NCBI GenBank assembly: GCA_018335195.1
Contig: JAGXKN010000004.1
Coordinates: 1 to 64,000, forward strand
Direction: 5' to 3'
Origin: Desulfobacterales bacterium
GTDB taxonomy: Bacteria > Desulfobacterota > Desulfobacteria > Desulfobacterales > Desulfosalsimonadaceae
Length of the DNA: 64,000 nucleotides
Position 1 is the stretch's first letter, and every line of letters starts with the position of its first letter. The notes under the pieces were generated by a model. The model saw nothing but the letters and a program-made list of their open reading frames with translations. It was not told the DNA's origin and did no database searches. Of the stretch, positions 1 to 64,000 are shown in pieces. A program made the position numbers and the translations under genes.

Positions 1-205
1 CCGAGGAGCGCTGGATTACCGGCCCGTCGGCGGTGGGATCGGAAAACGGCACACCGAGTTCCAGCACGTCCACGCCGTTTTCGCACATGGCGGAAATAAT
101 GGAAACCGAGGTTTCCATGTCCGGGTCCCCTGCGGTCACAAAGCCCACCAGGGCCTTTTCGTTTTTATCCTGCAAGTATTTGAACGTTTTTTCAATCCGT
201 GTCAT
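1..205 (-). CDS. trpA: Tryptophan synthase alpha chain, N-terminal part (cut by window edge)
   Basis: Only the first 68 codons are in the window. The translation begins [12 protein letters not shown] and continues with [12 protein letters not shown] and [15 protein letters not shown], the beta-alpha elements around the active-site loop of TrpA. The enzyme cleaves indole-3-glycerol phosphate to indole and passes the indole to TrpB. An AAAGGA ribosome site precedes the ATG. It follows trpB by 81 bases and is the last trp gene seen, as expected for a trpE-G-D-C-F-B-A order. The C-terminal three quarters lie outside the window. Confidence 0.95.
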
Positions 206-263
206 ACAGTCCATCCTTTCCATGCATTCACTCCGGGGGGCATCAGCAACCCCACTTCCCACC

Positions 264-301
264 GACTACTGACCACTGACTACTGTCTACTGACTACTGA
301 C
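264..301. repeat. ACTGACTACTG short tandem repeat
   Basis: Imperfect tandem copies of an ACTGACTACTG-like unit cover the end of trpB and the start of the trpB-trpA gap. The unit supplies the last trpB codons and its TAG stop, so the repeat has probably replaced or extended the original 3' end of the gene. No role is evident. Confidence 0.6.
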
Positions 302-1504
302 CTCCGCCTCAGCCACGATGGACAGGTCCTTGTCCCCGCGGCCCGAGAGGTTGACCACGATGATCTGGTCGGCCGGCGCGCTCGAGGCGATTTGCATGGC
401 TGCTGACAGTGCGTGGGAGCTTTCCAGGGCCGGGATGATGCCTTCGGTGCGGCAAAGGGCGTAAAAGGCTTCGAGTGCTTGGGCATCGGTGATGCTCACG
501 TATTTTACCCAGCCCAGGTCCTTGAACAATGAATGTTCCGGGCCCACGCCGGGGTAATCCAGCCCCGCGGAAACCGAGTGGGCCTCGCTGATCTGCCCGT
601 AATTATCCTGGAGCAGGTACGACTTGGCGCCGTGCAGCACGCCCAGGGAACCGGCGCACAGGGTGGCCGAGTGTTTACCGGTATCAATGCCCTTGCCCGC
701 CGCTTCCACTCCGGTCATGGCCGCGGGATCATTGACAAACGGGTAAAACAGGCCCATGGCGTTGCTTCCCCCGCCCACGCAGGCCACCAGGTGATCGGGC
801 AATCGGCCGATTTCGCGCAAAGCTTGGTCCCGGGTTTCTTCTCCGATTACCTTCTGAAAATCCCGGACCATTGCCGGATACGGGTGCGGGCCGGCCACCG
901 AGCCGATTACGTAAAAGGTGTCGCGCACGGCAGAGACCCAGTAGCGCATGGCTTCGTTCATGGCGTCTTTCAGGGTGCCTGTACCGGATTCCACGGGCAC
1001 GACTTGCGCGCCCAGCAGTTCCATGCGGTTGACATTGGGCGCCTGGCGGCGGATGTCCTCGGTGCCCATGAAAATTTTGCAGTCCATACCGAAAAACGCC
1101 GCAGCCGTGGCCGTGGCCACCCCGTGCTGTCCCGCACCGGTCTCGGCGATCACCTTGGTTTTGCCCATCCATTTGGCCAGAAGCGCCTGGCCCAGGGTGT
1201 TGTTGATCTTGTGGGCCCCGGTGTGAAGCAGGTCCTCGCGCTTGAGGTAGATGGCAGCGCCCCCGGTTTTCCGGGTCAGTCGTTCTGCGTAATAAAGCGG
1301 GGTGGGCCGTCCGGCAAAGTCCTTGAGCAGGCCGTAGAGCTCCTTTTGAAAAGCGGGGTCCCGCACGTATTGTTGATAGGCTTCGTTTAGCTCCAGCAGG
1401 GCAGGCATCAGGGTTTCTGCCACGTACCGGCCGCCGTAGGGCCCGAAATGGCCTTTTTCATCCGGGTATCCGGTTATGGGGTTGTCGGCCTGCAATTCAG
1501 CCAT
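287..1504 (-). CDS. trpB: Tryptophan synthase beta chain
   Basis: This PLP enzyme condenses indole with serine to give tryptophan, in complex with TrpA in the cytoplasm. The 405-residue protein has the usual length for the short TrpB1 family. The N-terminal [11 protein letters not shown] segment, the cofactor-binding lysine in TGAHKINN (Lys99) and the phosphate-binding GGGSNAMG loop are all visible. Its ATG shares one base with the trpF stop (TGATG), so the two genes are translationally coupled. The last residues are encoded by a short tandem repeat, so the extreme C-terminus may not be ancestral. Confidence 0.98.
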
Positions 1505-2190
1505 CAGAATATTCTCCTTGTTGGTTGTGTGATTTCAGACAGGCGCACGGCATAAACAAAATCCCGCACCCGCCGGGTGTCCTTTCTGCCCGGAGCGGAT
1601 TCCACGCCCGAGCTCACGTCCACGGCATCCGGGCGCGCGGCTGCAATTGCTTCGGCCACGTTTTCCGGCCCGAGCCCGCCTGCAATGATAAAGGGGTATT
1701 GTTCATTAAAGTCCCGGGCCGCAGACCAGTCCCAGGTCATGGCATTGCCCCCGGGCAGCTTTCCGGCGGAGCATTCCACCAGAAATGCCGAAACATGGTA
1801 TTGCGATGCCTCTGAAACTGCCGGCCGGCCGCTTACATACAGGCACTTGATTACAATCAGGCCCTGTTCCATGAGGCGCCGGGCCAGTTCCGGGGGTTCT
1901 GCGCCGTGAAGCTGCACAGCATGCAGTCGGCACTGGTAGGCCGCCGCCATGATCGTTTCCTCGGATTCGTTGACAAAAACGCCCACCCGGGCGATGTGCG
2001 GCGGCAGAACACCGGTGATGTCCGCGGCCTGCGCCGGGGTGACATACCTGGGGCTTTTGGGATAAAACACCAAGCCGACGGCATCAACTCCCCAGGCGGC
2101 GCATGCCATGGCGTCTTCTGCCGCGGTGATGCCGCAGATCTTGATTTGGATGCGTTCGTGATGCCGGTGTAAGGTTTCTCCGGTATACAT
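1504..2190 (-). CDS. trpF: Phosphoribosylanthranilate isomerase
   Basis: Catalyses the Amadori rearrangement of phosphoribosylanthranilate in tryptophan synthesis. The 228-residue TIM barrel shows IKICGIT near residue 17 (catalytic Cys), [19 protein letters not shown] and [11 protein letters not shown]. The N-terminus chosen carries about 15 residues before IKICGIT, more than usual, but no better start lies between. The gene starts 7 bases after trpC ends and has only a weak ribosome site, so coupling to trpC is likely. Confidence 0.95.
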
Positions 2191-2197
2191 GTGTAGT

Positions 2198-2995
2198 CTA
2201 CCCGTTTTTCAGGTGCGTTAAAAAAGTTTCCGGGTCCTGTGCCCGGACCAGGCTTTCGCCGACAAGAAAGTTGCGGATTCCGGCTGCCAGGTTCTGCTCG
2301 ATGTCCGCGCGCGAAGCAATGCCGCTGGCTGCGATCGGAATCTGATGGGGGCCCATGGAGGCGGCCAGGTCCATGGCGTTTTGGATGTCCGTGTCAAAGG
2401 AGGCCAGGTTCCGATTGTTGATCCCGATGAGCACGGCCCCGGTTCCGGCCGCGATTTCCAGGTCCGCCGGGGTGTGGACTTCCACCAGGGCGTCGATGTC
2501 CAGATCCGCGCACAGGTCCAGCAGTTCGGCAAGCCGGGATTCTGACAGGATGCGAACGATCAGCAGCACGGCATCCGCCCCGCGTGCGGCGGCTTCGTAT
2601 ACCTGGTAATCCGAAACGATGAAGTCCTTGCGCAGAACCGGCAGTCCGGTTGCCCGGCGGGCGGCTTCCATGTCGTCCAGGCTTCCCTTGAAAAAGGTTG
2701 CATCCGTGAGCACGGAAAGGGCGACTGCGCCGCCGCGTTCATAAGCCGCGGCGTGTCGGGCCGGATCGAGCCCGGGACAGATATCGCCCTTTGAAGGCGA
2801 GGCCCGCTTGATCTCGGCGATAATGTTGACCTGACCCGGGTTTTTCATTGCCGCGCGAAAAGAGCGGAAATCGCTTCTTGCCCGGGCCGCGGCTTCCAGG
2901 TCGGAAACCGGGGTCTGCTGGCGGGCGGCGCGGATTTCGGCATTTTTGTGCGCCACGATTTTTGTCAGGATATCTTCGGCCATATGTTTATGCAT
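2198..2995 (-). CDS. trpC: Indole-3-glycerol phosphate synthase
   Basis: Closes the indole ring of the tryptophan precursor. The 265-residue protein carries IIAEIKRASPSKGDI near residue 60, VLRKDFIVSDYQVYEA near 120 and IGINNRNL near 190, which include the family's catalytic Lys and Glu residues. Two ATGs are possible, at 2995 and 2983. The first sits almost on top of a GGGAG site and the second lies 12 bases from it, so the start is uncertain by four codons. The first start overlaps the trpD stop by 8 bases. TrpC and TrpF are separate proteins here, not fused as in enterobacteria. Confidence 0.96.
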   Translation of the reverse strand: MHKHMAEDILTKIVAHKNAEIRAARQQTPVSDLEAAARARSDFRSFRAAMKNPGQVNIIAEIKRASPSKGDICPGLDPARHAAAYERGGAVALSVLTDATFFKGSLDDMEAARRATGLPVLRKDFIVSDYQVYEAAARGADAVLLIVRILSESRLAELLDLCADLDIDALVEVHTPADLEIAAGTGAVLIGINNRNLASFDTDIQNAMDLAASMGPHQIPIAASGIASRADIEQNLAAGIRNFLVGESLVRAQDPETFLTHLKNG

Positions 2996-4004
2996 TCTCC
3001 CGGGTAAAGGCGATCAGGGATTCCAGTTTATCCGCGGCAGCGCCCGTGTCAATGGCTGATTCCGCCATCTCGACGCCATGGCCGATTTTTTCCGCCCGAC
3101 CCGCGGCCATCAGGGCGGCCGCGGCATTGATGAGCACGATATCGCGTTTTGCCCCTTTTTCTCCGGCCAGGATGCTGCGGGTGATTTCTGCATTTTCCGC
3201 CGCATTGCCGCCCCGGATTTCCTCGGGATCTGCCAGGCGGCCGAAAAAGGTCTCGGGTGAAATGTCATACGTGATAATCTGCCGGTCCCGCAGTTCGCAT
3301 ACGCGGGTGGGCGCGCACACCGAGATCTCGTCCAGCCCGTCATGGCCGTGTACCACCAAGGCCCGTTTTGTGCCGAGCTGGCTTAATGCCTTGGCAAACA
3401 TCTCCGTGAGCTGGGGGGCAAATACGCCAAGAAGCTGGCAATTGGCAGCAGCCGGGTTGGTCAGGGGGCCGAGCATGTTGAATATGCTTCGCAGGCCCAC
3501 CTCTTTTCTGGGGTTTGCCGCATACTTCATGGCTCCGTGGTACCGGGGGGCAAACAGGAATCCGATCCCGATTTCGGCAATGGCTTCCTCCACGAGTTCC
3601 GGATCCAGGTCCAGGTTGATCCCCAGTGCCTCGAGCAAATCCGCGCTGCCGCACTGGCTGGAAACCGAGCGATTGCCGTGCTTGGCCACGGTGACCCCGC
3701 ATCCGGCCGCCACAAAAGCGGTGACAGTGGAGATGTTAAAGGTGCCGGCCGCATCTCCGCCGGTGCCGCAGGTGTCAATCACGTCGCCTGCCGCGGTTTC
3801 GATCCGGACGGCCTTTTTGCGCATGGCCCGGGCTGCGCCGGCAAGCTCGGCATAAGTTTCGCCCTTGGTGGCAAGCGCGGCCATGAATGCGCCCACCTGG
3901 GCGTCCGTGGTGTTTCCGGAAAAGATTTCGCCGATCATGGCCGCGGTTTCCGCCTCGGTGAGATCCTGCCGCCGGCAAATCTTGTTTAGCAGTTCGCGAA
4001 ACAT
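2988..4004 (-). CDS. trpD: Anthranilate phosphoribosyltransferase
   Basis: Transfers phosphoribose from PRPP to anthranilate. The 338-residue protein has the family length and shows the PRPP-binding DTCGTGGDAAGTFNIST segment near residue 80, KHGNRSVSSQCGSADLLEALG near 110, and the VVHGHDGLDE segment. It is a stand-alone enzyme, with the glutaminase TrpG encoded separately upstream. A 59-base gap separates it from trpG and its end overlaps trpC. Confidence 0.97.
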   Translation of the reverse strand: MFRELLNKICRRQDLTEAETAAMIGEIFSGNTTDAQVGAFMAALATKGETYAELAGAARAMRKKAVRIETAAGDVIDTCGTGGDAAGTFNISTVTAFVAAGCGVTVAKHGNRSVSSQCGSADLLEALGINLDLDPELVEEAIAEIGIGFLFAPRYHGAMKYAANPRKEVGLRSIFNMLGPLTNPAAANCQLLGVFAPQLTEMFAKALSQLGTKRALVVHGHDGLDEISVCAPTRVCELRDRQIITYDISPETFFGRLADPEEIRGGNAAENAEITRSILAGEKGAKRDIVLINAAAALMAAGRAEKIGHGVEMAESAIDTGAAADKLESLIAFTRENA

Positions 4005-4063
4005 TTCGGTTCTCCTGTATGGTTCAAAGTGAAATGATCAAAACGAGCGAAACCCGGATCGTT

Positions 4064-4633
4064 TTATTCGCACAACTTCAAAAAGTTTCTCAGTATCCGT
4101 TTACCCACCGGGGTCATGATCGATTCCGGGTGAAATTGGATGCCTTCGGTGGTGTGCTGGCGGTGCCGGAGCCCCATGATTTCGCTGTCTTCGCTTTCAG
4201 CGCTGATTTCCAGGCATTCCGGCAGGCTCTGCCGGTCCACGGTCAGGGAATGATAGCGCATGGCGGCAAACGGCTTGTTCATGCGCGAGAATATGGTTTT
4301 GCCGTCTGCTGTCACAGTGGAAACCTTGCCGTGCATGAGCTTTTTGGCCGCCCGGATACGGCCGCCGAATGCGTGCGCAATTGCCTGGTGACCCAGGCAG
4401 ACCCCGAGAATGGGAATTTCTCCGGAAAACCGCCGGATCACTTCGACGGAAAGCCCGGATTTCTGCGGGACCCCGGGCCCCGGGGAGACCACGATGCCGG
4501 AAAATCCGCCGGTATCCAGTGTGCCGATGTCAAAGGCATCGTTTCTGCACACGCGGACTTCGGCTTCGAGCTGCCGCAGATATTGCACCAGGTTATAGGT
4601 AAAGGAGTCGTAGTTGTCGATCACAAATATCAT
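4064..4633 (-). CDS. trpG: Anthranilate synthase component II (glutamine amidotransferase)
   Basis: Supplies ammonia from glutamine to TrpE. The 189-residue class I amidotransferase shows VIDNYDSFTYNLVQYL at the N-terminus, the oxyanion strand VVSPGPG, the nucleophile Cys in LGVCLGHQAIAHAFGG and the catalytic His-Glu in QFHPESI. An AAGGAG site lies 5 bases before the ATG. The gene begins 9 bases after trpE ends. The family can also serve folate synthesis as PabA, but its place inside the trp operon favours tryptophan. Confidence 0.97.
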   Translation of the reverse strand: MIFVIDNYDSFTYNLVQYLRQLEAEVRVCRNDAFDIGTLDTGGFSGIVVSPGPGVPQKSGLSVEVIRRFSGEIPILGVCLGHQAIAHAFGGRIRAAKKLMHGKVSTVTADGKTIFSRMNKPFAAMRYHSLTVDRQSLPECLEISAESEDSEIMGLRHRQHTTEGIQFHPESIMTPVGKRILRNFLKLCE

Positions 4634-4642
4634 GTCCGCTCC

Positions 4643-6133
4643 TTACTGCAGTTGATGTTCCATGAGTTCCAGGGCCCGGCCGATGGCCGCGGCCTTGTTC
4701 ACGGTTTCCGTGTATTCGGCATCCGGGTCCGAGTCCGCCACGATGCCGGCGCCTGCCCGCACCACGAGGTTTCCGTCCTGGATGCAGGCGGTGCGTATGG
4801 TAATGGCCAGGTCCATGTTGCCGTGAAACGAGATATAACCCACGGCCCCGCCGTAAGGCCCCCGGGGTTCGGATTCGAGCTCGGAGATGATTTCCATGGC
4901 CCGGACCTTTGGCGCCCCGCTCAGGGTGCCGGCCGGAAATGTGGCGGCCAGCAGGTCCCAGGCATCGCAGTTTTCCAGCAGATCGCAGGTGATATTGGAG
5001 ACCAGGTGCATGACATGGGAATAGCGCTCCACGATCATCAGGTCTGTTACCTGCACGGTGCCGGTTTCCGCCACCCGGCCCAGGTCGTTTCTGCCCAGGT
5101 CCACGAGCATGAGGTGCTCTGCGCGCTCTTTTTCGTCCTGCAGCATTTCGTCTGCCAGGGCCCGGTCTTTCTGCTCGGTTTTGCCGCGCGGGCGGGTGCC
5201 GGCAATGGGCCGGAGCGTGGCAATGTTGTTTTCCAGGCGGACCATGGTCTCGGGCGAGGATCCCACCAGCACGGTGTCATCGAGATGCATGAAAAACATG
5301 TACGGCGACGGGTTGATATAGCGCTGGGCTCGGTACAGGGCCGTGGGATCGGCCGGGACGCGGTTTGCGCAAAACGGCTGGGAAATCACGGCCTGGATGA
5401 TTTCTCCCTCCCGGATGCGGGCCTTGGCGGTCTCCACATGCTTCTTGTACAGGGCCGCATCATGGACCGGGGTGAGGGATATGCCTTCTCTCGTCTGCGC
5501 TTCGGGATAGGGTTGGGCCCTGTCGTCGCGCACCGAATCCTGCAGGCGGTCGATTTTTGATTCCGCTGCATCATATGCTGCCTCAGCATCTGCATGATCG
5601 TCTTTAAAGACAATGGCCACCATCATCAGGGTATTTTTAATATTGTCAAAAATCAGCATTTCATCCGGTACCATGAAGTCCGCCAGGGGACGGTCCGCGG
5701 GCATCCGGTTTTCAATGGCCTCGAAAAAGCTGACCGTTTCATAAGCAAAATACCCCACGAGCCCGCCCCAGAACCGGGGAAGGCCGGGCAGCACGGTCGG
5801 GGTGTAGCGCGCCATCAGGTCCCGCAGCACCGGCAGCGGGTCGCCCTGGTGGTGGATCTGCTCCTTTTGGCCGTTGGTGTCCATTTCCACGGCATCTGCA
5901 AACACCCGGACCCGGGTGCGGGCCGAGGTGCTCAGGAAACTGTAGCGCCCCCAGCGCTCCCCGCCTTCCACGCTTTCCAGCAGAAATGCCGGGGAATTCC
6001 GGGTGTATAATTTCTTGAGCACCGATACCGGGGTTTCCATGTCCGCCAGGATTTCGCGGCAGACCGGCACCACGTTATGGTTTGTGTAGTATTCGGCAAA
6101 AGCGGCTTTGTCCGGAAATTGTCGCAGCAGCAT
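4643..6133 (-). CDS. trpE: Anthranilate synthase component I
   Basis: Converts chorismate and ammonia to anthranilate, the first committed step to tryptophan. I place the start at 6133, giving 496 residues, because AAGGAG lies 7 bases upstream of that ATG. An in-frame ATG at 6199 lies within the attenuator hairpin and would add 22 unlikely residues. The N-terminal half includes LLESVEGGERWGRYSF, containing the LLES element tied to tryptophan feedback binding. The C-terminal half has the chorismate-binding GTRPRGK, DLGRNDLGRV and GTLSGAPKVRAMEI blocks. It is first in the operon, directly behind the attenuator. Confidence 0.97.
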   Translation of the reverse strand: MLLRQFPDKAAFAEYYTNHNVVPVCREILADMETPVSVLKKLYTRNSPAFLLESVEGGERWGRYSFLSTSARTRVRVFADAVEMDTNGQKEQIHHQGDPLPVLRDLMARYTPTVLPGLPRFWGGLVGYFAYETVSFFEAIENRMPADRPLADFMVPDEMLIFDNIKNTLMMVAIVFKDDHADAEAAYDAAESKIDRLQDSVRDDRAQPYPEAQTREGISLTPVHDAALYKKHVETAKARIREGEIIQAVISQPFCANRVPADPTALYRAQRYINPSPYMFFMHLDDTVLVGSSPETMVRLENNIATLRPIAGTRPRGKTEQKDRALADEMLQDEKERAEHLMLVDLGRNDLGRVAETGTVQVTDLMIVERYSHVMHLVSNITCDLLENCDAWDLLAATFPAGTLSGAPKVRAMEIISELESEPRGPYGGAVGYISFHGNMDLAITIRTACIQDGNLVVRAGAGIVADSDPDAEYTETVNKAAAIGRALELMEHQLQ

Positions 6134-6200
6134 GCCGGGCTCCTTTCCTTTTGTTTGGGTGCATATTTGCCGGTTTTTCTGTTTTTGTGCCGTTTCCATA

Positions 6201-6233
6201 AAAAAGGCCGCGGGGAAGCCCCGCGGCCTTTTT
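6201..6233 (-). terminator. trp attenuator terminator hairpin
   Basis: On the minus strand GGCCGCGGGG pairs with CCCCGCGGCC around a three-base loop, is framed by A5/T5, and is followed by a T run. It sits 68 bases before the trpE start and after the leader peptide, exactly where an attenuator terminator belongs. The DNA is nearly symmetric, so it could terminate in both directions, but only the trp direction makes sense with its context. Confidence 0.85.
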
Positions 6234-6253
6234 GGCGTGTGTCAATGCAAAAC

Positions 6254-6291
6254 AAAAAAGACCGGGGGGCCGGGGGCCGCCTCGGTCTTTT
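6254..6291 (-). promoter_or_regulatory. trp leader upstream hairpin / possible antiterminator arm
   Basis: On the minus strand AAAAGACCG pairs with CGGTCTTTT around a G/C-rich loop, followed by T6, so it may itself terminate. Within it, CCCCCGGCC (plus-strand 6268-6276) can pair with GGCCGCGGGG of the downstream terminator, leaving one bulged C, which would block that terminator. Its CCGGTC can pair with GACCGG at the end of the leader peptide gene. This gives a workable 1-2-3-4 attenuator, but the pairing was read by eye and no energies were computed. Confidence 0.6.
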
Positions 6292-6309
6292 GCTTGCGCT
6301 ATGGTTTGC

Positions 6310-6399
6310 TCAAACCGGTCCGAAGGCAGACCCCGATATGGAGATCCGCCACCACCAGTTTTTGTTCGGGCTGATTGCCTGCAATATGTGATGTGTCAT
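6310..6399 (-). CDS. trpL: trp operon leader peptide with three tandem Trp codons
   Basis: A 29-codon reading frame from ATG to TGA upstream of trpE contains TGG TGG TGG as codons 15-17 in the context NKNWWWRIS and ends SAFGPV. Three Trp codons in a row in a short frame, followed by a strong terminator and then trpE, is the hallmark of ribosome-mediated attenuation. When charged tRNA-Trp is scarce the ribosome stalls at the TGG codons and favours the antiterminator. The ribosome site is weak (GAGAG about 11 bases upstream). The peptide itself is unlikely to have a function. Confidence 0.85.
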   Translation of the reverse strand: MTHHILQAISPNKNWWWRISISGSAFGPV

Positions 6400-6455
6400 T
6401 TGTGCCGTGCTCTCAAATCCGGCTCTTTGGCCTGTTAACGAAAATAACGTATTTT

Positions 6456-6484
6456 AAATAAAAGTTTTTATCCGGATTTGTCAA
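6456..6484 (-). promoter_or_regulatory. Candidate trp promoter
   Basis: On the minus strand a perfect TTGACA is followed after 17 bases by TTATTT, placed about 60 bases before the leader peptide start. A GTTAAC element lies just downstream and recalls the centre of the enterobacterial TrpR operator, but the flanks do not match. I do not claim a TrpR site. Confidence 0.5.
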
Positions 6485-6592
6485 GCAGAAATTTGACCTG
6501 CCGGCGGCATGGTTTTTCAATTGTGTTTGAAACCACATTTCGGTATGACTCCTGTAAAAACAACGGATCAACCAGGCAGGGGTTTGCGGAAA

Positions 6593-7879
6593 ATGATCGC
6601 GGAAATCGTATCCACCGGAGACGAGGTGTTAACCGGGGCGGTGGCGGATTCCAATGCCGCCTATATTGCCGCCCGGCTGTATGAAATCGGCATACCCGTG
6701 GGGCGCCATGTTTGCGTGGGCGACGACCTGGAGCGCCTCACAGCGGTGCTGCGCGAAAGCGCCGATCGTGCCGATGTTGCCGTGGTCACCGGCGGGCTGG
6801 GCCCGACGGTGGACGACATCACGGCCATGGCCGCAGCCCGGGCCGCGGGGGAGGAACTGCAAGCCAATTCCACGGCAAGAGCCTATATTGAGGAATTTTT
6901 CAAGCGCTTCAACCGGCCGCTTTCGGATTCAGACGCCAGGCAGGCCGAGATGCCGGCCTCGGCCCGGCCCATATTAAACCCGGTTGGCACGGCCCCGGGC
7001 TTTACCATGGTCATGGGCGGATGCCGGTTTTATTTCCTGCCCGGGGTGCCCTTTGAAATGCGGCGCATGATGGGTGATAACGTGATTGTCGAACTCCAGG
7101 CGCAGTGCGCGGACGATAAAACCCAGGGGTTTTACCGGGAAAAGCGCCTGTCACTGTTCGGGCTGCCTGAAGCCCACGTAAACGAGCGGCTTGCCCGCTT
7201 GACAGATAGCCTGGGCGATGTAAAACTTGGCATGCTGGCAGAATTTCCGGTAATCCACGTTAAGCTCGTCGCCCAGGGGCCGGACCCGGAGGGCATGGAG
7301 GCCCGGATTGAAAAAGCCGCAGCCGAAGTGCGCGAGTGGGTTGGTGCGTATGTGTTTTCCGAATCCGGGCAGACCATGGAGGAAGTGGTCGGGGGCCTGT
7401 TAACAGCGCATTCCGCAAGGCTGGCGTTGGCTGAAAGCTGCACCGGCGGACTGATCGCCCACCGTGTGACCAACGTGGCCGGAAGTTCGGATTATTTCGT
7501 GTTTTCCGCGGTAACCTATGCCAACGCGGCAAAAATCAACCTGCTGGGCGTATCATTGGATACAATCGAATCCCATGGCGCGGTTTCAGAGGAAACCGCC
7601 CGGGAAATGGCAGAGGGCGTGCGCAGGGTTGCAGGGGCGGATTACGGACTTTCGGTCAGCGGTATTGCCGGGCCGGGCGGCGGGAGCCCGGAAAAGCCCG
7701 TGGGTATGGTGTGCATCGGACTTTGCGGGCCGGGCCACAGCTTTGCCAGGCGCTATGCATTCCCGTTTGAAAATCGGATGGCAAACAAGCGGATTTTTGC
7801 CGAAACCGCGCTGGACCGGCTTCGCCGGACATTGATCGGTGCGGGCGACATACAGGACAAAATGCAAGGAGAGACATAG
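6593..7879 (+). CDS. cinA: CinA family protein (competence/damage-inducible, NMN deamidase domain)
   Basis: The 428-residue protein begins MIAEIVSTGDEVLTG, the typical N-terminal MoCF-like domain with VVTGGLGPTVDD near residue 65. It ends with the PncC-type nicotinamide mononucleotide amidohydrolase domain (LAESCTGGLIAHRVTNV near 280, and SGIAGPGGGSPEKPVG near 360). The C-terminal domain recycles NMN, and the N-terminal domain has reported ADP-ribose pyrophosphatase activity in some relatives. In-frame upstream codons exist, but the family start matches 6593. It is divergent from the trp operon and followed closely by the DjlA-like gene. Confidence 0.93.
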   Translation: MIAEIVSTGDEVLTGAVADSNAAYIAARLYEIGIPVGRHVCVGDDLERLTAVLRESADRADVAVVTGGLGPTVDDITAMAAARAAGEELQANSTARAYIEEFFKRFNRPLSDSDARQAEMPASARPILNPVGTAPGFTMVMGGCRFYFLPGVPFEMRRMMGDNVIVELQAQCADDKTQGFYREKRLSLFGLPEAHVNERLARLTDSLGDVKLGMLAEFPVIHVKLVAQGPDPEGMEARIEKAAAEVREWVGAYVFSESGQTMEEVVGGLLTAHSARLALAESCTGGLIAHRVTNVAGSSDYFVFSAVTYANAAKINLLGVSLDTIESHGAVSEETAREMAEGVRRVAGADYGLSVSGIAGPGGGSPEKPVGMVCIGLCGPGHSFARRYAFPFENRMANKRIFAETALDRLRRTLIGAGDIQDKMQGET

Positions 7880-7882
7880 GAA

Positions 7883-8644
7883 ATGGGTTGGCTTGGAAAA
7901 ATGGTGGGCGGCACCATCGGCCTGGCGCTTGGCGGGCCGCTGGGCGCGATCGCCGGGGCTTCTCTGGGGCACCTGATGGATGCAGACAGCAGCCATCAGC
8001 AGCAGCGGGTGCTGCCGAATTCAGGGCGGATGTCGGAGCAGGGACGGTCGCAGCTGACCTTTTTTGTGGCCGCGTTTTCCATGCTGGCAAAGCTGGCCCG
8101 CGTGGACGGCGAGGTTACAAACGAGGAGGTGGCCTCCATCCGCAGGTTCATGACCGAGGACCTGGGCTTGAATGCAGAAAGCCGGCAGATGGCGGAAAAA
8201 ATATTCAATACCGCCCTGCATGCGCCCCAGCAGTTCGAGGAATTCGCCGCCCAGTTTTATCAGCAGTTTCACAATCGTCCGGAGCTTCTGGAACTGATGA
8301 TCGACATCCTGCTGCGGGTATCTGTGGCAGACGGAAAAATGGACGAAAGCGAAGAGGCGCTGATCCAAAAGGCGGTCCGGATTTTCCGGATTCCGGATTC
8401 AGATTATCAGAGCATGAAGTCCGGATACGTGTCTGTATCGGAGAATTATTATTCCGTGCTCGGATGCAGTCCCGGCGATGACAACGAAACCATCAAGAAG
8501 CAGTACCGGAAACTGGTGCGGGATTATCACCCGGATACCATTGCTTCAAAGGGGCTGCCCGAGGAATTTGTCAATTTTGCCCACGACAAGTTCCGGGAAA
8601 TCCAGGAAGCATACGAGGAGATACAGAAGGAACGGGGGTTGTAG
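7883..8644 (+). CDS. djlA: TerB/DnaJ-domain co-chaperone, DjlA-like
   Basis: The 253-residue protein has a glycine-rich hydrophobic N-terminus (residues 4-30, GGTIGLALGGPLGAIAGA) that could insert in the membrane. A central TerB-like helical domain (about 50-175, with ARVDGEVTNEEV and SVADGKMDESEEALI repeats) follows, and then a C-terminal J domain with the HPD motif (YHPDT near 215). This order matches DjlA, which stimulates the ATPase of DnaK at the membrane. It starts 3 bases after cinA. Confidence 0.9.
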   Translation: MGWLGKMVGGTIGLALGGPLGAIAGASLGHLMDADSSHQQQRVLPNSGRMSEQGRSQLTFFVAAFSMLAKLARVDGEVTNEEVASIRRFMTEDLGLNAESRQMAEKIFNTALHAPQQFEEFAAQFYQQFHNRPELLELMIDILLRVSVADGKMDESEEALIQKAVRIFRIPDSDYQSMKSGYVSVSENYYSVLGCSPGDDNETIKKQYRKLVRDYHPDTIASKGLPEEFVNFAHDKFREIQEAYEEIQKERGL

Positions 8645-8671
8645 GAAAATCTTGAAGCAATGCGTTAATAA

Positions 8672-8832
8672 AATTTGAAATCCGAATATCGAAATCCGAG
8701 ACAAATCCGAATTACAGAAATCTTAATTTTCAAAACGCGTAATATTCCCCCCGGGAAATTTGTTTGGGTAATTTGAATTTTGGTAGTTTAGATTTGCTTC
8801 GAATTTCGGATTTCGGGCTTCGGATTTATTAC
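8672..8832. repeat. Interspersed intergenic repeat, copy 1 (ATTTCGGATTTCG family)
   Basis: The stretch before pepA opens with GAAATCCGAATATCGAAATC and closes with TCGAATTTCGGATTTCGGGC, which are near reverse complements of each other. Related sequence recurs at about 11620, 46405-46585 and 62113-62260. It holds no gene. It probably folds as a long imperfect hairpin in RNA. Confidence 0.75.
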
Positions 8833-8847
8833 TACCTGGAGGAATTG

Positions 8848-10317
8848 TTGATAAAAATACGAACCGATCACCCCGCAGGGATCAAGACCGACATCCTGGT
8901 GCTGGTTGCCTGCGAAGACCAGGCCGCTTACCTGGATCCCCAGCTCCAGGAACTGGCAGACCGGGCCCATGACTGGCCGGAGTTTGCCGGTAAATCCGGC
9001 GATGAACTGCTGATTTACGACCCCCAGGGGGTTAAGTCAAAACGGGTGCTGGTGCTGGGCGTGGGCAAGGCGGCCGCAGCAGACCGGGAAGACCTGCGCA
9101 AGGCTGCGGGCCGGGCGGTCAACCGGGTGCTCAAGTCGAGCCTGACCGCTTTGCTGTTTTGCATCCCGGAGTTCAAAAACGAGAACATCGACCGGAGGTC
9201 GGCTGCTGAAGCCCTGATGGAAGGCGCAGTGCTGGCCAACTACCGGTTTGACCTGTATAAAAAGGAAAAACGGCACAAGCCGATCAAGAACATCCTGTTT
9301 TATGCGGACGCCGATTTTGCCGGCAGGGCCCGTCGCCTGGCCGAGCACGCCGAGAACGTGTGCACGGGCACGCTGCTGGCCAGGGACTGGGTGAGCATGC
9401 CGCCCAACGACAAGCGCCCCGCCCGGTTTGCCCGCTCCATTGCCAAGGCCGCGGAAAAGGAGCCGCTTGAGACCGTGGTCCTGGACACCGGGGATTTGAA
9501 GAAAAACCGGATGCACGCCATGATGGCCGTGTCCTCCGGCAGCAGCAGCCGGCCCCAGATGGTGGTACTCGATCACAGGCCCCGGCAATATGACAAAACC
9601 ATTGTGCTGGTGGGAAAAGGGGTCACTTTTGACGCCGGCGGCATCAACCTCAAGCCCGCCGGCAGCCTGGAGTCCATGAAGCAGGACATGGCGGGCGCCG
9701 CTGCCGTGGCCGCAGCCCTGATTTCCGCGGCCCGGGCGGGATACGGACAAAGACTGGTGGGCGTCATCCCGCTGGTGGAAAACATGCCCTCGGGCAGCGC
9801 CTGCCGGCCCGGGGATATCGTGAAAACCGCTTCCGGAAAGACCGTGGAGATAGGAAACACAGATGCAGAGGGCCGCATGATCCTTGCCGACGGGTTGCAT
9901 TACGCCATTTCCCAGTACAACCCGGACGTGATCATTGACATGGCGACTTTGACCGGCTCCTGCGTGGTGGCCCTGGGAGAAAACATTGCCGGTGTGTTTT
10001 CCACCGACGAGGCGCTTGCCGGGCAGATCGTGGCCTCGGGCGGAAAGACCCATGAGCGCTGCTGGTCCATGCCCATGCCCGAAGATTACCGCGAGCTTTT
10101 AAAAAGCGATTTCGCGGATATCAAAAACGTCGGCAAAAACCGCTATGGCGGCGCCATTGCCGCGGCCCTGTTTCTTTCGGAGTTTGCCGGCAACACCGCC
10201 TGGGCCCATATCGACATTGCCGGTCCGGCCTATGCCTCGAGCGGCAGTGACTATTGCCAGCCCGGGGGAACGGGCTTCGGGGTCCGGCTGCTCGTGGATG
10301 TGATTGAAAATCTATAA
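8848..10317 (+). CDS. pepA: Leucyl aminopeptidase (M17)
   Basis: Cytosolic metallopeptidase that removes N-terminal residues from peptides. The C-terminal half shows the M17 metal and catalytic motifs KGVTFDAGGINLKP and GNTDAEGRMILAD. I place the start at a TTG at 8848 because TGGAGG lies 5 bases upstream. This gives 489 residues starting with IKIRTDHPAG, the normal family length. A farther upstream ATG at 8764 lies in the interspersed repeat and would add non-family residues. Family members also bind DNA in enterobacteria, which is not predictable here. Confidence 0.95.
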   Translation: MIKIRTDHPAGIKTDILVLVACEDQAAYLDPQLQELADRAHDWPEFAGKSGDELLIYDPQGVKSKRVLVLGVGKAAAADREDLRKAAGRAVNRVLKSSLTALLFCIPEFKNENIDRRSAAEALMEGAVLANYRFDLYKKEKRHKPIKNILFYADADFAGRARRLAEHAENVCTGTLLARDWVSMPPNDKRPARFARSIAKAAEKEPLETVVLDTGDLKKNRMHAMMAVSSGSSSRPQMVVLDHRPRQYDKTIVLVGKGVTFDAGGINLKPAGSLESMKQDMAGAAAVAAALISAARAGYGQRLVGVIPLVENMPSGSACRPGDIVKTASGKTVEIGNTDAEGRMILADGLHYAISQYNPDVIIDMATLTGSCVVALGENIAGVFSTDEALAGQIVASGGKTHERCWSMPMPEDYRELLKSDFADIKNVGKNRYGGAIAAALFLSEFAGNTAWAHIDIAGPAYASSGSDYCQPGGTGFGVRLLVDVIENL

Positions 10318-10338
10318 AAACCAAAGGAAGGATTGCCC

Positions 10339-11349
10339 ATGGAGCGGATACTTGTAACCGGCGCGGCCGGATTTATCGGTTTTCACCTGGCAGCAAGGCT
10401 GGCTGGCGAAGGCTGCATGGTTGCGGGCCTGGACAACCTCAATGACTACTATGACGTGGCGCTGAAAAAGGCCCGCCTGGCAGTCCTTGAAAAAAAGCCT
10501 AATTTTTCCTTTTATCAAATTGATCTGAGCGATCTGGCCTCGTTAAACGAACTGTTTGAAGCCGGGCAATTTGACACGGTAGTCAACATGGCCGCCCAGG
10601 CCGGGGTGCGCTATTCGCTGGAAAACCCGCACGCCTATGTGGAGGCAAACCTGGTGGGGTTTGTCAACCTGCTGGAATGCTGCCGGCACCACTCGGTCGG
10701 GCACCTGGTGTTTGCCTCTTCGAGCTCGGTTTACGGCGCAAACACGAAAATGCCGTTTTCCGTGCATGACAACGTGGACCACCCGGTATCCCTGTATGCG
10801 GCCAGCAAGAAATCAAACGAACTGCTGGCCCACACCTACAGCCATCTTTACGGCCTGCCCTGCACCGGGCTGCGATTTTTCACGGTTTACGGACCCTGGG
10901 GGCGGCCCGACATGGCGCTTTTCCTGTTTACCCGGGCCATCTTGAACAACGAGCCCATCCAGGTATTTAACCACGGCAAAATGAAGCGGGATTTTACCTA
11001 TATTGACGATATTATCGAGGGCGTAGTGCGGGTCATGGCCAAACGTCCCGATCCGGATCCGCAGTGGTCCGGAGATGATCCGGATCCGGGCACCTCGTAT
11101 GCCCCTTACCGCATTTATAATATCGGCAACAACCGCCCGGAGCAATTGATGCGCTTTATCGCGGAACTCGAAGAAGTCCTGGGAAAAGAGGCGAAAAAGG
11201 AGTTCCTGGATCTGCAGCCCGGGGACGTGCCCGCCACGTGCGCGGATATCGACGATTTATACGATGCCGTGGGATTTAAGCCAGTAACGCCCATTGAAAC
11301 CGGCATTCGCCGATTTGTGGAGTGGTACCGCGACTATTACGGGGTCTGA
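10339..11349 (+). CDS. NAD-dependent epimerase, UDP-glucuronate 4-epimerase-like
   Basis: The 336-residue extended SDR protein has the Rossmann motif [10 protein letters not shown] at residues 7-16, the [15 protein letters not shown] segment typical of UDP-glucuronate and UDP-N-acetylglucosamine 4-epimerases, catalytic SSSSVYG and YAASK, and [15 protein letters not shown]. It would make UDP-galacturonate for surface polysaccharide. The ATG at 10339 has AAGGAAGG 7 bases upstream. No other polysaccharide gene is adjacent, so the exact substrate is inferred from family resemblance only. Confidence 0.88.
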
Positions 11350-11357
11350 TTTCGCAC

Positions 11358-11558
11358 ATGCAGAAGGCACTGATCATCATCGGCGTTGCCATCGCGCTGG
11401 CCGGCGTTTTCTGGCCGTGGCTGGCCAGGCTCCCCATCGGCCGCCTGCCCGGGGACATCATCATCGACCGGCCCGGGATGAAGGTCTACATCCCCATTAC
11501 CACCATGATCCTGGTGAGTGTCATCGTTTCGATCATCATGTGGATTCTGCGAAAGTAA
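11358..11558 (+). CDS. DUF2905 family small membrane protein
   Basis: A 66-residue protein with two hydrophobic segments (about residues 4-18 and 45-63) linked by RLPIGRLPGDIIIDRPG, the signature of DUF2905. The function of the family is unknown. It starts 8 bases after the epimerase stop and has a poor ribosome site, so it may be translated by coupling. Confidence 0.85.
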   Translation: MQKALIIIGVAIALAGVFWPWLARLPIGRLPGDIIIDRPGMKVYIPITTMILVSVIVSIIMWILRK

Positions 11559-11617
11559 AGGCGCAATCCCGGCCGTGGAAATGGGTGGATTTAAAATCTG
11601 TTGCACGAGTTGTTTCG

Positions 11618-11653
11618 GTTTTTTTTCGAATTTCGTGCTTCGAATTTATGGGC
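11618..11653. repeat. Interspersed intergenic repeat, copy 2 (partial)
   Basis: TCGAATTTCGTGCTTCGAAT matches the closing arm of the repeat found before pepA. Only one arm is recognisable here, between the DUF2905 gene and the convergent tRNA gene. Confidence 0.6.
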
Positions 11654-11724
11654 AAATTTTCTTAACAGGGCCGGAAAAGCCTTTTCCCCTGCCTGAAAGA
11701 ACTGAGGTCGAAAAAAGGGAAGGG

Positions 11725-11800
11725 TGGTACGCCCGGCAGGATTCGAACCTGCGACTTTCAGCTCCGGAGGCTGACGCTCTATCCTCTGAGCTACGGGCGC
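11725..11800 (-). tRNA. tRNA-Arg (CCG anticodon)
   Basis: On the minus strand the 76-base sequence folds as a standard cloverleaf: acceptor GCGCCCG with CGGGCGT (one G-T pair), D arm GCTC/GAGC, anticodon stem TCAGC/GCTGA around loop CTCCGGA (anticodon CCG), and T arm GCAGG/CCTGC with TTCGAAT. Discriminator A and an encoded CCA end follow. It lies downstream of folC in the same orientation. Confidence 0.97.
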
Positions 11801-11855
11801 ACACGGCAAGAACCATAAAGGACGGGCATTTAGAAGTCAAGCAGGAATTGTTATT

Positions 11856-13160
11856 TTATTCGGCATTCAGCCAGTGCCCGTTTTCCAGGGCCGCCCGTGC
11901 CTCGCCCACCACGTAGAGAGAGCCGGCGATGCATACCACGTCTTCAGGCGAAGTCACGTCCATGGCAGTGAATACGGCCGTTGCCACGTCTTCTATGATC
12001 TCGGCGGGGCCGGTAAATTCCCGGGCCGCCTGCAAAAGGGTTTCTGCCGGCAGGCTGCGCTCAATTACCGGCCGGGTAAAAATCAGGCGGTCGCACAGGG
12101 GCAGCAGGGACTTGAGCATGGCCATGTAGGGCTTGTCATCGAGAATGCCGATCACCATGGTCACGCGCCGGTTTCCCGCGTAATCGGCAAGAAACGCGGC
12201 CAGGCGGCGCGCGGCAATCAGGTTGTGGGCGCCGTCGATGATTATAGCCGGTCGGGTATCAAGGATCTCCAGGCGGCCGGGCCAGCGGTGGTTTTCCATG
12301 CCGTTTTTTACGGCATCCAATGTCAGAGAGACATTCTGCCGCATCAGGACTTCGCATGCCGCAAGCACGAGTGCTGAATTGTCGAGCTGATGGATCCCGC
12401 GCAGGGAAGAATGCATGTCTGTCCACCTGTGGTACAGGCCGAGGTAGGTAAATCCCGGTTCCCCGCCTTTTGTCCGTTTTCTCCGGACCCGGAACTCCCT
12501 GCCGCGCCGGAAAAGCGGTGCGTTATTCTCCGCTGCAATTTCTTCGAGCACGCTGACGGCCGATTTCTGGTGAACTCCGGTGACAGCCGGGGTCCCCGGC
12601 TTTATGATCCCGCCTTTTTCCGCGGCGATCTGTGCAATGGTGTTTCCCAGGTAGGATTTGTGTTCCAGTGAAATATTGGAAATGACGCACAAGGCGGGCG
12701 CCAGAATGTTGGTGGCATCCAGCCGGCCGCCCATGCCGGTTTCAATTACCGCCCAGTCCACCTCTGCCTTGTCAAAAGCGTATAAGGCCATGGCAGTGGC
12801 ATATTCGAAAAACGTGGGTTCCCGCTCGGCCGGGGCAACCGCCTTTACCGCCCGGTATGCCTCAACCACCCCGGAATCCGGAATCTGCTGCCCGTTGATG
12901 CATATGCGTTCGTTAAAACGCACTAGGTGCGGGGAGGTGTAGAGGCCCACCCGGTAGCCGGCCGCATGCAGGATGGCGGCAAGTGCAGAGGCAATGGAGC
13001 CTTTGCCGTTGGTGCCGGCCACGTGAATGACGGAAAAGTTTTTTTCCGGTCTTCCCAGGCCCGCGAGCATGGCGTCAATAATGTCCAGGCCTAGCTTGAT
13101 GCCGAATCTGCGCAGGGCAAACATTTCCGCCAGGCACTGGTCATAGGTGATTTGCGTCAT
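11856..13160 (-). CDS. folC: Bifunctional folylpolyglutamate synthase / dihydrofolate synthase
   Basis: Adds glutamate to dihydropteroate and extends folate polyglutamate tails in the cytosol. The 434-residue Mur-ligase-type protein shows HVAGTNGKGSIASALAAIL (P-loop) near residue 45, the TSPHLVRFNERICING segment, ETGMGGRLDATN and DGAHNLIAARRL. The length is normal. It follows rpsU after a clear terminator, so it probably has its own promoter. Confidence 0.96.
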   Translation of the reverse strand: MTQITYDQCLAEMFALRRFGIKLGLDIIDAMLAGLGRPEKNFSVIHVAGTNGKGSIASALAAILHAAGYRVGLYTSPHLVRFNERICINGQQIPDSGVVEAYRAVKAVAPAEREPTFFEYATAMALYAFDKAEVDWAVIETGMGGRLDATNILAPALCVISNISLEHKSYLGNTIAQIAAEKGGIIKPGTPAVTGVHQKSAVSVLEEIAAENNAPLFRRGREFRVRRKRTKGGEPGFTYLGLYHRWTDMHSSLRGIHQLDNSALVLAACEVLMRQNVSLTLDAVKNGMENHRWPGRLEILDTRPAIIIDGAHNLIAARRLAAFLADYAGNRRVTMVIGILDDKPYMAMLKSLLPLCDRLIFTRPVIERSLPAETLLQAAREFTGPAEIIEDVATAVFTAMDVTSPEDVVCIAGSLYVVGEARAALENGHWLNAE

Positions 13161-13189
13161 GGCGTCTGCTTTCCGGGAAAATACTGCGT

Positions 13190-13227
13190 AAAAAACCCGG
13201 CGGCAATGGCAGCCGGCCGGGTTTTTC
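13190..13227 (-). terminator. Intrinsic terminator after rpsU
   Basis: AAAAACCCGGC (13191-13201) pairs with GCCGGGTTTTT (13216-13226). On the minus strand the stem ends in a T run. It lies between rpsU and folC and separates them transcriptionally. Confidence 0.85.
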
Positions 13228-13268
13228 AGTAAATATGATGCTTTGCTGCGGCATCGGTGCGGCAGGCA

Positions 13269-13493
13269 TCAAGACCTGCGGGATCGCATGCGCTTCTTGG
13301 CTTCGGCGATCCGCTGGCGGCGCAGGGCTTCGCGTTTTTTGCGACGTCTGTATTCGCTGGGCTTCTCGTAGTTCTTCTTCAGCCGCAACCGCTTGAACAT
13401 GCCGTCATTCTGAATTTTCTTCTTAAGGACGCGCATGGCCTTTTCAAGATCGTTGTCTTCTACTTTGACCGCAATTTCCTTCAAATATTTCAA
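13269..13493 (-). CDS. rpsU: 30S ribosomal protein S21
   Basis: A 74-residue, very basic protein with KVEDNDLEKAMRVLKKK near the N-terminus and YEKPSEYRRRKKREALRR in the middle, the S21 signature. It binds near the anti-Shine-Dalgarno region of the small subunit. AAAGGGG lies just before the ATG. It has a dedicated terminator and lies downstream of adk. Confidence 0.97.
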   Translation of the reverse strand: MKYLKEIAVKVEDNDLEKAMRVLKKKIQNDGMFKRLRLKKNYEKPSEYRRRKKREALRRQRIAEAKKRMRSRRS

Positions 13494-13594
13494 CCCCCTT
13501 TACAAAAAGATTTGGTTACCTTGAATCTTAAGCTGTTATGCAGAAATGTCAAACCATTGAAACCCTGCAGCTCCGGAGGTCCGCCGGGCACAAA

Positions 13595-14275
13595 TTATGC
13601 GGGAAGCTTGGAGACCAGCTCATCTGCAACTTCCTTGACGCTGTTTTTGCCGTCAAGGGTAATATACTGCATGTTCGGGTCTTTTTCGGCCACATCCCGG
13701 AAGTAATACGCTGCGGCCAGGGTGCCGTTTTCCGTGTCATAGTAAATGCCATGGCGCTTGTCGATGGCCGCTTCGTCCTGGTCATCTGAGCGGGTCTCCA
13801 GTTCGCCGCCGCATACCCGGCACTTGTCCCCGTCCGGCTTGATGGCGTCAATGAAAATGTTGTTGGGATGGTTGTTGTCGTTGACGCAGAGGCGGCGGCC
13901 CATGATCCGGTTTTTGGCGATTTCCCGGTCCAGCTCGATTTCAACGACGATATCCAGGTTCATCCCCTCGTTTTTCAGCGCTTCGTGGAGCTTGATGGCC
14001 TGGTTCTTGTTTCTGGGAAACCCGTCCAGGAGCCATCCGTTTTTGCAATCGTCTTCTTTGAGCCGATCGAGGATCATCGGGATGGTGATATCGTCGGGCA
14101 CGAGCTCACCCTTGTCAATGTAGGCCTTGGCCTGCTTGCCCATTTCGGTTCCGCCCTTGATGTTTTTCCGGAAAATGGCACCGGATTCAATATGCGGAGT
14201 ATTGAATTTTTCCTTGAGAATCGCTGCCTGCGTGCCCTTGCCGCTTCCGTTGGGCCCGAAAAACAAAATGTTCAT
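13595..14275 (-). CDS. adk: Adenylate kinase
   Basis: Interconverts ATP plus AMP with two ADP. The 226-residue protein has the P-loop GPNGSGKGTQ at residues 7-16, the AMP-binding GWLLDGFPRNKNQA near 80, and a long LID region with GRRLCVNDNNHPNN and CRVCGGE. The three cysteines and nearby His or Asp residues suggest a metal-binding LID of the sort seen in some long-form kinases, inferred rather than shown. It begins MNILFFGPNG rather than the usual MRIILLG. Confidence 0.95.
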   Translation of the reverse strand: MNILFFGPNGSGKGTQAAILKEKFNTPHIESGAIFRKNIKGGTEMGKQAKAYIDKGELVPDDITIPMILDRLKEDDCKNGWLLDGFPRNKNQAIKLHEALKNEGMNLDIVVEIELDREIAKNRIMGRRLCVNDNNHPNNIFIDAIKPDGDKCRVCGGELETRSDDQDEAAIDKRHGIYYDTENGTLAAAYYFRDVAEKDPNMQYITLDGKNSVKEVADELVSKLPA

Positions 14276-14397
14276 AGCCGCTTACTCCTTTTGCCAGAGG
14301 TTTACATCAATGCCGAAATCCGGTTTACGGGTATCATTTGCAAAATGCATTTAAATACTAAAAAGGATGTTTCCTGTCAAGCCCAGTTTGAACGGGT

Positions 14398-14428
14398 ATA
14401 AAAAAACCCGGGATACGGCGTGCCGGGC
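14398..14428 (-). terminator. Terminator after the CCA-adding enzyme gene
   Basis: On the minus strand CCCGG (plus 14423-14427) and CCGGG (plus 14407-14411) form a short stem followed by seven T residues. It lies 19 bases past the stop of the nucleotidyltransferase gene and before adk. Confidence 0.6.
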
Positions 14429-14446
14429 AGGGATTTTCCGTGTTGT

Positions 14447-15820
14447 TCACTCCCTCGGTTTTTCAATTTCTTTTTTGACAAACGCCAGGGCCTGCTCCCG
14501 GTTCTCCAGGCTTCCGGCTAGCCGTTTTTCCTCCACCTGGCGCAGGATCCGGGCAAATTGCGGCGAGGGGGAAAGGCCGAATTCGTCGATGAGGTCACGG
14601 CCGGTAATCAGGGGGGAGCGGCGGGCGGCCGGCAGGTGCTCGTTTGCATATCCGGCAAGAAGCGTGCGGGCAAATTCTGTAAAACCGGAGTCTCCCGATT
14701 CCTTTTTGCCCGCCATGTCGGCGGCTGCCAGCAGGAGCAGGTCCGGCGTCCAGGGCGCGGTTTTCATGAAAAACCGGCTGACGGTCTCGGGCCGGAGCTT
14801 TGCCTGTTGATGGAGAAGATATAAGAAAAGCGGCCGCAGATGATTTTTGACCAGAAAAACCACGTATTTGTTATCCGCATTGGAAAAGCGCATACGCCGG
14901 TTGATTTCCCGGGCCATTTCGGCGCCCTCGGTTTCGTGCCCGTAAAAATGGATACCGCCGTGTTCATCCGCGGTTTTGCAGCGGGGCTTGCCGAGATCAT
15001 GGATGAGCGCGGCATGCTTGATCAGGGACAGGTTTTCCGGGTCTGCCGGCAGATCCCGGTTTTCCCGGTCGGGGCTCAGTGTCGGGGCATTTTGGTGCAG
15101 CATTTGTTCCAGCCCTTGGCATACCTGCATGGTATGTTCAAATGCATCCGCCCGGTGATGCGGATTCTGGGTGCAGCCCCGAAGCTCCCCGAGTTCCGGG
15201 ATCAGGGATTCGAGCAGGCCGCTTTGGTGCATCTGCCAAAGCAGCTCCGTGGAATCCGGAGTTTCCAGCAGCTTGCGCCATTCCTCCCGGATGCGCTCGC
15301 CTGCGATTCCGGCAATTTTCTGCGGCCGCCGGACAATTGCGGCCAGGGTCCGGCGCTCCACGGAAAATTCCAGGACCGCGGCCATTCGAAAAGCACGGAG
15401 CAGTCTGAGCGGATCGGCATCAAATACGCCGGGCGCAACCATGCGCACCAGGCGGTCGGCTAGGTCCTTTCTGCCGCAGGCCGGATCAATGATTTCTTCG
15501 GTTTTGACATGAAGCCCCATGGCATTTATTGTAAAGTCCCGGCGCAGCAGATCAGCGGTAATGTCTTTTCCCTGGATTGCCGATACGTCATAGGTTTCCG
15601 CGCCGGCAACGATACGATACACGCACTGGCCGGGTCTGCCCATCACCACGACCCGCCTGCCGGCGGCAGCCGCAATGGATTCGGCAACCCCGGCGGGATC
15701 TCCGGTGACAGCCAGGTCATAATCCGCAGTGGGCCTGCCGAGCATCCGGTCGCGCACTGTACCGCCCACCAAATAGATGCCGGGCTTGCGGGGTAAAAAT
15801 TTCGGGTTGATTAAAATCAT
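14447..15820 (-). CDS. cca: tRNA CCA nucleotidyltransferase / poly(A) polymerase family with HD domain
   Basis: The 457-residue class II nucleotidyltransferase shows LVGGTVRDRMLG at 17-28, DYDLAV (metal carboxylates), RRDFTINAMG near 93, the RLLRAFRMAA helix near 138, and an HD phosphohydrolase motif in AALIHDLGKPR near 275. It repairs or adds the 3' CCA of tRNA. Members of this family in related bacteria may be split into C-adding and A-adding forms, which cannot be resolved by eye. The tRNA in this window already encodes CCA, so repair may be the main job. Confidence 0.88.
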   Translation of the reverse strand: MILINPKFLPRKPGIYLVGGTVRDRMLGRPTADYDLAVTGDPAGVAESIAAAAGRRVVVMGRPGQCVYRIVAGAETYDVSAIQGKDITADLLRRDFTINAMGLHVKTEEIIDPACGRKDLADRLVRMVAPGVFDADPLRLLRAFRMAAVLEFSVERRTLAAIVRRPQKIAGIAGERIREEWRKLLETPDSTELLWQMHQSGLLESLIPELGELRGCTQNPHHRADAFEHTMQVCQGLEQMLHQNAPTLSPDRENRDLPADPENLSLIKHAALIHDLGKPRCKTADEHGGIHFYGHETEGAEMAREINRRMRFSNADNKYVVFLVKNHLRPLFLYLLHQQAKLRPETVSRFFMKTAPWTPDLLLLAAADMAGKKESGDSGFTEFARTLLAGYANEHLPAARRSPLITGRDLIDEFGLSPSPQFARILRQVEEKRLAGSLENREQALAFVKKEIEKPRE

Positions 15821-15885
15821 TTTTTCGGGTATGAGATTATCCTTTTATTACCGCTACTCATTAGCGGAAAAGATGTGCTGTTGCA

Positions 15886-16539
15886 ATGAATATCACAGAT
15901 TCCCGCACAGGAGGCTGCCGCCGCCAGCTGAAGATCGGTGTGACAGGCGGCGTGGGTTCCGGCAAGTCACTGGTGTGCCGGCGGCTCCAGGAACTCGGCG
16001 TATCGGTGTGCAGCGCCGATGAGCTGGCACGACAGGCAGTTGAGCCCGGAACAAGAGCCTACGATCAAATCGTGCACCACTTTGGCCGGCAAATCCTGAC
16101 TCCTGACGGAGGCATCGACCGGGCCGCCCTGCGCCGGATTATCGTCGATGATGACACGGCCCGAAAGACCCTGGAGCGCCTTGTGCACCCAGAGGTCATG
16201 CGGCAGATGGAAAAGCATTTTGCGGCCGCAGAAAAACAGGGGGCACCCGCGGCGGCCGCTGAAGTGCCGTTGTTGTTTGAAGCCGGCCTGGAATCGTTTT
16301 TCGATGCGGTCATTCTGGTCAGAGGGGACATGGAGAATCGGCTTCAGCGGGTGATGGCCCGGGACAATGTGAGCCGGCAGGAGGCCGAGGCGTTGATGAA
16401 GACCCAGATGTCCGAAGCGCAGAAGCGAAAACGCGCGGATTATGTTATTGAAAACAACGGGAGCATCAGTCGAATGCAGGGGGAAGTGGACCGGATTTAT
16501 GCAGAATTGCGCGCGGCATGTAAAAAAAAGCGAAAATGA
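15886..16539 (+). CDS. coaE: Dephospho-CoA kinase
   Basis: Last step of coenzyme A synthesis. The 217-residue protein has the P-loop GVTGGVGSGKS at 18-28, the DELARQAVEPGTRAY segment, LVHPEVMRQM and the EVPLLFEAGLESFFD segment with the substrate-binding residues. The N-terminal ten residues before KIGVTGG are longer than usual, but no better start with a ribosome site is visible. It is divergent from the cca gene across a 65-base gap. Confidence 0.95.
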   Translation: MNITDSRTGGCRRQLKIGVTGGVGSGKSLVCRRLQELGVSVCSADELARQAVEPGTRAYDQIVHHFGRQILTPDGGIDRAALRRIIVDDDTARKTLERLVHPEVMRQMEKHFAAAEKQGAPAAAAEVPLLFEAGLESFFDAVILVRGDMENRLQRVMARDNVSRQEAEALMKTQMSEAQKRKRADYVIENNGSISRMQGEVDRIYAELRAACKKKRK

Positions 16540-16568
16540 TTGACATGTAAATATTTGTGTCTTATTTA
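16540..16568 (+). promoter_or_regulatory. Candidate rho promoter
   Basis: TTGACA, a 17-base spacer and TATTTA begin at the coaE stop. If used, it would make a leader of roughly 280 bases ahead of rho. Confidence 0.5.
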
Positions 16569-16854
16569 TTAAATAAACGTACCTGCCTCCCGGACGTTTG
16601 ATATCGTTGTCGCGTTTCCTTCTTAAATATCTTAAATCAGGCCTCTTATTACCTAATTCTTGAATAGACACAAATGCTTGCGATTTGTCGCTGCAGACTC
16701 CCCGCAAAAGCGGATTCCGGTGATTGGCTGACGGGAATCTGCGCGGCATGCGCGGGTGCAGCCGCAAGATTATGTAATATTTAAGGACGATTGTACTTTT
16801 GTATCAATCGCTCAGGGTGAAAAAATAGGAGAAAAAAACAGGGAATGGTACTAA
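16569..16854 (+). other. Long untranslated leader of rho
   Basis: No credible reading frame is seen between coaE and rho. The stretch is A/T-rich with one GC-rich patch (GCGCGGCATGCGCG near 16740-16755) that could form a small hairpin. Rho genes in other bacteria are autoregulated through their leaders, so a regulatory role is plausible, but no specific element was recognised. Confidence 0.4.
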
Positions 16855-18102
16855 ATGAACATTATTGAATTAAAAAACAAAAAAATTAACGAACTCACCC
16901 GGATGGCCAAGAAGTTCAACATTGAAAACGTTGGCCGGATGCGCAAGCAGGAGCTGATTTTTTCCCTGCTGCAGGCGCACATTGAAAAAAACGGTTTGAT
17001 CTACGGCGAAGGGACCCTGGAAATCCTGCCGGACGGCTTCGGCTTTTTGCGGTCGCATGACTGCAATTATCTTCCGGGACCGGATGATATCTACGTCTCG
17101 CCCTCCCAGATCCGCCGTTTCAGCCTGAAGACCGGGGACACCGTGTCCGGGCAGATCCGCCAGCCCAAGGAGTCGGAGCGGTATTTCGCCCTGCTCAAGG
17201 TGGAGGCGATTAATTTTGAGGAGCCCGACGCCGCGCGGGAAAAGATCCTGTTTGACAACCTCACGCCGCTGTTTCCGGAAAAAAAGGTCAAGCTGGAACG
17301 GGAGCCGGACAATTACTCTATGCGGATCATGGACCTGATGACGCCGCTGGGTTTCGGCCAGCGCGGGCTGATCGTTTCCCCGCCCCGAACCGGAAAGACC
17401 ATGCTCCTCAAAAATATCGCCAACAGCATCATCGGCAACCATAAAAATGTTATGCCGTTTGTGGTGTTAATCGATGAACGTCCGGAAGAGGTCACCGACA
17501 TGCAGCGCTCCGTGGATGCCGAAGTGGTCAGCTCCACTTTTGACGAGCCGGCTGAGCGCCACGTGCAGGTGGCCGAGATGGTGGCCGAGAAGGCCAAGCG
17601 CCTGGTGGAGCACAAAAAGCACGTGGTCATTCTGCTCGACAGTATTACGCGCCTGGCCCGGGCATACAACATGACCGTGCCTTCCAGCGGCAAGCTGCTT
17701 TCCGGCGGTGTGGATGCAAATGCCCTGCACCGGCCCAAGCGGTTCTTCGGGGCTGCCCGAAATATCGAGGAAGGCGGCAGCCTCACGGTCATTGCCACGG
17801 CCCTGATTGACACCGGCAGCCGGATGGACGAGGTGATCTTTGAGGAATTCAAGGGCACGGGCAACATGGAGCTGCACCTGGACCGCAAGCTGTCGGACCG
17901 CCGCATGTACCCGGCCATTGACATCAATCGCTCCGGGACCCGCAAGGAAGAACTGCTCCTGGATGCTGACGCGCTAAACCGCGTCTGGATCCTGCGCAAG
18001 CTGCTTTCTCCCTTAAATCCTATTGACAGCCTTGAGTTTTTGCTCGATAAGATGAAGGGCACAAAAACGAACAAGGAGTTTCTGGACGCGATGAATTCGT
18101 AA
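16855..18102 (+). CDS. rho: Transcription termination factor Rho
   Basis: Hexameric RNA-dependent ATPase that ends transcription. The 415-residue protein has the N-terminal Rho domain starting [20 protein letters not shown], the cold-shock-like RNA-binding fold ([16 protein letters not shown] near 55), Walker [11 protein letters not shown] near 180, [18 protein letters not shown] near 205 and the Q/R-loop region [17 protein letters not shown] near 280. It lacks the N-terminal insertion seen in some actinobacteria. It opens a conserved rho-rpmE-prfA-prmC block. Confidence 0.98.
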
Positions 18103-18109
18103 AGTCTTC

Positions 18110-18147
18110 AATCCGGAACTTTGAACCTTGAACTTTGAACTTTAAAT
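18110..18147. repeat. GAACTTTGAAC short repeat, copy 1
   Basis: A run of near-repeats of TTGAACCTTGAACTTTGAAC sits between rho and rpmE. A closely similar run lies at 22851-22878 before frr. No coding role is evident. Confidence 0.7.
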
Positions 18148-18162
18148 ATTGAGGTGCGTGAG

Positions 18163-18387
18163 ATGAAAAAAGACATTCATCCGGAATACCAGGAAACAAC
18201 CATCCACTGTGCATGCGGCAATGAAGTCACCGTGGGTTCCACCCGCGGCAATATTTCCGTGGAAATCTGCTCTCAGTGCCATCCATTTTACACCGGCAAG
18301 CAGAAGCTGGTGGACTCGGCCGGCCGGATTGAGCGGTTCCGCCGCAAATATGCCCAGGCCGGATATCAGCCCAAGGGCAAAAAATAA
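18163..18387 (+). CDS. rpmE: 50S ribosomal protein L31
   Basis: A 74-residue protein starting [19 protein letters not shown]. The start is set by GAGGTG 6 bases before the ATG at 18163. Four cysteines (HCACG and [14 protein letters not shown]) mark it as the zinc-binding C+ form of L31. It lies between rho and prfA, as in many bacteria. Confidence 0.97.
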
Positions 18388-18404
18388 ACGGGCGCTGATT
18401 ATCC

Positions 18405-19505
18405 ATGTTTGAACGTTTAGAAGGAATTGAAAAGCGTTACGCGGAACTGGAGACCCTGCTTTCCGATCCCGCTGTCGTGGGCGACCGGGAGCTGTACCCC
18501 AAGTACGTCCGGGAACACTCGGAACTGGGAAAAATCGTCGAGGCCTACCGGGGATACCGCCAGGTGCTACAGGAGCTTGAACAGAGCCGGGAGCTGCTTT
18601 CAGACAGCGACCCGGAAATCCGGGAAATGGCCAAAAGCGAAATCGAGTCGCTCAATGCCCGGCAGGCCGAACTGGAAGCGTCCCTGAAAAAGCTGCTGAT
18701 TCCCAAGGATCCCAATGACGAAAAAAACGTGATCCTGGAAATCCGCGCCGGAACCGGCGGCGAAGAGGCCAGCCTGTTTGCCGGGGACCTGTTTCGCATG
18801 TATTCCCGCTACGCCGAATCCAAGGACTGGAAAGTGGAGCTCATTGATACCCACTGGACGGACTCGGGCGGATTCAAGGAAGTCATTGCCATGGTCAAGG
18901 GCAGGGGGGCCTACAGCAATCTGAAATACGAAAGCGGCACCCATCGGGTGCAGCGGGTGCCCAGCACTGAGACCCAGGGCCGGATTCATACCTCTGCGGT
19001 TACCGTGGCGGTCTTGGCTGAAGCCGAGGACGTGGAGGTCAACCTTGATCCCAACGACATCGAGGTGGATGTGTTCCGCTCCAGCGGTCCGGGCGGACAG
19101 TCGGTTAACACCACGGACTCGGCCGTGCGGCTCACCCATTTGCCCAGCGGGCTGGTGGTCACCTGCCAGGACGAAAAATCCCAGCACAAAAACAAGGCAA
19201 AGGCCATGCAGGTGCTGCGGGCCCGGCTCTACGACATCCAGGTTCAGGAGCAGAACGACAAGATCACCCAGGAGCGGCGCAACCAGGTGGGCAGCGGTGA
19301 CAGAAGCGAGCGGATCCGGACCTACAATTTTCCACAGGGACGCGTGACCGACCACCGGATCGGATTGACCCTGTATAAGCTCGAGCAGGTGCTGCAGGGC
19401 GCCCTGGATGAAATCGTCGACGAGCTGGCCACCTATTACCAGGCACAGGCTTTACAGAATGCCGAATCACAAGTCGCAGAAACCGCAGACCTGGACCGTT
19501 CTTGA
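18405..19505 (+). CDS. prfA: Peptide chain release factor 1
   Basis: Reads UAA and UAG stop codons. The 366-residue protein has the catalytic GGQ in [19 protein letters not shown] near residue 235 and a PST tripeptide in [10 protein letters not shown] near 188, at the position of the PxT stop-codon-reading element of RF1. [18 protein letters not shown] lies near 113. Its end overlaps the start of prmC, the enzyme that methylates the GGQ glutamine. Confidence 0.97.
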
Positions 19506-20352
19506 CGCGCTTCAGTGGACGGCCGGGTATTTTGAAACCCACCATATCGATTCCCCCCGTCTGACAGCCGAAATCCTTCTTGCAGCCGTTCTGGGGCTGC
19601 AGCGTATTGATTTATATATCCGGCACGATCAGCCGCTGTCGGGTCCCGAGCTGGCAAGCTACCGGGAAACGATCCGCCGACGGGTGCGCCGCGAACCCGT
19701 GGCTTACATTCTCCGCGAAAAGGAGTTCTGGGGCCGGGAGTTTATGGTTACCCCGGACGTGCTGATCCCGCGCCCGGAAACCGAGCACCTGGTGGAGGCC
19801 GCCCTGGTGCGTCTGCCCGATGAAACCGACCCCGCCAGGCGGGTGATCGATCTGGGCACGGGCTCCGGTGCCGTGGCGGTCTCGCTGGCAGCAGACCGGC
19901 CCGGGCATATTTACTTTGCAGTGGACCGTTCGTATGCGGCCCTGCGGGTGGCCCGGAAAAACGCCGGGCTAAACGGGGTTCCCGGCCGTATTCATTTTTT
20001 TGCCGGCAGCTGGATGGAGGCGATCCGACAAGACGGTCCCGGATTTGACATGATCGTATCCAATCCGCCGTACGTGCCTTCCGGGCAGATGGCGGCGCTG
20101 CAGCCCGAGATCCACGACCATGAACCACGCATGGCCCTGGACGGGCAGGGCAGGGGGCTGGCGGCGATCGAGACAATTGTCCGCGGGGCGCCTCAGCACT
20201 TGGTCCCGCGCGGAGTTCTGCTGCTGGAAATCGGATACGATCAGAAGGCGGCGATCCTGGAATTTTCCGATCAGGCCGGCGTTTACGGAGATCCCGGGTT
20301 TATCCGGGATTATGCCGGCCATGACCGGGTCGCGGTATTGCAGAAAATGTGA
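19459..20352 (+). CDS. prmC: Release factor glutamine methyltransferase
   Basis: Methylates the GGQ glutamine of release factors using S-adenosylmethionine. The 297-residue protein has an N-terminal helical domain ([18 protein letters not shown]), a SAM-binding motif [16 protein letters not shown] near 130 and the substrate-binding SNPPYVPS near 200. I start it at the ATG at 19459, which overlaps prfA by 47 bases. An upstream in-frame ATG at 19408 would give a non-family N-terminus. Confidence 0.95.
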
Positions 20353-20515
20353 TAATAAAAATATTGCGGACCCGGATCTGTTTTGTTATAGGTAGTCAAT
20401 TTTTGAACCAACTACACACGCCTTTGGACCGGCGCTACGGTGCTTTTTTGAAAAGTCGGCGGCCGGGGGGATAAAGGCGGTGGAATCCAAAAACCGCAGC
20501 AAAAGGAGTATGAAA

Positions 20516-21421
20516 ATGGCGTACGTGACAATGAAGGAACTGCTCGAGGCGGGTGTCCATTTCGGTCACCAGACCCGGCGATGGAATCCCAAGATGAAAA
20601 AGTACATCTTCGGGGCCCGAAACGGGATTTACATTGTTGATCTGCAGCAGACGGTCCGGATGTTCCGGACTGCCTATGACTTTGTGGCAAATACGGTGGC
20701 AGACGGCAAAAGCGTGCTTTTCGTGGGCACCAAGAAGCAGGCGCGGGAATCGATCTACGAGGAAGCCAACCGGTGCGAGATGTTTTACGTGCACAACCGC
20801 TGGATCGGCGGGATGCTCACCAATTTTCCCACGGTGAAAAAAAGCATCGAGCGGCTCAATTACTTAAATACTATTGAAAACGACGGCTCCATTAACATGT
20901 ACCCCAAGAAGGAACGGGTGCATATGTTAAAGGAGCGGGCCAAGTTAGACAGCAACCTCGGCGGGATTCGCGCCATGAAGAACCTGCCCGGTGCGCTGTT
21001 TATCGTGGACCCCAAGAAAGAGGCCATCGCCGTGCGCGAGGGCATCCGGCTGGGGATTCCGGTGGTGGCAATGGTGGACACCAACTGCGATCCGGACATG
21101 ATCGATTACGTGATCCCGGGCAATGATGATGCCATCCGGTCGATCCGGCTGATTACCTCCCGGATTGCGGATGCCGCAATCGAGGGAGCCCAGCGCCGGG
21201 AGGAAAAGCTGCAGGCCGAGAAGGACAAGCAGGCAGAGGAGGCCGAACAGCAAGCCGAGGGCACTGTTGAACGCCGCATGATGGAAGAAGACGAGCAGGG
21301 ACCGGTGGTCGAGGTGATCCGCAAGGCCTCGGCCGGCAAGGAAACCGGGGCAGCCGATGCAGAGGCGGAAGCGTCCGGAAAATCCGAAGAATCTGAAGAA
21401 GCGGCAAATACAGGAGAGTAA
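20516..21421 (+). CDS. rpsB: 30S ribosomal protein S2
   Basis: The core (residues 1 to about 235) starts [20 protein letters not shown] and includes [10 protein letters not shown] and [11 protein letters not shown]. The protein is 302 residues, some 60 longer than the Escherichia coli protein, because of a Glu/Ala-rich acidic tail (about 240-302). The start is set by AGGAG 7 bases before 20516. The 163 bases after prmC contain no gene. TTGCGG and TATAGG (20363-20391, 17-base spacer) could be its promoter. It heads the rpsB-tsf-pyrH-frr-uppS-cdsA-dxr-rseP run. Confidence 0.97.
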
Positions 21422-21423
21422 TA

Positions 21424-22023
21424 ATGGCATCAATTAGTGCAGATTTGGTCAAGCAGCTCCGTGACCGGTCCGGAGCCGGCATTATGGACTGCAAGGAAGC
21501 GCTTACCGAGTGCGAAGGGGACATGGAAAAGGCGGCCGATTACCTGCGCAAAAAAGGGCTTGCCACCGCAAAAAAACGGGCCGGCAAGGTGGCCGCAGAC
21601 GGCGTCATCCAATCCTATATTCACATGGGCGGCAAAATCGGGGTGCTTGTGGAAGTCAACTGCGAAACCGATTTTGTGGCCAAGACGGATGAATTCAAGG
21701 AGTTTGCCAAGAATATTGCCATGCACATCGCGGCTTCCAGCCCGCTCGGCGTGGTTCCGGAAGACATCCCGGAGGACGCGGTTGCCCGGGAAAAGGAAAT
21801 TTATCGCCAGCAGGCGCTTGAAATGGGCAAGCCCGAGGATGTTGCAGAGAAAATCGTCGAAGGCAAGATGAACAAATTCTACAAGGAATCGTGCCTGATG
21901 AACCAGCTCTACATCCGGGACACGAACCTGACGGTTTCAGACGTGATCAACGAGATGATCGCAAAAACCGGGGAGAAAATCACCATCAACCGGTTTGCCC
22001 GCTTTCAGATCGGGGAGAGCTGA
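21424..22023 (+). CDS. tsf: Elongation factor Ts
   Basis: Nucleotide exchange factor for EF-Tu. The 199-residue protein has the N-terminal UBA-like domain with [13 protein letters not shown], the [20 protein letters not shown] core and [10 protein letters not shown] near 82. It is about 200 residues long, the short form with one core subdomain found in many bacteria, rather than the 283-residue enterobacterial form. It begins 2 bases after rpsB with a good AGGAG site. Confidence 0.97.
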
Positions 22024-22027
22024 AATT

Positions 22028-22753
22028 TTGGAGCAACCCAAGTTTTCGCGCGTACTACTTAAGTTAAGCGGCGAAGCCCTCATGGGCGAGGAGCAGTACG
22101 GTATCAGCCCGGAGACCCTCCGCTATGTGGCCGGAGAAGTCAAATCCATCGCCGCGCTCGGCGTGGAAACTGCCCTTGTGGTGGGGGGCGGAAATATATT
22201 CCGGGGCATGGCCGGAAGTTCCCAGGGAATGGATCGGGCTTCGGCCGACTACCTGGGCATGCTGGCCACGGTAATGAACAGCCTGGCCCTCCAGGATGCC
22301 CTGGAAAAAGTCGAGGTGCCCACGCGGGTGCTCTCGGCCATCTCCATGCACCAGATGGCCGAGCCCTATATCCGCCGAAGGGCCATCCGGCACCTGGAAA
22401 AGGGAAGGGTGGTCATTTTTGCCGCAGGCACCGGCAACCCGTATTTTACCACGGATACGGCCGCGGTTTTAAGAGCTGCGGAAATTCATGCCGAGGTATT
22501 GCTCAAAGCCACCAAGGTCGACGGCGTCTATGACATGGACCCGGTACATGACAACGCGGCCCGGTTTATTGACAGCATCGATTACATGTCGGTGCTGGAA
22601 AAGCGGTTGCACATCATGGATTCCACCGCGATCTCGCTGGCCATGGACAACCGGCTGATGCTGGTGGTTTTCAATCTCAAACAGAAAGGCAATACCCGCG
22701 GGGTGATCTGCGGGGAATCCATCGGCACGCGCATTTACGAAATTACGCAGTAG
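22028..22753 (+). CDS. pyrH: UMP kinase
   Basis: Phosphorylates UMP to UDP. The 241-residue amino-acid-kinase-fold protein has [13 protein letters not shown] at 8-20, [10 protein letters not shown] near 56, [16 protein letters not shown] near 135 and [10 protein letters not shown] near 165. I use the TTG at 22028, 10 bases after GGGGAG, because the family starts a few residues before KLSGEAL. An upstream ATG would overlap tsf by many codons. Confidence 0.95.
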
Positions 22754-22850
22754 CGGTAAGTTTTTCGGTATTTCGGGGACAGGTAAAATCTGTACCCCCA
22801 TTCGGGCGGATCATAAGGGCACAGGCTCCGGATCTGGACACATCCGGAAC

Positions 22851-22878
22851 CCTGAACTTTGAACCTTGAATTTTGAAC
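22851..22878. repeat. GAACTTTGAAC short repeat, copy 2
   Basis: CCTGAACTTTGAACCTTGAA and flanking bases match the run before rpmE. It lies in the 137-base gap before frr, which otherwise holds no gene. Confidence 0.7.
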
Positions 22879-22890
22879 GGGTGAGCGGCT

Positions 22891-23448
22891 ATGATCGATT
22901 CGATTATCAGCGAAGCAAAGGAAAAGATGAACAAGTCGGTGGACGCGCTGAAAAAGGATCTCAAGAAGATCCGAACCGGGCGCGCCTCGTTGAGCATCCT
23001 GGATGACGTGCGGGTGGATTATTACGGTACGCCCACCCCGCTGAACCAGATCGCATCGCTTTCGGTCCCGGAAAGCCGTTTGATTACAATTCAGCCCTGG
23101 GATCCCTCGGCGGTCAAGGAGATCGAAAAAGCGATCATGAAATCCAACCTGGGGCTGACGCCTTCAAGTGACGGAAAAATTATCCGCATTACCATTCCCC
23201 CGCTGACCGAGGACCGGCGCAAGGAGATCGTCAAGCAGGTCAACAAGATCTGCGAGGACTACCGGATCGCGGTACGCAATATACGTAGGGATGCCAATGA
23301 TTCGTTAAAAACCCTGAAAAAGGACGGGGACGCCTCGGAAGACGACGTCAGCAAGGGATTTGACGAGGTTCAGAAGCTTACCGACGAGCATATCAAGCAG
23401 ATCGATGATATATACAAGGACAAGGAAAAGGAGATCCTTGAAGTCTAA
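22891..23448 (+). CDS. frr: Ribosome recycling factor
   Basis: Splits the post-termination ribosome together with EF-G. The 185-residue protein has the family length and shows LKKIRTGRASLSILDDVRVDYYGTP at residues 24-49 region, the RLITIQPWDPSAV segment near 68 and the IAVRNIRRDAND helix near 130. Its end overlaps uppS by 11 bases. Confidence 0.97.
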   Translation: MIDSIISEAKEKMNKSVDALKKDLKKIRTGRASLSILDDVRVDYYGTPTPLNQIASLSVPESRLITIQPWDPSAVKEIEKAIMKSNLGLTPSSDGKIIRITIPPLTEDRRKEIVKQVNKICEDYRIAVRNIRRDANDSLKTLKKDGDASEDDVSKGFDEVQKLTDEHIKQIDDIYKDKEKEILEV

Positions 23449-24181
23449 GTCTGCAGACAATGCCGCTCCGGATCCCTCAGAGCTGCCGCGGCACGTTGCC
23501 GTGATTATGGACGGCAACGGCCGTTGGGCGAAAAAGCGCATGTTAAACCGGGTAAAAGGCCATGAACGCGGGGCGGATACGGTGCGCACGGTGGTTCGCA
23601 CGAGCAGGGAGATCGGCATCCGGTACCTGACCCTGTATGCTTTTTCAACCGAGAACTGGCAGCGGCCGCAAACGGAAATCACCGCCCTGATGACCCTGCT
23701 GAAGCGTTTTCTGGACTCGGAAACCCGGGAAATGATTGATAACAATATCCGGTTGAACGTTATCGGTGAAAAAGAGCGCCTGCCCGAGGACGTACAGAAT
23801 GTGTTCGATCAGACCCTTTCGGCTACAGCCGGCAATGACGGGATGTGCCTGACACTGGCGTTGAGTTACGGCGGGCGCGCCGAGATCGCCAGGGCGGCAC
23901 GGGCCGCGGCACAGGCGTTCAAGGACGGGCAAATCGATGTCACGGAAATTACCCCGGAATACCTGTCCGGGTTTTTGTACACGGCGGAAATCCCGGACCC
24001 GGAATTGCTCATTCGCACCAGCGGGGAAATCCGGGTCAGCAATTTTCTGCTCTGGCAGATCGCCTACACGGAAATTTTTGTCACGCCCACCCTGTGGCCG
24101 GATTTTACCCGCGAGGAGTACCTCGACATTCTGAAGCACTTTAAGGATCGAGAACGCCGCTTCGGCCGGGTTTCGTCCTGA
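23438..24181 (+). CDS. uppS: Isoprenyl (undecaprenyl) diphosphate synthase
   Basis: Makes the C55 lipid carrier for cell-wall synthesis. The 247-residue cis-prenyltransferase shows HVAVIMDGNGRWAKKR near residue 20 (catalytic Asp), GHERGADTVR, LTLYAFSTENWQRP, and RTSGEIRVSNFLLWQ near 195. A TTG at 23438 with AAGGAG 4-5 bases upstream gives a normal N-terminus. The frr overlap implies translational coupling. Confidence 0.94.
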   Translation: MKSKSADNAAPDPSELPRHVAVIMDGNGRWAKKRMLNRVKGHERGADTVRTVVRTSREIGIRYLTLYAFSTENWQRPQTEITALMTLLKRFLDSETREMIDNNIRLNVIGEKERLPEDVQNVFDQTLSATAGNDGMCLTLALSYGGRAEIARAARAAAQAFKDGQIDVTEITPEYLSGFLYTAEIPDPELLIRTSGEIRVSNFLLWQIAYTEIFVTPTLWPDFTREEYLDILKHFKDRERRFGRVSS

Positions 24182-24246
24182 CAAAACTGCTTTTGCGAAG
24201 TTTTTCCGACCATATACAAGCTCAACGATCCAGCCGGGATGATGCC

Positions 24247-25056
24247 ATGCACTTAAAACGTTGGATTACAGCCATTGTTGCCATACCGGTACTGGTGGCC
24301 CTGATTATCAAGGGCCCGCCTGCGGTTTTTGCCGGGTTGATTGCCCTTATTGCCGTGCTTTCCATGTGGGAGTATTTCTATATTGTTTCAAGGGGCAACA
24401 AAACCGGTATGCTCAAACCGATTCCCATTGCCGGGGCTGTGGTCGGATTGCTGATAATTGCAGCAGCTCTTTACGGCGCCTTTTCAGTGATGCTTCTGCT
24501 GGTGTTTGCCGCCTTGTTAATCGCCGCACTGCTGTCAATGCCGGCTTACCAGTCCGGTCCGGAGATTATGGAAACCGTGGCCGGACAGGTCCAGGGCGTG
24601 GTCTACATCCCGCTTGCCCTGGCCGCGCTGGTGCTGCTGCGGGGACAACCGGACGGACTGACATGGATTTTTTTCGTGGTGCTTGTTGTGTTTCTGGGGG
24701 ATGTGGCCGCATTTTACGTGGGCAGCTACCTGGGCCGGCATAAGCTCAGTCCGGCCATCAGCCCGGGCAAAACCGTGGAAGGCGCGCTCGGCGGCCTGGC
24801 GGTCAATATCGTGGTTGCCCTGGTTTTTAAAACACTGCTGCTGCCCGAGCTGGCAGGCGGGCTCGTGGTGGTATTCGCTCTGGCCCTCGGAATTGCCGGA
24901 CAAATCGGGGATCTTTTTGAATCCGAGCTCAAGCGGGCTGCGGGCATCAAGGATTCGGGGGGAATTCTGCCGGGCCACGGCGGCATGCTGGACCGGGTGG
25001 ATGCGCTGATTTTTGCCGCACCTGTGGCGTGTGCGTTTAATATGTTTGTTTTTTAA
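24247..25056 (+). CDS. cdsA: Phosphatidate cytidylyltransferase (CDP-diglyceride synthase)
   Basis: Integral membrane enzyme that makes CDP-diacylglycerol for phospholipids. The 269-residue protein has about seven or eight hydrophobic segments and the CDS signatures SPGKTVEGALGG near residue 175 and the GDLFESELKRAAGIKDSG region near 225, followed by LPGHGGMLDRVD. The ATG at 24247 starts MHLKRWITAIV. An in-frame ATG at 24193 adds 18 hydrophilic residues and is less likely. Confidence 0.95.
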   Translation: MHLKRWITAIVAIPVLVALIIKGPPAVFAGLIALIAVLSMWEYFYIVSRGNKTGMLKPIPIAGAVVGLLIIAAALYGAFSVMLLLVFAALLIAALLSMPAYQSGPEIMETVAGQVQGVVYIPLALAALVLLRGQPDGLTWIFFVVLVVFLGDVAAFYVGSYLGRHKLSPAISPGKTVEGALGGLAVNIVVALVFKTLLLPELAGGLVVVFALALGIAGQIGDLFESELKRAAGIKDSGGILPGHGGMLDRVDALIFAAPVACAFNMFVF

Positions 25057-25081
25057 AATTTTGAATTGAAGCTTTTGATAA

Positions 25082-26260
25082 ATGAGTGTCCGTCAGATCG
25101 GCATACTCGGATCCACGGGATCCATCGGGCAAAGCACGCTTTCCGTGCTGGCCCGGTTTCCTGAGCGTTTCGCGGTCAGGGCGCTGACCGCCGGGGGCAA
25201 TATTGATCTGCTGGCCCGACAGATCCGGGAATTTGGGCCGGATATGGCAGTGGTCTACGATGAGGCCGGGGCTTCGACGTTAAGGCGGATGCTGCCTGCA
25301 GATATTTCCACGGAGATTTTTTTCGGAGCAGACGGGTACCGAGCGGCTGCCGAATACGCGCCGCTGGACACGGTGGTTTCGGCCATGGTGGGTTCCGCCG
25401 GGCTGCTGCCTACCCTGGCCGCGATTTGTGCAGGCAAGGACGTTGCTCTTGCCAACAAGGAAACCCTGGTCATGGCCGGTGACTTGGTCATCCGGGAAGC
25501 TGCGGCCCGCGGGGTGCGCATCCTGCCGGTGGACAGCGAGCACAGCGCCATCTTCCAGTGCATTTGCGGAAACCGGGAGGAGGACATTAACCGGATCCTG
25601 CTGACCGCATCCGGCGGGCCGTTTTTAAATCTGCCCGGCGCGGATTTTTCAAAAATTACGCCGGCCGACGCCCTGGACCATCCCACATGGCAGATGGGTG
25701 CCAAGATCACCATCGATTCGGCCACCCTGATGAACAAGGGCCTGGAGGTGATCGAGGCCGGGCACCTGTTTGCCTTGAGCGCCGATCAGATCGAGGTGGT
25801 CATCCACCCCCAGAGTATCGTGCACTCCATGGTGGCTTATCGCGACGGCACGGTTATGGCCCAGATGGGCCTGCCGGACATGAAGGCGGCAATTGCCTAT
25901 GCGCTTTCATGCCCGGAGCGGCTGCCGCTGGGACTGTCCTGCCCGGATTTTGCCGACCTCGGCCAACTGGCTTTCCAGGCGCCGGATTCGGAGAAATTTC
26001 CGTGCCTGGCCCTTGCATATATGGCCTGCAGAAAGGGCGGCACCATGCCGGCCGTGATGAACGCGGCAAACGAGGTGGCCGTGGCCGCATTTCTGCACGG
26101 CACAATTGCCTTTGACCGGATCCCCGCTTTGATACGCGGCGTAATGGAACAATACGAGCCGGTGACAGCGCAGGACGTGGAAGACATACTGGAAGCAGAC
26201 CGATGGGCCCGGCAGGCTGCACAAGCCCTGGCGGCCGCATTTGATCAGGATACGGAGTAG
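25082..26260 (+). CDS. dxr: 1-deoxy-D-xylulose 5-phosphate reductoisomerase
   Basis: Second step of the non-mevalonate isoprenoid pathway, feeding uppS. The 392-residue protein shows the NADPH-binding GILGSTGSIGQSTL at 8-21, LANKETLVMAG near 124, the metal site in VDSEHSAIFQ near 150, and SATLMNKGLEVIEA near 218. The length is normal. It lies 25 bases after cdsA with a weak ribosome site. Confidence 0.96.
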   Translation: MSVRQIGILGSTGSIGQSTLSVLARFPERFAVRALTAGGNIDLLARQIREFGPDMAVVYDEAGASTLRRMLPADISTEIFFGADGYRAAAEYAPLDTVVSAMVGSAGLLPTLAAICAGKDVALANKETLVMAGDLVIREAAARGVRILPVDSEHSAIFQCICGNREEDINRILLTASGGPFLNLPGADFSKITPADALDHPTWQMGAKITIDSATLMNKGLEVIEAGHLFALSADQIEVVIHPQSIVHSMVAYRDGTVMAQMGLPDMKAAIAYALSCPERLPLGLSCPDFADLGQLAFQAPDSEKFPCLALAYMACRKGGTMPAVMNAANEVAVAAFLHGTIAFDRIPALIRGVMEQYEPVTAQDVEDILEADRWARQAAQALAAAFDQDTE

Positions 26261-26265
26261 ATGAG

Positions 26266-27330
26266 ATGAGCATGGTAATCGGCCTGGTGATTGTACTGGG
26301 CGTATTGATATTTTTTCACGAACTCGGGCATTTCCTGGTGGCCAAGGCTTTCGGGGTGGGTGTGGAGCGCTTTTCCCTGGGATTCGGCCCCAAGCTTGCC
26401 ACGAAAAAGGTCGGTCGTACCGAGTACTGTATATCGGCGCTGCCGCTTGGCGGATATGTGAAGATGGTGGGCGAGCAGCCGGATGCGGAGATCGCCCCGG
26501 AAGACCTGGAATTTTCCTTTACCCACAAGCCCGTGTGGCAGCGGATGTTAGTGGTGGCAGCCGGGCCGGTTTTCAACTTCATGCTGTGCATCCTCATATT
26601 TTTCGGTATTTTCAGCACTACCGGGGTTATGAGCATGAAGCCCGTGATCGGCGAGGTCAAGGCAGACACCCCGGCCCGGGCCGCAGGGTTAAAAAGCGGC
26701 GACACCATTGTGGCCGCAGAAGGCGAGGCCATTAAAACCTGGTCCGAGATGGCAAAAGTGATCGCGGACAGCCAGGGGAACCCGGTTTCTTTTACAATCC
26801 AGCGGGAAGGCCGCCGGATCGAAAAGACCGTCAAGCCTGAAAAAGATACGGTCGAGGACATCTTCGGCGAAACCCGCGAACGGTACATGATCGGGGTTTC
26901 CGCGGCCGGGGAGACGCTTGCACAGCGACTTAACCCGATTTCGGCAATGGGGGAAAGCCTTTCCAGGACTTATCTGATCATCAAGCTGACCGTGGTTTCC
27001 GTGCTCAAGCTTATCCAGGGGGCTCTGTCCGTGGAAACCCTTGGCGGTCCGATCATGATCGCCCAGATGGCAGGCGAACAGTTCCAGCACGGAGCCGTGA
27101 ACCTGCTTTCCTTTATTGCGCTTGTCAGCGTGAATCTTGGCATTTTAAATTTGCTTCCCGTGCCGGTGTTAGACGGCGGCCATCTGATGTTTTTTTCCAT
27201 CGAGGCGGTCACGGGCCGCCCCGTGTCTTTGCGGGCCCGGGAAATCGCCACGCAGATCGGCATTTTTCTGCTGATGCTGCTGATGGTGTTTGTTTTTTAC
27301 AATGATATCATGAGAATCGTATCCGAGTGA
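26266..27330 (+). CDS. rseP: Site-2 zinc protease RseP/RasP type
   Basis: Intramembrane protease that cleaves anti-sigma factors or signal peptide remnants. The 354-residue protein has HELGH at residues 18-22 (zinc ligands and catalytic Glu) in its first membrane segment, one PDZ domain (about 125-205, with ARAAGLKSGDTIVAAEG) and the LLPVPVLDGGH motif near 295. It is about 100 residues shorter than E. coli RseP because it has a single PDZ domain. It closes the dxr-cdsA block. Confidence 0.95.
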   Translation: MSMVIGLVIVLGVLIFFHELGHFLVAKAFGVGVERFSLGFGPKLATKKVGRTEYCISALPLGGYVKMVGEQPDAEIAPEDLEFSFTHKPVWQRMLVVAAGPVFNFMLCILIFFGIFSTTGVMSMKPVIGEVKADTPARAAGLKSGDTIVAAEGEAIKTWSEMAKVIADSQGNPVSFTIQREGRRIEKTVKPEKDTVEDIFGETRERYMIGVSAAGETLAQRLNPISAMGESLSRTYLIIKLTVVSVLKLIQGALSVETLGGPIMIAQMAGEQFQHGAVNLLSFIALVSVNLGILNLLPVPVLDGGHLMFFSIEAVTGRPVSLRAREIATQIGIFLLMLLMVFVFYNDIMRIVSE

Positions 27331-27334
27331 AATT

Positions 27335-30328
27335 ATGCCGCATCGCCTGGAAATTGCCCTGAAACCGGAGCTTTTTGACGCCGAAGGCGCAGGAATCCAA
27401 AGCAAGGCCCGAACCTATTTCAATATCTGCCCGGAGGCGATCCGGACAGTTCATATCGTCACCATTGACGCGGATCTTTCCCCGGATCAGCTCGAAACCT
27501 TGCGCACAGAAATTTTTACCAACCCGGTCACCCAAATTTCCGATTTTCGGCCCCTGGATCTTTCCTTTGACTGGTGCATCTGGGTGGGCTATCGCCCCGG
27601 GGTCAAGGACAATGCCGGGCACACGGCTGTCGAGGCCATGGCGGATGTGCTGGGCATGAGTTTTGAGTCCGAGCAGGGCGTGTACACCTCCAGGCGCTTC
27701 TGCATCCGCGGCGGGGGTTTGAGCCGGCAGGAAGCGGGAATCATTGCAAAAGAACTCCTGTCAAACGACATCATCCAGCAGGTCCGGGTGTATGGCGCAG
27801 AAGAATGGGACCCGGACACGGGCGTGGGCATCATCATCCCCAAGGTACAGTTGGACCACACCCCCACGGTGACCACCATTCCCATTGATTCGGATCAGGC
27901 CCTGCGGGAGATCAGCGATGCGCGCAACCTGGCGCTCAATGCCAACGACATCCCCGTGATCCGCAATTATTTCCTGGAGCCCGGGGTGCAGGCCGAAAGA
28001 AGGGCCATGGGGCTGGAAGCCCCCACGGACGTGGAGCTCGAATACATCTCCCAGGCCAGAAGCGATCACTGCAATCACAACACCTTCCAGGGCCGTTTTT
28101 ATTACAGGGACCTGGAAACCGGGCAGGCAGAGACCATAGACAACCTGTTTAAGACCTTTATCGAGGCCCCCACGCGCCGTCTCCAGGAGCAAAAGGACTG
28201 GGTGGTCTCCGTGCTCTGGGACAATGCCGGGGTCGGGCGATTTGATGAAAACCACTATTACGTGATCACCGGCGAGACCCACAACTCGCCGTCCAACATG
28301 GAGGCCTACGGCGGTGCCATTACCGGTATCGTGGGCGTATACCGCGATCCGCTGGGCACCGGCAAGGGATCGCGCCTGATCATGGGCAGTTATGGATTTT
28401 GCGTGGGCGACCGGGACTACACCGGAGAGCTCAAGCCCAAACTGCATCCCCGGCGGCTGCTCGACGGCGTGATCGAGGGCGTGCGCGACGGGGGCAACAA
28501 GAGCGGCATCCCGACGCCTTTCGGCCAGGTGACATTCCATCACGGCTACATGGGCAAGTGCTTGGTATTTGTGACCGCAGTGGGGATGATGCCCGCAGCG
28601 GTTGCAGGAACGCCTGCAGAGCAGAAAACCACTTCGCCCGGGGAACTGACCCTGATGTGCGGCGGCCGGGTGGGGAAAGACGGCATCCACGGGGTGACCG
28701 CATCCTCGGAGATTTTTTCCGAAAGCACGCCCGCCGGGCATGTGCAGATCGGCGACCCCTACACCCAGAAAAAGATGCACGATTTTCTGCTCCAGGCCCG
28801 GGACGAGGGCCTGATTCGGTTTATCACGGATAACGGCGGCGGGGGGCTGTCTTCCTCGGTGGGCGAATCCGCCCGGTTTTCCGGGGGCTGCGAAGTACAG
28901 CTCGACCGCGTGCCTTTGAAATACGCCGGCCTTGACCAGTGGGAAATCTGGGTTTCCGAGTCCCAAGAGCGCATGACCGTGTCCGTGCACCCGGATGATG
29001 CGGCGCGTTTTTTCGAACTGTCCGAGAAACACGCGGTGGAAAGCACGGTGATCGGACAGTACACGGATTCCGGAAAATTGCATATAACATACGGCGGCGA
29101 AACCTGTGCGTATATCAACATGGATTTTCTCACCCGGGGCTTTCCCCAGTGGGAGTTTGAGGCGCGATGGTCTCCGCCGAAGATGCGTGGACTGCATGAA
29201 CCCGTGCTTGGCGAGCCTGCGGATTATGCCGGACTGTTGAAAGATATGCTGGCCCGGCCCAATATCTGCTCCAGGGAGTGGATTGTCCGCCAGTACGACC
29301 ACGAGGTCCAGGGCACCAGTGTAATCAAGCCGCTGGTCGGAAGAGACCGGGATGTCAACAGCGATGCAACGGTTCTCCGGCCGGTGCTTGCCTCCGATCG
29401 CGGGCTCGCCTTTTCCCAGGCGCTGCTGCCGCTTTATTCGGCAATTGATGCCTATTACATGACCGCATGCACCATTGACGAGGCGGTGCGTCGCCTGGTG
29501 GCAGTGGGCGGCGATCCTGGGAATATCGGCGGGGTGGACAACTTCTGCTGGCCCAATATTCAATACGATCCAAAAGGCAACCCGGACGGAAAGTTCAAGG
29601 CCGCCCAACTGGTGCGCTCCTGCCGTGCGCTGTCAGATACCTGCATGGCCTTTGGCATCCCGCTGCTTTCCGGCAAGGACAGCATGTACGTGGACGGTCA
29701 TTTGCCCGGTGCGTACGGCGAAACCCACAAGCTTTCAGCGCTGGAAACCATGCAGTTTTCTGCCACCAGCGTGATCGCGGACATTGACTGCTGCGTGACC
29801 ATGGATGCGAAGTTTCCGGGCGATCTGGTTTATGTGCTGGGAGAAACAAAAGACGAACTCGGCGCCTCGGAATACTACGACCGGTTCGGATACATTGGCT
29901 GCAACGTCCCGCACGCCGAACCCGAAATATATCTGCCCATGTACCGGGATCTGCACCGGGCGATTTGTCGTGGGCTGGTCACATCCGTACACGGGATATA
30001 CCGGGGCGGCCTGGGCGTACACTTGGCCCTGTGCGCCATGGCCGGCAATCTCGGGTTGAGCGCGGATCTGGACCGCATTCCGGCACAGCAGGATCTTCGG
30101 GCCGACCGCCTGCTGTTTTCAGAAACACCGGGCCGGTTTATTGCCGCTGTTTGCCCGGAAAACCGGGCGGAATTCGAGTCCCTGTTGAAAAATCACCCCC
30201 ATGCATGCATCGGCGAGGTCACTGAATCTTCCGGGTTTGAAATCACATGCCGGGGACGCGCCCTGGCAGCAGTGCCGGTGGCAGATCTCAAATCCGCCTG
30301 GAAACAACCATTTGAGAACCTGATATAG
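27335..30328 (+). CDS. purL: Phosphoribosylformylglycinamidine synthase, synthetase chain with N-terminal PurS-like region
   Basis: Converts FGAR to FGAM in purine synthesis. The 997-residue protein has an N-terminal region of about 180 residues resembling PurS (LSPDQLETLRTEIFTNPVTQ, and SRQEAGIIAKELLSNDIIQQVRVYG). Two AIR-synthetase-like halves follow, with RSDHCNHNTF near 232, GETHNSPSNMEAYGGAITG near 310, and the second ATP-like site near 720 (GGDPGNIGGVDNF). The glutaminase domain is absent and is encoded next door as purQ. It begins 4 bases after rseP. Confidence 0.93.
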   Translation: MPHRLEIALKPELFDAEGAGIQSKARTYFNICPEAIRTVHIVTIDADLSPDQLETLRTEIFTNPVTQISDFRPLDLSFDWCIWVGYRPGVKDNAGHTAVEAMADVLGMSFESEQGVYTSRRFCIRGGGLSRQEAGIIAKELLSNDIIQQVRVYGAEEWDPDTGVGIIIPKVQLDHTPTVTTIPIDSDQALREISDARNLALNANDIPVIRNYFLEPGVQAERRAMGLEAPTDVELEYISQARSDHCNHNTFQGRFYYRDLETGQAETIDNLFKTFIEAPTRRLQEQKDWVVSVLWDNAGVGRFDENHYYVITGETHNSPSNMEAYGGAITGIVGVYRDPLGTGKGSRLIMGSYGFCVGDRDYTGELKPKLHPRRLLDGVIEGVRDGGNKSGIPTPFGQVTFHHGYMGKCLVFVTAVGMMPAAVAGTPAEQKTTSPGELTLMCGGRVGKDGIHGVTASSEIFSESTPAGHVQIGDPYTQKKMHDFLLQARDEGLIRFITDNGGGGLSSSVGESARFSGGCEVQLDRVPLKYAGLDQWEIWVSESQERMTVSVHPDDAARFFELSEKHAVESTVIGQYTDSGKLHITYGGETCAYINMDFLTRGFPQWEFEARWSPPKMRGLHEPVLGEPADYAGLLKDMLARPNICSREWIVRQYDHEVQGTSVIKPLVGRDRDVNSDATVLRPVLASDRGLAFSQALLPLYSAIDAYYMTACTIDEAVRRLVAVGGDPGNIGGVDNFCWPNIQYDPKGNPDGKFKAAQLVRSCRALSDTCMAFGIPLLSGKDSMYVDGHLPGAYGETHKLSALETMQFSATSVIADIDCCVTMDAKFPGDLVYVLGETKDELGASEYYDRFGYIGCNVPHAEPEIYLPMYRDLHRAICRGLVTSVHGIYRGGLGVHLALCAMAGNLGLSADLDRIPAQQDLRADRLLFSETPGRFIAAVCPENRAEFESLLKNHPHACIGEVTESSGFEITCRGRALAAVPVADLKSAWKQPFENLI

Positions 30329-30344
30329 CCGGAAAAAGGACAAG

Positions 30345-31175
30345 ATGGCTTCAAATTTTACAGACAGCAGCATCAACGCCCTGGTGCTGACCGGATACGG
30401 CCTGAACTGCGACGTGGAAACCGCCCATGCCTGCGAACTGGCCGGCGCCCGGGCCAGATGCGTGCATATCAACGACGTGATTTCGGGTGCGGTGGCCCTG
30501 GATGATTTTCAGATCATGGTTTTTATCGGCGGCTTTTCCTGGGGAGACGACCACGGCGCCGGCGTGATTCAGGCCGTTCGCATGAAGAAGAACGCAGGCG
30601 ACAAACTCCTGGAATTCATTGACAGCGGCAACCTGGTGCTGGGGATCTGCAACGGGTTCCAGACCCTTGTCAACCTGGGCCTTCTTCCCGGGTTTGACGG
30701 CAATTACAAGGACCGATCCGTTGCCCTGACCCACAATGACTGCGGAAACTTCAGAGACGACTGGGTGCATCTGCAGATCAACCAGGCATCTCCCTGCGTA
30801 TTTACAAAAGGCATCGATCACCTGGAACTGCCAGTACGCCACGGGGAAGGCAAGCTTATAGCAGATGACCCGATAATAGACCGCCTGGTACAGCAAAACC
30901 AAGTGGTCTGCAGATACGCCACCCGGGAAGGAACCCCGGCACAAGGCCGGTTTCCCGCCAACCCCAACGGCTCCATACAGGACATGGCTGGCATATGCGA
31001 CCCCACCGGCCGCGTCTTCGGCCTGATGCCCCACCCCGAAGCCTTCAACCATCCCGCCAACCATCCGGACTGGCCCTTAATTAAACAATCATCCATCGGG
31101 CACGTGCAGGCAGAGGGTTTACACGTTACCGGCGTCCGGATTTTTGAGAACGCCGTGCAATATTTTACCCGGTAA
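30345..31175 (+). CDS. purQ: Phosphoribosylformylglycinamidine synthase, glutaminase chain
   Basis: Supplies ammonia to PurL. The 276-residue class I amidotransferase has GFSWGDDHGAG near 65, the nucleophile in LGICNGFQTLVNLG (Cys near 103) and the catalytic His-Glu in LMPHPEAFNHPANHP near 230. It resembles the C-terminal glutaminase domain of single-chain FGAM synthases more than the roughly 225-residue Bacillus PurQ. It starts 16 bases after purL. Confidence 0.93.
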   Translation: MASNFTDSSINALVLTGYGLNCDVETAHACELAGARARCVHINDVISGAVALDDFQIMVFIGGFSWGDDHGAGVIQAVRMKKNAGDKLLEFIDSGNLVLGICNGFQTLVNLGLLPGFDGNYKDRSVALTHNDCGNFRDDWVHLQINQASPCVFTKGIDHLELPVRHGEGKLIADDPIIDRLVQQNQVVCRYATREGTPAQGRFPANPNGSIQDMAGICDPTGRVFGLMPHPEAFNHPANHPDWPLIKQSSIGHVQAEGLHVTGVRIFENAVQYFTR

Positions 31176-31362
31176 AATCATTCATTGTTATGCCGGAAAA
31201 CCGTGCAATTTTACCGTTTGATTTTATGCGGCAGGAAAGTTAGGATCATATCGTAAAAAAATGCTTAAAGGGTTTTTCTTTCGATGCCGCCGGCAAAGAC
31301 GGATATTCTGATTTATTATTTCTTGCAGGGTGCCGGCCTCAATCCCCCAAAGGAGGTTTTCC

Positions 31363-31899
31363 ATGAGATTGATTGTATCAGGTATGTTAATGTGCGTACT
31401 GCTTTTTGCAGCCCATGGATATGCCGGAGTATATCAATATACGGATTCAGAGGGCAGGACCCATTATACCGATGACTATGGCAATATTCCGGAAGCGTAT
31501 AGACAAAACGTGGAAAGCAGACCCGAGATCCGGAGCGTGCAACAGACCTCGGAACAGGCCGGAAAATCCGCCCCGGATCAGCAGAAATCCGATAAGCCGT
31601 CCGAAGACGGGAAAGCCGGCGCTGCGGATGAAGAAGAAGCTTCGAATCTTTCAGAAAAAGCCAAAAAGCTGAAAGCCCGGAAGGAAAAATTACAGGAAGA
31701 ATACGAACAGCTTCAGGTGGAAAAAGAGCGGCTGATGAATAATAGGCCGGAAAAATTTACCTCCAAAAAGAAAGCACAGGAATATTCGGAGAAGGTGGAT
31801 AAGCTGAATAAACGCATTGACGATTATCGAAAAAGGGCCGAAGCCTATGAAAAGGAGGTGGAAGTCTACAATGCCAAAGTTGACAAGCAATCCGATTAA
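31363..31899 (+). CDS. Secreted DUF4124-domain protein with coiled coil
   Basis: A 178-residue protein with a signal peptide (RLIVSGMLMCVLLFAAHGYA, cleavage near residue 21), then a DUF4124-like segment (GVYQYTDSEGRTHYTDDYG). A Lys/Glu-rich coiled coil follows from about 85 to 175. DUF4124 proteins sit in the periplasm and their role is unknown. AAAGGAGG lies 6 bases before the chosen ATG. It is convergent with the LysM gene. Confidence 0.85.
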   Translation: MRLIVSGMLMCVLLFAAHGYAGVYQYTDSEGRTHYTDDYGNIPEAYRQNVESRPEIRSVQQTSEQAGKSAPDQQKSDKPSEDGKAGAADEEEASNLSEKAKKLKARKEKLQEEYEQLQVEKERLMNNRPEKFTSKKKAQEYSEKVDKLNKRIDDYRKRAEAYEKEVEVYNAKVDKQSD

Positions 31900-32029
31900 C
31901 TCGCCGGTATTGCCGGATCAATCCGGTTGGCGCTTCCTCCGCGGCGGATGCAATGAAGCCGTCTGTTGTCCTGTACCAGGGCGGCTGTCAGGGCATCGTA
32001 GCCGTGATCACAAGGATGGGTGTAAAAAG

Positions 32030-32080
32030 TTTCAGCACAGGCAGAGTGCATTGATGATGTGCGCCCTGCCTGTGCTGAAA
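32030..32080. terminator. Stem-loop between convergent genes
   Basis: TTTCAGCACAGGCAG (32030-32044) and CTGCCTGTGCTGAAA (32066-32080) form a perfect 15-bp stem. It lies between the ends of the DUF4124 gene and the LysM gene and probably terminates transcription from both sides, although the flanking T/A runs are modest. Confidence 0.65.
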
Positions 32081-32105
32081 TGAATTTTAACGGGATATTA
32101 ATTCT

Positions 32106-33122
32106 TTAACGCATTGCCTGGATGGGCATCCCGGCGCTGAGTTCTTGTTCTGAATTGGTTATCAGCGTGGTTGCGGTCTGATCCTCCGTGTGCAGTACAA
32201 CCAGCGAACCCACTTCCTCGTGTTTGATTTCTTCCGAAGAGCTGGCAGAGTTTTTCATGATCCGGCACAGAACCTTGTACTGCTGGCCCACTTCAATGCC
32301 GTGATCGCTGCCTTTGTCAATAAAGGCAATGAATTGATCGCCAAAGGCTTTCCAGTCATCTTCCGACTTGATAATCTTTCCCTCTATTCCCGCAATTCCG
32401 GGTTTGAGCGCCATTTTCTGCGGCCGGGGCATAAACGGCATGATCTTGTCGTCTTCCTGGATATCGCGAAACGCCACAACAATTCGGCCAACCCCAAGAT
32501 CTTTCTCTAGTTCGGTGACTTCCACAATACCGGTGAGAAGGTGTTGCACCCCGATATATTTGCTGGTTTCCGGGTCCCGGATGGGGCTCCGGGTGCGGTA
32601 GAGAAGGTAATGATACCCTTTTTCCAGGTTTGCACCGGGTACGGGTTCAAAATAGACCTTATCGTTGTCGCTGATTAATTTCTGGCTGTGCCTTGCCTGA
32701 AACAAGACGCCCCTGGGGTTGACTTCCTGCTCCCGGATGAATCCGACGCGATTGATCTTGGAATAGGTGAGAAATTTTTTGGGTTCCGGCCGGGGCGCTT
32801 CTTTTTCTTCTTCTTTATCGGTTTCCCCGTAAAAGGTCTTTCTGTAGATCCGGATCCGCTGGCCGGGGTATATCCAGTGCGGATTTTCAATCTCCGGATT
32901 GTAGTGCCACAGATCGGGCCACTGCCAGGGGGAGTCGGAAAACTTTTGTGACAGGTCCCACAGTGTATCGCCTTTCTGCACCGTGTAATAAAATCCGGTT
33001 TCGGTCTTTACGATGTTTTCCTCTATGCCGGCATGGGCAACCGCCCCGCACACGAGTACTGCGGCAATACACCAAGCCGCTGTAATCACGTATTTACTGG
33101 ATTTTTTGATTTGTGTTTTCAT
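32106..33122 (-). CDS. Exported LysM-domain protein
   Basis: A 338-residue protein with a signal peptide (residues 1-31, ending VAHA) and one LysM module near 45-95 (YYTVQKGDTLWDLSQKF and IYPGQRIRIYRK), which binds peptidoglycan-like glycans. A linker rich in Glu, Lys and Pro follows, then a C-terminal domain of about 220 residues of a type often attached to such LysM proteins, function unknown. The start at 33122 has AGGGG 7 bases upstream. It is divergent from the aro leader. Confidence 0.88.
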   Translation of the reverse strand: MKTQIKKSSKYVITAAWCIAAVLVCGAVAHAGIEENIVKTETGFYYTVQKGDTLWDLSQKFSDSPWQWPDLWHYNPEIENPHWIYPGQRIRIYRKTFYGETDKEEEKEAPRPEPKKFLTYSKINRVGFIREQEVNPRGVLFQARHSQKLISDNDKVYFEPVPGANLEKGYHYLLYRTRSPIRDPETSKYIGVQHLLTGIVEVTELEKDLGVGRIVVAFRDIQEDDKIMPFMPRPQKMALKPGIAGIEGKIIKSEDDWKAFGDQFIAFIDKGSDHGIEVGQQYKVLCRIMKNSASSSEEIKHEEVGSLVVLHTEDQTATTLITNSEQELSAGMPIQAMR

Positions 33123-33188
33123 GCCATGCCCCTGTTTCGTTATAAAATGGGTTGCAATCGTTGACGGGAATTCCGGCCTGTTTTGTTT

Positions 33189-33217
33189 TATGTAAATGAT
33201 TTTTCGATTTTTGTCAA
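33189..33217 (-). promoter_or_regulatory. Candidate promoter of the LysM gene
   Basis: On the minus strand TTGACA is followed after 17 bases by TACATA, about 65 bases before the ATG. Confidence 0.5.
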
Positions 33218-33247
33218 GATATTGCAAATACTTTGGTGAATTTTTGC

Positions 33248-33276
33248 TTGACCTTGCGCGGATTTTTACTTAAGTA
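33248..33276 (+). promoter_or_regulatory. Candidate promoter of the aro leader
   Basis: TTGACC, a 17-base spacer and TAAGTA lie in the gap between the divergent LysM gene and aroF. The -10 match is weak. A start near 33283 would give a leader of almost 290 bases that includes the leader peptide and terminator. Confidence 0.4.
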
Positions 33277-33336
33277 TGCCGGCAGAAAGGGATGGTTACC
33301 GTGATTTTTTTGTTTATACGCAGGAATTGCCGAATC

Positions 33337-33444
33337 ATGGGCATATCATATCATGGTCCGCAAAATTTTCCGGAAGCGTTTTTCTGGTGCTGGCGCCGCA
33401 AGGCCGAGCAGGCGGGGTATGCCCTTTGCCCGGTGCCGCACTGA
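33337..33444 (+). CDS. Candidate aro leader peptide with Phe-Phe-Trp-Cys-Trp run
   Basis: A 35-codon frame (ATG 33337 to TGA 33442-33444) encodes a peptide that starts MGISYHGPQNFP and contains AFFWCWRRK, with Phe and Trp codons at positions 15-17 and 19, then AEQAGYALCPVPH. Phe and Trp are end products of the pathway opened by the next gene, aroF. An intrinsic terminator starts 27 bases after the stop. Together these fit a ribosome-stalling leader. The ribosome site is weak (AGGA 11 bases upstream), and an in-frame ATG at 33292 is an alternative start. Confidence 0.6.
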   Translation: MGISYHGPQNFPEAFFWCWRRKAEQAGYALCPVPH

Positions 33445-33470
33445 CGCCACCGGCATAAACCAAAAGCGGT

Positions 33471-33514
33471 AAAAAAACCGTGGGGCCCCGCCGGGCTTCA
33501 CGGTTTTTTTTTTT
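33471..33514 (+). terminator. Intrinsic terminator in the aroF leader (probable attenuator)
   Basis: AAACCGTG (33475-33482) pairs with CACGGTTT (33499-33506), with an inner GCCC/GGGC stem, and is followed by 11 T residues. The upstream gene is divergent, so a plus-strand terminator here can only act on an aroF leader transcript. GGCGGGG (33411-33417), inside the leader peptide gene, is perfectly complementary to CCCCGCC (33486-33492) in the terminator and could form the competing antiterminator. Confidence 0.8.
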
Positions 33515-33571
33515 ATGGATACGATTCCGTTTACGACAACCACAACGAATCAATAGCGGGAGGGAATCATC

Positions 33572-34612
33572 ATGCTGATTGTCATGCGGCAGGACGCCAC
33601 GCGGGAGCAGATCGATGCCGTGATCCGGGCCGTGGAAGAAAGGGGATGTTCGGCACGGTCCATTCCCGGCGGAGAACGTGTTTCCATAGGGGTCCTGTTC
33701 AATAAGGGACCCATTGATCCCTCGGGATTTCAAGATATGCCCGGCGTCAAGGATGCCATTCCGGTAACCCGTCCGTATAAGCTGGTAAGCCGTGAGGTGC
33801 ATCCGCATGATACGGTAATCCGGGTGGGCAATGTGAAAATCGGCGGCGAAAACCGGGTTATCATTGCCGGACCGTGTGCAGTGGAGAGCCGGGAGCAGAC
33901 CATGTCCACGGCCGAGCATGTGAAAAAGGCGGGGGCGCAGATTTTCCGGGGCGGTGCGTATAAACCCCGGACCTCTCCCTATGCTTTTCAGGGACTTGAA
34001 GAAGAAGGGCTCAAAATTTTGGCCAAAGTACGGGAAGTATATGGCATGCCGGTGGTTACGGAAGTGCTGGATCTGGAACATTTTGACGTGGTGGAGCAGT
34101 ATGCGGATATCGTGCAGATCGGCACACGGAACATGCAGAATTTCAGCCTTCTCAGGCGCGCGGGCGAAGCCAAAAAGCCGATTCTGCTCAAGCGGGGCAT
34201 GTCCGCCACGGTGGACGAGTGGCTCATGGCAGCAGAATACATTCTCTCAGAGGGAAATCAAAACATTATTCTCTGCGAGCGCGGGCTGCGGACCTTTGTG
34301 CGCCACAGTCGAAATACCCTGGATTTTTCCGCAATTCCCGTGGTTCGCCGGGAAAGTCACCTGCCGATCATCGTGGATCCGAGCCATGCGGCCGGTTACC
34401 GCGATCAGGTGCTGCCATTGAGCCGGGGGGCGGCCGCAGCGGGCGCGCACGGATTAATGGTGGAGGTCCACAGCACACCGGATTTCGCCTTGTGCGACGG
34501 CGGTCAGTCCCTTTATCCGGAGCAGTTTGAAGGGTTGTGCCGGCAGATTCGCGCCATTTACGACATTTGTGATGAAAGCCTGGACAGGGGAGGCTCAGGT
34601 GAAACAGTTTGA
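33572..34612 (+). CDS. aroF: 3-deoxy-7-phosphoheptulonate (DAHP) synthase
   Basis: First step of the shikimate pathway, from phosphoenolpyruvate and erythrose 4-phosphate. The 346-residue protein is of the class I-beta type. An N-terminal ferredoxin-like regulatory domain (about 1-70, MLIVMRQDATREQID) is followed by the KDO8P-synthase-like barrel with IIAGPCAVES near 98, FRGGAYKPRTSPYAFQG near 127 and VDPSHAAGYRDQV near 268. GGAGGG lies 8 bases before the ATG. The N-terminal domain binds aromatic amino acids in related enzymes, so feedback inhibition may add to control by the leader. Confidence 0.96.
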   Translation: MLIVMRQDATREQIDAVIRAVEERGCSARSIPGGERVSIGVLFNKGPIDPSGFQDMPGVKDAIPVTRPYKLVSREVHPHDTVIRVGNVKIGGENRVIIAGPCAVESREQTMSTAEHVKKAGAQIFRGGAYKPRTSPYAFQGLEEEGLKILAKVREVYGMPVVTEVLDLEHFDVVEQYADIVQIGTRNMQNFSLLRRAGEAKKPILLKRGMSATVDEWLMAAEYILSEGNQNIILCERGLRTFVRHSRNTLDFSAIPVVRRESHLPIIVDPSHAAGYRDQVLPLSRGAAAAGAHGLMVEVHSTPDFALCDGGQSLYPEQFEGLCRQIRAIYDICDESLDRGGSGETV

Positions 34613-35627
34613 GATTACCGGGCAAGCCGGTAAATCGAAAATCCTGGTGGGCGAGCGGCTGGATCACGTTTACGGGTATCTGCCCGCGGGCGCAAGATTG
34701 GTGATCATCACAGACGAGATTGTCGCGCAGCTTTACGGGGACCGGCTGCCGGCAGGCGAGAGAATTGTCATCGGCACGGGCGAAGCCGGCAAGACACTTG
34801 AGACTGCATCATTTATTTATCGTCGCTTAATTGAAATGGAGGCGGATCGCGGCGTCTTTCTGCTTGGTGTGGGCGGCGGCATTGTGTGCGATATCACCGG
34901 ATTTGTGGCTGCAACCTATCTGCGGGGGGTGGGCTTTGCAAACGTTGCCACCACCCTGCTGGCCCAGGTGGATGCCAGCGTGGGCGGCAAAACCGGGGTC
35001 AATTTCGACGGATACAAAAATATGGTTGGCGTATTCAACCAGCCCGGGTTCGTGCTTTGCGACCCGGAGATGCTGCAGACGCTTTCCGGGGCCGCAATTG
35101 CAGACGGGTTTGCCGAGATTGTCAAGCATGCTGCGATTGCGGATTCAGCATTTTTTGAATTACTGGAAGCCCGCGCGGATGAAGCCCTGGCCCGGGACCC
35201 GGCGCTGCTGGCGCGTATCGTGTATGAATCCGTGGCCATCAAGGCCGATATTGTCAACCGCGACGAGCGGGAGCAGGATGAGCGGCGGAAGCTGAATTTC
35301 GGTCACACCCTGGGCCATGCCATTGAGAAAACCGCCGGGCTGAGCCACGGGGCCGCGGTCAGCATCGGCATGGCTGCCGCGGCCCGGCTTTCTGTCAAAA
35401 AGGGGTATATGCCCGCTTCCGAAGCAGGGCGACTTGAAGGTCTGCTGGCGCGCCTGGGCCTGCCGGTGTTTATGCCTGCAGACTCCGAAGCCGTGGTTGA
35501 CGCCCTGGCCAGGGATAAAAAACGCCGCAATGACGCAATCCATTTCGTGCTGCTGGAAGGCATCGGAAAAAGTTTTGTCGTGCCCATTGCACTGGCGGAA
35601 TTAAAAGATCTGCTGACAATGCTGTAG
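34599..35627 (+). CDS. aroB: 3-dehydroquinate synthase
   Basis: Second step of the shikimate pathway, NAD- and metal-dependent. The 342-residue protein shows GVGGGIVCDITGFVAATYLRG near 88, QVDASVGGKTGVNF near 122, EIVKHAAIADSAFF near 170 and GHTLGHAIEK near 235 with metal-binding histidines. I use the GTG at 34599 with AGGGGAGG 5 bases upstream. It overlaps aroF by 14 bases, so the two are coupled and share the leader. Confidence 0.96.
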   Translation: MKQFEITGQAGKSKILVGERLDHVYGYLPAGARLVIITDEIVAQLYGDRLPAGERIVIGTGEAGKTLETASFIYRRLIEMEADRGVFLLGVGGGIVCDITGFVAATYLRGVGFANVATTLLAQVDASVGGKTGVNFDGYKNMVGVFNQPGFVLCDPEMLQTLSGAAIADGFAEIVKHAAIADSAFFELLEARADEALARDPALLARIVYESVAIKADIVNRDEREQDERRKLNFGHTLGHAIEKTAGLSHGAAVSIGMAAAARLSVKKGYMPASEAGRLEGLLARLGLPVFMPADSEAVVDALARDKKRRNDAIHFVLLEGIGKSFVVPIALAELKDLLTML

Positions 35628-35628
35628 T

Positions 35629-35910
35629 TTATTTCACGCTGAACCTGGGGTTTTCAATCCGTTCGCTTTTGCACAGGGGACAGCGCCCGGGCGGGGTGAA
35701 CCGCTGGCGTCTCTTAAATGCGTATCCGCAGACAATGCACCTGGCCGGCTGTGTGTTGAGCTTTTTCCCCTGCCTGGGCAGGCTTCTGGCAATATGGGGA
35801 AGGTGCTCGTAGACTTCTTTTTCGCTGATCCCGATTTCCCCGGAAATTTCCCTGGCCTCTGCCGGGTCGTGTTCAAGCAGTTCTATGATCTGCTGGCGGA
35901 TGGTTGACAT
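35629..35910 (-). CDS. Small transcriptional regulator, HTH plus zinc ribbon
   Basis: A 93-residue protein starting MSTIRQQIIELLEHDPAEAR, with an ArsR-like winged-helix segment (about 1-50, AREISGEIGISEKEVYEHL). A C-terminal zinc ribbon has two CxxC pairs (CIVCGYAF and CPLCKSE). This layout matches a known group of predicted regulators (COG3357-like). The start at 35910 has AAGGA 8 bases upstream. An open frame continues upstream into the inverted-repeat element but is not credible. It ends one base after aroB on the opposite strand. Confidence 0.85.
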   Translation of the reverse strand: MSTIRQQIIELLEHDPAEAREISGEIGISEKEVYEHLPHIARSLPRQGKKLNTQPARCIVCGYAFKRRQRFTPPGRCPLCKSERIENPRFSVK

Positions 35911-36030
35911 AACGCTTTTCCTTTGCTGCTCTGCTTTTATCCTTTCTATCACAGTCCGAATGTCCGGATAAACCAATTTTATACTTTCAATAACGGGCGA
36001 TCCTGTATTATAGATAATGTCTGAACGCAA

Positions 36031-36489
36031 AATTGATGGCTTTGTAAAAAGCTGTTTATCCCGCCAGGGCGGTATTTTTGCAGAAAGAAAATCGGTAAGC
36101 TCCTTGGCTGATCGGCGGCGCGAAAGAGGAGTTTCCTCGCTCCAGGAGCCTCCTGGAGACTCAATTTTCGCTCGGAAACCCATTTTTCCGCACCGCCGCC
36201 AGGGCAACGAAGTGCAATTTCGTGAGAGCGCCAAAAAAGGATTTCCTTGGGAGTCCAATATCTGCGTTGCACTGCATCCCTGCGGAATTTCACGTACGAT
36301 GAACTACGCTGTATTCCTCGGGATTTGCGCGCCTTGATCTTGAACTTTTACTTTGCCATCTCAAATTGACTTCCAAGGAAACGCCTTTTTCGCGTCGCCG
36401 ATCAGCCAAGGCGCTTACGGATTTCCTTTGTTGCAAAAATACCGCCCTGGCGGGATAAACAGCTTTTTACGAAACTGTCACAATTGATG
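36031..36489. mobile_element. 427-bp inverted-repeat element with nested core, no transposase
   Basis: Arms at 36044-36125 and 36386-36470 are inverted copies. Their outer 39 bases (36044-36082 and 36432-36470) are identical and include TTTATCCCGCCAGGGCGGTA. AATTGATG occurs on both sides (36031-36038 and 36482-36489) and may be a target duplication. Inside lies a second palindrome (about 36240-36380) whose centre, with AAGATCAAGGC, CGTACGTGAAATT and CGCAGATATTGGACT on the minus strand, is shared with the element at 58480-58631. No credible gene is inside. It lies just upstream of the HtrA gene. Confidence 0.75.
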
Positions 36490-36527
36490 TTTTTGATCCG
36501 GTGACGTATTCAATGGAAAGGAAGCCG

Positions 36528-37910
36528 ATGCAGGCAAAGCCAATTTTCCGGGCCATGGCGGCGGCACTGCTGGTTGCAGTACTTGTATGGGTGCCGCAGG
36601 CTTCAGCGGAAAAACGCTACGAAAGAAAAAGCGCGGTGGTTCAGGCGGTTAAAAAGGTCAGCCCCGCCGTGGTCAATATCAGCACGCAATACGAGGTTCG
36701 CTACCGGCGCCACCCGTTTGCGCGTTTTGGCATGGACGATTTTTTCAGGGATTTTTTCGACTCCGGCCCGGAGCGCAAGCGCGAGCTAAACAGCCTGGGT
36801 TCCGGGGTGATCATCGACGGCGAGCACGGATACATCCTGACCAACTCCCACGTGATCGTCAAAAGCGGCAAAGTCAGTGCGGTGTTAAAAGACGGCCGCG
36901 AGTTTTCTGCCGAAATCGTGGGCGCCGATCCCGAATCCGACCTGGCGGTTTTGCAGATTGAAACAAAGGAGCCGCTTCCGGCCATTGAAATGGGGAACTC
37001 GGATGATTTGATGATCGGCGAGACCGTGATCGCCATCGGCAACCCCTTCGGGTTTTCCCACACCGTGACCACCGGCGTGATCAGTGCTGTCAACCGCAGT
37101 TTCAAAGCCGAGGATCGGGTTTTTCGTGATTTTATCCAGACGGATGCCTCCATTAATCCGGGCAACAGCGGCGGGCCGCTGCTGAACATCAACGGTGAAC
37201 TCATAGGTGTCAATACGGCAATATATCGTAATGCCGAGGGCATCGGCTTTGCCATCCCCATCAACCGGGCCCGGAAAATCGTCTCCGATTTGATTGCATA
37301 CGGCGAGGTAATACATGCATGGATCGGATTGTTCGTCCAGGATCTGGACAGAAACATGGCCGACTACTTTGACCTGGAGACCGGCACCGGCGTTGCCGTG
37401 CAGAACGTGGCTCCGGACAGCCCGGCGGATCAGGCCGGCATCCGGGAGGGCGACATCGTGCTTTCCATCCACGGAGAGCCCATTAAATCGATATCCGATT
37501 ACAAAGCGGCCATGCGGGGATTTGGCAAGGGCGACCGTATCCGCGTCAAGGTGCGGCAAAAAGGCACGCAAAAACAGGTCGATGTCAAAGCCAAACTGTT
37601 TCCCGAGCGCCTGGCGCCGAGACTGGCCCGGCGGCTGCTGGGTATCGATGTGGTGGATATTTCGGAAAAGTCCCGCTTTGACGGGCGGATATCTGCAGAT
37701 TCCGGTGTGATTATCTCTGAGGTTGACTCGCAGTCAAAACTTGGCAGGATCGGGGCAGAACCCGGCGATGTGATCCGGAAAATCGATGAAATCCGGACCG
37801 GGGATATCCAGGCGTTTTACGATGCCATAATCAAGTATCGCTGGAAGGATTCCGTGGTGATTCTATTACAGCGCGGAAATCAGGGGTTTTATTTTACCGT
37901 GGACTTGTGA
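36528..37910 (+). CDS. HtrA/DegP-type periplasmic serine protease
   Basis: Periplasmic quality-control protease or chaperone. From the ATG at 36528 (AAGGA 5 bases upstream) the protein has 460 residues: a signal peptide ending VPQASA near residue 27, and a trypsin-like domain with the triad His108 (TNSHVI), Asp138 (ESDLAVL) and Ser214 (GNSGGPL). Two PDZ domains follow (about 270-365, and 365-460). An in-frame ATG at 36513 is an alternative start. The DegP, DegQ and DegS assignment cannot be settled by eye, so no symbol is given. Confidence 0.93.
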   Translation: MQAKPIFRAMAAALLVAVLVWVPQASAEKRYERKSAVVQAVKKVSPAVVNISTQYEVRYRRHPFARFGMDDFFRDFFDSGPERKRELNSLGSGVIIDGEHGYILTNSHVIVKSGKVSAVLKDGREFSAEIVGADPESDLAVLQIETKEPLPAIEMGNSDDLMIGETVIAIGNPFGFSHTVTTGVISAVNRSFKAEDRVFRDFIQTDASINPGNSGGPLLNINGELIGVNTAIYRNAEGIGFAIPINRARKIVSDLIAYGEVIHAWIGLFVQDLDRNMADYFDLETGTGVAVQNVAPDSPADQAGIREGDIVLSIHGEPIKSISDYKAAMRGFGKGDRIRVKVRQKGTQKQVDVKAKLFPERLAPRLARRLLGIDVVDISEKSRFDGRISADSGVIISEVDSQSKLGRIGAEPGDVIRKIDEIRTGDIQAFYDAIIKYRWKDSVVILLQRGNQGFYFTVDL

Positions 37911-37922
37911 CGGGGCGAGACA

Positions 37923-38870
37923 ATGAACTTTATTTCCAGGGTGCTCTCTCATTATCGATCTGTTCAGGCCCGGATCAAGGGGTTCCCCCCGAAAAAGGTG
38001 CTGGTGCTCGAGGGCGGGGGAATGCGCGGGGTTTTCCTGGTCGGGGTTTTGCAGGCATTCATGGACAGGGGGTATTTACCCTGGCGGGCGATTATCGGAA
38101 CTTCGGCGGGTGCGCTTATCGGGGCTGCATATGGGGCCCGTCAGATTCATCTGGCGCGGGATGGCTTTTTTTCAGAGCTGCTCTCAGGCCGTTTTATCCG
38201 CATGACCAACATTTTCCGGCCGGAAAAGCATATCCTGAACCTGGACTGGATGGTGGACAGATTCATTGAACAGGAAGGCTCCCTGAATCTGCGGCGGCTG
38301 CGCACCACCGCGTGCCCCGTGATCATTGTCACAACGGGTTTTTACCAGCACGCCCCCCTTCAGCCGATGTACCTCAATACCCACTACGATGATATTCCCC
38401 GGGCGTTGAAGGCCTCGGCGGCCATTCCCTTTTTATACCGCAATTTCGTGCCGTATAAAGAAGATATGCTGATCGATGGCAGCGTATGCGATCCGCTGCC
38501 GTATAAAAAGGCCCTGGAAATGGGGTTTTCAGAGCGCGACATCCTGGTGGTGACCACCCGTCCGCGGGGTTACCGGAAAGTGGGGGAGTCTTTCTGGGTC
38601 AAGCGGCTTTATGAATCCTATTATAAGGAGGATCAATACCAATACCTGCTTGCCGCCCTCGAGGAGCATTACAGCAGGTATAACCGGCTGCTCGACGAGC
38701 TGGAGCAGGATCACGATGAGATTGACGTGATTTATCCGCCCGCGGATTTCAGGGTAAACCGGCTGACCCGGGGAGAAGATAAAATCCTGGAAGGATTTGA
38801 ACAGGGGGTCAATGCCGCCCGCAGCCACCTCTATCACCTCCGGGCTCCGGAACCCGTGCCGAAGCCTTGA
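37923..38870 (+). CDS. Patatin-like phospholipase
   Basis: A 315-residue protein with the patatin oxyanion loop EGGGMRG near residue 30, the nucleophile elbow GTSAG near 60 and the DGS motif (LIDGSVCDPLPY) near 182, the Ser-Asp dyad of the family. It has no obvious signal peptide. It probably hydrolyses lipid acyl chains; bacterial relatives of the YjjU kind are uncharacterised. It follows the protease gene by 12 bases. Confidence 0.9.
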   Translation: MNFISRVLSHYRSVQARIKGFPPKKVLVLEGGGMRGVFLVGVLQAFMDRGYLPWRAIIGTSAGALIGAAYGARQIHLARDGFFSELLSGRFIRMTNIFRPEKHILNLDWMVDRFIEQEGSLNLRRLRTTACPVIIVTTGFYQHAPLQPMYLNTHYDDIPRALKASAAIPFLYRNFVPYKEDMLIDGSVCDPLPYKKALEMGFSERDILVVTTRPRGYRKVGESFWVKRLYESYYKEDQYQYLLAALEEHYSRYNRLLDELEQDHDEIDVIYPPADFRVNRLTRGEDKILEGFEQGVNAARSHLYHLRAPEPVPKP

Positions 38871-38897
38871 TACAAACGATATTCAAAGAGGACGAAA

Positions 38898-40139
38898 ATG
38901 GGACTGCTTCGCATGTTTGCCGGGAAATCCCCGGAAGCCCATGAAGAAAAAGGAGATGCATTTGCCAGGCAGGGGATTTTCGGCGATGCCCGGATTGAAT
39001 TTGAAAAGGCGCTCCATAAGATCGAAACGCACTTTCCGGAAAAAACGCATCTGGTTGACCGCATTACCGAGAAATTCAATTCTGCCGGCGAGTCTCTGGC
39101 AGCAGAGCATATAGACAATGCGCGGGCGCTGGCCCAAGCCGGTGACGTGGAGCAGGCCGAAGAGCTCTATGAACTGGCCCTTGGACTGGCCATGCACGAG
39201 AATACCCGACGGAAAATCGAGCAGGAGCTGGCCCGGCTGGTAAGACCGTCGCCGCAAGCCGAAACCCAAAGTCCGCCGCAATCCGAATCCCGGGTACCGG
39301 ATTTTGCGCAGGAAGAAGAGACCGCTGCTGCGGATGTCGACGACGAAGAGATGTTCTCTGTGCTTTGCAACGCCCTTCCCCAGCAAGTGGCAGAAGCATA
39401 CCAAAGCTACGGGGATTCGTTTGCGCGCGGCTATGCGGCGTTAAACCGGGGAGATTTCGACCGGGCAGTAGGTGAACTGACCCGGGCCATGGCGGAAAAC
39501 CAGGGCCAAACCACCCTGATTCCCCTGGAGCTGGCAACAGCATACCTGCATACAGAAGAACACGCCAGGGGGCGTGAACTGCTGGAGTCTTATATTGAAG
39601 AAAATCCCTCGGAAATCCGCGCCTATCAACTCCTCTGCGAGATTTACTGGGAAGCCGGCGAGGTTTCCCAGGCCAGCGATTTGCTGGCATCCGCGCCCGA
39701 AGAGATCCGCCATAGCCCGTCCATGCTGATGCTGACCGGGGAAACCCGGTTCCAGGCCGGAGATATGAAAGGTGCAAACGAGGCTTTCCAGGAATATGCC
39801 GACACCCACGGCAGTGATGAAATCGTCACCCGGGCGCTGGCCAAAACCGCCGAGGCCGCCGGGCAGATCGATTATGCGCGGGAGTTGTATGCGCAACTCA
39901 TGAACCAGTGCACTGCGTGCAATGCGGCGATAGATCCTTTTATCAAGCGGCGTTTTGCCGAGTTAAGCTTCGAAAGCGGGGAAGTTTCAGGTAAGCTTCT
40001 GGACCTGTTTTTTAGCCTGATTCGCGAGGATCCGGATCACCGCGGGGTCTATTACCAGTACATCGGCCGGATTTATGAAAAGCAGGGCGAAAACCGGGAA
40101 GCCAGGCGCTACCTGGGCCTTTCCGGCCAGCCGGGGTAG
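38898..40139 (+). CDS. Tetratricopeptide repeat protein
   Basis: A 413-residue, acidic, helical protein without a signal peptide. TPR-like helix pairs run through it (for example ARALAQAGDVEQAEELYELA near 80, YAALNRGDFDRAVGELTRAM near 180 and YIGRIYEKQGENREARRYL near the C-terminus). A Pro/Glu/Gln-rich linker lies near 120-145. It is likely a protein-binding scaffold. The partner is unknown, but the patatin and M23-like genes on either side are candidates. Confidence 0.85.
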   Translation: MGLLRMFAGKSPEAHEEKGDAFARQGIFGDARIEFEKALHKIETHFPEKTHLVDRITEKFNSAGESLAAEHIDNARALAQAGDVEQAEELYELALGLAMHENTRRKIEQELARLVRPSPQAETQSPPQSESRVPDFAQEEETAAADVDDEEMFSVLCNALPQQVAEAYQSYGDSFARGYAALNRGDFDRAVGELTRAMAENQGQTTLIPLELATAYLHTEEHARGRELLESYIEENPSEIRAYQLLCEIYWEAGEVSQASDLLASAPEEIRHSPSMLMLTGETRFQAGDMKGANEAFQEYADTHGSDEIVTRALAKTAEAAGQIDYARELYAQLMNQCTACNAAIDPFIKRRFAELSFESGEVSGKLLDLFFSLIREDPDHRGVYYQYIGRIYEKQGENREARRYLGLSGQPG

Positions 40140-40144
40140 GGCGC

Positions 40145-40819
40145 ATGTACCGCAATTGTTTTCCTGCCCCAAAAGGCTGTCTTTATCAGTCCCTGGTTTC
40201 GGCAAATCAGCTCGGAAAAACCCTTGGGTACGGCAGTCTGCTTTTTTTCCCGGGCATGCTTTTTGAAAGCCGGCAGAAGTGGTGGGGCCGGGGCGGGATG
40301 CGGGACCAGTCCCACGAAGGCCTGGATATTTGCTTTTTGGGCGATGCCTGCGGCAACCGTTTTCGTCTGGATGAAACCACCCGGATCCCTTCGGCATTCA
40401 ACGGGCAGGTGTCCGAAATCATCCCGGATTTTTTGGGAAGCACGGTGATCCTGGCGCATCAGCCTGATGATCTTGAAGGGCCGTTTTTTGTCCTGTATGC
40501 GCACCTCCGGCCGGATGCAGATCTTTGCAGAGGACGGAATCTGTCCGCGGGTCAGGCGTTTGCCACAATCGCACCCCCGCATGCAAACAAGGTGCTGCCC
40601 CCGCACCTGCATCTCACCATGATGGATGTTCACAGCCTTCCTTCGCTGGAAACCCTGGATTGGCAACTGTTAAACGGTCTGGATCGCAACCGGTTCATGA
40701 ATCCCCTGGAGATTATTGACGGGGATTGGCAGATGATGGATTTTATCCCCGGCATGAACCTTTACGAAGATTTTGCGCCAACCGGCGCGCGGGCCGGGGA
40801 TATTCCGTCAGACGCCTGA
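40145..40819 (+). CDS. M23 (LytM)-like metallopeptidase domain protein
   Basis: A 224-residue protein with the three M23 landmarks in order: HEGLD near residue 59 (HxGxD zinc ligands), LYAHL near 120 and PHLHLT near 157 (HxH). Family members cut peptidoglycan peptides or activate amidases, yet this one has no recognisable signal peptide or membrane anchor, so its location is unclear. It begins 5 bases after the TPR gene and ends that run. The function is inferred from the motifs alone. Confidence 0.65.
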   Translation: MYRNCFPAPKGCLYQSLVSANQLGKTLGYGSLLFFPGMLFESRQKWWGRGGMRDQSHEGLDICFLGDACGNRFRLDETTRIPSAFNGQVSEIIPDFLGSTVILAHQPDDLEGPFFVLYAHLRPDADLCRGRNLSAGQAFATIAPPHANKVLPPHLHLTMMDVHSLPSLETLDWQLLNGLDRNRFMNPLEIIDGDWQMMDFIPGMNLYEDFAPTGARAGDIPSDA

Positions 40820-40852
40820 AACCGGAGTGGTTCCTTCAGTATCGAAATTGGG

Positions 40853-40882
40853 CCCGGGATCGGGCTTGATACCGATCCCGGG
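40853..40882. repeat. Perfect 11-bp stem-loop before argC
   Basis: CCCGGGATCGG (40853-40863) and CCGATCCCGGG (40872-40882) form a perfect stem with an 8-base loop. No T run follows, so it is either a weak terminator for the M23-like gene or a binding or RNA element ahead of argC. Confidence 0.6.
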
Positions 40883-40901
40883 AAGCCGGAATTGAAACGC
40901 C

Positions 40902-40930
40902 TTGAATTTGTATTAAAGCTTTGCTATCTG
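40902..40930 (+). promoter_or_regulatory. Candidate argC promoter
   Basis: TTGAAT, a 17-base spacer and TATCTG lie about 60 bases before argC. The -10 match is modest. Confidence 0.35.
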
Positions 40931-40990
40931 TACTAGATTTCGAGTATCCTTTGATATTTCGCTTTTCTTTTAATAACAGCAGGAGGATTA

Positions 40991-42028
40991 ATGATCAGAG
41001 CGGCCGTGGCGGGCGCAACCGGCTATGCCGGTGCCGAGTTGGTGCGGATTCTGGCCGGACACCCGGAGGTGGTTTTAACTGTGCTGACCTCGCGGCAGTA
41101 TGCGGGCGTGCCTTTTGACAGCATATATCCGGCCATGTCCAGGGTGATCACCCGGGAGCTGGAAACCTTTGATCCGGATTCGGTCTGCGAGCGCGCGGAT
41201 ATTGTATTTACCGCACTGCCCCACAAGCTGCCCATGGAGATCATTCCCGGGCTCATCGAAGGCGGCCGGAAGGTGGTGGATCTTTCCGCGGATTTCCGTT
41301 TCAGGGACCCGGCCCTGTATGAGACCGCCTACCAGGCCCATTCCGCCAGGCAATTGCTGGCCGAATCGGTATACGGACTCTGCGAGGTTTTTGCGGATGA
41401 AATCGGCCGGGCCCGGCTGGTGGGCAACCCGGGGTGTTATCCCACCAGCGTGCTGCTTCCCCTGGTGCCCCTGCTGGAAGCCGGGCTGGTCGATCCCGCC
41501 ACGATTATTGTAGATGCCAAGTCCGGGGTCAGCGGTGCGGGGCGGGCCCCGGGCCTGACAACCCATTTCTGCGAGGTCACAGAGTCCTTCAAGGCATACA
41601 AGGTGGCGGCCCACCGGCATGAACCCGAAATGGAGGAGATTTTAAGCCGGGTTGCCGGAAAGTCCGTTAACATCAGTTTCGTGCCGCACCTGGTGCCCAT
41701 GAGCCGCGGCATGCAGACTACGATCTATGCATCCCTGGTCGGGGATGCCGGTGAAGAGGAAATCCGGAACTGCTTGGTGCAGTATTACGAGGGGTGCCGG
41801 TTTATCCGGCTGAACCAAAACGGGCGTGCGCCGGACAGCCGGGACGTTCGGGGCACCAATTATTGTGATATCGGTTTTGTCATCGATGGCGACAATCGCC
41901 GGCTGATTCTGATGTCGGCCATTGACAACCTGGTGAAGGGAGCTGCAGGCCAGGCGGTGCAGAACATGAACCTCATGTGGGGCCTGTCTGAAACCGTGGG
42001 CTTAACAGGCGCTCCTTTTCCGGTGTAG
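40991..42028 (+). CDS. argC: N-acetyl-gamma-glutamyl-phosphate reductase
   Basis: NADPH-dependent step of arginine synthesis. The 345-residue protein has the Rossmann motif AVAGATGYAGAELVR at 5-19, TALPHKLPME near 77, the active-site cysteine in VGNPGCYPTSVLLPL near 150 and HRHEPEMEEI near 211. AGGAGG lies 5 bases before the ATG. No other arginine gene is nearby. The following ACT-domain gene is 36 bases away. Confidence 0.96.
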   Translation: MIRAAVAGATGYAGAELVRILAGHPEVVLTVLTSRQYAGVPFDSIYPAMSRVITRELETFDPDSVCERADIVFTALPHKLPMEIIPGLIEGGRKVVDLSADFRFRDPALYETAYQAHSARQLLAESVYGLCEVFADEIGRARLVGNPGCYPTSVLLPLVPLLEAGLVDPATIIVDAKSGVSGAGRAPGLTTHFCEVTESFKAYKVAAHRHEPEMEEILSRVAGKSVNISFVPHLVPMSRGMQTTIYASLVGDAGEEEIRNCLVQYYEGCRFIRLNQNGRAPDSRDVRGTNYCDIGFVIDGDNRRLILMSAIDNLVKGAAGQAVQNMNLMWGLSETVGLTGAPFPV

Positions 42029-42064
42029 GCTTTTTTGCCGCAATTCTGCAAGCGGAGAAACATT

Positions 42065-42496
42065 ATGAAAATTCCCCAGATTTCCGTTTTCATGGAGAAT
42101 CGCTCCGGCCGGTTGGCCCGGATTACCACCGCCCTTGGCAACGCCGGGGTCAATATCCGGGCCATGTCCCTGGCCGACACTTCGGATTTCGGCATTCTGC
42201 GCCTGATTGTCTCGGATATGGAAAAGGCCGCATCCGTGTTAAAGGAGCACGGTTTTCTGGTGCGCACCGCAGAGGTGGTGGCCGTGGCCATTCCCGATGT
42301 TCCGGGCGCCCTGGGCAACCTGCTTACCATCATGGAGCATGCGGACCTAAACGTGGAATACATGTACGCGTTTGTGGAAAAATCCCGCGATCATGCCATC
42401 CTGATTTTTCGGTTCGATGACCTGGACAAGGCCATCGACATGATGCTGGAAAACGATATCAACGTGTTGGAGGCCCGGAAGGTGCTTAGCATGTAA
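42065..42496 (+). CDS. Tandem ACT-domain protein
   Basis: A 143-residue protein made of two ACT domains (about 1-70 and 72-143). Each starts with a small-molecule-binding loop (ISVFMENRSGRLARIT, and VAVAIPDVPGALGNLL). It has no catalytic domain. Stand-alone ACT proteins of this type often lie beside PaaK-like ligases and probably sense amino acids. The ATG at 42065 has GGAG 8 bases upstream. It leads into the Liv transporter genes. Confidence 0.88.
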   Translation: MKIPQISVFMENRSGRLARITTALGNAGVNIRAMSLADTSDFGILRLIVSDMEKAASVLKEHGFLVRTAEVVAVAIPDVPGALGNLLTIMEHADLNVEYMYAFVEKSRDHAILIFRFDDLDKAIDMMLENDINVLEARKVLSM

Positions 42497-42569
42497 CCGG
42501 GTGCAAAGATCGGGCGCCGGCATGATGCGGGCCCGAAAACCGGTAACCATTCACAAGAGGGGGTAGACA

Positions 42570-43721
42570 GTGAAAATCAGGCTTTTATCCGCAATGATTG
42601 CAACTGCGCTTATGATTTCATGTGCAGGTCTTGTCCATGCCGGGCAAAAGGAGCCGTATCATATCGGCTGCGCCTTTGCCATCACCGGCGGCGCCTCGTG
42701 GCTCGGTGAACCCGAGCGAAATACAGCGGAGATGGTGGCCGAACAGATCAACGAAGCCGGCGGCATCAACGGCCGCGAGCTGGTGCTGCACATCGAGGAC
42801 ACCCAGGGAAGCAACACCCGCGCTGTTAATGCCATCAAGAAGCTGATCAAGAAGGAAAACGTGTGCGCCATTATTGGCCCTTCGCGCAGCGGTACCAGTC
42901 TTGCCGCAATCCCCGTGGTGCAGCAGGCCGAAGTGCCCATGCTGTCTTGTGCGGCTGCTGCAAGCATTACCAACCCGCCGGAACAGCGGAAATGGATTTT
43001 CAAGATGGGGCAGAACGACAGCGATGCCGCGCGACGCATTTACGAGCACATGAACCAAAACGGCATTGAAAAAGTGGGCATCCTCACCGGCACCACGGGA
43101 TTCGGGGATGCAGGCCGCACGCAGCTGGAAACGCTCAAGGATGAATACGGCATCGAGATCGTAGCGGATGAAACTTATGCGCCCGGGGACACGGACATGA
43201 CCGCGCAGCTGATCCGAATCCGCAACTCCGGGGCCCAGGCGGTGATCAACTGGTCCATCGTGCCCGCCCAGTCCATTGTGCCCAAGAACATGGACCAGCT
43301 CAGAATGGATATTCCCCTGTACCAGAGCCACGGTTTTGCCAATATCAAGTATGCCGAGGCAGCGGGCAAGGCAGCCGAAGGCTCCATATTTCCGGCGGGC
43401 CGGATCATGGCGGCAAAGACCGTACCCGCGGATCATCCCCAGAAAGAAATCCTGATGTCTTACAAAGAAGCCTATGAATCGCGATTCGATGACCAGGTCA
43501 CCACGTTTGGCGGCCATGCCTATGATGCCATGCACATTATTGCCAGGGCCCTGGAAAAAGTGGGCGACAATCCGGAAAAAATCCGGGATGCCATTGAAGG
43601 CATGGAATTTGTCGGAATCGGCGGCGTGTTCAAGTTTACCGAAAATGATCACTGCGGCCTGGACAAGACCGCTTTTGAAATGATGACCGTCAAAGACGGC
43701 AAATTTGTGGTGCTGGACTAG
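42570..43721 (+). CDS. ABC transporter periplasmic binding protein, branched-chain amino acid type
   Basis: A 383-residue type I periplasmic binding protein. A GTG start lies behind GAGGGGG, a signal peptide ends GLVHA near residue 25, and IGCAFAITGGASWLGEPERN begins the mature ligand domain. AIIGPSRSGTSLAAIPVVQQ near 90 is typical of the LivK/HAAT family. The ligand cannot be read from sequence. Relatives next to PaaK-like genes are suggested to take up aromatic acids, and others take up branched-chain amino acids. Confidence 0.9.
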   Translation: MKIRLLSAMIATALMISCAGLVHAGQKEPYHIGCAFAITGGASWLGEPERNTAEMVAEQINEAGGINGRELVLHIEDTQGSNTRAVNAIKKLIKKENVCAIIGPSRSGTSLAAIPVVQQAEVPMLSCAAAASITNPPEQRKWIFKMGQNDSDAARRIYEHMNQNGIEKVGILTGTTGFGDAGRTQLETLKDEYGIEIVADETYAPGDTDMTAQLIRIRNSGAQAVINWSIVPAQSIVPKNMDQLRMDIPLYQSHGFANIKYAEAAGKAAEGSIFPAGRIMAAKTVPADHPQKEILMSYKEAYESRFDDQVTTFGGHAYDAMHIIARALEKVGDNPEKIRDAIEGMEFVGIGGVFKFTENDHCGLDKTAFEMMTVKDGKFVVLD

Positions 43722-43727
43722 CAGGCA

Positions 43728-44627
43728 ATGGAAGCCGGCCTGACAACCGACATGCTCCAGTTCCTGTTCATGGGAATTCAGCGGGGCGCCATATACGCCA
43801 TGGTGGCCATGGGCTTTAACATGATCTACAATGCCACGGGCATCATCAATTTTGCCCAGGGCGAGTTCGTGGTACTCGGAGGCCTGATGATGGTCTCCAT
43901 GACCATGGCGTTAAATCTTTCCCTGGTATTCGCGTTTCTGCTCTCCGTGGTATTTGTCACCGTGGTGGGCATACTCATGGAGCGCCTGACCATTAACCCG
44001 GTCCGGCGGCCCACGGTACTGCGCCTGATTATTATCACCATCGCGGTCTCCATTCTGCTCAAGGGCGCGGCCATGTGTTTCTGGGGCAAGGGTTCGCACT
44101 ACATGCGGCATTTCACCGATGCCCCGCCCCTGGAAATCATGGGCGCCTATATCCTGCCGCAGACCCTGTGGATTATCGGTATGCTGGCTTTGGTGGTGAT
44201 TGGATACGTGGCGTTTTTCAATTACACCATGACCGGAAAATGCATGCGGGCATGTGCCATCAACCGGGATGCGGCCCGGCTGGCCGGAATCAATGACCGC
44301 CGGATGGTAATGCTTTCGTTTGCCCTTTCTGCGGCTATTGGTGCCATTGCCGGCATTATCATCACCCCGATTATTCAGATGGATTATGCCCGGGGCGCGC
44401 TGCTGGGATTAAAGGGTTTCGGTGCGGCCGTGATGGGTGGGCTGGGCAACTCCATGGGCGCGGTAGTGGCCGGTCTGTTGCTGGGGATAATCGAGGCCGG
44501 TTCCGGCGGATATATTTCCTCGCATTACATGGATGCCATCGCCCTGGTGATCATGCTGGGGGTTTTGTTTGTACGCCCCGGCGGGTTGTTTGGCAGCTCC
44601 GAGATGGTTCGGTTAAAAGAATTCTGA
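43728..44627 (+). CDS. livH: Branched-chain amino acid-type ABC permease, LivH family
   Basis: A 299-residue membrane protein with about eight hydrophobic segments. It has YAMVAMGFNMIYNATGIINFAQG near 22-44, the usual LivH start, and ALLGLKGFGAAVMGGLGN near 220 (the cytoplasmic loop that contacts the ATPase). It lies 6 bases after the binding-protein gene and one base before livM, so the operon is tight. Confidence 0.92.
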   Translation: MEAGLTTDMLQFLFMGIQRGAIYAMVAMGFNMIYNATGIINFAQGEFVVLGGLMMVSMTMALNLSLVFAFLLSVVFVTVVGILMERLTINPVRRPTVLRLIIITIAVSILLKGAAMCFWGKGSHYMRHFTDAPPLEIMGAYILPQTLWIIGMLALVVIGYVAFFNYTMTGKCMRACAINRDAARLAGINDRRMVMLSFALSAAIGAIAGIIITPIIQMDYARGALLGLKGFGAAVMGGLGNSMGAVVAGLLLGIIEAGSGGYISSHYMDAIALVIMLGVLFVRPGGLFGSSEMVRLKEF

Positions 44628-44628
44628 T

Positions 44629-45645
44629 ATGGTTGTAAGGGACATCATCGGATTTTGCATACTCATTGCCCTGGTGCTGGTGATGCCGCATGCGGTAGGC
44701 AACGATTATTATATCGGCGTGCTGATATTTGCGGCGTTCAACTGCCTGGCCTGCATCGGACTTTCCCTGCTCATGGGATATGCCGGCCAGATCTCGCTGG
44801 GTCATGGGGCGTTTATCGCCATCGGCGCATATGCTTCCGGCCTGCTTACCACTAAGCTGGGGTGGTCGCCCTGGACGGCCATGGCCGCCGGGGCTTTTGC
44901 GGCCATGGGCATTGCCTTTATCGTGGGCATTCCGACCCTGCGCTTAAAAGGCCACTACCTTGCCATGGCCACGCTGGGCTTTGCCTCGATTATTCATATT
45001 GTGGCCGTGGCAGCCACGAATCTCACCGGCGGTCCGGCCGGCGTATTAAACATTCCGCGGCTGAGTCTGTTCGGATACCGCCTGGATTCGGATATCCGGT
45101 TTTATTACTTTGCCTGGGCGGCGGTGGTGATCGGCCTGTATCTGGCCTTTAACCTGATTCACTCCCGGGTGGGGCGGGGACTGCGGGCGATTCACGGAAG
45201 CGAGGACGCCGCTGGCGCAGCCGGCATCAATACGGCTGCATACAAGGTCCAGGTTTTTGTCGTCAGCGCGGCGTACGCTTCAGTCAGCGGAAGCCTGTAT
45301 GCCTATTACGTCAATTATATCGATCCCGGACCTTTTGATGTCATGCACTCTGTGCTGCTGGTGACCATGGTGGCCGTGGGCGGACTGCATCATATCTGGG
45401 GAGCAGTGGTGGGTGCGCTGCTGCTTTCACTGCTTCCGGAAATGCTTTCCTTTACCGCCGGCTATTTGCAGGTCATCGGCATTCAGTACCGGCCGGACTA
45501 TGATATTCTCGTATACGGCGGCATATTGCTGGTGATCATGCTTTTTTTACCCGAGGGGTTGTTTGCCGGCATGATCGCAGGCGGCAAGTCCGTCTGGAAC
45601 CTTGTTAAACGGGTGATCCGGGGGAAACAGGTTGTCCGGGAATAA
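44629..45645 (+). CDS. livM: Branched-chain amino acid-type ABC permease, LivM family
   Basis: A 338-residue membrane protein with GLSLLMGYAGQISLGHGAFIAIGAYASG near residues 43-70 (the LivM hallmark), GHYLAMATLGFASI near 108 and VAVGGLHHIWGAVVGALLL near 246. It pairs with LivH to form the membrane channel. Its last 14 bases overlap livG. Confidence 0.92.
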   Translation: MVVRDIIGFCILIALVLVMPHAVGNDYYIGVLIFAAFNCLACIGLSLLMGYAGQISLGHGAFIAIGAYASGLLTTKLGWSPWTAMAAGAFAAMGIAFIVGIPTLRLKGHYLAMATLGFASIIHIVAVAATNLTGGPAGVLNIPRLSLFGYRLDSDIRFYYFAWAAVVIGLYLAFNLIHSRVGRGLRAIHGSEDAAGAAGINTAAYKVQVFVVSAAYASVSGSLYAYYVNYIDPGPFDVMHSVLLVTMVAVGGLHHIWGAVVGALLLSLLPEMLSFTAGYLQVIGIQYRPDYDILVYGGILLVIMLFLPEGLFAGMIAGGKSVWNLVKRVIRGKQVVRE

Positions 45646-46399
45646 TTCCATATTACAGCTCGACGGGCTGAGAAAGGTTTTCGGCGGTGTGGTGGCCCTG
45701 GATGGACTTTGCCTTTCAGTGGGGGAAGACACCATTACCTCTGTGATCGGCCCCAACGGCGCGGGCAAAACCACGGTGTTCAACCTGGTCACCGGGTATC
45801 TGGCCCCCAGCTCGGGTGCCATGATTTATAAAAATACCCGGCTGCAGGGGGCAAAACCCCATAAGATCGCATTGCTGGGAATCGGCCGCACCTTTCAGAA
45901 TGTGCGGATATTTCCGGATATGACCGTGCTTGAAAACGTCATGGTCGGCCGGCATGCCCGCTCGCGGGCCGGGGTCACGGTCTCGGCACTTCTGCCCGCT
46001 TTCCTGCGGCCCGAGGAAAAGCGCATCCAGGCCGAAGCCAGAAGCTGGCTAGGTTTTGTGGGGCTTGCCGATGCCATGGACATGCCGGCAGGCTCGCTTC
46101 CCCTGGGCAAGCAGCGGATGGTGGAGGTCGCCCGCGCCCTGGCAATAGAGCCGGATCTGCTCCTGCTCGATGAACCGGCTTCCGGTTTGAACAGCCGGGA
46201 AACCATTGCCATGGGAGACCTGATACAGCGGATCCGCGAAAATCAGATCACTGTGGTGCTTGTGGAACACGACATGGAACTGGTCATGGAAGTCTCAGAC
46301 CGGGTGGCGGTGATGAATTTCGGCCGCCTGGTGGCAGAAGGTACGCCCCGCGAGGTCCAGGAGGACCCGGAGGTGATCACCGCATACCTGGGAGAATGA
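45632..46399 (+). CDS. livG: Branched-chain amino acid-type ABC ATPase, LivG family
   Basis: A 255-residue ABC ATPase. Walker A GPNGAGKTT lies near 38-46, GIGRTFQNVRIFPDMTVLENVMVG near 75 is typical of LivG, and Walker B is LLLLDEPASGLN near 173. In place of a canonical LSGGQ it has SLPLGKQRMVEVARAL near 150, as in several LivG proteins. The start is a TTG overlapping livM. Confidence 0.92.
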   Translation: MSGNNSILQLDGLRKVFGGVVALDGLCLSVGEDTITSVIGPNGAGKTTVFNLVTGYLAPSSGAMIYKNTRLQGAKPHKIALLGIGRTFQNVRIFPDMTVLENVMVGRHARSRAGVTVSALLPAFLRPEEKRIQAEARSWLGFVGLADAMDMPAGSLPLGKQRMVEVARALAIEPDLLLLDEPASGLNSRETIAMGDLIQRIRENQITVVLVEHDMELVMEVSDRVAVMNFGRLVAEGTPREVQEDPEVITAYLGE

Positions 46400-46404
46400 G
46401 AATA

Positions 46405-46585
46405 AATTCGAAATTCGAATATCGAAATCCGCGCGTAGCATCCATTGGGGATAAACAAATTCGAAATCTATAATGACCAAATTACAAAAACAGCATTCGG
46501 CGAGATTCCCTGTTTTTGTCATTAAAACATTCATGTTTTTGTCATTGTTTCGAATTTCGGATTTCGTGCTTCGGATTTATGGGTG
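46405..46585. repeat. Interspersed intergenic repeat, copy 3 (ATTTCGGATTTCG family)
   Basis: The gap between livG and livF opens with TTCGAAATTCGAATATCGAA and closes with TTTCGAATTTCGGATTTCGT plus GCTTCGGATTTATGG, the same inverted arms as before pepA. It holds no gene. It splits an otherwise tight transporter operon. Confidence 0.8.
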
Positions 46586-46655
46586 AAACAAGGCCGTTTA
46601 TTAAAAAAACGTACAGCGTTTGTGCCGAAATGAGAAGGGTTTAATCTGTGCAGCC

Positions 46656-47393
46656 ATGCTTCGTCTGGTGAATGTAAACAGCAATTACGGCCTTGTGCGC
46701 GTGCTGAAAAACGTTTCCATGCACGTTGGCGAAGGCGAGACCGTCACCCTTATCGGGGCCAACGGCGCTGGCAAGACCACCACTTTGCGCACAATCAGCG
46801 GCCTGCACCCGGTAAAAGAGGGCCGGATTTATTTTCAGGACCGCGATATTACCGGATGGCCGGCGGAAAGGCTGGTGGAACTGGGTATCGCGCATGTGCC
46901 GGAAGGCCGCCAGATTTTCAGCCCCATGTCCGTACATGATAACCTTGAACTGGGCGGGCATCTCGTATATAAACATTATGGCAGAAAACGCCTGAAATTG
47001 GAAATCGATCAAATGTTGGACCTGTTTCCGGTGCTCCGCCAGCGCCGCGGTCAGTATGCGGGTACGTTATCCGGCGGCGAGCAGCAGATGCTGGCCATTG
47101 CCATGGCCCTGATGTCCGGGCCGCGCATGCTGCTTTTGGATGAGCCGTCCATGGGGCTTGCGCCAATGATCATCCGGGACATATTTGCCCGGATCGCCCG
47201 GCTGCAGCAGGAGCGGAAACTGACCGTGCTCTTGATCGAACAGAATGCAAAGGCGGCCTTAAACATTTCAGACCGGGGCTACGTGATGGAAACCGGCCGC
47301 ATCCTGCTGGAGGAAGAAGCCGGGGCGCTGCTTGCCAACCCCGAGGTCAAGCGGGCCTACCTGGGCCGCGAACAGCGGGAAGTCTGGGAATAG
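46656..47393 (+). CDS. livF: Branched-chain amino acid-type ABC ATPase, LivF family
   Basis: A 245-residue ABC ATPase with Walker A GANGAGKTT near 34-42, HVPEGRQIFSPMSVHDNL near 85 (LivF hallmark), signature TLSGGEQQMLAIAMALM near 135 and Walker B MLLLDEPSMGLAP near 155. The ATG at 46656 gives the family N-terminus LRLVNVNSNYG. The ribosome site is weak, and a repeat lies between this gene and livG. Confidence 0.92.
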   Translation: MLRLVNVNSNYGLVRVLKNVSMHVGEGETVTLIGANGAGKTTTLRTISGLHPVKEGRIYFQDRDITGWPAERLVELGIAHVPEGRQIFSPMSVHDNLELGGHLVYKHYGRKRLKLEIDQMLDLFPVLRQRRGQYAGTLSGGEQQMLAIAMALMSGPRMLLLDEPSMGLAPMIIRDIFARIARLQQERKLTVLLIEQNAKAALNISDRGYVMETGRILLEEEAGALLANPEVKRAYLGREQREVWE

Positions 47394-47429
47394 AAACCAT
47401 CACCCGCCGTCAGATACGGGGGCAGACCA

Positions 47430-48722
47430 ATGACATACTGGAATGCGCAGATCGAATGCATGGACCGGGAAACCCTGTCCCAGGTTCAGCTCGAGGGCCT
47501 TCAGGCCACACTAAACCGGGTGTATAAAAACGTGCGTCACTACCGCAAACTGTTCCGGGGAATCGATTTCATGCCCGAGGACCTGACATCCCTGGACATG
47601 CTGCAGCAGCTGCCGCTTTTAACCCGCCGCGACCTGAGCCGGAATTATCCTTATGACATGTTTGCCGTACCTTTGCGCGAAGTGGTCCGGTTGCATACCA
47701 CGGCCTTTAATTTTGAGCAGCCCGTTGTCATCGGTTTTACCGCCAACGACATGGCCAACTGGGCCGAACTCACCGCCCGTAACCTGGCCGGCATCGGCGT
47801 GACCCGGGAGGACGTGGTCCAGATCGCCCTGACCTTCGGCATCATGTCCGGGCCCTTCGGTATCCAGCTGGGCGCCGAGGTAATCGGGGCCTCAGTGATT
47901 CCCATTTCCGCGGGCAAGCTGCGCGAGCAGGTGAAGATCATGCGGGATTTCAAAACTTCCGTTCTGATATCCACCCCCACGGTGGCCCTTGGCCTGATCA
48001 TTGCCATGGAGGAACTCGACATGGATCCCCACGGCCTGACATTGAAATACGGGGTTTTCGGCGCAGAGCCCTGGGGCGAGAAAACCCGTCAGGAGATCGA
48101 ATCCCGCCTGTTTATCTCTGCATCCGATACATACGGACTCACGGAAGTTTTCGGCCCGGGCGTGGCATGGGAATGCCCTGCCAAAAAGGGACTGCACATT
48201 GCCGAGGACCATTTCATCGCTGAAGTCATTGATCCTGCAACAGGGGAGGTTCTGCCGCCGGGTGAAGAAGGCGAACTGGTGATCACCACCATCGGAAAGG
48301 AAGCCTTTCCGCTGATCCGGTTTAGGACCGGGGATCTGACCCGGATGGACAGAACCCCGTGTTCGTGCGGCCGGACCCATTGCCGCATTTCCCGGATATT
48401 CAAGCGGTGCGATGATGTGCTGGTGGTCCGGGGCACCAGTGTTACGCCGGACCAGATCGGCCGGATCCTGGCCCGGGTCAGCGGAGAGGAGCCCAGATTC
48501 CAGATGGTGGTCGACAGGGAGGAAAACAGGGACCAGCTCATGGTGGCCATCGAAGCCACGGACACCTATTTTTTTGACGAAATGAAAAAACAGCGGCGTT
48601 TTGTTGAACACCTGCACCGGGAGATTTCCGAGTTCATGGGCTGGGAGGTCAACATTCGCCTGGTGGAGCCGGGCACATTTGATCCCTACCAAAAGGTGGT
48701 GGATAACAGGCGGTTTGAATAG
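47430..48722 (+). CDS. Phenylacetate-CoA ligase (PaaK)-like protein with altered active-site motifs
   Basis: A 430-residue ANL-superfamily protein that aligns with PaaK along its length: FAVPLREVVRLH near 78, GVFGAEPWGEKTRQEIE near 210, DTYGLTEVFGPGVAWEC near 230 and FRTGDLTRMDRTPCSCG near 300. The nucleotide loop normally reading SSGTTGKP is TTAFNFEQP here. The C-terminal GK of the A10 motif is replaced (TFDPYQKVVDNR). It follows livF by 36 bases and probably belongs to the transporter operon. Ligase activity is therefore doubtful; an acyl-CoA ligase, a different transferase or a regulatory pseudoenzyme are options. Confidence 0.8.
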   Translation: MTYWNAQIECMDRETLSQVQLEGLQATLNRVYKNVRHYRKLFRGIDFMPEDLTSLDMLQQLPLLTRRDLSRNYPYDMFAVPLREVVRLHTTAFNFEQPVVIGFTANDMANWAELTARNLAGIGVTREDVVQIALTFGIMSGPFGIQLGAEVIGASVIPISAGKLREQVKIMRDFKTSVLISTPTVALGLIIAMEELDMDPHGLTLKYGVFGAEPWGEKTRQEIESRLFISASDTYGLTEVFGPGVAWECPAKKGLHIAEDHFIAEVIDPATGEVLPPGEEGELVITTIGKEAFPLIRFRTGDLTRMDRTPCSCGRTHCRISRIFKRCDDVLVVRGTSVTPDQIGRILARVSGEEPRFQMVVDREENRDQLMVAIEATDTYFFDEMKKQRRFVEHLHREISEFMGWEVNIRLVEPGTFDPYQKVVDNRRFE

Positions 48723-48813
48723 ATAATACCCGGACAAAAAAGCGCAGTCCGGGAACAAGCCGAATAATGAAATTGGTATATTCACTTTAACCCAAACAAA
48801 AGGAGTTTTCAAC

Positions 48814-49722
48814 ATGACGGCACAACTGATTAAGGGAACTGAAATCCGGGAGCAGATTCTCGAGGAAATTGCCGGGGAGGTCAAGCAGATCAAGGAAAAA
48901 CACAACCAGGTGCCCGGTCTGGTGACCATTCTGGTGGGTGAAAACCCGGCTTCGGTATCTTATGTCTCTCTGAAGGTCAAGACCGCAGAGCGGCTGGGAT
49001 ACAAGGAAGTCCAGGACAACCAGCCCGAAGACATTTCCCAGGCGGATCTGCTTGCTCTGATTGACAAATACAACAAGGACGATTCCATTCACGGCATCCT
49101 GGTCCAGCTTCCCCTGCCGGATCACATTGATGACAAAAAAGTGTTAAATGCCATTGACCCGGACAAGGACGTGGACGGCTTTCATCCGGTCAACGTGGGC
49201 CGGCTGATGATCGGCGGCAACGAGGTGAAGTATCCGCCGTGCACGCCTGCCGGCATCCAGGAGATGATCATCCGTGCCGGGGTTGAAACCAGCGGTGCCG
49301 AGGTCGTGGTGGTGGGCCGTTCCAACATCGTTGGCAAGCCCATTTCCATGATGATGTGTCAGAAGGGCGAAGGCGCCAATTCCACGGTGACCATCGTTCA
49401 TACCCGCACAAAGGACCTGGAATTCCACTGCAAGCGCGCGGATATCCTGATCGTGGCCGCAGGCGTGCCCGGGCTGGTCAAGCCGGAGTGGATAAAGGAA
49501 GGCGCCTGTGTGATCGACGTGGGGGTCAACCGCGTGGGCGAGAAGGTCAGCGAGAAAACCGGCAAGACAGTAGCGATTCTGCGCGGCGATGTGGATTTTG
49601 ATGCCGCCAAGGAGATCGCAGGCTCCATCACACCGGTTCCGGGCGGTGTGGGTCCCATGACCATTACCATGCTGATGCGAAACACCCTGAACGCTCTGAA
49701 ATTCAAGCTGGGATTAAAGTAG
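48814..49722 (+). CDS. folD: Bifunctional methylenetetrahydrofolate dehydrogenase / cyclohydrolase
   Basis: Interconverts one-carbon folates. The 302-residue protein has the catalytic YVSLKVKTAERLGY near 50 (Lys), GILVQLPLPDHID near 93, PCTPAGIQEMI near 145, the NADP-binding VVVGRSNIVGKP near 165 and PVPGGVGPMTITML near 272. AAAGGAG lies 8 bases before the ATG. In anaerobes it also serves the Wood-Ljungdahl methyl branch, but no gene of that pathway is near. Confidence 0.96.
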   Translation: MTAQLIKGTEIREQILEEIAGEVKQIKEKHNQVPGLVTILVGENPASVSYVSLKVKTAERLGYKEVQDNQPEDISQADLLALIDKYNKDDSIHGILVQLPLPDHIDDKKVLNAIDPDKDVDGFHPVNVGRLMIGGNEVKYPPCTPAGIQEMIIRAGVETSGAEVVVVGRSNIVGKPISMMMCQKGEGANSTVTIVHTRTKDLEFHCKRADILIVAAGVPGLVKPEWIKEGACVIDVGVNRVGEKVSEKTGKTVAILRGDVDFDAAKEIAGSITPVPGGVGPMTITMLMRNTLNALKFKLGLK

Positions 49723-49756
49723 TTGTTTTGTTCCGCGGATTTTGATATCCTGGAGA

Positions 49757-49800
49757 AGCTGGAAAACCCCGAAAGAGCATGAGGCGGGGTTTTTCAGCTT
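49757..49800 (+). terminator. Intrinsic terminator after folD
   Basis: AAGCTGGAAAACCCCG (49757-49772) pairs with CGGGGTTTTTCAGCTT (49785-49800) with a single mismatch, followed by further T residues. Confidence 0.85.
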
Positions 49801-49842
49801 TTTCTTTCGCACCGGGCCGGTGTGCAAAAACATCGGCGATAC

Positions 49843-49871
49843 TTGACGAACGGGTAAACTATACGCATTAT
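49843..49871 (+). promoter_or_regulatory. Candidate secA promoter
   Basis: TTGACG, a 17-base spacer and CATTAT lie after the folD terminator and about 75 bases before secA. Confidence 0.45.
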
Positions 49872-49944
49872 ATCGATACCCGGGTTAACGCTCGCCTGAT
49901 CGACAATCAATAAAAAATATCAATATGCAAGGAAGCTTTGAAAT

Positions 49945-52482
<2,538 letters not shown>

Positions 52483-52552
52483 ATGAAATAATGCGCTTTG
52501 CCTTCCTGCCGCGATTTGCTGGAGCGTTTGTGTTGCCTGTATTGAATTTGGG

Positions 52553-52582
52553 TTGAATTTTGGGGGTAAATGGTTTTATAAT
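52553..52582 (+). promoter_or_regulatory. Candidate clpS-clpA-aat promoter
   Basis: TTGAAT, an 18-base spacer and a perfect TATAAT lie 113 bases before clpS. Confidence 0.55.
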
Positions 52583-52694
52583 TCCAGCAGCCGGGCTGAC
52601 AGGGGCAGCGTTTGTGTTTATATTAAAAGTGAAATATATAAATCCATGCGAAATTATTTTTTAAAAAGGATGTTTTCGGTGGAGCGAGGGAACC

Positions 52695-53009
52695 ATGCAG
52701 GAGGACAAACCGGGAACAGAAGAAAAAGTAATTTCACAGACCCGGCAGGTCACAGAGGAGCCGCCCATGTACCGGGTGCTGCTCCACAACGACGATTACA
52801 CCACCATGGATTTTGTGGTGGAACTTCTGATGAACGTTTTTCAAAAATCCTTTGAAGAAGCCACTCGTATCATGCTCCGGGTTCATCGGGCAGGAAAAGG
52901 GGTGTGCGGTGTGTATACGTATGAAGTGGCGGAAACCAAGATTGAAACAGTACATCAGCTTGCCACGGAAAGAGGATTTCCGCTGAAAAGTTCTATGGAA
53001 AAGGTATAG
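52695..53009 (+). CDS. clpS: ClpS, N-degron adaptor of ClpAP
   Basis: Binds proteins with bulky hydrophobic N-termini and hands them to ClpA. The 104-residue protein has the core YRVLLHNDDYTTMDFVVELL near 28-47 (Asn and Asp residues of the N-end pocket) and VHRAGKGVCGVYTYEVAETK near 67, the ClpA-contact face. It is 3 bases from clpA, in the order seen in many bacteria. Confidence 0.96.
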   Translation: MQEDKPGTEEKVISQTRQVTEEPPMYRVLLHNDDYTTMDFVVELLMNVFQKSFEEATRIMLRVHRAGKGVCGVYTYEVAETKIETVHQLATERGFPLKSSMEKV

Positions 53010-53012
53010 CAT

Positions 53013-55253
53013 ATGATCAGCAAAGGATTGAGTATTGTTCTAAGCCAGGCAGTCAAAGAGGCCAGAAAACGCAGGCATGAATATGTCTGCGTGGAACACA
53101 TGCTCTATGCGATTCTCCACGACAGCGTGGGAATTGAAATAATTGAAAGCTGCGGCGGCAATGTCGAAAACATGCAGAACGAACTTGAAAAGTTTTTCGA
53201 CGAAAAGCTCGAAAAGGTGCCGGAGGCACACGAATATATCCTCCAGCAGACCATCCGTTTTCAGCGGGTGATCCAGCGGGCGGTCAATCATGCCCGGTCC
53301 GCGGAAAAGGAATCCGTGTACGTGGGCGATATCCTGGCCTCCATTTTAGAGGAGCGCAAGTCCCATGCCGCCTATTTCATGGCTGCCGAAGGCATCACCC
53401 GGCTCGATGTGCTCAATGTGATCTCTCACAGCGCATCCGGGGAAATGTTTAAGGAAAACTCCGATACGGGCATTGTCACCGGCAAAAAGAACAAGAAAAA
53501 AGAAGCCGATCCCCTGGAAACCTATGCCGTGGACCTGGTGGAGCGGGCCATGTGCGGCAATCTCGATCCCTTAATCGGCCGGGAAGGCGAAATGGACCGG
53601 ACCGTTCAGGTACTGTGCCGGCGGAGAAAGAACAATCCCGTGTTTGTGGGTGACCCGGGCGTGGGCAAGACCGCCATGGCCGAGGGACTGGCCCAGCGGA
53701 TTGCAGATGGCCGGATACCCGACTTGCTGGAAGGCGCCCGGATTTATTCCCTGGATCTCGGCGCCCTGCTGGCGGGCACCAAGTACCGGGGCGATTTTGA
53801 GCAGCGCCTGAAATCCGTGATTTCCGAGTTGCAGAATCGGGAAAACGCGATCCTGTTCATTGACGAAATCCATACCATTGTCGGGGCCGGGGCAACGAGC
53901 AGCGGCTCGATGGATGCCTCAAACATCCTGAAACCCGCGCTGGTGACAGGCGAACTGCGGTGCATCGGATCGACCACCTACGAGGAGTTCAAGAATTATT
54001 TTGAAAAGGACCGGGCCTTCTCGCGCAGGTTTGAAAAAATCGAGATTGCGGAGCCCTCCTTAGACGATACGGTCAGAATCCTCAAGGGACTGAAATCCTA
54101 TTACGAGGAGCATCACCGCATCGATTACACGGAACCGGCATTGAAAGCGGCAGCCGAGCTTTCGGCCAAGTACCTGACCGAGCGGTATTTGCCGGACAAG
54201 GCCATTGACGTGATTGACGAAGCCGGGGTCATGCTTCGCCTGGCCGGATCGAGCCGCAGAAAGCGGGTCCAGCCCAATGACATTGAAAAGGTGGTTTCCA
54301 AGATTTCCCGGGTGCCGGCCCACCGGGTTTCCTCCTCGGACAAGAGCAACCTGGCCAGCCTGGAAGACCGGCTCAAACAGAAAATATTCGGCCAGGACGA
54401 TGCCATCCACTCGATGGTGACTGCGGTCAAACGTGCCCGCGCAGGCCTGGGCGCCCCGGAGCGGCCCATCGGCTCGTTTCTATTTACCGGTCCCACCGGC
54501 GTGGGCAAGACCGAGGTGGCCAGGCAGGTGGCCCAGAACATGGGTGTGAAGTTTCTGCGCTTTGATATGAGCGAGTACATGGAAAAACATGCCGTGGCGC
54601 GCCTGATCGGCGCACCGCCGGGCTATATCGGCTTTGATCAGGGGGGCCTGCTCACCGACCAGATCCGGAAAAATCCGTACGCCGTATTGCTGCTCGATGA
54701 AATCGAAAAGGCCCATATCGACATGTACAACATCTTGCTGCAGGTCATGGACCATGCGGCCCTGACCGACAACAACGGCAAGATTGCGGATTTCCGAAAC
54801 GTGATCCTGATCATGACTTCCAATGCAGGGGCCCGGGAAATGGCGGCCAACACCATCGGTTTTGGCGGCAGCCAGGCCGAGGACACAGGCAGCAAGGGGA
54901 AAAAAGCTGTGGAAAGCTTCTTCAGCCCGGAATTCCGCAACCGGCTGGATGATATTATCAATTTCCGGTCCCTGAACATGGAAATCATGGAGATGGTGGT
55001 GGACAAGTTCATGGACGAACTGGCACCGCAGCTGGCAGCCAAGAAGGTATCGGTTACCCTGTCTGCCAATGCCAGGCGCTGGCTGGCCAGAAAGGGCCAT
55101 GATCCGCATTTCGGCGCAAGGCCGCTGGACCGGCTGGTTCAGAAGGAAATCAAGGACGTGCTCACTGACGAGATCCTGTTCGGCAGGCTGACCAAGGGTG
55201 GCGAAGTGTTTGTCAAGGTAAAGGATGACCGGCTGATGTTTAATTTCAGCTGA
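53013..55253 (+). CDS. clpA: ATP-dependent Clp protease ATP-binding subunit ClpA
   Basis: Hexameric unfoldase for ClpP. The 746-residue protein has the N-terminal double Clp repeat (1 to about 140), a first AAA+ module with Walker [17 protein letters not shown] near 212 and Walker [14 protein letters not shown] near 285, and a second with [16 protein letters not shown] near 495 and [15 protein letters not shown] near 560. It lacks the long coiled-coil middle domain of ClpB, which supports ClpA. clpP is not in the window. Confidence 0.96.
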
Positions 55254-55258
55254 GAATC

Positions 55259-55978
55259 ATGCCGATATTCCGACTTTCTGACAAGTTGTCATTTCCGCCG
55301 CCCCATTATGCCGCAAGAAACGGGCTGCTTGCCATCGGCGGGGACTTAAGCGAGGAAAGGCTGCTTTTAGCCTACCGGATGGGAATCTTTCCGTGGTTTT
55401 CCCCTTATGACCCCATATTGTGGTGGTGCCCGGATCCCCGCCTGGTGCTCTATCCCCGACAGGTGCACATTCCGGGCCGGCTGAGGCGAAGAATTAACAG
55501 CGGCATTTTCGAGGTCACCAGTGATACGGTTTTCGAGCGGGTCATTTCCGAATGTGCACAGGTAAGAAAGGAAAACAACGAAGAAACCTGGCTGGTCGAC
55601 GAGATGATCGAGGCCTATTGCCTGCTTCATGAACACGGGTATGCCCATTGCGTGGAGACCTGGTGCGACGGGGAGCTGGCAGGCGGCCTTTACGGGGTAT
55701 GCATGGGCGGCAGCTTTTTCGGGGAGTCCATGTTTACCCGGGTCACGGATGCATCCAAGGTTGCACTGGTGGCCTTGTGCAATTACATGCTGGAAAACGG
55801 ATTTGATCTGATCGATTGCCAGGTCGCCACTAGTCACCTGGTATGGATGGGCGCCCGGGAGGTGCCGCGGAAAAATTTTTTGCGGCAGCTGGCCGCATCG
55901 GTCGAGCGCCCGACGCAAAAGCAGAAATGGAACGTCGATCTGAAAGCCCTGGAGTCAATATCCAATCGGCGCAACTGA
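55259..55978 (+). CDS. aat: Leucyl/phenylalanyl-tRNA-protein transferase
   Basis: Adds Leu or Phe from aminoacyl-tRNA to proteins with N-terminal Arg or Lys, creating the N-degron that ClpS reads. The 239-residue protein has LSFPPPHYAARNGLLAIGGDLSEERLL at 10-36, YRMGIFPWFSPYDPILWWCPDPR near 40, and GGLYGVCMGGSFFGESMFTRV near 140. It directly follows clpA, so maker, adaptor and unfoldase form one unit. Confidence 0.96.
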   Translation: MPIFRLSDKLSFPPPHYAARNGLLAIGGDLSEERLLLAYRMGIFPWFSPYDPILWWCPDPRLVLYPRQVHIPGRLRRRINSGIFEVTSDTVFERVISECAQVRKENNEETWLVDEMIEAYCLLHEHGYAHCVETWCDGELAGGLYGVCMGGSFFGESMFTRVTDASKVALVALCNYMLENGFDLIDCQVATSHLVWMGAREVPRKNFLRQLAASVERPTQKQKWNVDLKALESISNRRN

Positions 55979-56015
55979 GTATTTCCGGATCCCCCTTGTT
56001 TACATGGAGGTGCAT

Positions 56016-56348
56016 ATGGCAGAGGATTGCCTGTTTTGCAGGATCGCAGGCGGCGAGACAAACACGGAATTTCTCATGGAAACCGATAAGCTGGTGGTTT
56101 TCGAGGATATCAATCCATTGGCGCCCGTACATCTGCTGCTTGTGCCCAAGCAGCATATCCGCAGCGTCAATGACCTGACCGAGCAGGACAGAGAGATTCT
56201 TGCAGACCTGATTTTTGCGGCCCGGGACATGGCCCCGAAAATGGGCGTTGATTCCACCGGATACCGGCTTTTTTTCAATGTGGAAAAAGGCGGTGGACAG
56301 GAGATTTTTCACCTGCACATGCACATGATCGGCGGATGGGAGTCCTGA
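56016..56348 (+). CDS. HIT-family nucleotide hydrolase
   Basis: A 110-residue HINT-like protein. CLFCRIAGGE near 5-14 supplies zinc-type cysteines, PLAPVHLLLVPKQHI near 36, and the histidine triad FHLHMHMIGGW ends the protein. It hydrolyses nucleoside phosphoramidates or similar adenylates. The start at 56016 has GGAGG 6 bases upstream. It abuts leuC without a gap. Confidence 0.93.
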   Translation: MAEDCLFCRIAGGETNTEFLMETDKLVVFEDINPLAPVHLLLVPKQHIRSVNDLTEQDREILADLIFAARDMAPKMGVDSTGYRLFFNVEKGGGQEIFHLHMHMIGGWES

Positions 56349-57635
56349 ATGGGAGAAACCGTTGCTGAAAAGATATTTGATGCGCACCGGGTAGACAACC
56401 CGGCCGGGGACATTTACGTACTGGACCTGGATGCGGTTTTCTGTCACGAGATCACCACGCCCGTCGCCCTCAACGACTTGGCTCGCCGGGGAAAGGACCG
56501 GGTTTTTGATCCGTCAAAGATCAAGGCGGTCATCGACCACGTGACCCCGGCTAAGGATTCCAAAACCGCTATGCAGGGAAAGATCCTGCGGGATTGGGCC
56601 CGGCGCCACAATATCGAGCATTTTTTCGATATCGGCCGAAACGGTGTGTGTCACGCGCTTTTTCCAGAACACGGCTTTGTCCGGCCCGGTTACACCATTA
56701 TCATGGGGGATTCGCATACCTGTACGCACGGGGCTTTCGGGGCCTTTGCCGCGGGCGTGGGCACCACAGATTTGGAGGTCGGGATTTTAAAGGGTGTTTG
56801 CGCGTTTCGCTATCCGCGCTCCATGAAGATCGAGGTTACAGGCGAGCTGGCCGGAGGCGTTTATGCCAAGGACCTGATCCTGTCGATTATCGGGCGCCTT
56901 GGGGTCAACGGGGCCACGGATCGCGTCATCGAGTTTGCCGGTCCGGCGGTGGAAGCAATGAGCATGGAATCGCGCATGACGCTCTGCAACATGGCGGTGG
57001 AAGCAGGCGCCACCAGCGGCATTTGCTATCCGGACATGACCACCGTGGATTACCTGTGGCCGTTTATCCGGGATGAATTCGATGCCCCGGAAGCCGCCCT
57101 GGCAAATTACCGGAAGTTTCTGCCGGATACGGACGCGGAATATGACGACATCGTAGAGATTGATGCCGCCGGTTTGGCCCCCCAGGTGACCTACGGGTAC
57201 CGGCCGGACAACGTGGTGCCGGTCTCGGAAATGGAAGACACGCCAGTGGACCAGGTTTATGTCGGATCATGCACCAACGGGCGGCTCGAAGACCTGCGGG
57301 TGGCGGCAGATGTGCTTTCCGGCCACCGCATCAGCGACTCGGTGCGGGGCATTGTTTCGCCGGCGACCCCGGAAGTCTATCGCCGTGCCCTGGATGAAGG
57401 CATCATTCATACCTTCATGGATGCCGGCTTTTGCGTGGCCAATCCCACCTGCGGGGCGTGTCTGGGCATGAGCTGCGGCGTGATCGCAGAGGGCGAGGTT
57501 TGCGCTTCGACCACGAATCGCAATTTTTACGGCCGCATGGGCAAAGGCGGCACCGTTCACCTGATGAGTCCGGCCACGGCTGCGGCAACCGCAATTGCCG
57601 GTCATATCACGGACTCCATCCTTTACAGGAAATAA
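56349..57635 (+). CDS. leuC: 3-isopropylmalate dehydratase large subunit (LeuC/HacA family)
   Basis: Isomerises 2- to 3-isopropylmalate in leucine synthesis, using a 4Fe-4S cluster. The 428-residue protein is the short LeuC2 type found in archaea and many anaerobes. DSHTCTHGAFGAFAAGVGTTD near 120 and GSCTNGRLEDLRVAA near 305, together with NPTCGACLGM near 368, supply the cluster cysteines. The family also includes homoaconitase and dimethylmalate dehydratase, so the substrate is likely but not certain. It begins right after the HIT gene. Confidence 0.92.
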   Translation: MGETVAEKIFDAHRVDNPAGDIYVLDLDAVFCHEITTPVALNDLARRGKDRVFDPSKIKAVIDHVTPAKDSKTAMQGKILRDWARRHNIEHFFDIGRNGVCHALFPEHGFVRPGYTIIMGDSHTCTHGAFGAFAAGVGTTDLEVGILKGVCAFRYPRSMKIEVTGELAGGVYAKDLILSIIGRLGVNGATDRVIEFAGPAVEAMSMESRMTLCNMAVEAGATSGICYPDMTTVDYLWPFIRDEFDAPEAALANYRKFLPDTDAEYDDIVEIDAAGLAPQVTYGYRPDNVVPVSEMEDTPVDQVYVGSCTNGRLEDLRVAADVLSGHRISDSVRGIVSPATPEVYRRALDEGIIHTFMDAGFCVANPTCGACLGMSCGVIAEGEVCASTTNRNFYGRMGKGGTVHLMSPATAAATAIAGHITDSILYRK

Positions 57636-57653
57636 AGACGAGGGCAGGGAAAA

Positions 57654-58178
57654 ATGCAAAACTTCGGCGGCAGTGTCCTGTTTCTGGACCGCTCGGACAT
57701 CAATACCGATGAAATCATTCCTGCCCGGTATCTCACCGAGATTTCCAAAGAGGCCTTGCAGCCCCATCTGCTCGAGGAGCTTCATCTGGAAGGCTTTGAT
57801 CCGGCATCCGCTATAGTCGAAAAACAGGTAATTGTGACCCGCTCGAATTTCGGCTGCGGCTCGTCGCGGGAGCATGCGCCCTGGGCCTTGGAGGTAAACG
57901 GCATACACATGGTGATTGCCGAAAGTTTTGCCCGCATATTCCGGCAGAACATTTTTAACTGCGGCATGCTGGCCATTGAACTGCCCGCGGAAACCATTGA
58001 CCGGATTTTTGACGAGTTTTCGGAATTTGACACGTTGATTTACGCGGACCTGGAAAAAAGCGTGCTTTCGGTGCAGGGCGGCGGCCGGGAAGCCGAAATT
58101 GCCTTTGCCATATCCGAATTTGACCGGTCCCTGGTGGCTGCCGGCGGTTGGGTGGAATACGCGGACTCACACTACTAG
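57654..58178 (+). CDS. leuD: 3-isopropylmalate dehydratase small subunit
   Basis: Swivelling partner of LeuC. The 174-residue protein has [20 protein letters not shown] near 15-34 and [20 protein letters not shown] near 65. The substrate-recognition loop reads YLTE where many isopropylmalate enzymes have YLRT, so the exact substrate is open. It begins 18 bases after leuC. No leuA or leuB is in the window. Confidence 0.9.
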
Positions 58179-58186
58179 GGTATTGT

Positions 58187-58450
58187 ATGAAGCGATTTGA
58201 AGAATTGTTTGAAGAGCTTTCCCGGAAGGTCCGGGACCGGGATCCGGCCTCCGGGACCGTGCAGCGGGTGGAGGAGGGTAGCCACGCGATCGGCAAAAAG
58301 ATGCTCGAGGAAGCCGGCGAGGTCTGGATGGCGGCCTCATGCGAAAGCCGGCAGCGCACCGCCGAGGAAATCTCCCAGCTCCTGTATCACATCCAGGTCA
58401 TGATGCTGGCATGCGATCTGACGCTGGAGGATGTATACCGGTATTTGTAA
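58187..58450 (+). CDS. hisE: Phosphoribosyl-ATP pyrophosphatase
   Basis: Second step of histidine synthesis. The 87-residue all-helical MazG-like protein starts [18 protein letters not shown] and has [13 protein letters not shown] near 42 and [19 protein letters not shown] near 63, with the acidic metal ligands of the family. It is a separate gene, not fused to HisI, and no other his gene is near. The start at 58187 lies 8 bases after leuD. Confidence 0.92.
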
Positions 58451-58472
58451 AGAAAAAAATGGTTGAGTTTTA

Positions 58473-58638
58473 AGTGATTGATGCTCTCGTAAAAAGTCTA
58501 ATTTCAGATGGCGCCGAAAAAAGTTCAAGATCAAGGCTTGCGCAATTTCGAAGAATGCAGCGTACTTAGCCGTACGTGAAATTCTGAGAAATTGCGCGTA
58601 ACGCAGATATTGGACTTTTTACGGTGCCATCAGTGATT
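58473..58638. mobile_element. 152-bp miniature inverted-repeat element with 7-bp target duplication
   Basis: The element at 58480-58631 has ends GATGCTCTCGTAAAAAGTC and, on the other strand, GATGGCACCGTAAAAAGTC (15 of 19 identical). It is flanked exactly by AGTGATT direct repeats (58473-58479 and 58632-58638). The core (AAGATCAAGGC, CGTACGTGAAATT, CGCAGATATTGGACT) is shared with the element at 36240-36380. It encodes nothing and would need a transposase supplied from elsewhere. It lies between hisE and its probable terminator. Confidence 0.8.
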
Positions 58639-58664
58639 AAGTGGTGAAGGTTTACATGCAGGAT

Positions 58665-58694
58665 GAAAGTGCACCCATAAAGTGGTGCACTTTC
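58665..58694 (+). terminator. Probable terminator of the leuC-leuD-hisE unit
   Basis: GAAAGTGCACC (58665-58675) and GGTGCACTTTC (58684-58694) form a perfect 11-bp stem followed by ATTTTG. The miniature element separates it from hisE. The remaining bases to 58849 hold only a short CATAATCA tandem run and no gene. Confidence 0.65.
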
Positions 58695-58849
58695 ATTTTG
58701 CTATCAACCGTGAAGTTTAAGAAAAATTGTGCATCCCGGCTTGTTTCTGCATCTGAATCTCCACGCCTGACAACATAACCACATAATCACATAATCACTG
58801 ACAACCCCGCCTGCTTTTGATTAGACTGTGCCGGAAAATCAGTCGATTA

Positions 58850-59263
58850 CTATCCGCTTTTGATTTCGATTTTTTGGGGTTTGGCAGCCTCTGCTTTCGG
58901 CAATTCCAGGGTGAGCACCCCGTCTTTTAGCTGAGCGTCGATTTTTTCCCGGTCAATGAGTTCGGGCAGCGTGAATTGCCGGAAATACTGGCCGATTTCG
59001 TACTCGATCATCACATCGGTTTCTTCAGCATCTTCGTAGGGCTGAATTTCACCAATCAGCGTAAGCGTGTCTTCACGCACGTCAATGTTGACATCATCCG
59101 GCTTCACGCCCGGCATGTCCGCCATGAGTTTGATGACGTTTTCATCTTCGCAGATATCCACAGGCGGGGTAAACACCGGACCGGGCCGGGTCTGTTCGGC
59201 GGTGCCGGTGACTTCCTGTTTGCCCTTTACCTGCATATCCCGGTTTTGCGCTTCGTTTGCCAT
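58850..59263 (-). CDS. Small heat-shock protein (Hsp20 family), second gene
   Basis: A 137-residue alpha-crystallin protein. DICEDENVIKLMADMPGVKPDDVNI near 37-60 begins the domain, and the C-terminal KDGVLTLELPKAEAAKPQKIEIK closes it with an IEI-like tail that can join subunits. It holds unfolding proteins in an ATP-independent way. AGGAGG lies 8 bases before the ATG. It follows the other Hsp20 gene by 38 bases and differs from it, so the pair may form mixed oligomers. Confidence 0.93.
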   Translation of the reverse strand: MANEAQNRDMQVKGKQEVTGTAEQTRPGPVFTPPVDICEDENVIKLMADMPGVKPDDVNIDVREDTLTLIGEIQPYEDAEETDVMIEYEIGQYFRQFTLPELIDREKIDAQLKDGVLTLELPKAEAAKPQKIEIKSG

Positions 59264-59301
59264 TTCGAATCCTCCTTGTGTAAAAGGTTCGTGACAACGG
59301 G

Positions 59302-59757
59302 TTATGACTTGATTTCAATCTGTCTGGGTTTGGCTTTTTCGGATTTTGGTACCGTAACGGTGAGCCCCCCGTTTTTCAGGGACGCCTCGATTTTGTCCCG
59401 GTCAATATCGCCCGGCAGCGTCACTGCCCTGGAAAACTTTCCGGATTCGCGTTCCCTGCGGTGATAGGTGGCATTGGGGGCGGGCTCGATTTTGCGCTGT
59501 CCGCTAATGGTAATGTTTCTGCCGGTGGCCTGGATATCGAGATCTTCTGTCTGAATCCCCGGCAGTTCCGCTCGCAGAATGTAGGCTGTCTTGTTTTCCG
59601 TCAGATTGATCAAGGGGAACACCCCTGCACGCGGTACGCCGACCCTTGTGTCTGTCTGGCCCATGAGCTGATCCAGGTAGCGACGCATGCGATCCATTTC
59701 CTCAAACGGGTTTCTCCATCCGGCATCCGGAAAATCAAACAATCTTCTTGTAATCAT
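59302..59757 (-). CDS. Small heat-shock protein (Hsp20 family), first gene
   Basis: A 151-residue Hsp20 protein starting MITRRLFDFPDAGWRNPFEEMDR. The alpha-crystallin domain runs from about 48 to 140 (NKTAYILRAELPGIQTEDLDIQ, and ASLKNGGLTVTVPKSEKAKP), and the tail ends IEIKS. AAAGGAGG lies before the ATG. It is the promoter-proximal gene of a two-gene unit divergent from the acyl-CoA dehydrogenase gene. Confidence 0.94.
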   Translation of the reverse strand: MITRRLFDFPDAGWRNPFEEMDRMRRYLDQLMGQTDTRVGVPRAGVFPLINLTENKTAYILRAELPGIQTEDLDIQATGRNITISGQRKIEPAPNATYHRRERESGKFSRAVTLPGDIDRDKIEASLKNGGLTVTVPKSEKAKPRQIEIKS

Positions 59758-60065
59758 TGCCTTTTCCTCCTTTTTCGGTCAAAAATCCGTGCCTCCGGAC
59801 ATACGCTTCCGCTGAAGTAATTTATTATTTTATATCAGGAAGTTGACTTTTACCGTCAAATTAATCACAAACTTGCAGGTGTCAAGACGGGGGACTAAAA
59901 TTTTCGGTACAGGGGTATGGAAAAACGCTTTACAAAACTTAACGTTTACGTTACTTTTGGGTAAACAGTCTTTATACCGGTGACCACCGTATTGCCGAGC
60001 ATGGCATACCTGATTCCCAGGGGCCCGGGGATATCTCGCCCGGTCATTTATCAAGGAGGTGAAAC
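59758..60065. promoter_or_regulatory. Divergent control region between hsp20 genes and acyl-CoA dehydrogenase
   Basis: No gene is seen in this 308-base A/T-rich gap. TTGAC (59843-59847) and GTCAA (59855-59859) form an inverted repeat that may be an operator. On the minus strand TTGACG and TATAAA, 19 bases apart, are a possible hsp20 promoter. No CIRCE or clear sigma-32 sequence was found. AAGGAGG serves the plus-strand gene at the right end. Confidence 0.4.
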
Positions 60066-61214
60066 TTGGATTTTGATCTAAACACCGAACAGGAAATGAT
60101 TCGAAAAGAAATCCGGAAGTTTGCCGAACAGGCGATCGCTCCGGTTGCCGCAGATCTCGATGCCGGGGAAACGTTCTCCTCGGAACTGACCCGTAAGATG
60201 GGGGAGATCGGGCTGTTTGGCATGTTCGTGTCCGAGCCCTACGGCGGCCAGGCCCTGGATTACATTTCTTACATCATCGCGGTGGAAGAGCTTGCCCGGG
60301 TGGACGGCTCCCAGGCCGCCACCGTGGCCGCCGGCAATTCGCTCGGAATCGGCCCGCTTTATTATTTCGGTACAGATGCCCAGAAAAAGAAGTACCTGCC
60401 GAAATTGTGCGAGGGCGAAGCCCTGTGGGGCTTTGGCTTAACCGAGCCCACGGCCGGATCGGATGCGGGCGGAACCCAGACCACGGCTGTACAGGACGGA
60501 AATGAGTGGGTGATCAACGGGTCCAAGATCTTTATCACCAATGCCGCCTGTGAAATGTCCATGGGCGTTACGGTTCAGACCGTGACCGGTCAGCGCGAGG
60601 ACGGCCGGCCCGAGTACACGTGCTTTCTGGTGGAGCACGGAACCCGTGGGTTCACAGCCAAGGCCATGCACAACAAGATGATGTGGCGGAGTTCGAATAC
60701 GGCCGAGCTTTATTTCGACGATGTCCGTGTGCCAAAGGAAAATATTCTCGGCCGGCAGGGAGAGGGCTTTCACCAGATGCTCCAGACCCTGGACGGCGGC
60801 CGGCTTTCCATCGGGGCCATGGGCCTGGGTGGCGCCCAGGGCGCCTACGAGGCCGCAATGAAGTATGCCCGGCAGCGCCAGCAGTTCGGCAAGCCCATAT
60901 CCAAGTTCCAGGCGAATTCATTCAAGCTCGCCGATGCGGCAATGGAAATCGAGTGCGCCCGCAATCTGCTTTACAAGGCCTGCTGGCTGCGTGACCAGGA
61001 CCGGCCGTTTCAAAAGGAGGCGGCCATGGCCAAGCTTTACTGCTCCGAGCTCATGGGGCGGGTGGCCAATAATGCCGTTCAGATCCACGGCGGCTACGGC
61101 CTGATGAAGGAATACAACGTCGAGCGCTTCTACAGGGACCAGAAGCTGCTGGATATCGGGGAAGGCACCTCCGAAATCCAGCGCCTGGTGATTGCCAGAA
61201 ATGTCGGGTGTTGA
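60066..61214 (+). CDS. Acyl-CoA dehydrogenase
   Basis: FAD enzyme that forms an alpha,beta-double bond in an acyl-CoA. The 382-residue protein starts with TTG (AAGGAGG 6 bases upstream) as DFDLNTEQEMIRKEIRKFAE and shows GFGLTEPTAGSDAGG near 128, GGRLSIGAMGLGGAQGAYEAA near 245 and DIGEGTSEIQRLVIARNV at the end. The Glu in GEGTSE is at the catalytic-base position of short- and medium-chain enzymes. Isovaleryl-CoA dehydrogenases have Ala or Gly there. The substrate is therefore probably a short or branched chain other than isovaleryl-CoA. Confidence 0.93.
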   Translation: MDFDLNTEQEMIRKEIRKFAEQAIAPVAADLDAGETFSSELTRKMGEIGLFGMFVSEPYGGQALDYISYIIAVEELARVDGSQAATVAAGNSLGIGPLYYFGTDAQKKKYLPKLCEGEALWGFGLTEPTAGSDAGGTQTTAVQDGNEWVINGSKIFITNAACEMSMGVTVQTVTGQREDGRPEYTCFLVEHGTRGFTAKAMHNKMMWRSSNTAELYFDDVRVPKENILGRQGEGFHQMLQTLDGGRLSIGAMGLGGAQGAYEAAMKYARQRQQFGKPISKFQANSFKLADAAMEIECARNLLYKACWLRDQDRPFQKEAAMAKLYCSELMGRVANNAVQIHGGYGLMKEYNVERFYRDQKLLDIGEGTSEIQRLVIARNVGC

Positions 61215-61271
61215 GCGCAAAAACACGAAATGATTCATGCGGGAAATCCATATTGATGCAGGAGGGCAGGC

Positions 61272-62060
61272 ATGTCGGACAATGAAAACGTTCTGCTGGC
61301 AGAAGACCGGGGCCAGGTGAGAATCCTGACGTTGAACCGGCCCGAGATGATGAACGCGCTGAATTTTGATATGCTGCAGGCATTGAAGGCACAGTTCGAG
61401 AATCTGCGCTTTACCCGGGAAATCCGGGTGGTGATCATTACCGGAGCCGGAGAAAAGGCGTTCTGCGCCGGAGCGGACCTAAAGGAGCGCGCTACCTTAA
61501 GCGAGATTCAGGTCAAGGAATTTATTTATACGATCCGCAATCTGCTCACGGATATCGAATCCCTGAACAAGCCGGTGATCTCCGCGGTCAACGGAGTTGC
61601 CCTGGGCGGAGGCACCGAGATCGCCCTAGCCAGCGACCTGCGGGTCGCCTCCGAGCGTGCATCCATGGGCTTGACAGAAACCCGGCTGGCCATTATTCCG
61701 GGAGGCGGTGGCACACAGCGGTTGCCGCGCCTGGTGGGCCGGGGAAAGGCAAAGGAGCTGATTTTTACCGGCAGTCGGGTAAACGGAAAGCAAGCACTGG
61801 AGATCGGCCTGGTCAACCGGGTCTGTGAGCCCGAAAGGCTCATGGACGAGGCCGTGGAACTGGCCGAAACCATCTGCGAGGCCGGCCCCATTGCCATAGA
61901 GCAGGCCAAATACGCAATTGACGCGGGCATGGAAACCGACCTGCACACCGGTCTCGCAATTGAGTCCAATGCCTACTGGATCACCATTCCCACCGAGGAC
62001 CGCACCGAGGGGCTGACCGCCTTTAGGGAGAAACGAAAACCGGTATATAAGGGGAAGTAG
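61272..62060 (+). CDS. Enoyl-CoA hydratase/isomerase family protein
   Basis: A 262-residue crotonase-fold protein. GAGEKAFCAGADLKER near 61-76 and AVNGVALGGGTEIALASDLRVAS near 108 form the oxyanion hole. GLTETRLAIIPGGGGTQRLPRLVG near 136 carries the catalytic glutamates, both apparently present, so hydratase activity is likely. It resembles methylglutaconyl-CoA hydratases as well as crotonases. It lies 57 bases after the dehydrogenase. Confidence 0.92.
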   Translation: MSDNENVLLAEDRGQVRILTLNRPEMMNALNFDMLQALKAQFENLRFTREIRVVIITGAGEKAFCAGADLKERATLSEIQVKEFIYTIRNLLTDIESLNKPVISAVNGVALGGGTEIALASDLRVASERASMGLTETRLAIIPGGGGTQRLPRLVGRGKAKELIFTGSRVNGKQALEIGLVNRVCEPERLMDEAVELAETICEAGPIAIEQAKYAIDAGMETDLHTGLAIESNAYWITIPTEDRTEGLTAFREKRKPVYKGK

Positions 62061-62112
62061 ATATTCCCCGGTGTGCAAAGGCGTTCCGGTTATTTCCGGA
62101 GATGAAAAACCA

Positions 62113-62260
62113 TAAGCAGAAATCCGAAATCTGAATTTCGAAATTTGAAACCATATCGGATGAGAAAAACGAAAATTATAAAAACAACTTAATCCGGATT
62201 GGTTTTCTTCTGGCGGGAGGCTTTGCGCGGATTTCGAAATTTGGAATTATCACTTAAACC
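62113..62260. repeat. Interspersed intergenic repeat, copy 4 (ATTTCGGATTTCG family, degenerate)
   Basis: GAAATCCGAAATCTGAATTT-type sequence (starting near 62120) and GCGGATTTCGAAATTTGGAA (near 62228) are the inverted arms of the family in worn form. The 231-base gap between the hydratase and carboxyltransferase genes otherwise holds no gene. Confidence 0.6.
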
Positions 62261-62291
62261 GAATTCATTTTTTCAAGGATGTGGGCGGATC

Positions 62292-63893
62292 ATGACAGAA
62301 AATACGAGTGACAATCGGCAGCATTGGTTAAATGAAGAGGCAAAGCTCGATGAACGGGTCAACGAGGCGTTGTGGCCCGGCGGGCAGAAGGCCGTGGACC
62401 GCCTGGCAGAGCAGGGCAAAAAGCCGGTGCGCGATCTGATTGACCAGCTCATCGATCCGGGGACGGAATTTTTTGAGCTCTCCCGGATCGCGGGTTTTGG
62501 AATGGATTATCCCGGGGCAGAAGACGTGCCCTGTGCAGGCGTGGTCACTGGCCTGGGCCGGATTTACGGCAACTGGACCATGATTTTCGGAAATGACAGC
62601 CGGGTCAAGGCGGGCACATATTTTCCCATCACGTTGAAAAAACACATGCGTGCCCAGGCCATTGCGGAAAAAAACGGGCTCAATTGCGTGTATATCGCCG
62701 ATTCCGGCGGCGCGTTTCTGCCCATGCAGGCCGACGTGTTCCCGGATGATCAGCATTTCGGCTCCATGTTCTATAACATGGCCAGAATGTCTGCCATGGG
62801 CTTAAAACAGGTCACGCTCTCCACGGGCGGCAATACCGCGGGCGGGGCCTACATCGTGTTCATGGCCTGCGAGTCTGTGATGATTGATAAGATGTCGTAT
62901 TCGTTTCTTGGCGGACCGCCCCTGGTGAAAATGGCCACCGGAGAGGTGATTTCAGCCGAGGACCTGGGCGGCGCCAAGGTGCACACCCAGATTTCCGGCG
63001 GGGCGGATCATTTCTGCAAAAGCCAGGACGAGGCCATTGACAAAGTCTGCGAGATCCTGTCCCTGGAGCCGCCGCAGACCTGTCATTTGCACCGCTATGA
63101 AGAAAGTCCGCCTTTGTATCCCCAGGAAAGGCTTTATGACATTCTTCCGGCTCTGGGCAGCCAGGCGCTCGATACCCGTTCGGTTCTGGAGACCATTGCA
63201 GATGACAGCTATTTTTCGGAATACAAGGCCAATTACGCGATGGGCCGCAGTGACAATATCCTCACCGGAAAGCTCCGGATCAAGGGGTTTCCCATGGGCG
63301 TGATCGCGGCCAACCGTATCGGCGTGATATTTGACGAAGCCGCCCGCAAGGCGGCCGAGTGGATCGTGCGCTGTTCCTACGAGAAGCTGCCGATTTTGTT
63401 TGTCCAGGCATCGCCCGGATACATGGTGGGTTCCGAGTCCGAGCACAACGGCATCGGCAAGTACGGGGCCGACATGGTCCGGGCGGTTTCCTGCGCACAG
63501 GTGCCCCGGATCCAGCTTGTAATCGGCCAGGACAACGGGGCGGCCAATTACGGCATGTGCGGCCGCGCCTACAGGCCCACTTTTCTGTTTAACACCATGC
63601 GGGGACGCACCTCGGTGATGAGCGGCAAGAGCGCGGGCGGGGTTTTGCTTTCCATTGAGGAAAGAAAGCGCGAGGCCCAGGGCAGGCCCATGTCTGATGA
63701 GGAGCGCGACGCGTTTTACAAAAAGATGGTGGAGAAATATGACGGCGAGGCGCATCCGTTCTTTACCGGTGCGCGCCTGTTAAACGACCGGACCCTGAAG
63801 TTTACCGAAATCCGGGACTGGTTGGCCATGGCAGTGGAGGTCAGCACCCTGCAGCCCATCGGCGAGCCGCGTTTCGGCAATTTCAGGTTTTAA
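62292..63893 (+). CDS. Acyl-CoA carboxylase carboxyltransferase subunit (methylcrotonyl-CoA carboxylase beta-like)
   Basis: A 533-residue two-domain carboxyltransferase. The N-terminal domain has GTYFPITLKKHMRAQAIAEK near 115, YIADSGGAFLPMQADVFP near 137, TAGGAYIVFMACESVM near 185 and GGPPLVKMATGEVISAEDLGG near 210. The C-terminal domain has CAQVPRIQLVIGQDNGAANYGMCGRAY near 400 and ends EPRFGNFRF like methylcrotonyl-CoA carboxylase. It moves carboxyl from biotin to an acyl-CoA, or the reverse in decarboxylases. The biotin subunit is not in the window and may follow. The start at 62292 is preferred over 62199, which lies in the repeat. Confidence 0.9.
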   Translation: MTENTSDNRQHWLNEEAKLDERVNEALWPGGQKAVDRLAEQGKKPVRDLIDQLIDPGTEFFELSRIAGFGMDYPGAEDVPCAGVVTGLGRIYGNWTMIFGNDSRVKAGTYFPITLKKHMRAQAIAEKNGLNCVYIADSGGAFLPMQADVFPDDQHFGSMFYNMARMSAMGLKQVTLSTGGNTAGGAYIVFMACESVMIDKMSYSFLGGPPLVKMATGEVISAEDLGGAKVHTQISGGADHFCKSQDEAIDKVCEILSLEPPQTCHLHRYEESPPLYPQERLYDILPALGSQALDTRSVLETIADDSYFSEYKANYAMGRSDNILTGKLRIKGFPMGVIAANRIGVIFDEAARKAAEWIVRCSYEKLPILFVQASPGYMVGSESEHNGIGKYGADMVRAVSCAQVPRIQLVIGQDNGAANYGMCGRAYRPTFLFNTMRGRTSVMSGKSAGGVLLSIEERKREAQGRPMSDEERDAFYKKMVEKYDGEAHPFFTGARLLNDRTLKFTEIRDWLAMAVEVSTLQPIGEPRFGNFRF

Positions 63894-63902
63894 GAAAGAC
63901 AA

Positions 63903-63994
63903 CGAAAAAAACACGAAGGTCACGGAGTACACGAAGAAAAAATTTCTTATCAACTTTGAACTTCGTGTGCTCCGTGGTCGTCGTGGTGAATCGT
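63903..63994. repeat. CTTCGTG-type inverted repeat at the window end
   Basis: AACACGAAGGTCACGGAGTA and ACGAAG are mirrored by GAACTTCGTGTGCTCCGTGG and TCGTCGTGGTGAA, giving an imperfect inverted repeat in the 107 bases after the carboxyltransferase gene. No gene is seen. Transcripts could fold here and it may end the operon. Confidence 0.6.
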
Positions 63995-64000
63995 TAGATA

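Follow-up and report, generated by a model that had tools for sequence, protein, structure and literature searches.

The whole 64,000-nt stretch of DNA that we analysed, here called the window, carries a trp operon preceded by an attenuator region, and all features of both lie on the minus strand. The gene order 3' of the attenuator is trpE, trpG, trpD, trpC, trpF, trpB. The trpE gene (4643..6133), encoding anthranilate synthase component I, was identified with TIGR00564 (521.7 bits against a cut-off of 517.7), and the remainder of the operon within the window, trpG to trpB, occupies 287..4633 according to NCBIfam models and ORFs. A cinA-family gene is located upstream of the operon in divergent orientation. 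The likely start codon of trpE is ATG 6133, which is preceded by GGAAAGGAG (6148-6140) and was preferred because of this ribosome binding site and of the homologues. The longest trpE ORF opens at ATG 6199, adjoining the T-run of terminator B (see below), and automatic annotation would probably choose this in-frame ATG. We set it aside as the start of trpE, since the ribosome site belongs to ATG 6133.

The probable -35 hexamer of the trp promoter is TTGACA at 6479..6484, and its position upstream of the Trp codons is kept in relatives. The same hexamer was found 20 to 230 nt 5' of the Trp codons in 60/60 sufficiently long trpE leaders, compared with 3.7 expected from mononucleotide shuffles. 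A less clear candidate for the -10 element is TATTTA (6460-6455), separated from TTGACA by an 18-nt spacer. When the window was scanned with Rfam, tRNA was the sole family at gathering score.

The leader ORF begins at ATG 6399, ends with the stop codon TGA 6310 (6310..6399) and encodes the 29-residue peptide MTHHILQAISPNKNWWWRISISGSAFGPV. Codons 15 to 17 (6349..6357) are three consecutive Trp codons, the putative sensor, and relatives have Trp-rich leaders with Trp runs at the corresponding position. Between this ORF and trpE lie two GC-rich hairpins, each with six T residues after it. The leader, its Trp codons and the two hairpins with their T-runs had all been proposed in the initial annotation, and we confirmed them on the minus strand.

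Hairpin A (about 6290-6257) has a GACCG..CGGTC base and is followed by T6 at 6254..6259, a T-run kept in relatives. Its 5' arm is A5 (GACCGAGGCGG, 6277..6287) and its 3' arm is A3 (CCCCCCGGTC, 6260..6269); in the window's genus the hairpin is imperfect, with A.C and C.C mismatches. Hairpin B has a core of 10 G-C pairs with a CTT loop (6206..6228), extended by runs of five A and five T, and T6 at 6200..6205. Its arms are B5 (GGCCGCGGGG, 6219..6228) and B3 (CCCCGCGGCC, 6206..6215). Two segments of the leader ORF also take part in predicted pairings. Segment X (GGGTCTGCCTTCGG; motif GGGTCTGCC; 6320..6333) is a candidate antiterminator arm for terminator A, with a predicted X:A5 duplex of -24.3 kcal/mol (p 0.033), and segment 1, from the last Trp codon onward (6340..6351), can pair with X (predicted duplex -18.8 kcal/mol, p 0.037). 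A3 is also a potential partner of B5. The whole-arm A3:B5 duplex is predicted at -24.0 kcal/mol (p 0.007), in a register of 6268-6260 with 6228-6220 that contains one C.C mismatch. The initial annotation had paired CCCCCGGCC with GGCCGCGGGG; this pairing is possible, but the best register is the one given here.

We collected relatives with a trpE query. Matches were obtained in 33 of the 36 family genomes, any match being counted and weaker paralogues included, and at 48 loci of a genome collection, mostly from MAGs titled Desulfobacteraceae, Desulfobacterales or Deltaproteobacteria. The 77 loci with a trpE start gave 66 distinct upstream regions, from which two short contig ends with no leader region (L036, L065) and two regions from an archaeon and a Bacillota genome (L099, L101) were dropped, so that 62 were kept. 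With a strict script, which required a hairpin of -7 kcal/mol or lower and 4 or more T, both hairpins with T-runs were found before trpE in 58/62. The failures, L035, L079, L083 and L100, each had one hairpin whose signal was weaker or shorter, and a looser script (at least 3 T, -5 kcal/mol) found a best hairpin pair in 62/62. The median spacing between the A and B T-runs was 41.5 nt in the 62 leaders. Weak T-runs were seen at A in L033 and L034 (T4) and L035 (T3), and at B in L083 (T4) and L100 (T3). Judged from these relatives, the Trp leader followed by a double hairpin is an old, conserved layout and more than the oddity of one genome.

After hairpin A, the T-run has at least 4 T in 61/62 leaders and at least 5 in 59/62, which supports the earlier suggestion that the upstream hairpin may be a second terminator in a tandem design. 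Hairpin A might instead be merely the protector or pause hairpin of a classical four-segment attenuator, with B as the sole terminator and the T-run of A incidental. The mismatches of hairpin A in the window's genus and the short T-runs of L033-L035 would fit such a role. A protector, however, would not need the T-run that is kept in nearly all leaders, and the X:A5 pairing resembles a classical antiterminator. We regard a sole terminator at B as unlikely.

All 62 trpE leaders were scored as having a run of Trp codons, either WWW or something close to it, the call in L072 being doubtful; a comparison of relatives for these codons had been proposed at the outset, and they are conserved. WWW was found in 44 leaders, WWWW in 8, WCW in 6 and other types in 4. 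Only 29 of 60 leaders had a Shine-Dalgarno-like tetramer ahead of the chosen ATG, so the leader starts are less certain than the leader stops. The Trp-Cys-Trp sensor (TGG TGT TGG) replaces Trp-Trp-Trp in the trpE leaders L067, L076, L077, L078, L083 and L093, and WWCWWWC was found in some DAHP synthase leaders. From such leaders, Cys could also be sensed. Upstream of trpE in L072, both hairpins are intact, the usual leader is missing, and a longer inverted repeat lies ahead of the hairpins; this region possibly has an insertion or an altered sensor.

The alternative helices were assessed by comparing the predicted duplex energy with 300 dinucleotide shuffles per locus. At p<0.05, the shuffles were beaten by X:A5 in 50/62 leaders, by A3:B5 in 45/62 and by segment 1:X in 42/61. 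We then used an alignment of 61 leaders (A1), from which L072 was excluded because its leader looks replaced. The cells paired in A1 amounted to 91.2% for A5:A3, 94.0% for B5:B3, 91.1% for A3:B5 and about 80% for X:A5, the last value being lowered by a one-column shift in the seven rows of the window's genus. When partner columns were slid by 1-3, pairing dropped to at most 54%. Covariation was seen for A5:A3, A3:B5 and B5:B3. The conserved pairings are X (GGGTCTGCC):A5 and A3:B5, which would link both terminators into one relay and which were absent from the initial annotation. That annotation had instead paired GACCGG at the leader's end with CCGGTC in A3. This pairing is restricted to the window's genus (ACCGG in 7/61 rows of A1, counted by eye), and we rejected it because it is genus-specific, has the wrong parity and would keep A3 from pairing with B5.

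The A3:B5 pairing was also compared with unrelated terminators from the same sequences, 63 of which were used for whole-arm energy. The mean whole-arm energy of A3:B5 was -16.7 kcal/mol compared with -11.3 kcal/mol for the unrelated terminators, but individually p<0.05 was reached in only 11/62 leaders (median p 0.23). Register counts and a longest-helix test are tighter versions, chosen after this result. Of 8 in-register positions, 7 or more were paired in 53/62 attenuators and in 4.5% of random terminator pairs, and all 8 in 38/62 and 0.5%, respectively. The longest uninterrupted A3:B5 helix had at least 7 pairs in 41/62 compared with 10% of random pairs. Since related leaders are not independent, these control figures are effect sizes and not probabilities. 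For the window, A3:B5 gave p 0.016 by whole-arm energy against the unrelated terminators, and its longest uninterrupted run is limited to 6 pairs by the C.C mismatch. When 53 additional loci were counted automatically, 49 were scored (4 had no pair) and at least 7 pairs were found in 21/49, but variable arm starts had spoiled this register count.

These results bear on whether only terminator A is switched, with B as a fixed back-up whose likeness to A is left from a duplication. The arms of A and B are indeed alike, as expected after duplication, and the individual whole-arm A3:B5 energies are not extreme. A strong fixed B, however, would block induction. Over eight shared columns of A1, the two partners of A3 are nearly equal, with about 95% of cells paired for B5 and about 93.5% for A5. 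At column 123 the A5 base is mismatched with A3 in 12 rows whereas B5 pairs there in 59/61; this 12-row group retains the match of C123 to B5 despite the A5 mismatch. The A3:B5 match also persists in the Phe/Tyr leaders described below, where at least 7 uninterrupted pairs were found in 15/16 compared with 10% at random (the count covers L142, L188-L201 and L203; L202, L204-L207 and the Trp loci of the 53-locus set are outside it). A fixed B seems to us slightly less likely still than a sole terminator at B.

We consider it probable that transcription of the trp operon is attenuated here by a ribosome-mediated device in which two serial intrinsic terminators are thrown together by one ribosome through mutually exclusive helices. 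The helix chain would be 1:X, X:A5, A5:A3, A3:B5 and B5:B3, and from it we infer ribosome stalling, termination at each T-run and an order of folding, as follows. Under a shortage of charged tRNA-Trp, the ribosome would stall at codons 15-17 and cover segment 1. The free X would capture the emerging A5, so that terminator A is blocked; A3, freed by X:A5, would in turn capture B5, terminator B would be blocked as well, and polymerase would continue into trpE. With Trp in ample supply, the ribosome would reach the stop codon and cover X, A5:A3 and B5:B3 would form, and transcription would end at A, or at B when A leaks. Without translation, 1:X would form, with the same off result as plentiful Trp. 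The predicted alternation is that X:A5 with A3:B5 turns both terminators off and A5:A3 with B5:B3 turns both on. The enterobacterial type of attenuation logic invoked in the initial annotation is supported by the Trp-codon leader and the competing helices.

The leading edge of a ribosome lies about 12-15 nt ahead. With this footprint, segment 1 but not X is covered by a ribosome stalled at codons 15-17, and X is covered by one at the stop. Folding with the ribosome at these two positions had been proposed as a check. Folding at equilibrium, with the ribosome-covered positions masked, failed to distinguish the states, and both terminators were on in most leaders despite a stalled ribosome; from stall to stop, P(A) rose by more than 0.2 in 15/62 leaders and P(B) in 8/62. 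The E. coli trpL control gave 0.955 stalled and 0.96 at the stop, so that a proven switch was likewise invisible. Because this control behaves the same, equilibrium folding was not used as evidence and sequential folding was used instead. In raw counts, before A3 was made, the X region had at least 6 expected pairs with A5 in 62/62 leaders with a stalled ribosome but in 1/62 with the ribosome at the stop. With A5 engaged and before B3 was made, A3:B5 had at least 6 pairs in 62/62, likewise as a raw count. The check thus showed no switch at equilibrium, but the predicted exchange of X:A5 was seen in sequential folding. It is very improbable that the RNA or peptide acts elsewhere (as a small RNA, a trans-acting leader peptide or by translational control) and not through termination in cis: trans-acting functions have been reported for leader peptides of Sinorhizobium (PMC7298713), but here two terminator-like hairpins lie immediately ahead of the gene, the trpE ribosome site is uncovered, with 72 nt between the T-run of B and the ATG, and the sensor codons fit the product of most of the downstream genes read.

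The two-terminator attenuator has the features expected of amino-acid attenuators in general. There is a short leader ORF with codons for the product (62/62 trpE leaders, one doubtful), an intrinsic terminator, as judged by sequence, between the leader ORF and the first gene (two in 58/62), and a leader segment complementary to a terminator arm that, with the footprint above, would be exposed at the stall and covered at the stop. Rfam RF00513 (Trp_leader) had no match above its gathering score in the window and was over the cut-off in 0/31 relatives' genomes, while the E. coli control was positive. No T-box family match was above gathering score within the window. The single-terminator, four-segment class does not describe a leader with two conserved hairpins with T-runs, nor does the mgtCBR type of tandem, as one leader ORF lies ahead of both hairpins; among the listed ORFs, there was no second one with a Trp run between the hairpins. 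By its anatomy, the attenuator would be classed as ribosome-mediated, and it is neither a member of RF00513 by score nor, from its two hairpins, single-terminator.

In E. coli trpL, a leader peptide with Trp codons is encoded, a leader segment competes with a terminator arm, and the terminator precedes trpE. The region described here is like E. coli trpL (RF00513) in its Trp leader, its competing leader segment and its terminator ahead of trpE, but there are one terminator and four segments there and two terminators and six segments here. Like the trp attenuators of Corynebacterium and Streptomyces, it has consecutive UGG codons (double or triple there), GC-rich terminators and complementary triples common to antiterminator and terminator; in the sections of that report available, one terminator is described and none in tandem (PMC1262725). 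The Salmonella mgtCBR leader also has more than one attenuation step, but with two ORFs and two signals, in contrast to one ORF, one signal and two pairing-linked intrinsic terminators here; that paper says that the mgtCBR stem-loops do not resemble intrinsic terminators and that nutrient biosynthesis genes are normally under a single attenuator (PMC3641672). In some Gammaproteobacteria, the rimP-leader has a second upstream terminator in tandem and a potential antiterminator, but the excerpt mentions no leader peptide, and the rimP-leader is not an amino-acid sensor (PMC2965389). An attenuator was predicted for the aroA'>aroB'..trp operon of another sulfate reducer, Desulfovibrio vulgaris, an aromatic operon headed by alternative-pathway genes; it is database-listed, and in the portion of the source available neither leader peptide nor tandem structure is given (PMC1173090). 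Within the open full-text literature searched, we found no account of a biosynthetic operon in which tandem terminators are linked and controlled by a single leader peptide.

A covariance model of the leader and hairpins (R1) was used to follow the spread of the device. At a threshold of E at most 1e-3, R1 matched 328/389 genomes of the order (174/201 good-quality ones), 325/389 of a class sample consisting of nearly the same genomes, and 182/395 across the phylum. The Bacillota control gave 11/149 at 1e-3 and 1/149 at 1e-6, the latter being two terminators at a gene end. Given this control, matches with E between 1e-6 and 1e-3 were taken as weak; about 272/389 in the order and about 114/395 in the phylum passed 1e-6 (rows counted by eye). 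The phylum search yielded 25 newly found loci (L163-L187), with Trp codons in every leader. Profile-tested genes after R1 Trp loci were trpD (L163), DAHP synthase (L164, L167, L171, L143, L150) and anthranilate synthase (L170, L174). In L143, L144 and L151, the trp attenuator forms a divergent pair with a Trp-codon attenuator on the opposite strand, a few hundred nt apart; that of L143 lies ahead of a DAHP synthase gene.

A second R1 match was found in the window's own genome (L135 / L142; C52:9597-9732, minus strand; E 8e-10), before a gene for ADH synthase (TIGR01949), an enzyme of the alternative aromatic pathway. Its leader, MNTGSPRFYYAYYYFYATGLPPAR, is rich in Phe and Tyr (FYYAYYYFY), and its X motif GGGTCTGCC exactly complements GGCAGACCC within A5. 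We examined 20 further regions, picked mostly for an R1 match without a Trp end and not a random sample. In this set, Phe/Tyr-rich leaders precede genes for ADH synthase, two kinds of DAHP synthase, an aminotransferase and Peripla_BP_6 proteins, and Trp leaders precede a TrpB-like enzyme. The latter are short Trp-run leaders in L204 and L205, ahead of a TrpB-like PLP enzyme (TIGR01415 in L204), and their sequence suggests a Trp-related role for the enzyme there. In L193 and L195, Phe/Tyr-rich leaders and tandem hairpins precede Peripla_BP_6 binding proteins, which may, by their leaders, belong to aromatic rather than branched-chain amino-acid transporters. L202 has a Leu/Val/Ile-rich leader (ISLVLIVV) and two hairpins before the acetolactate synthase large subunit, a weak case in which the R1 match covers the hairpins only; it may represent an Ile/Leu/Val version of this kind of attenuator.

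When leaders with different sensor amino acids are compared, GTCTGC(C), the X motif, occurs in all three reading frames. The exact 7-mer is found in 24/62 trp leaders and is in frame 2 in 22 of these 24. It is in frame 1 in L142 and L189-L192 (L188 has GTTTGCC) and in frame 0 in L193-L195, L198, L199 and L184. This use of three frames points to selection on the RNA and not on the peptide. We lean, with somewhat less confidence than for the trp attenuator itself, towards a modular device spread across the phylum, in which one ribosome, two intrinsic terminators and a five-helix relay form a fixed RNA core that is re-used with varied sensors and kept for a deeper yet jointly released shut-off. 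The core would consist of X GGTCTGCC and arms around CCGTGG or CCATGG. The sensor codons would be for Trp, Phe/Tyr and perhaps Ile/Leu/Val, and the target genes would be trpE and those for DAHP/ADH synthase, an aminotransferase, TrpB-like enzymes and transporters.

Attenuation is known as a textbook switch with one terminator. On the sequences compared here, the two-terminator attenuator would be an unusual form of known ribosome-mediated attenuation that is widely distributed. If the relay is true, its conservation would show that terminator strength can be multiplied without loss of induction, and it supplies a testable rule of alternating helices. R1 also serves as an annotation tool for Trp and Phe/Tyr leaders before genes for DAHP synthases, the alternative aromatic pathway and periplasmic binding proteins. 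From the leaders that it finds, the signals to which these genes respond in sulfate reducers and related organisms can be predicted.
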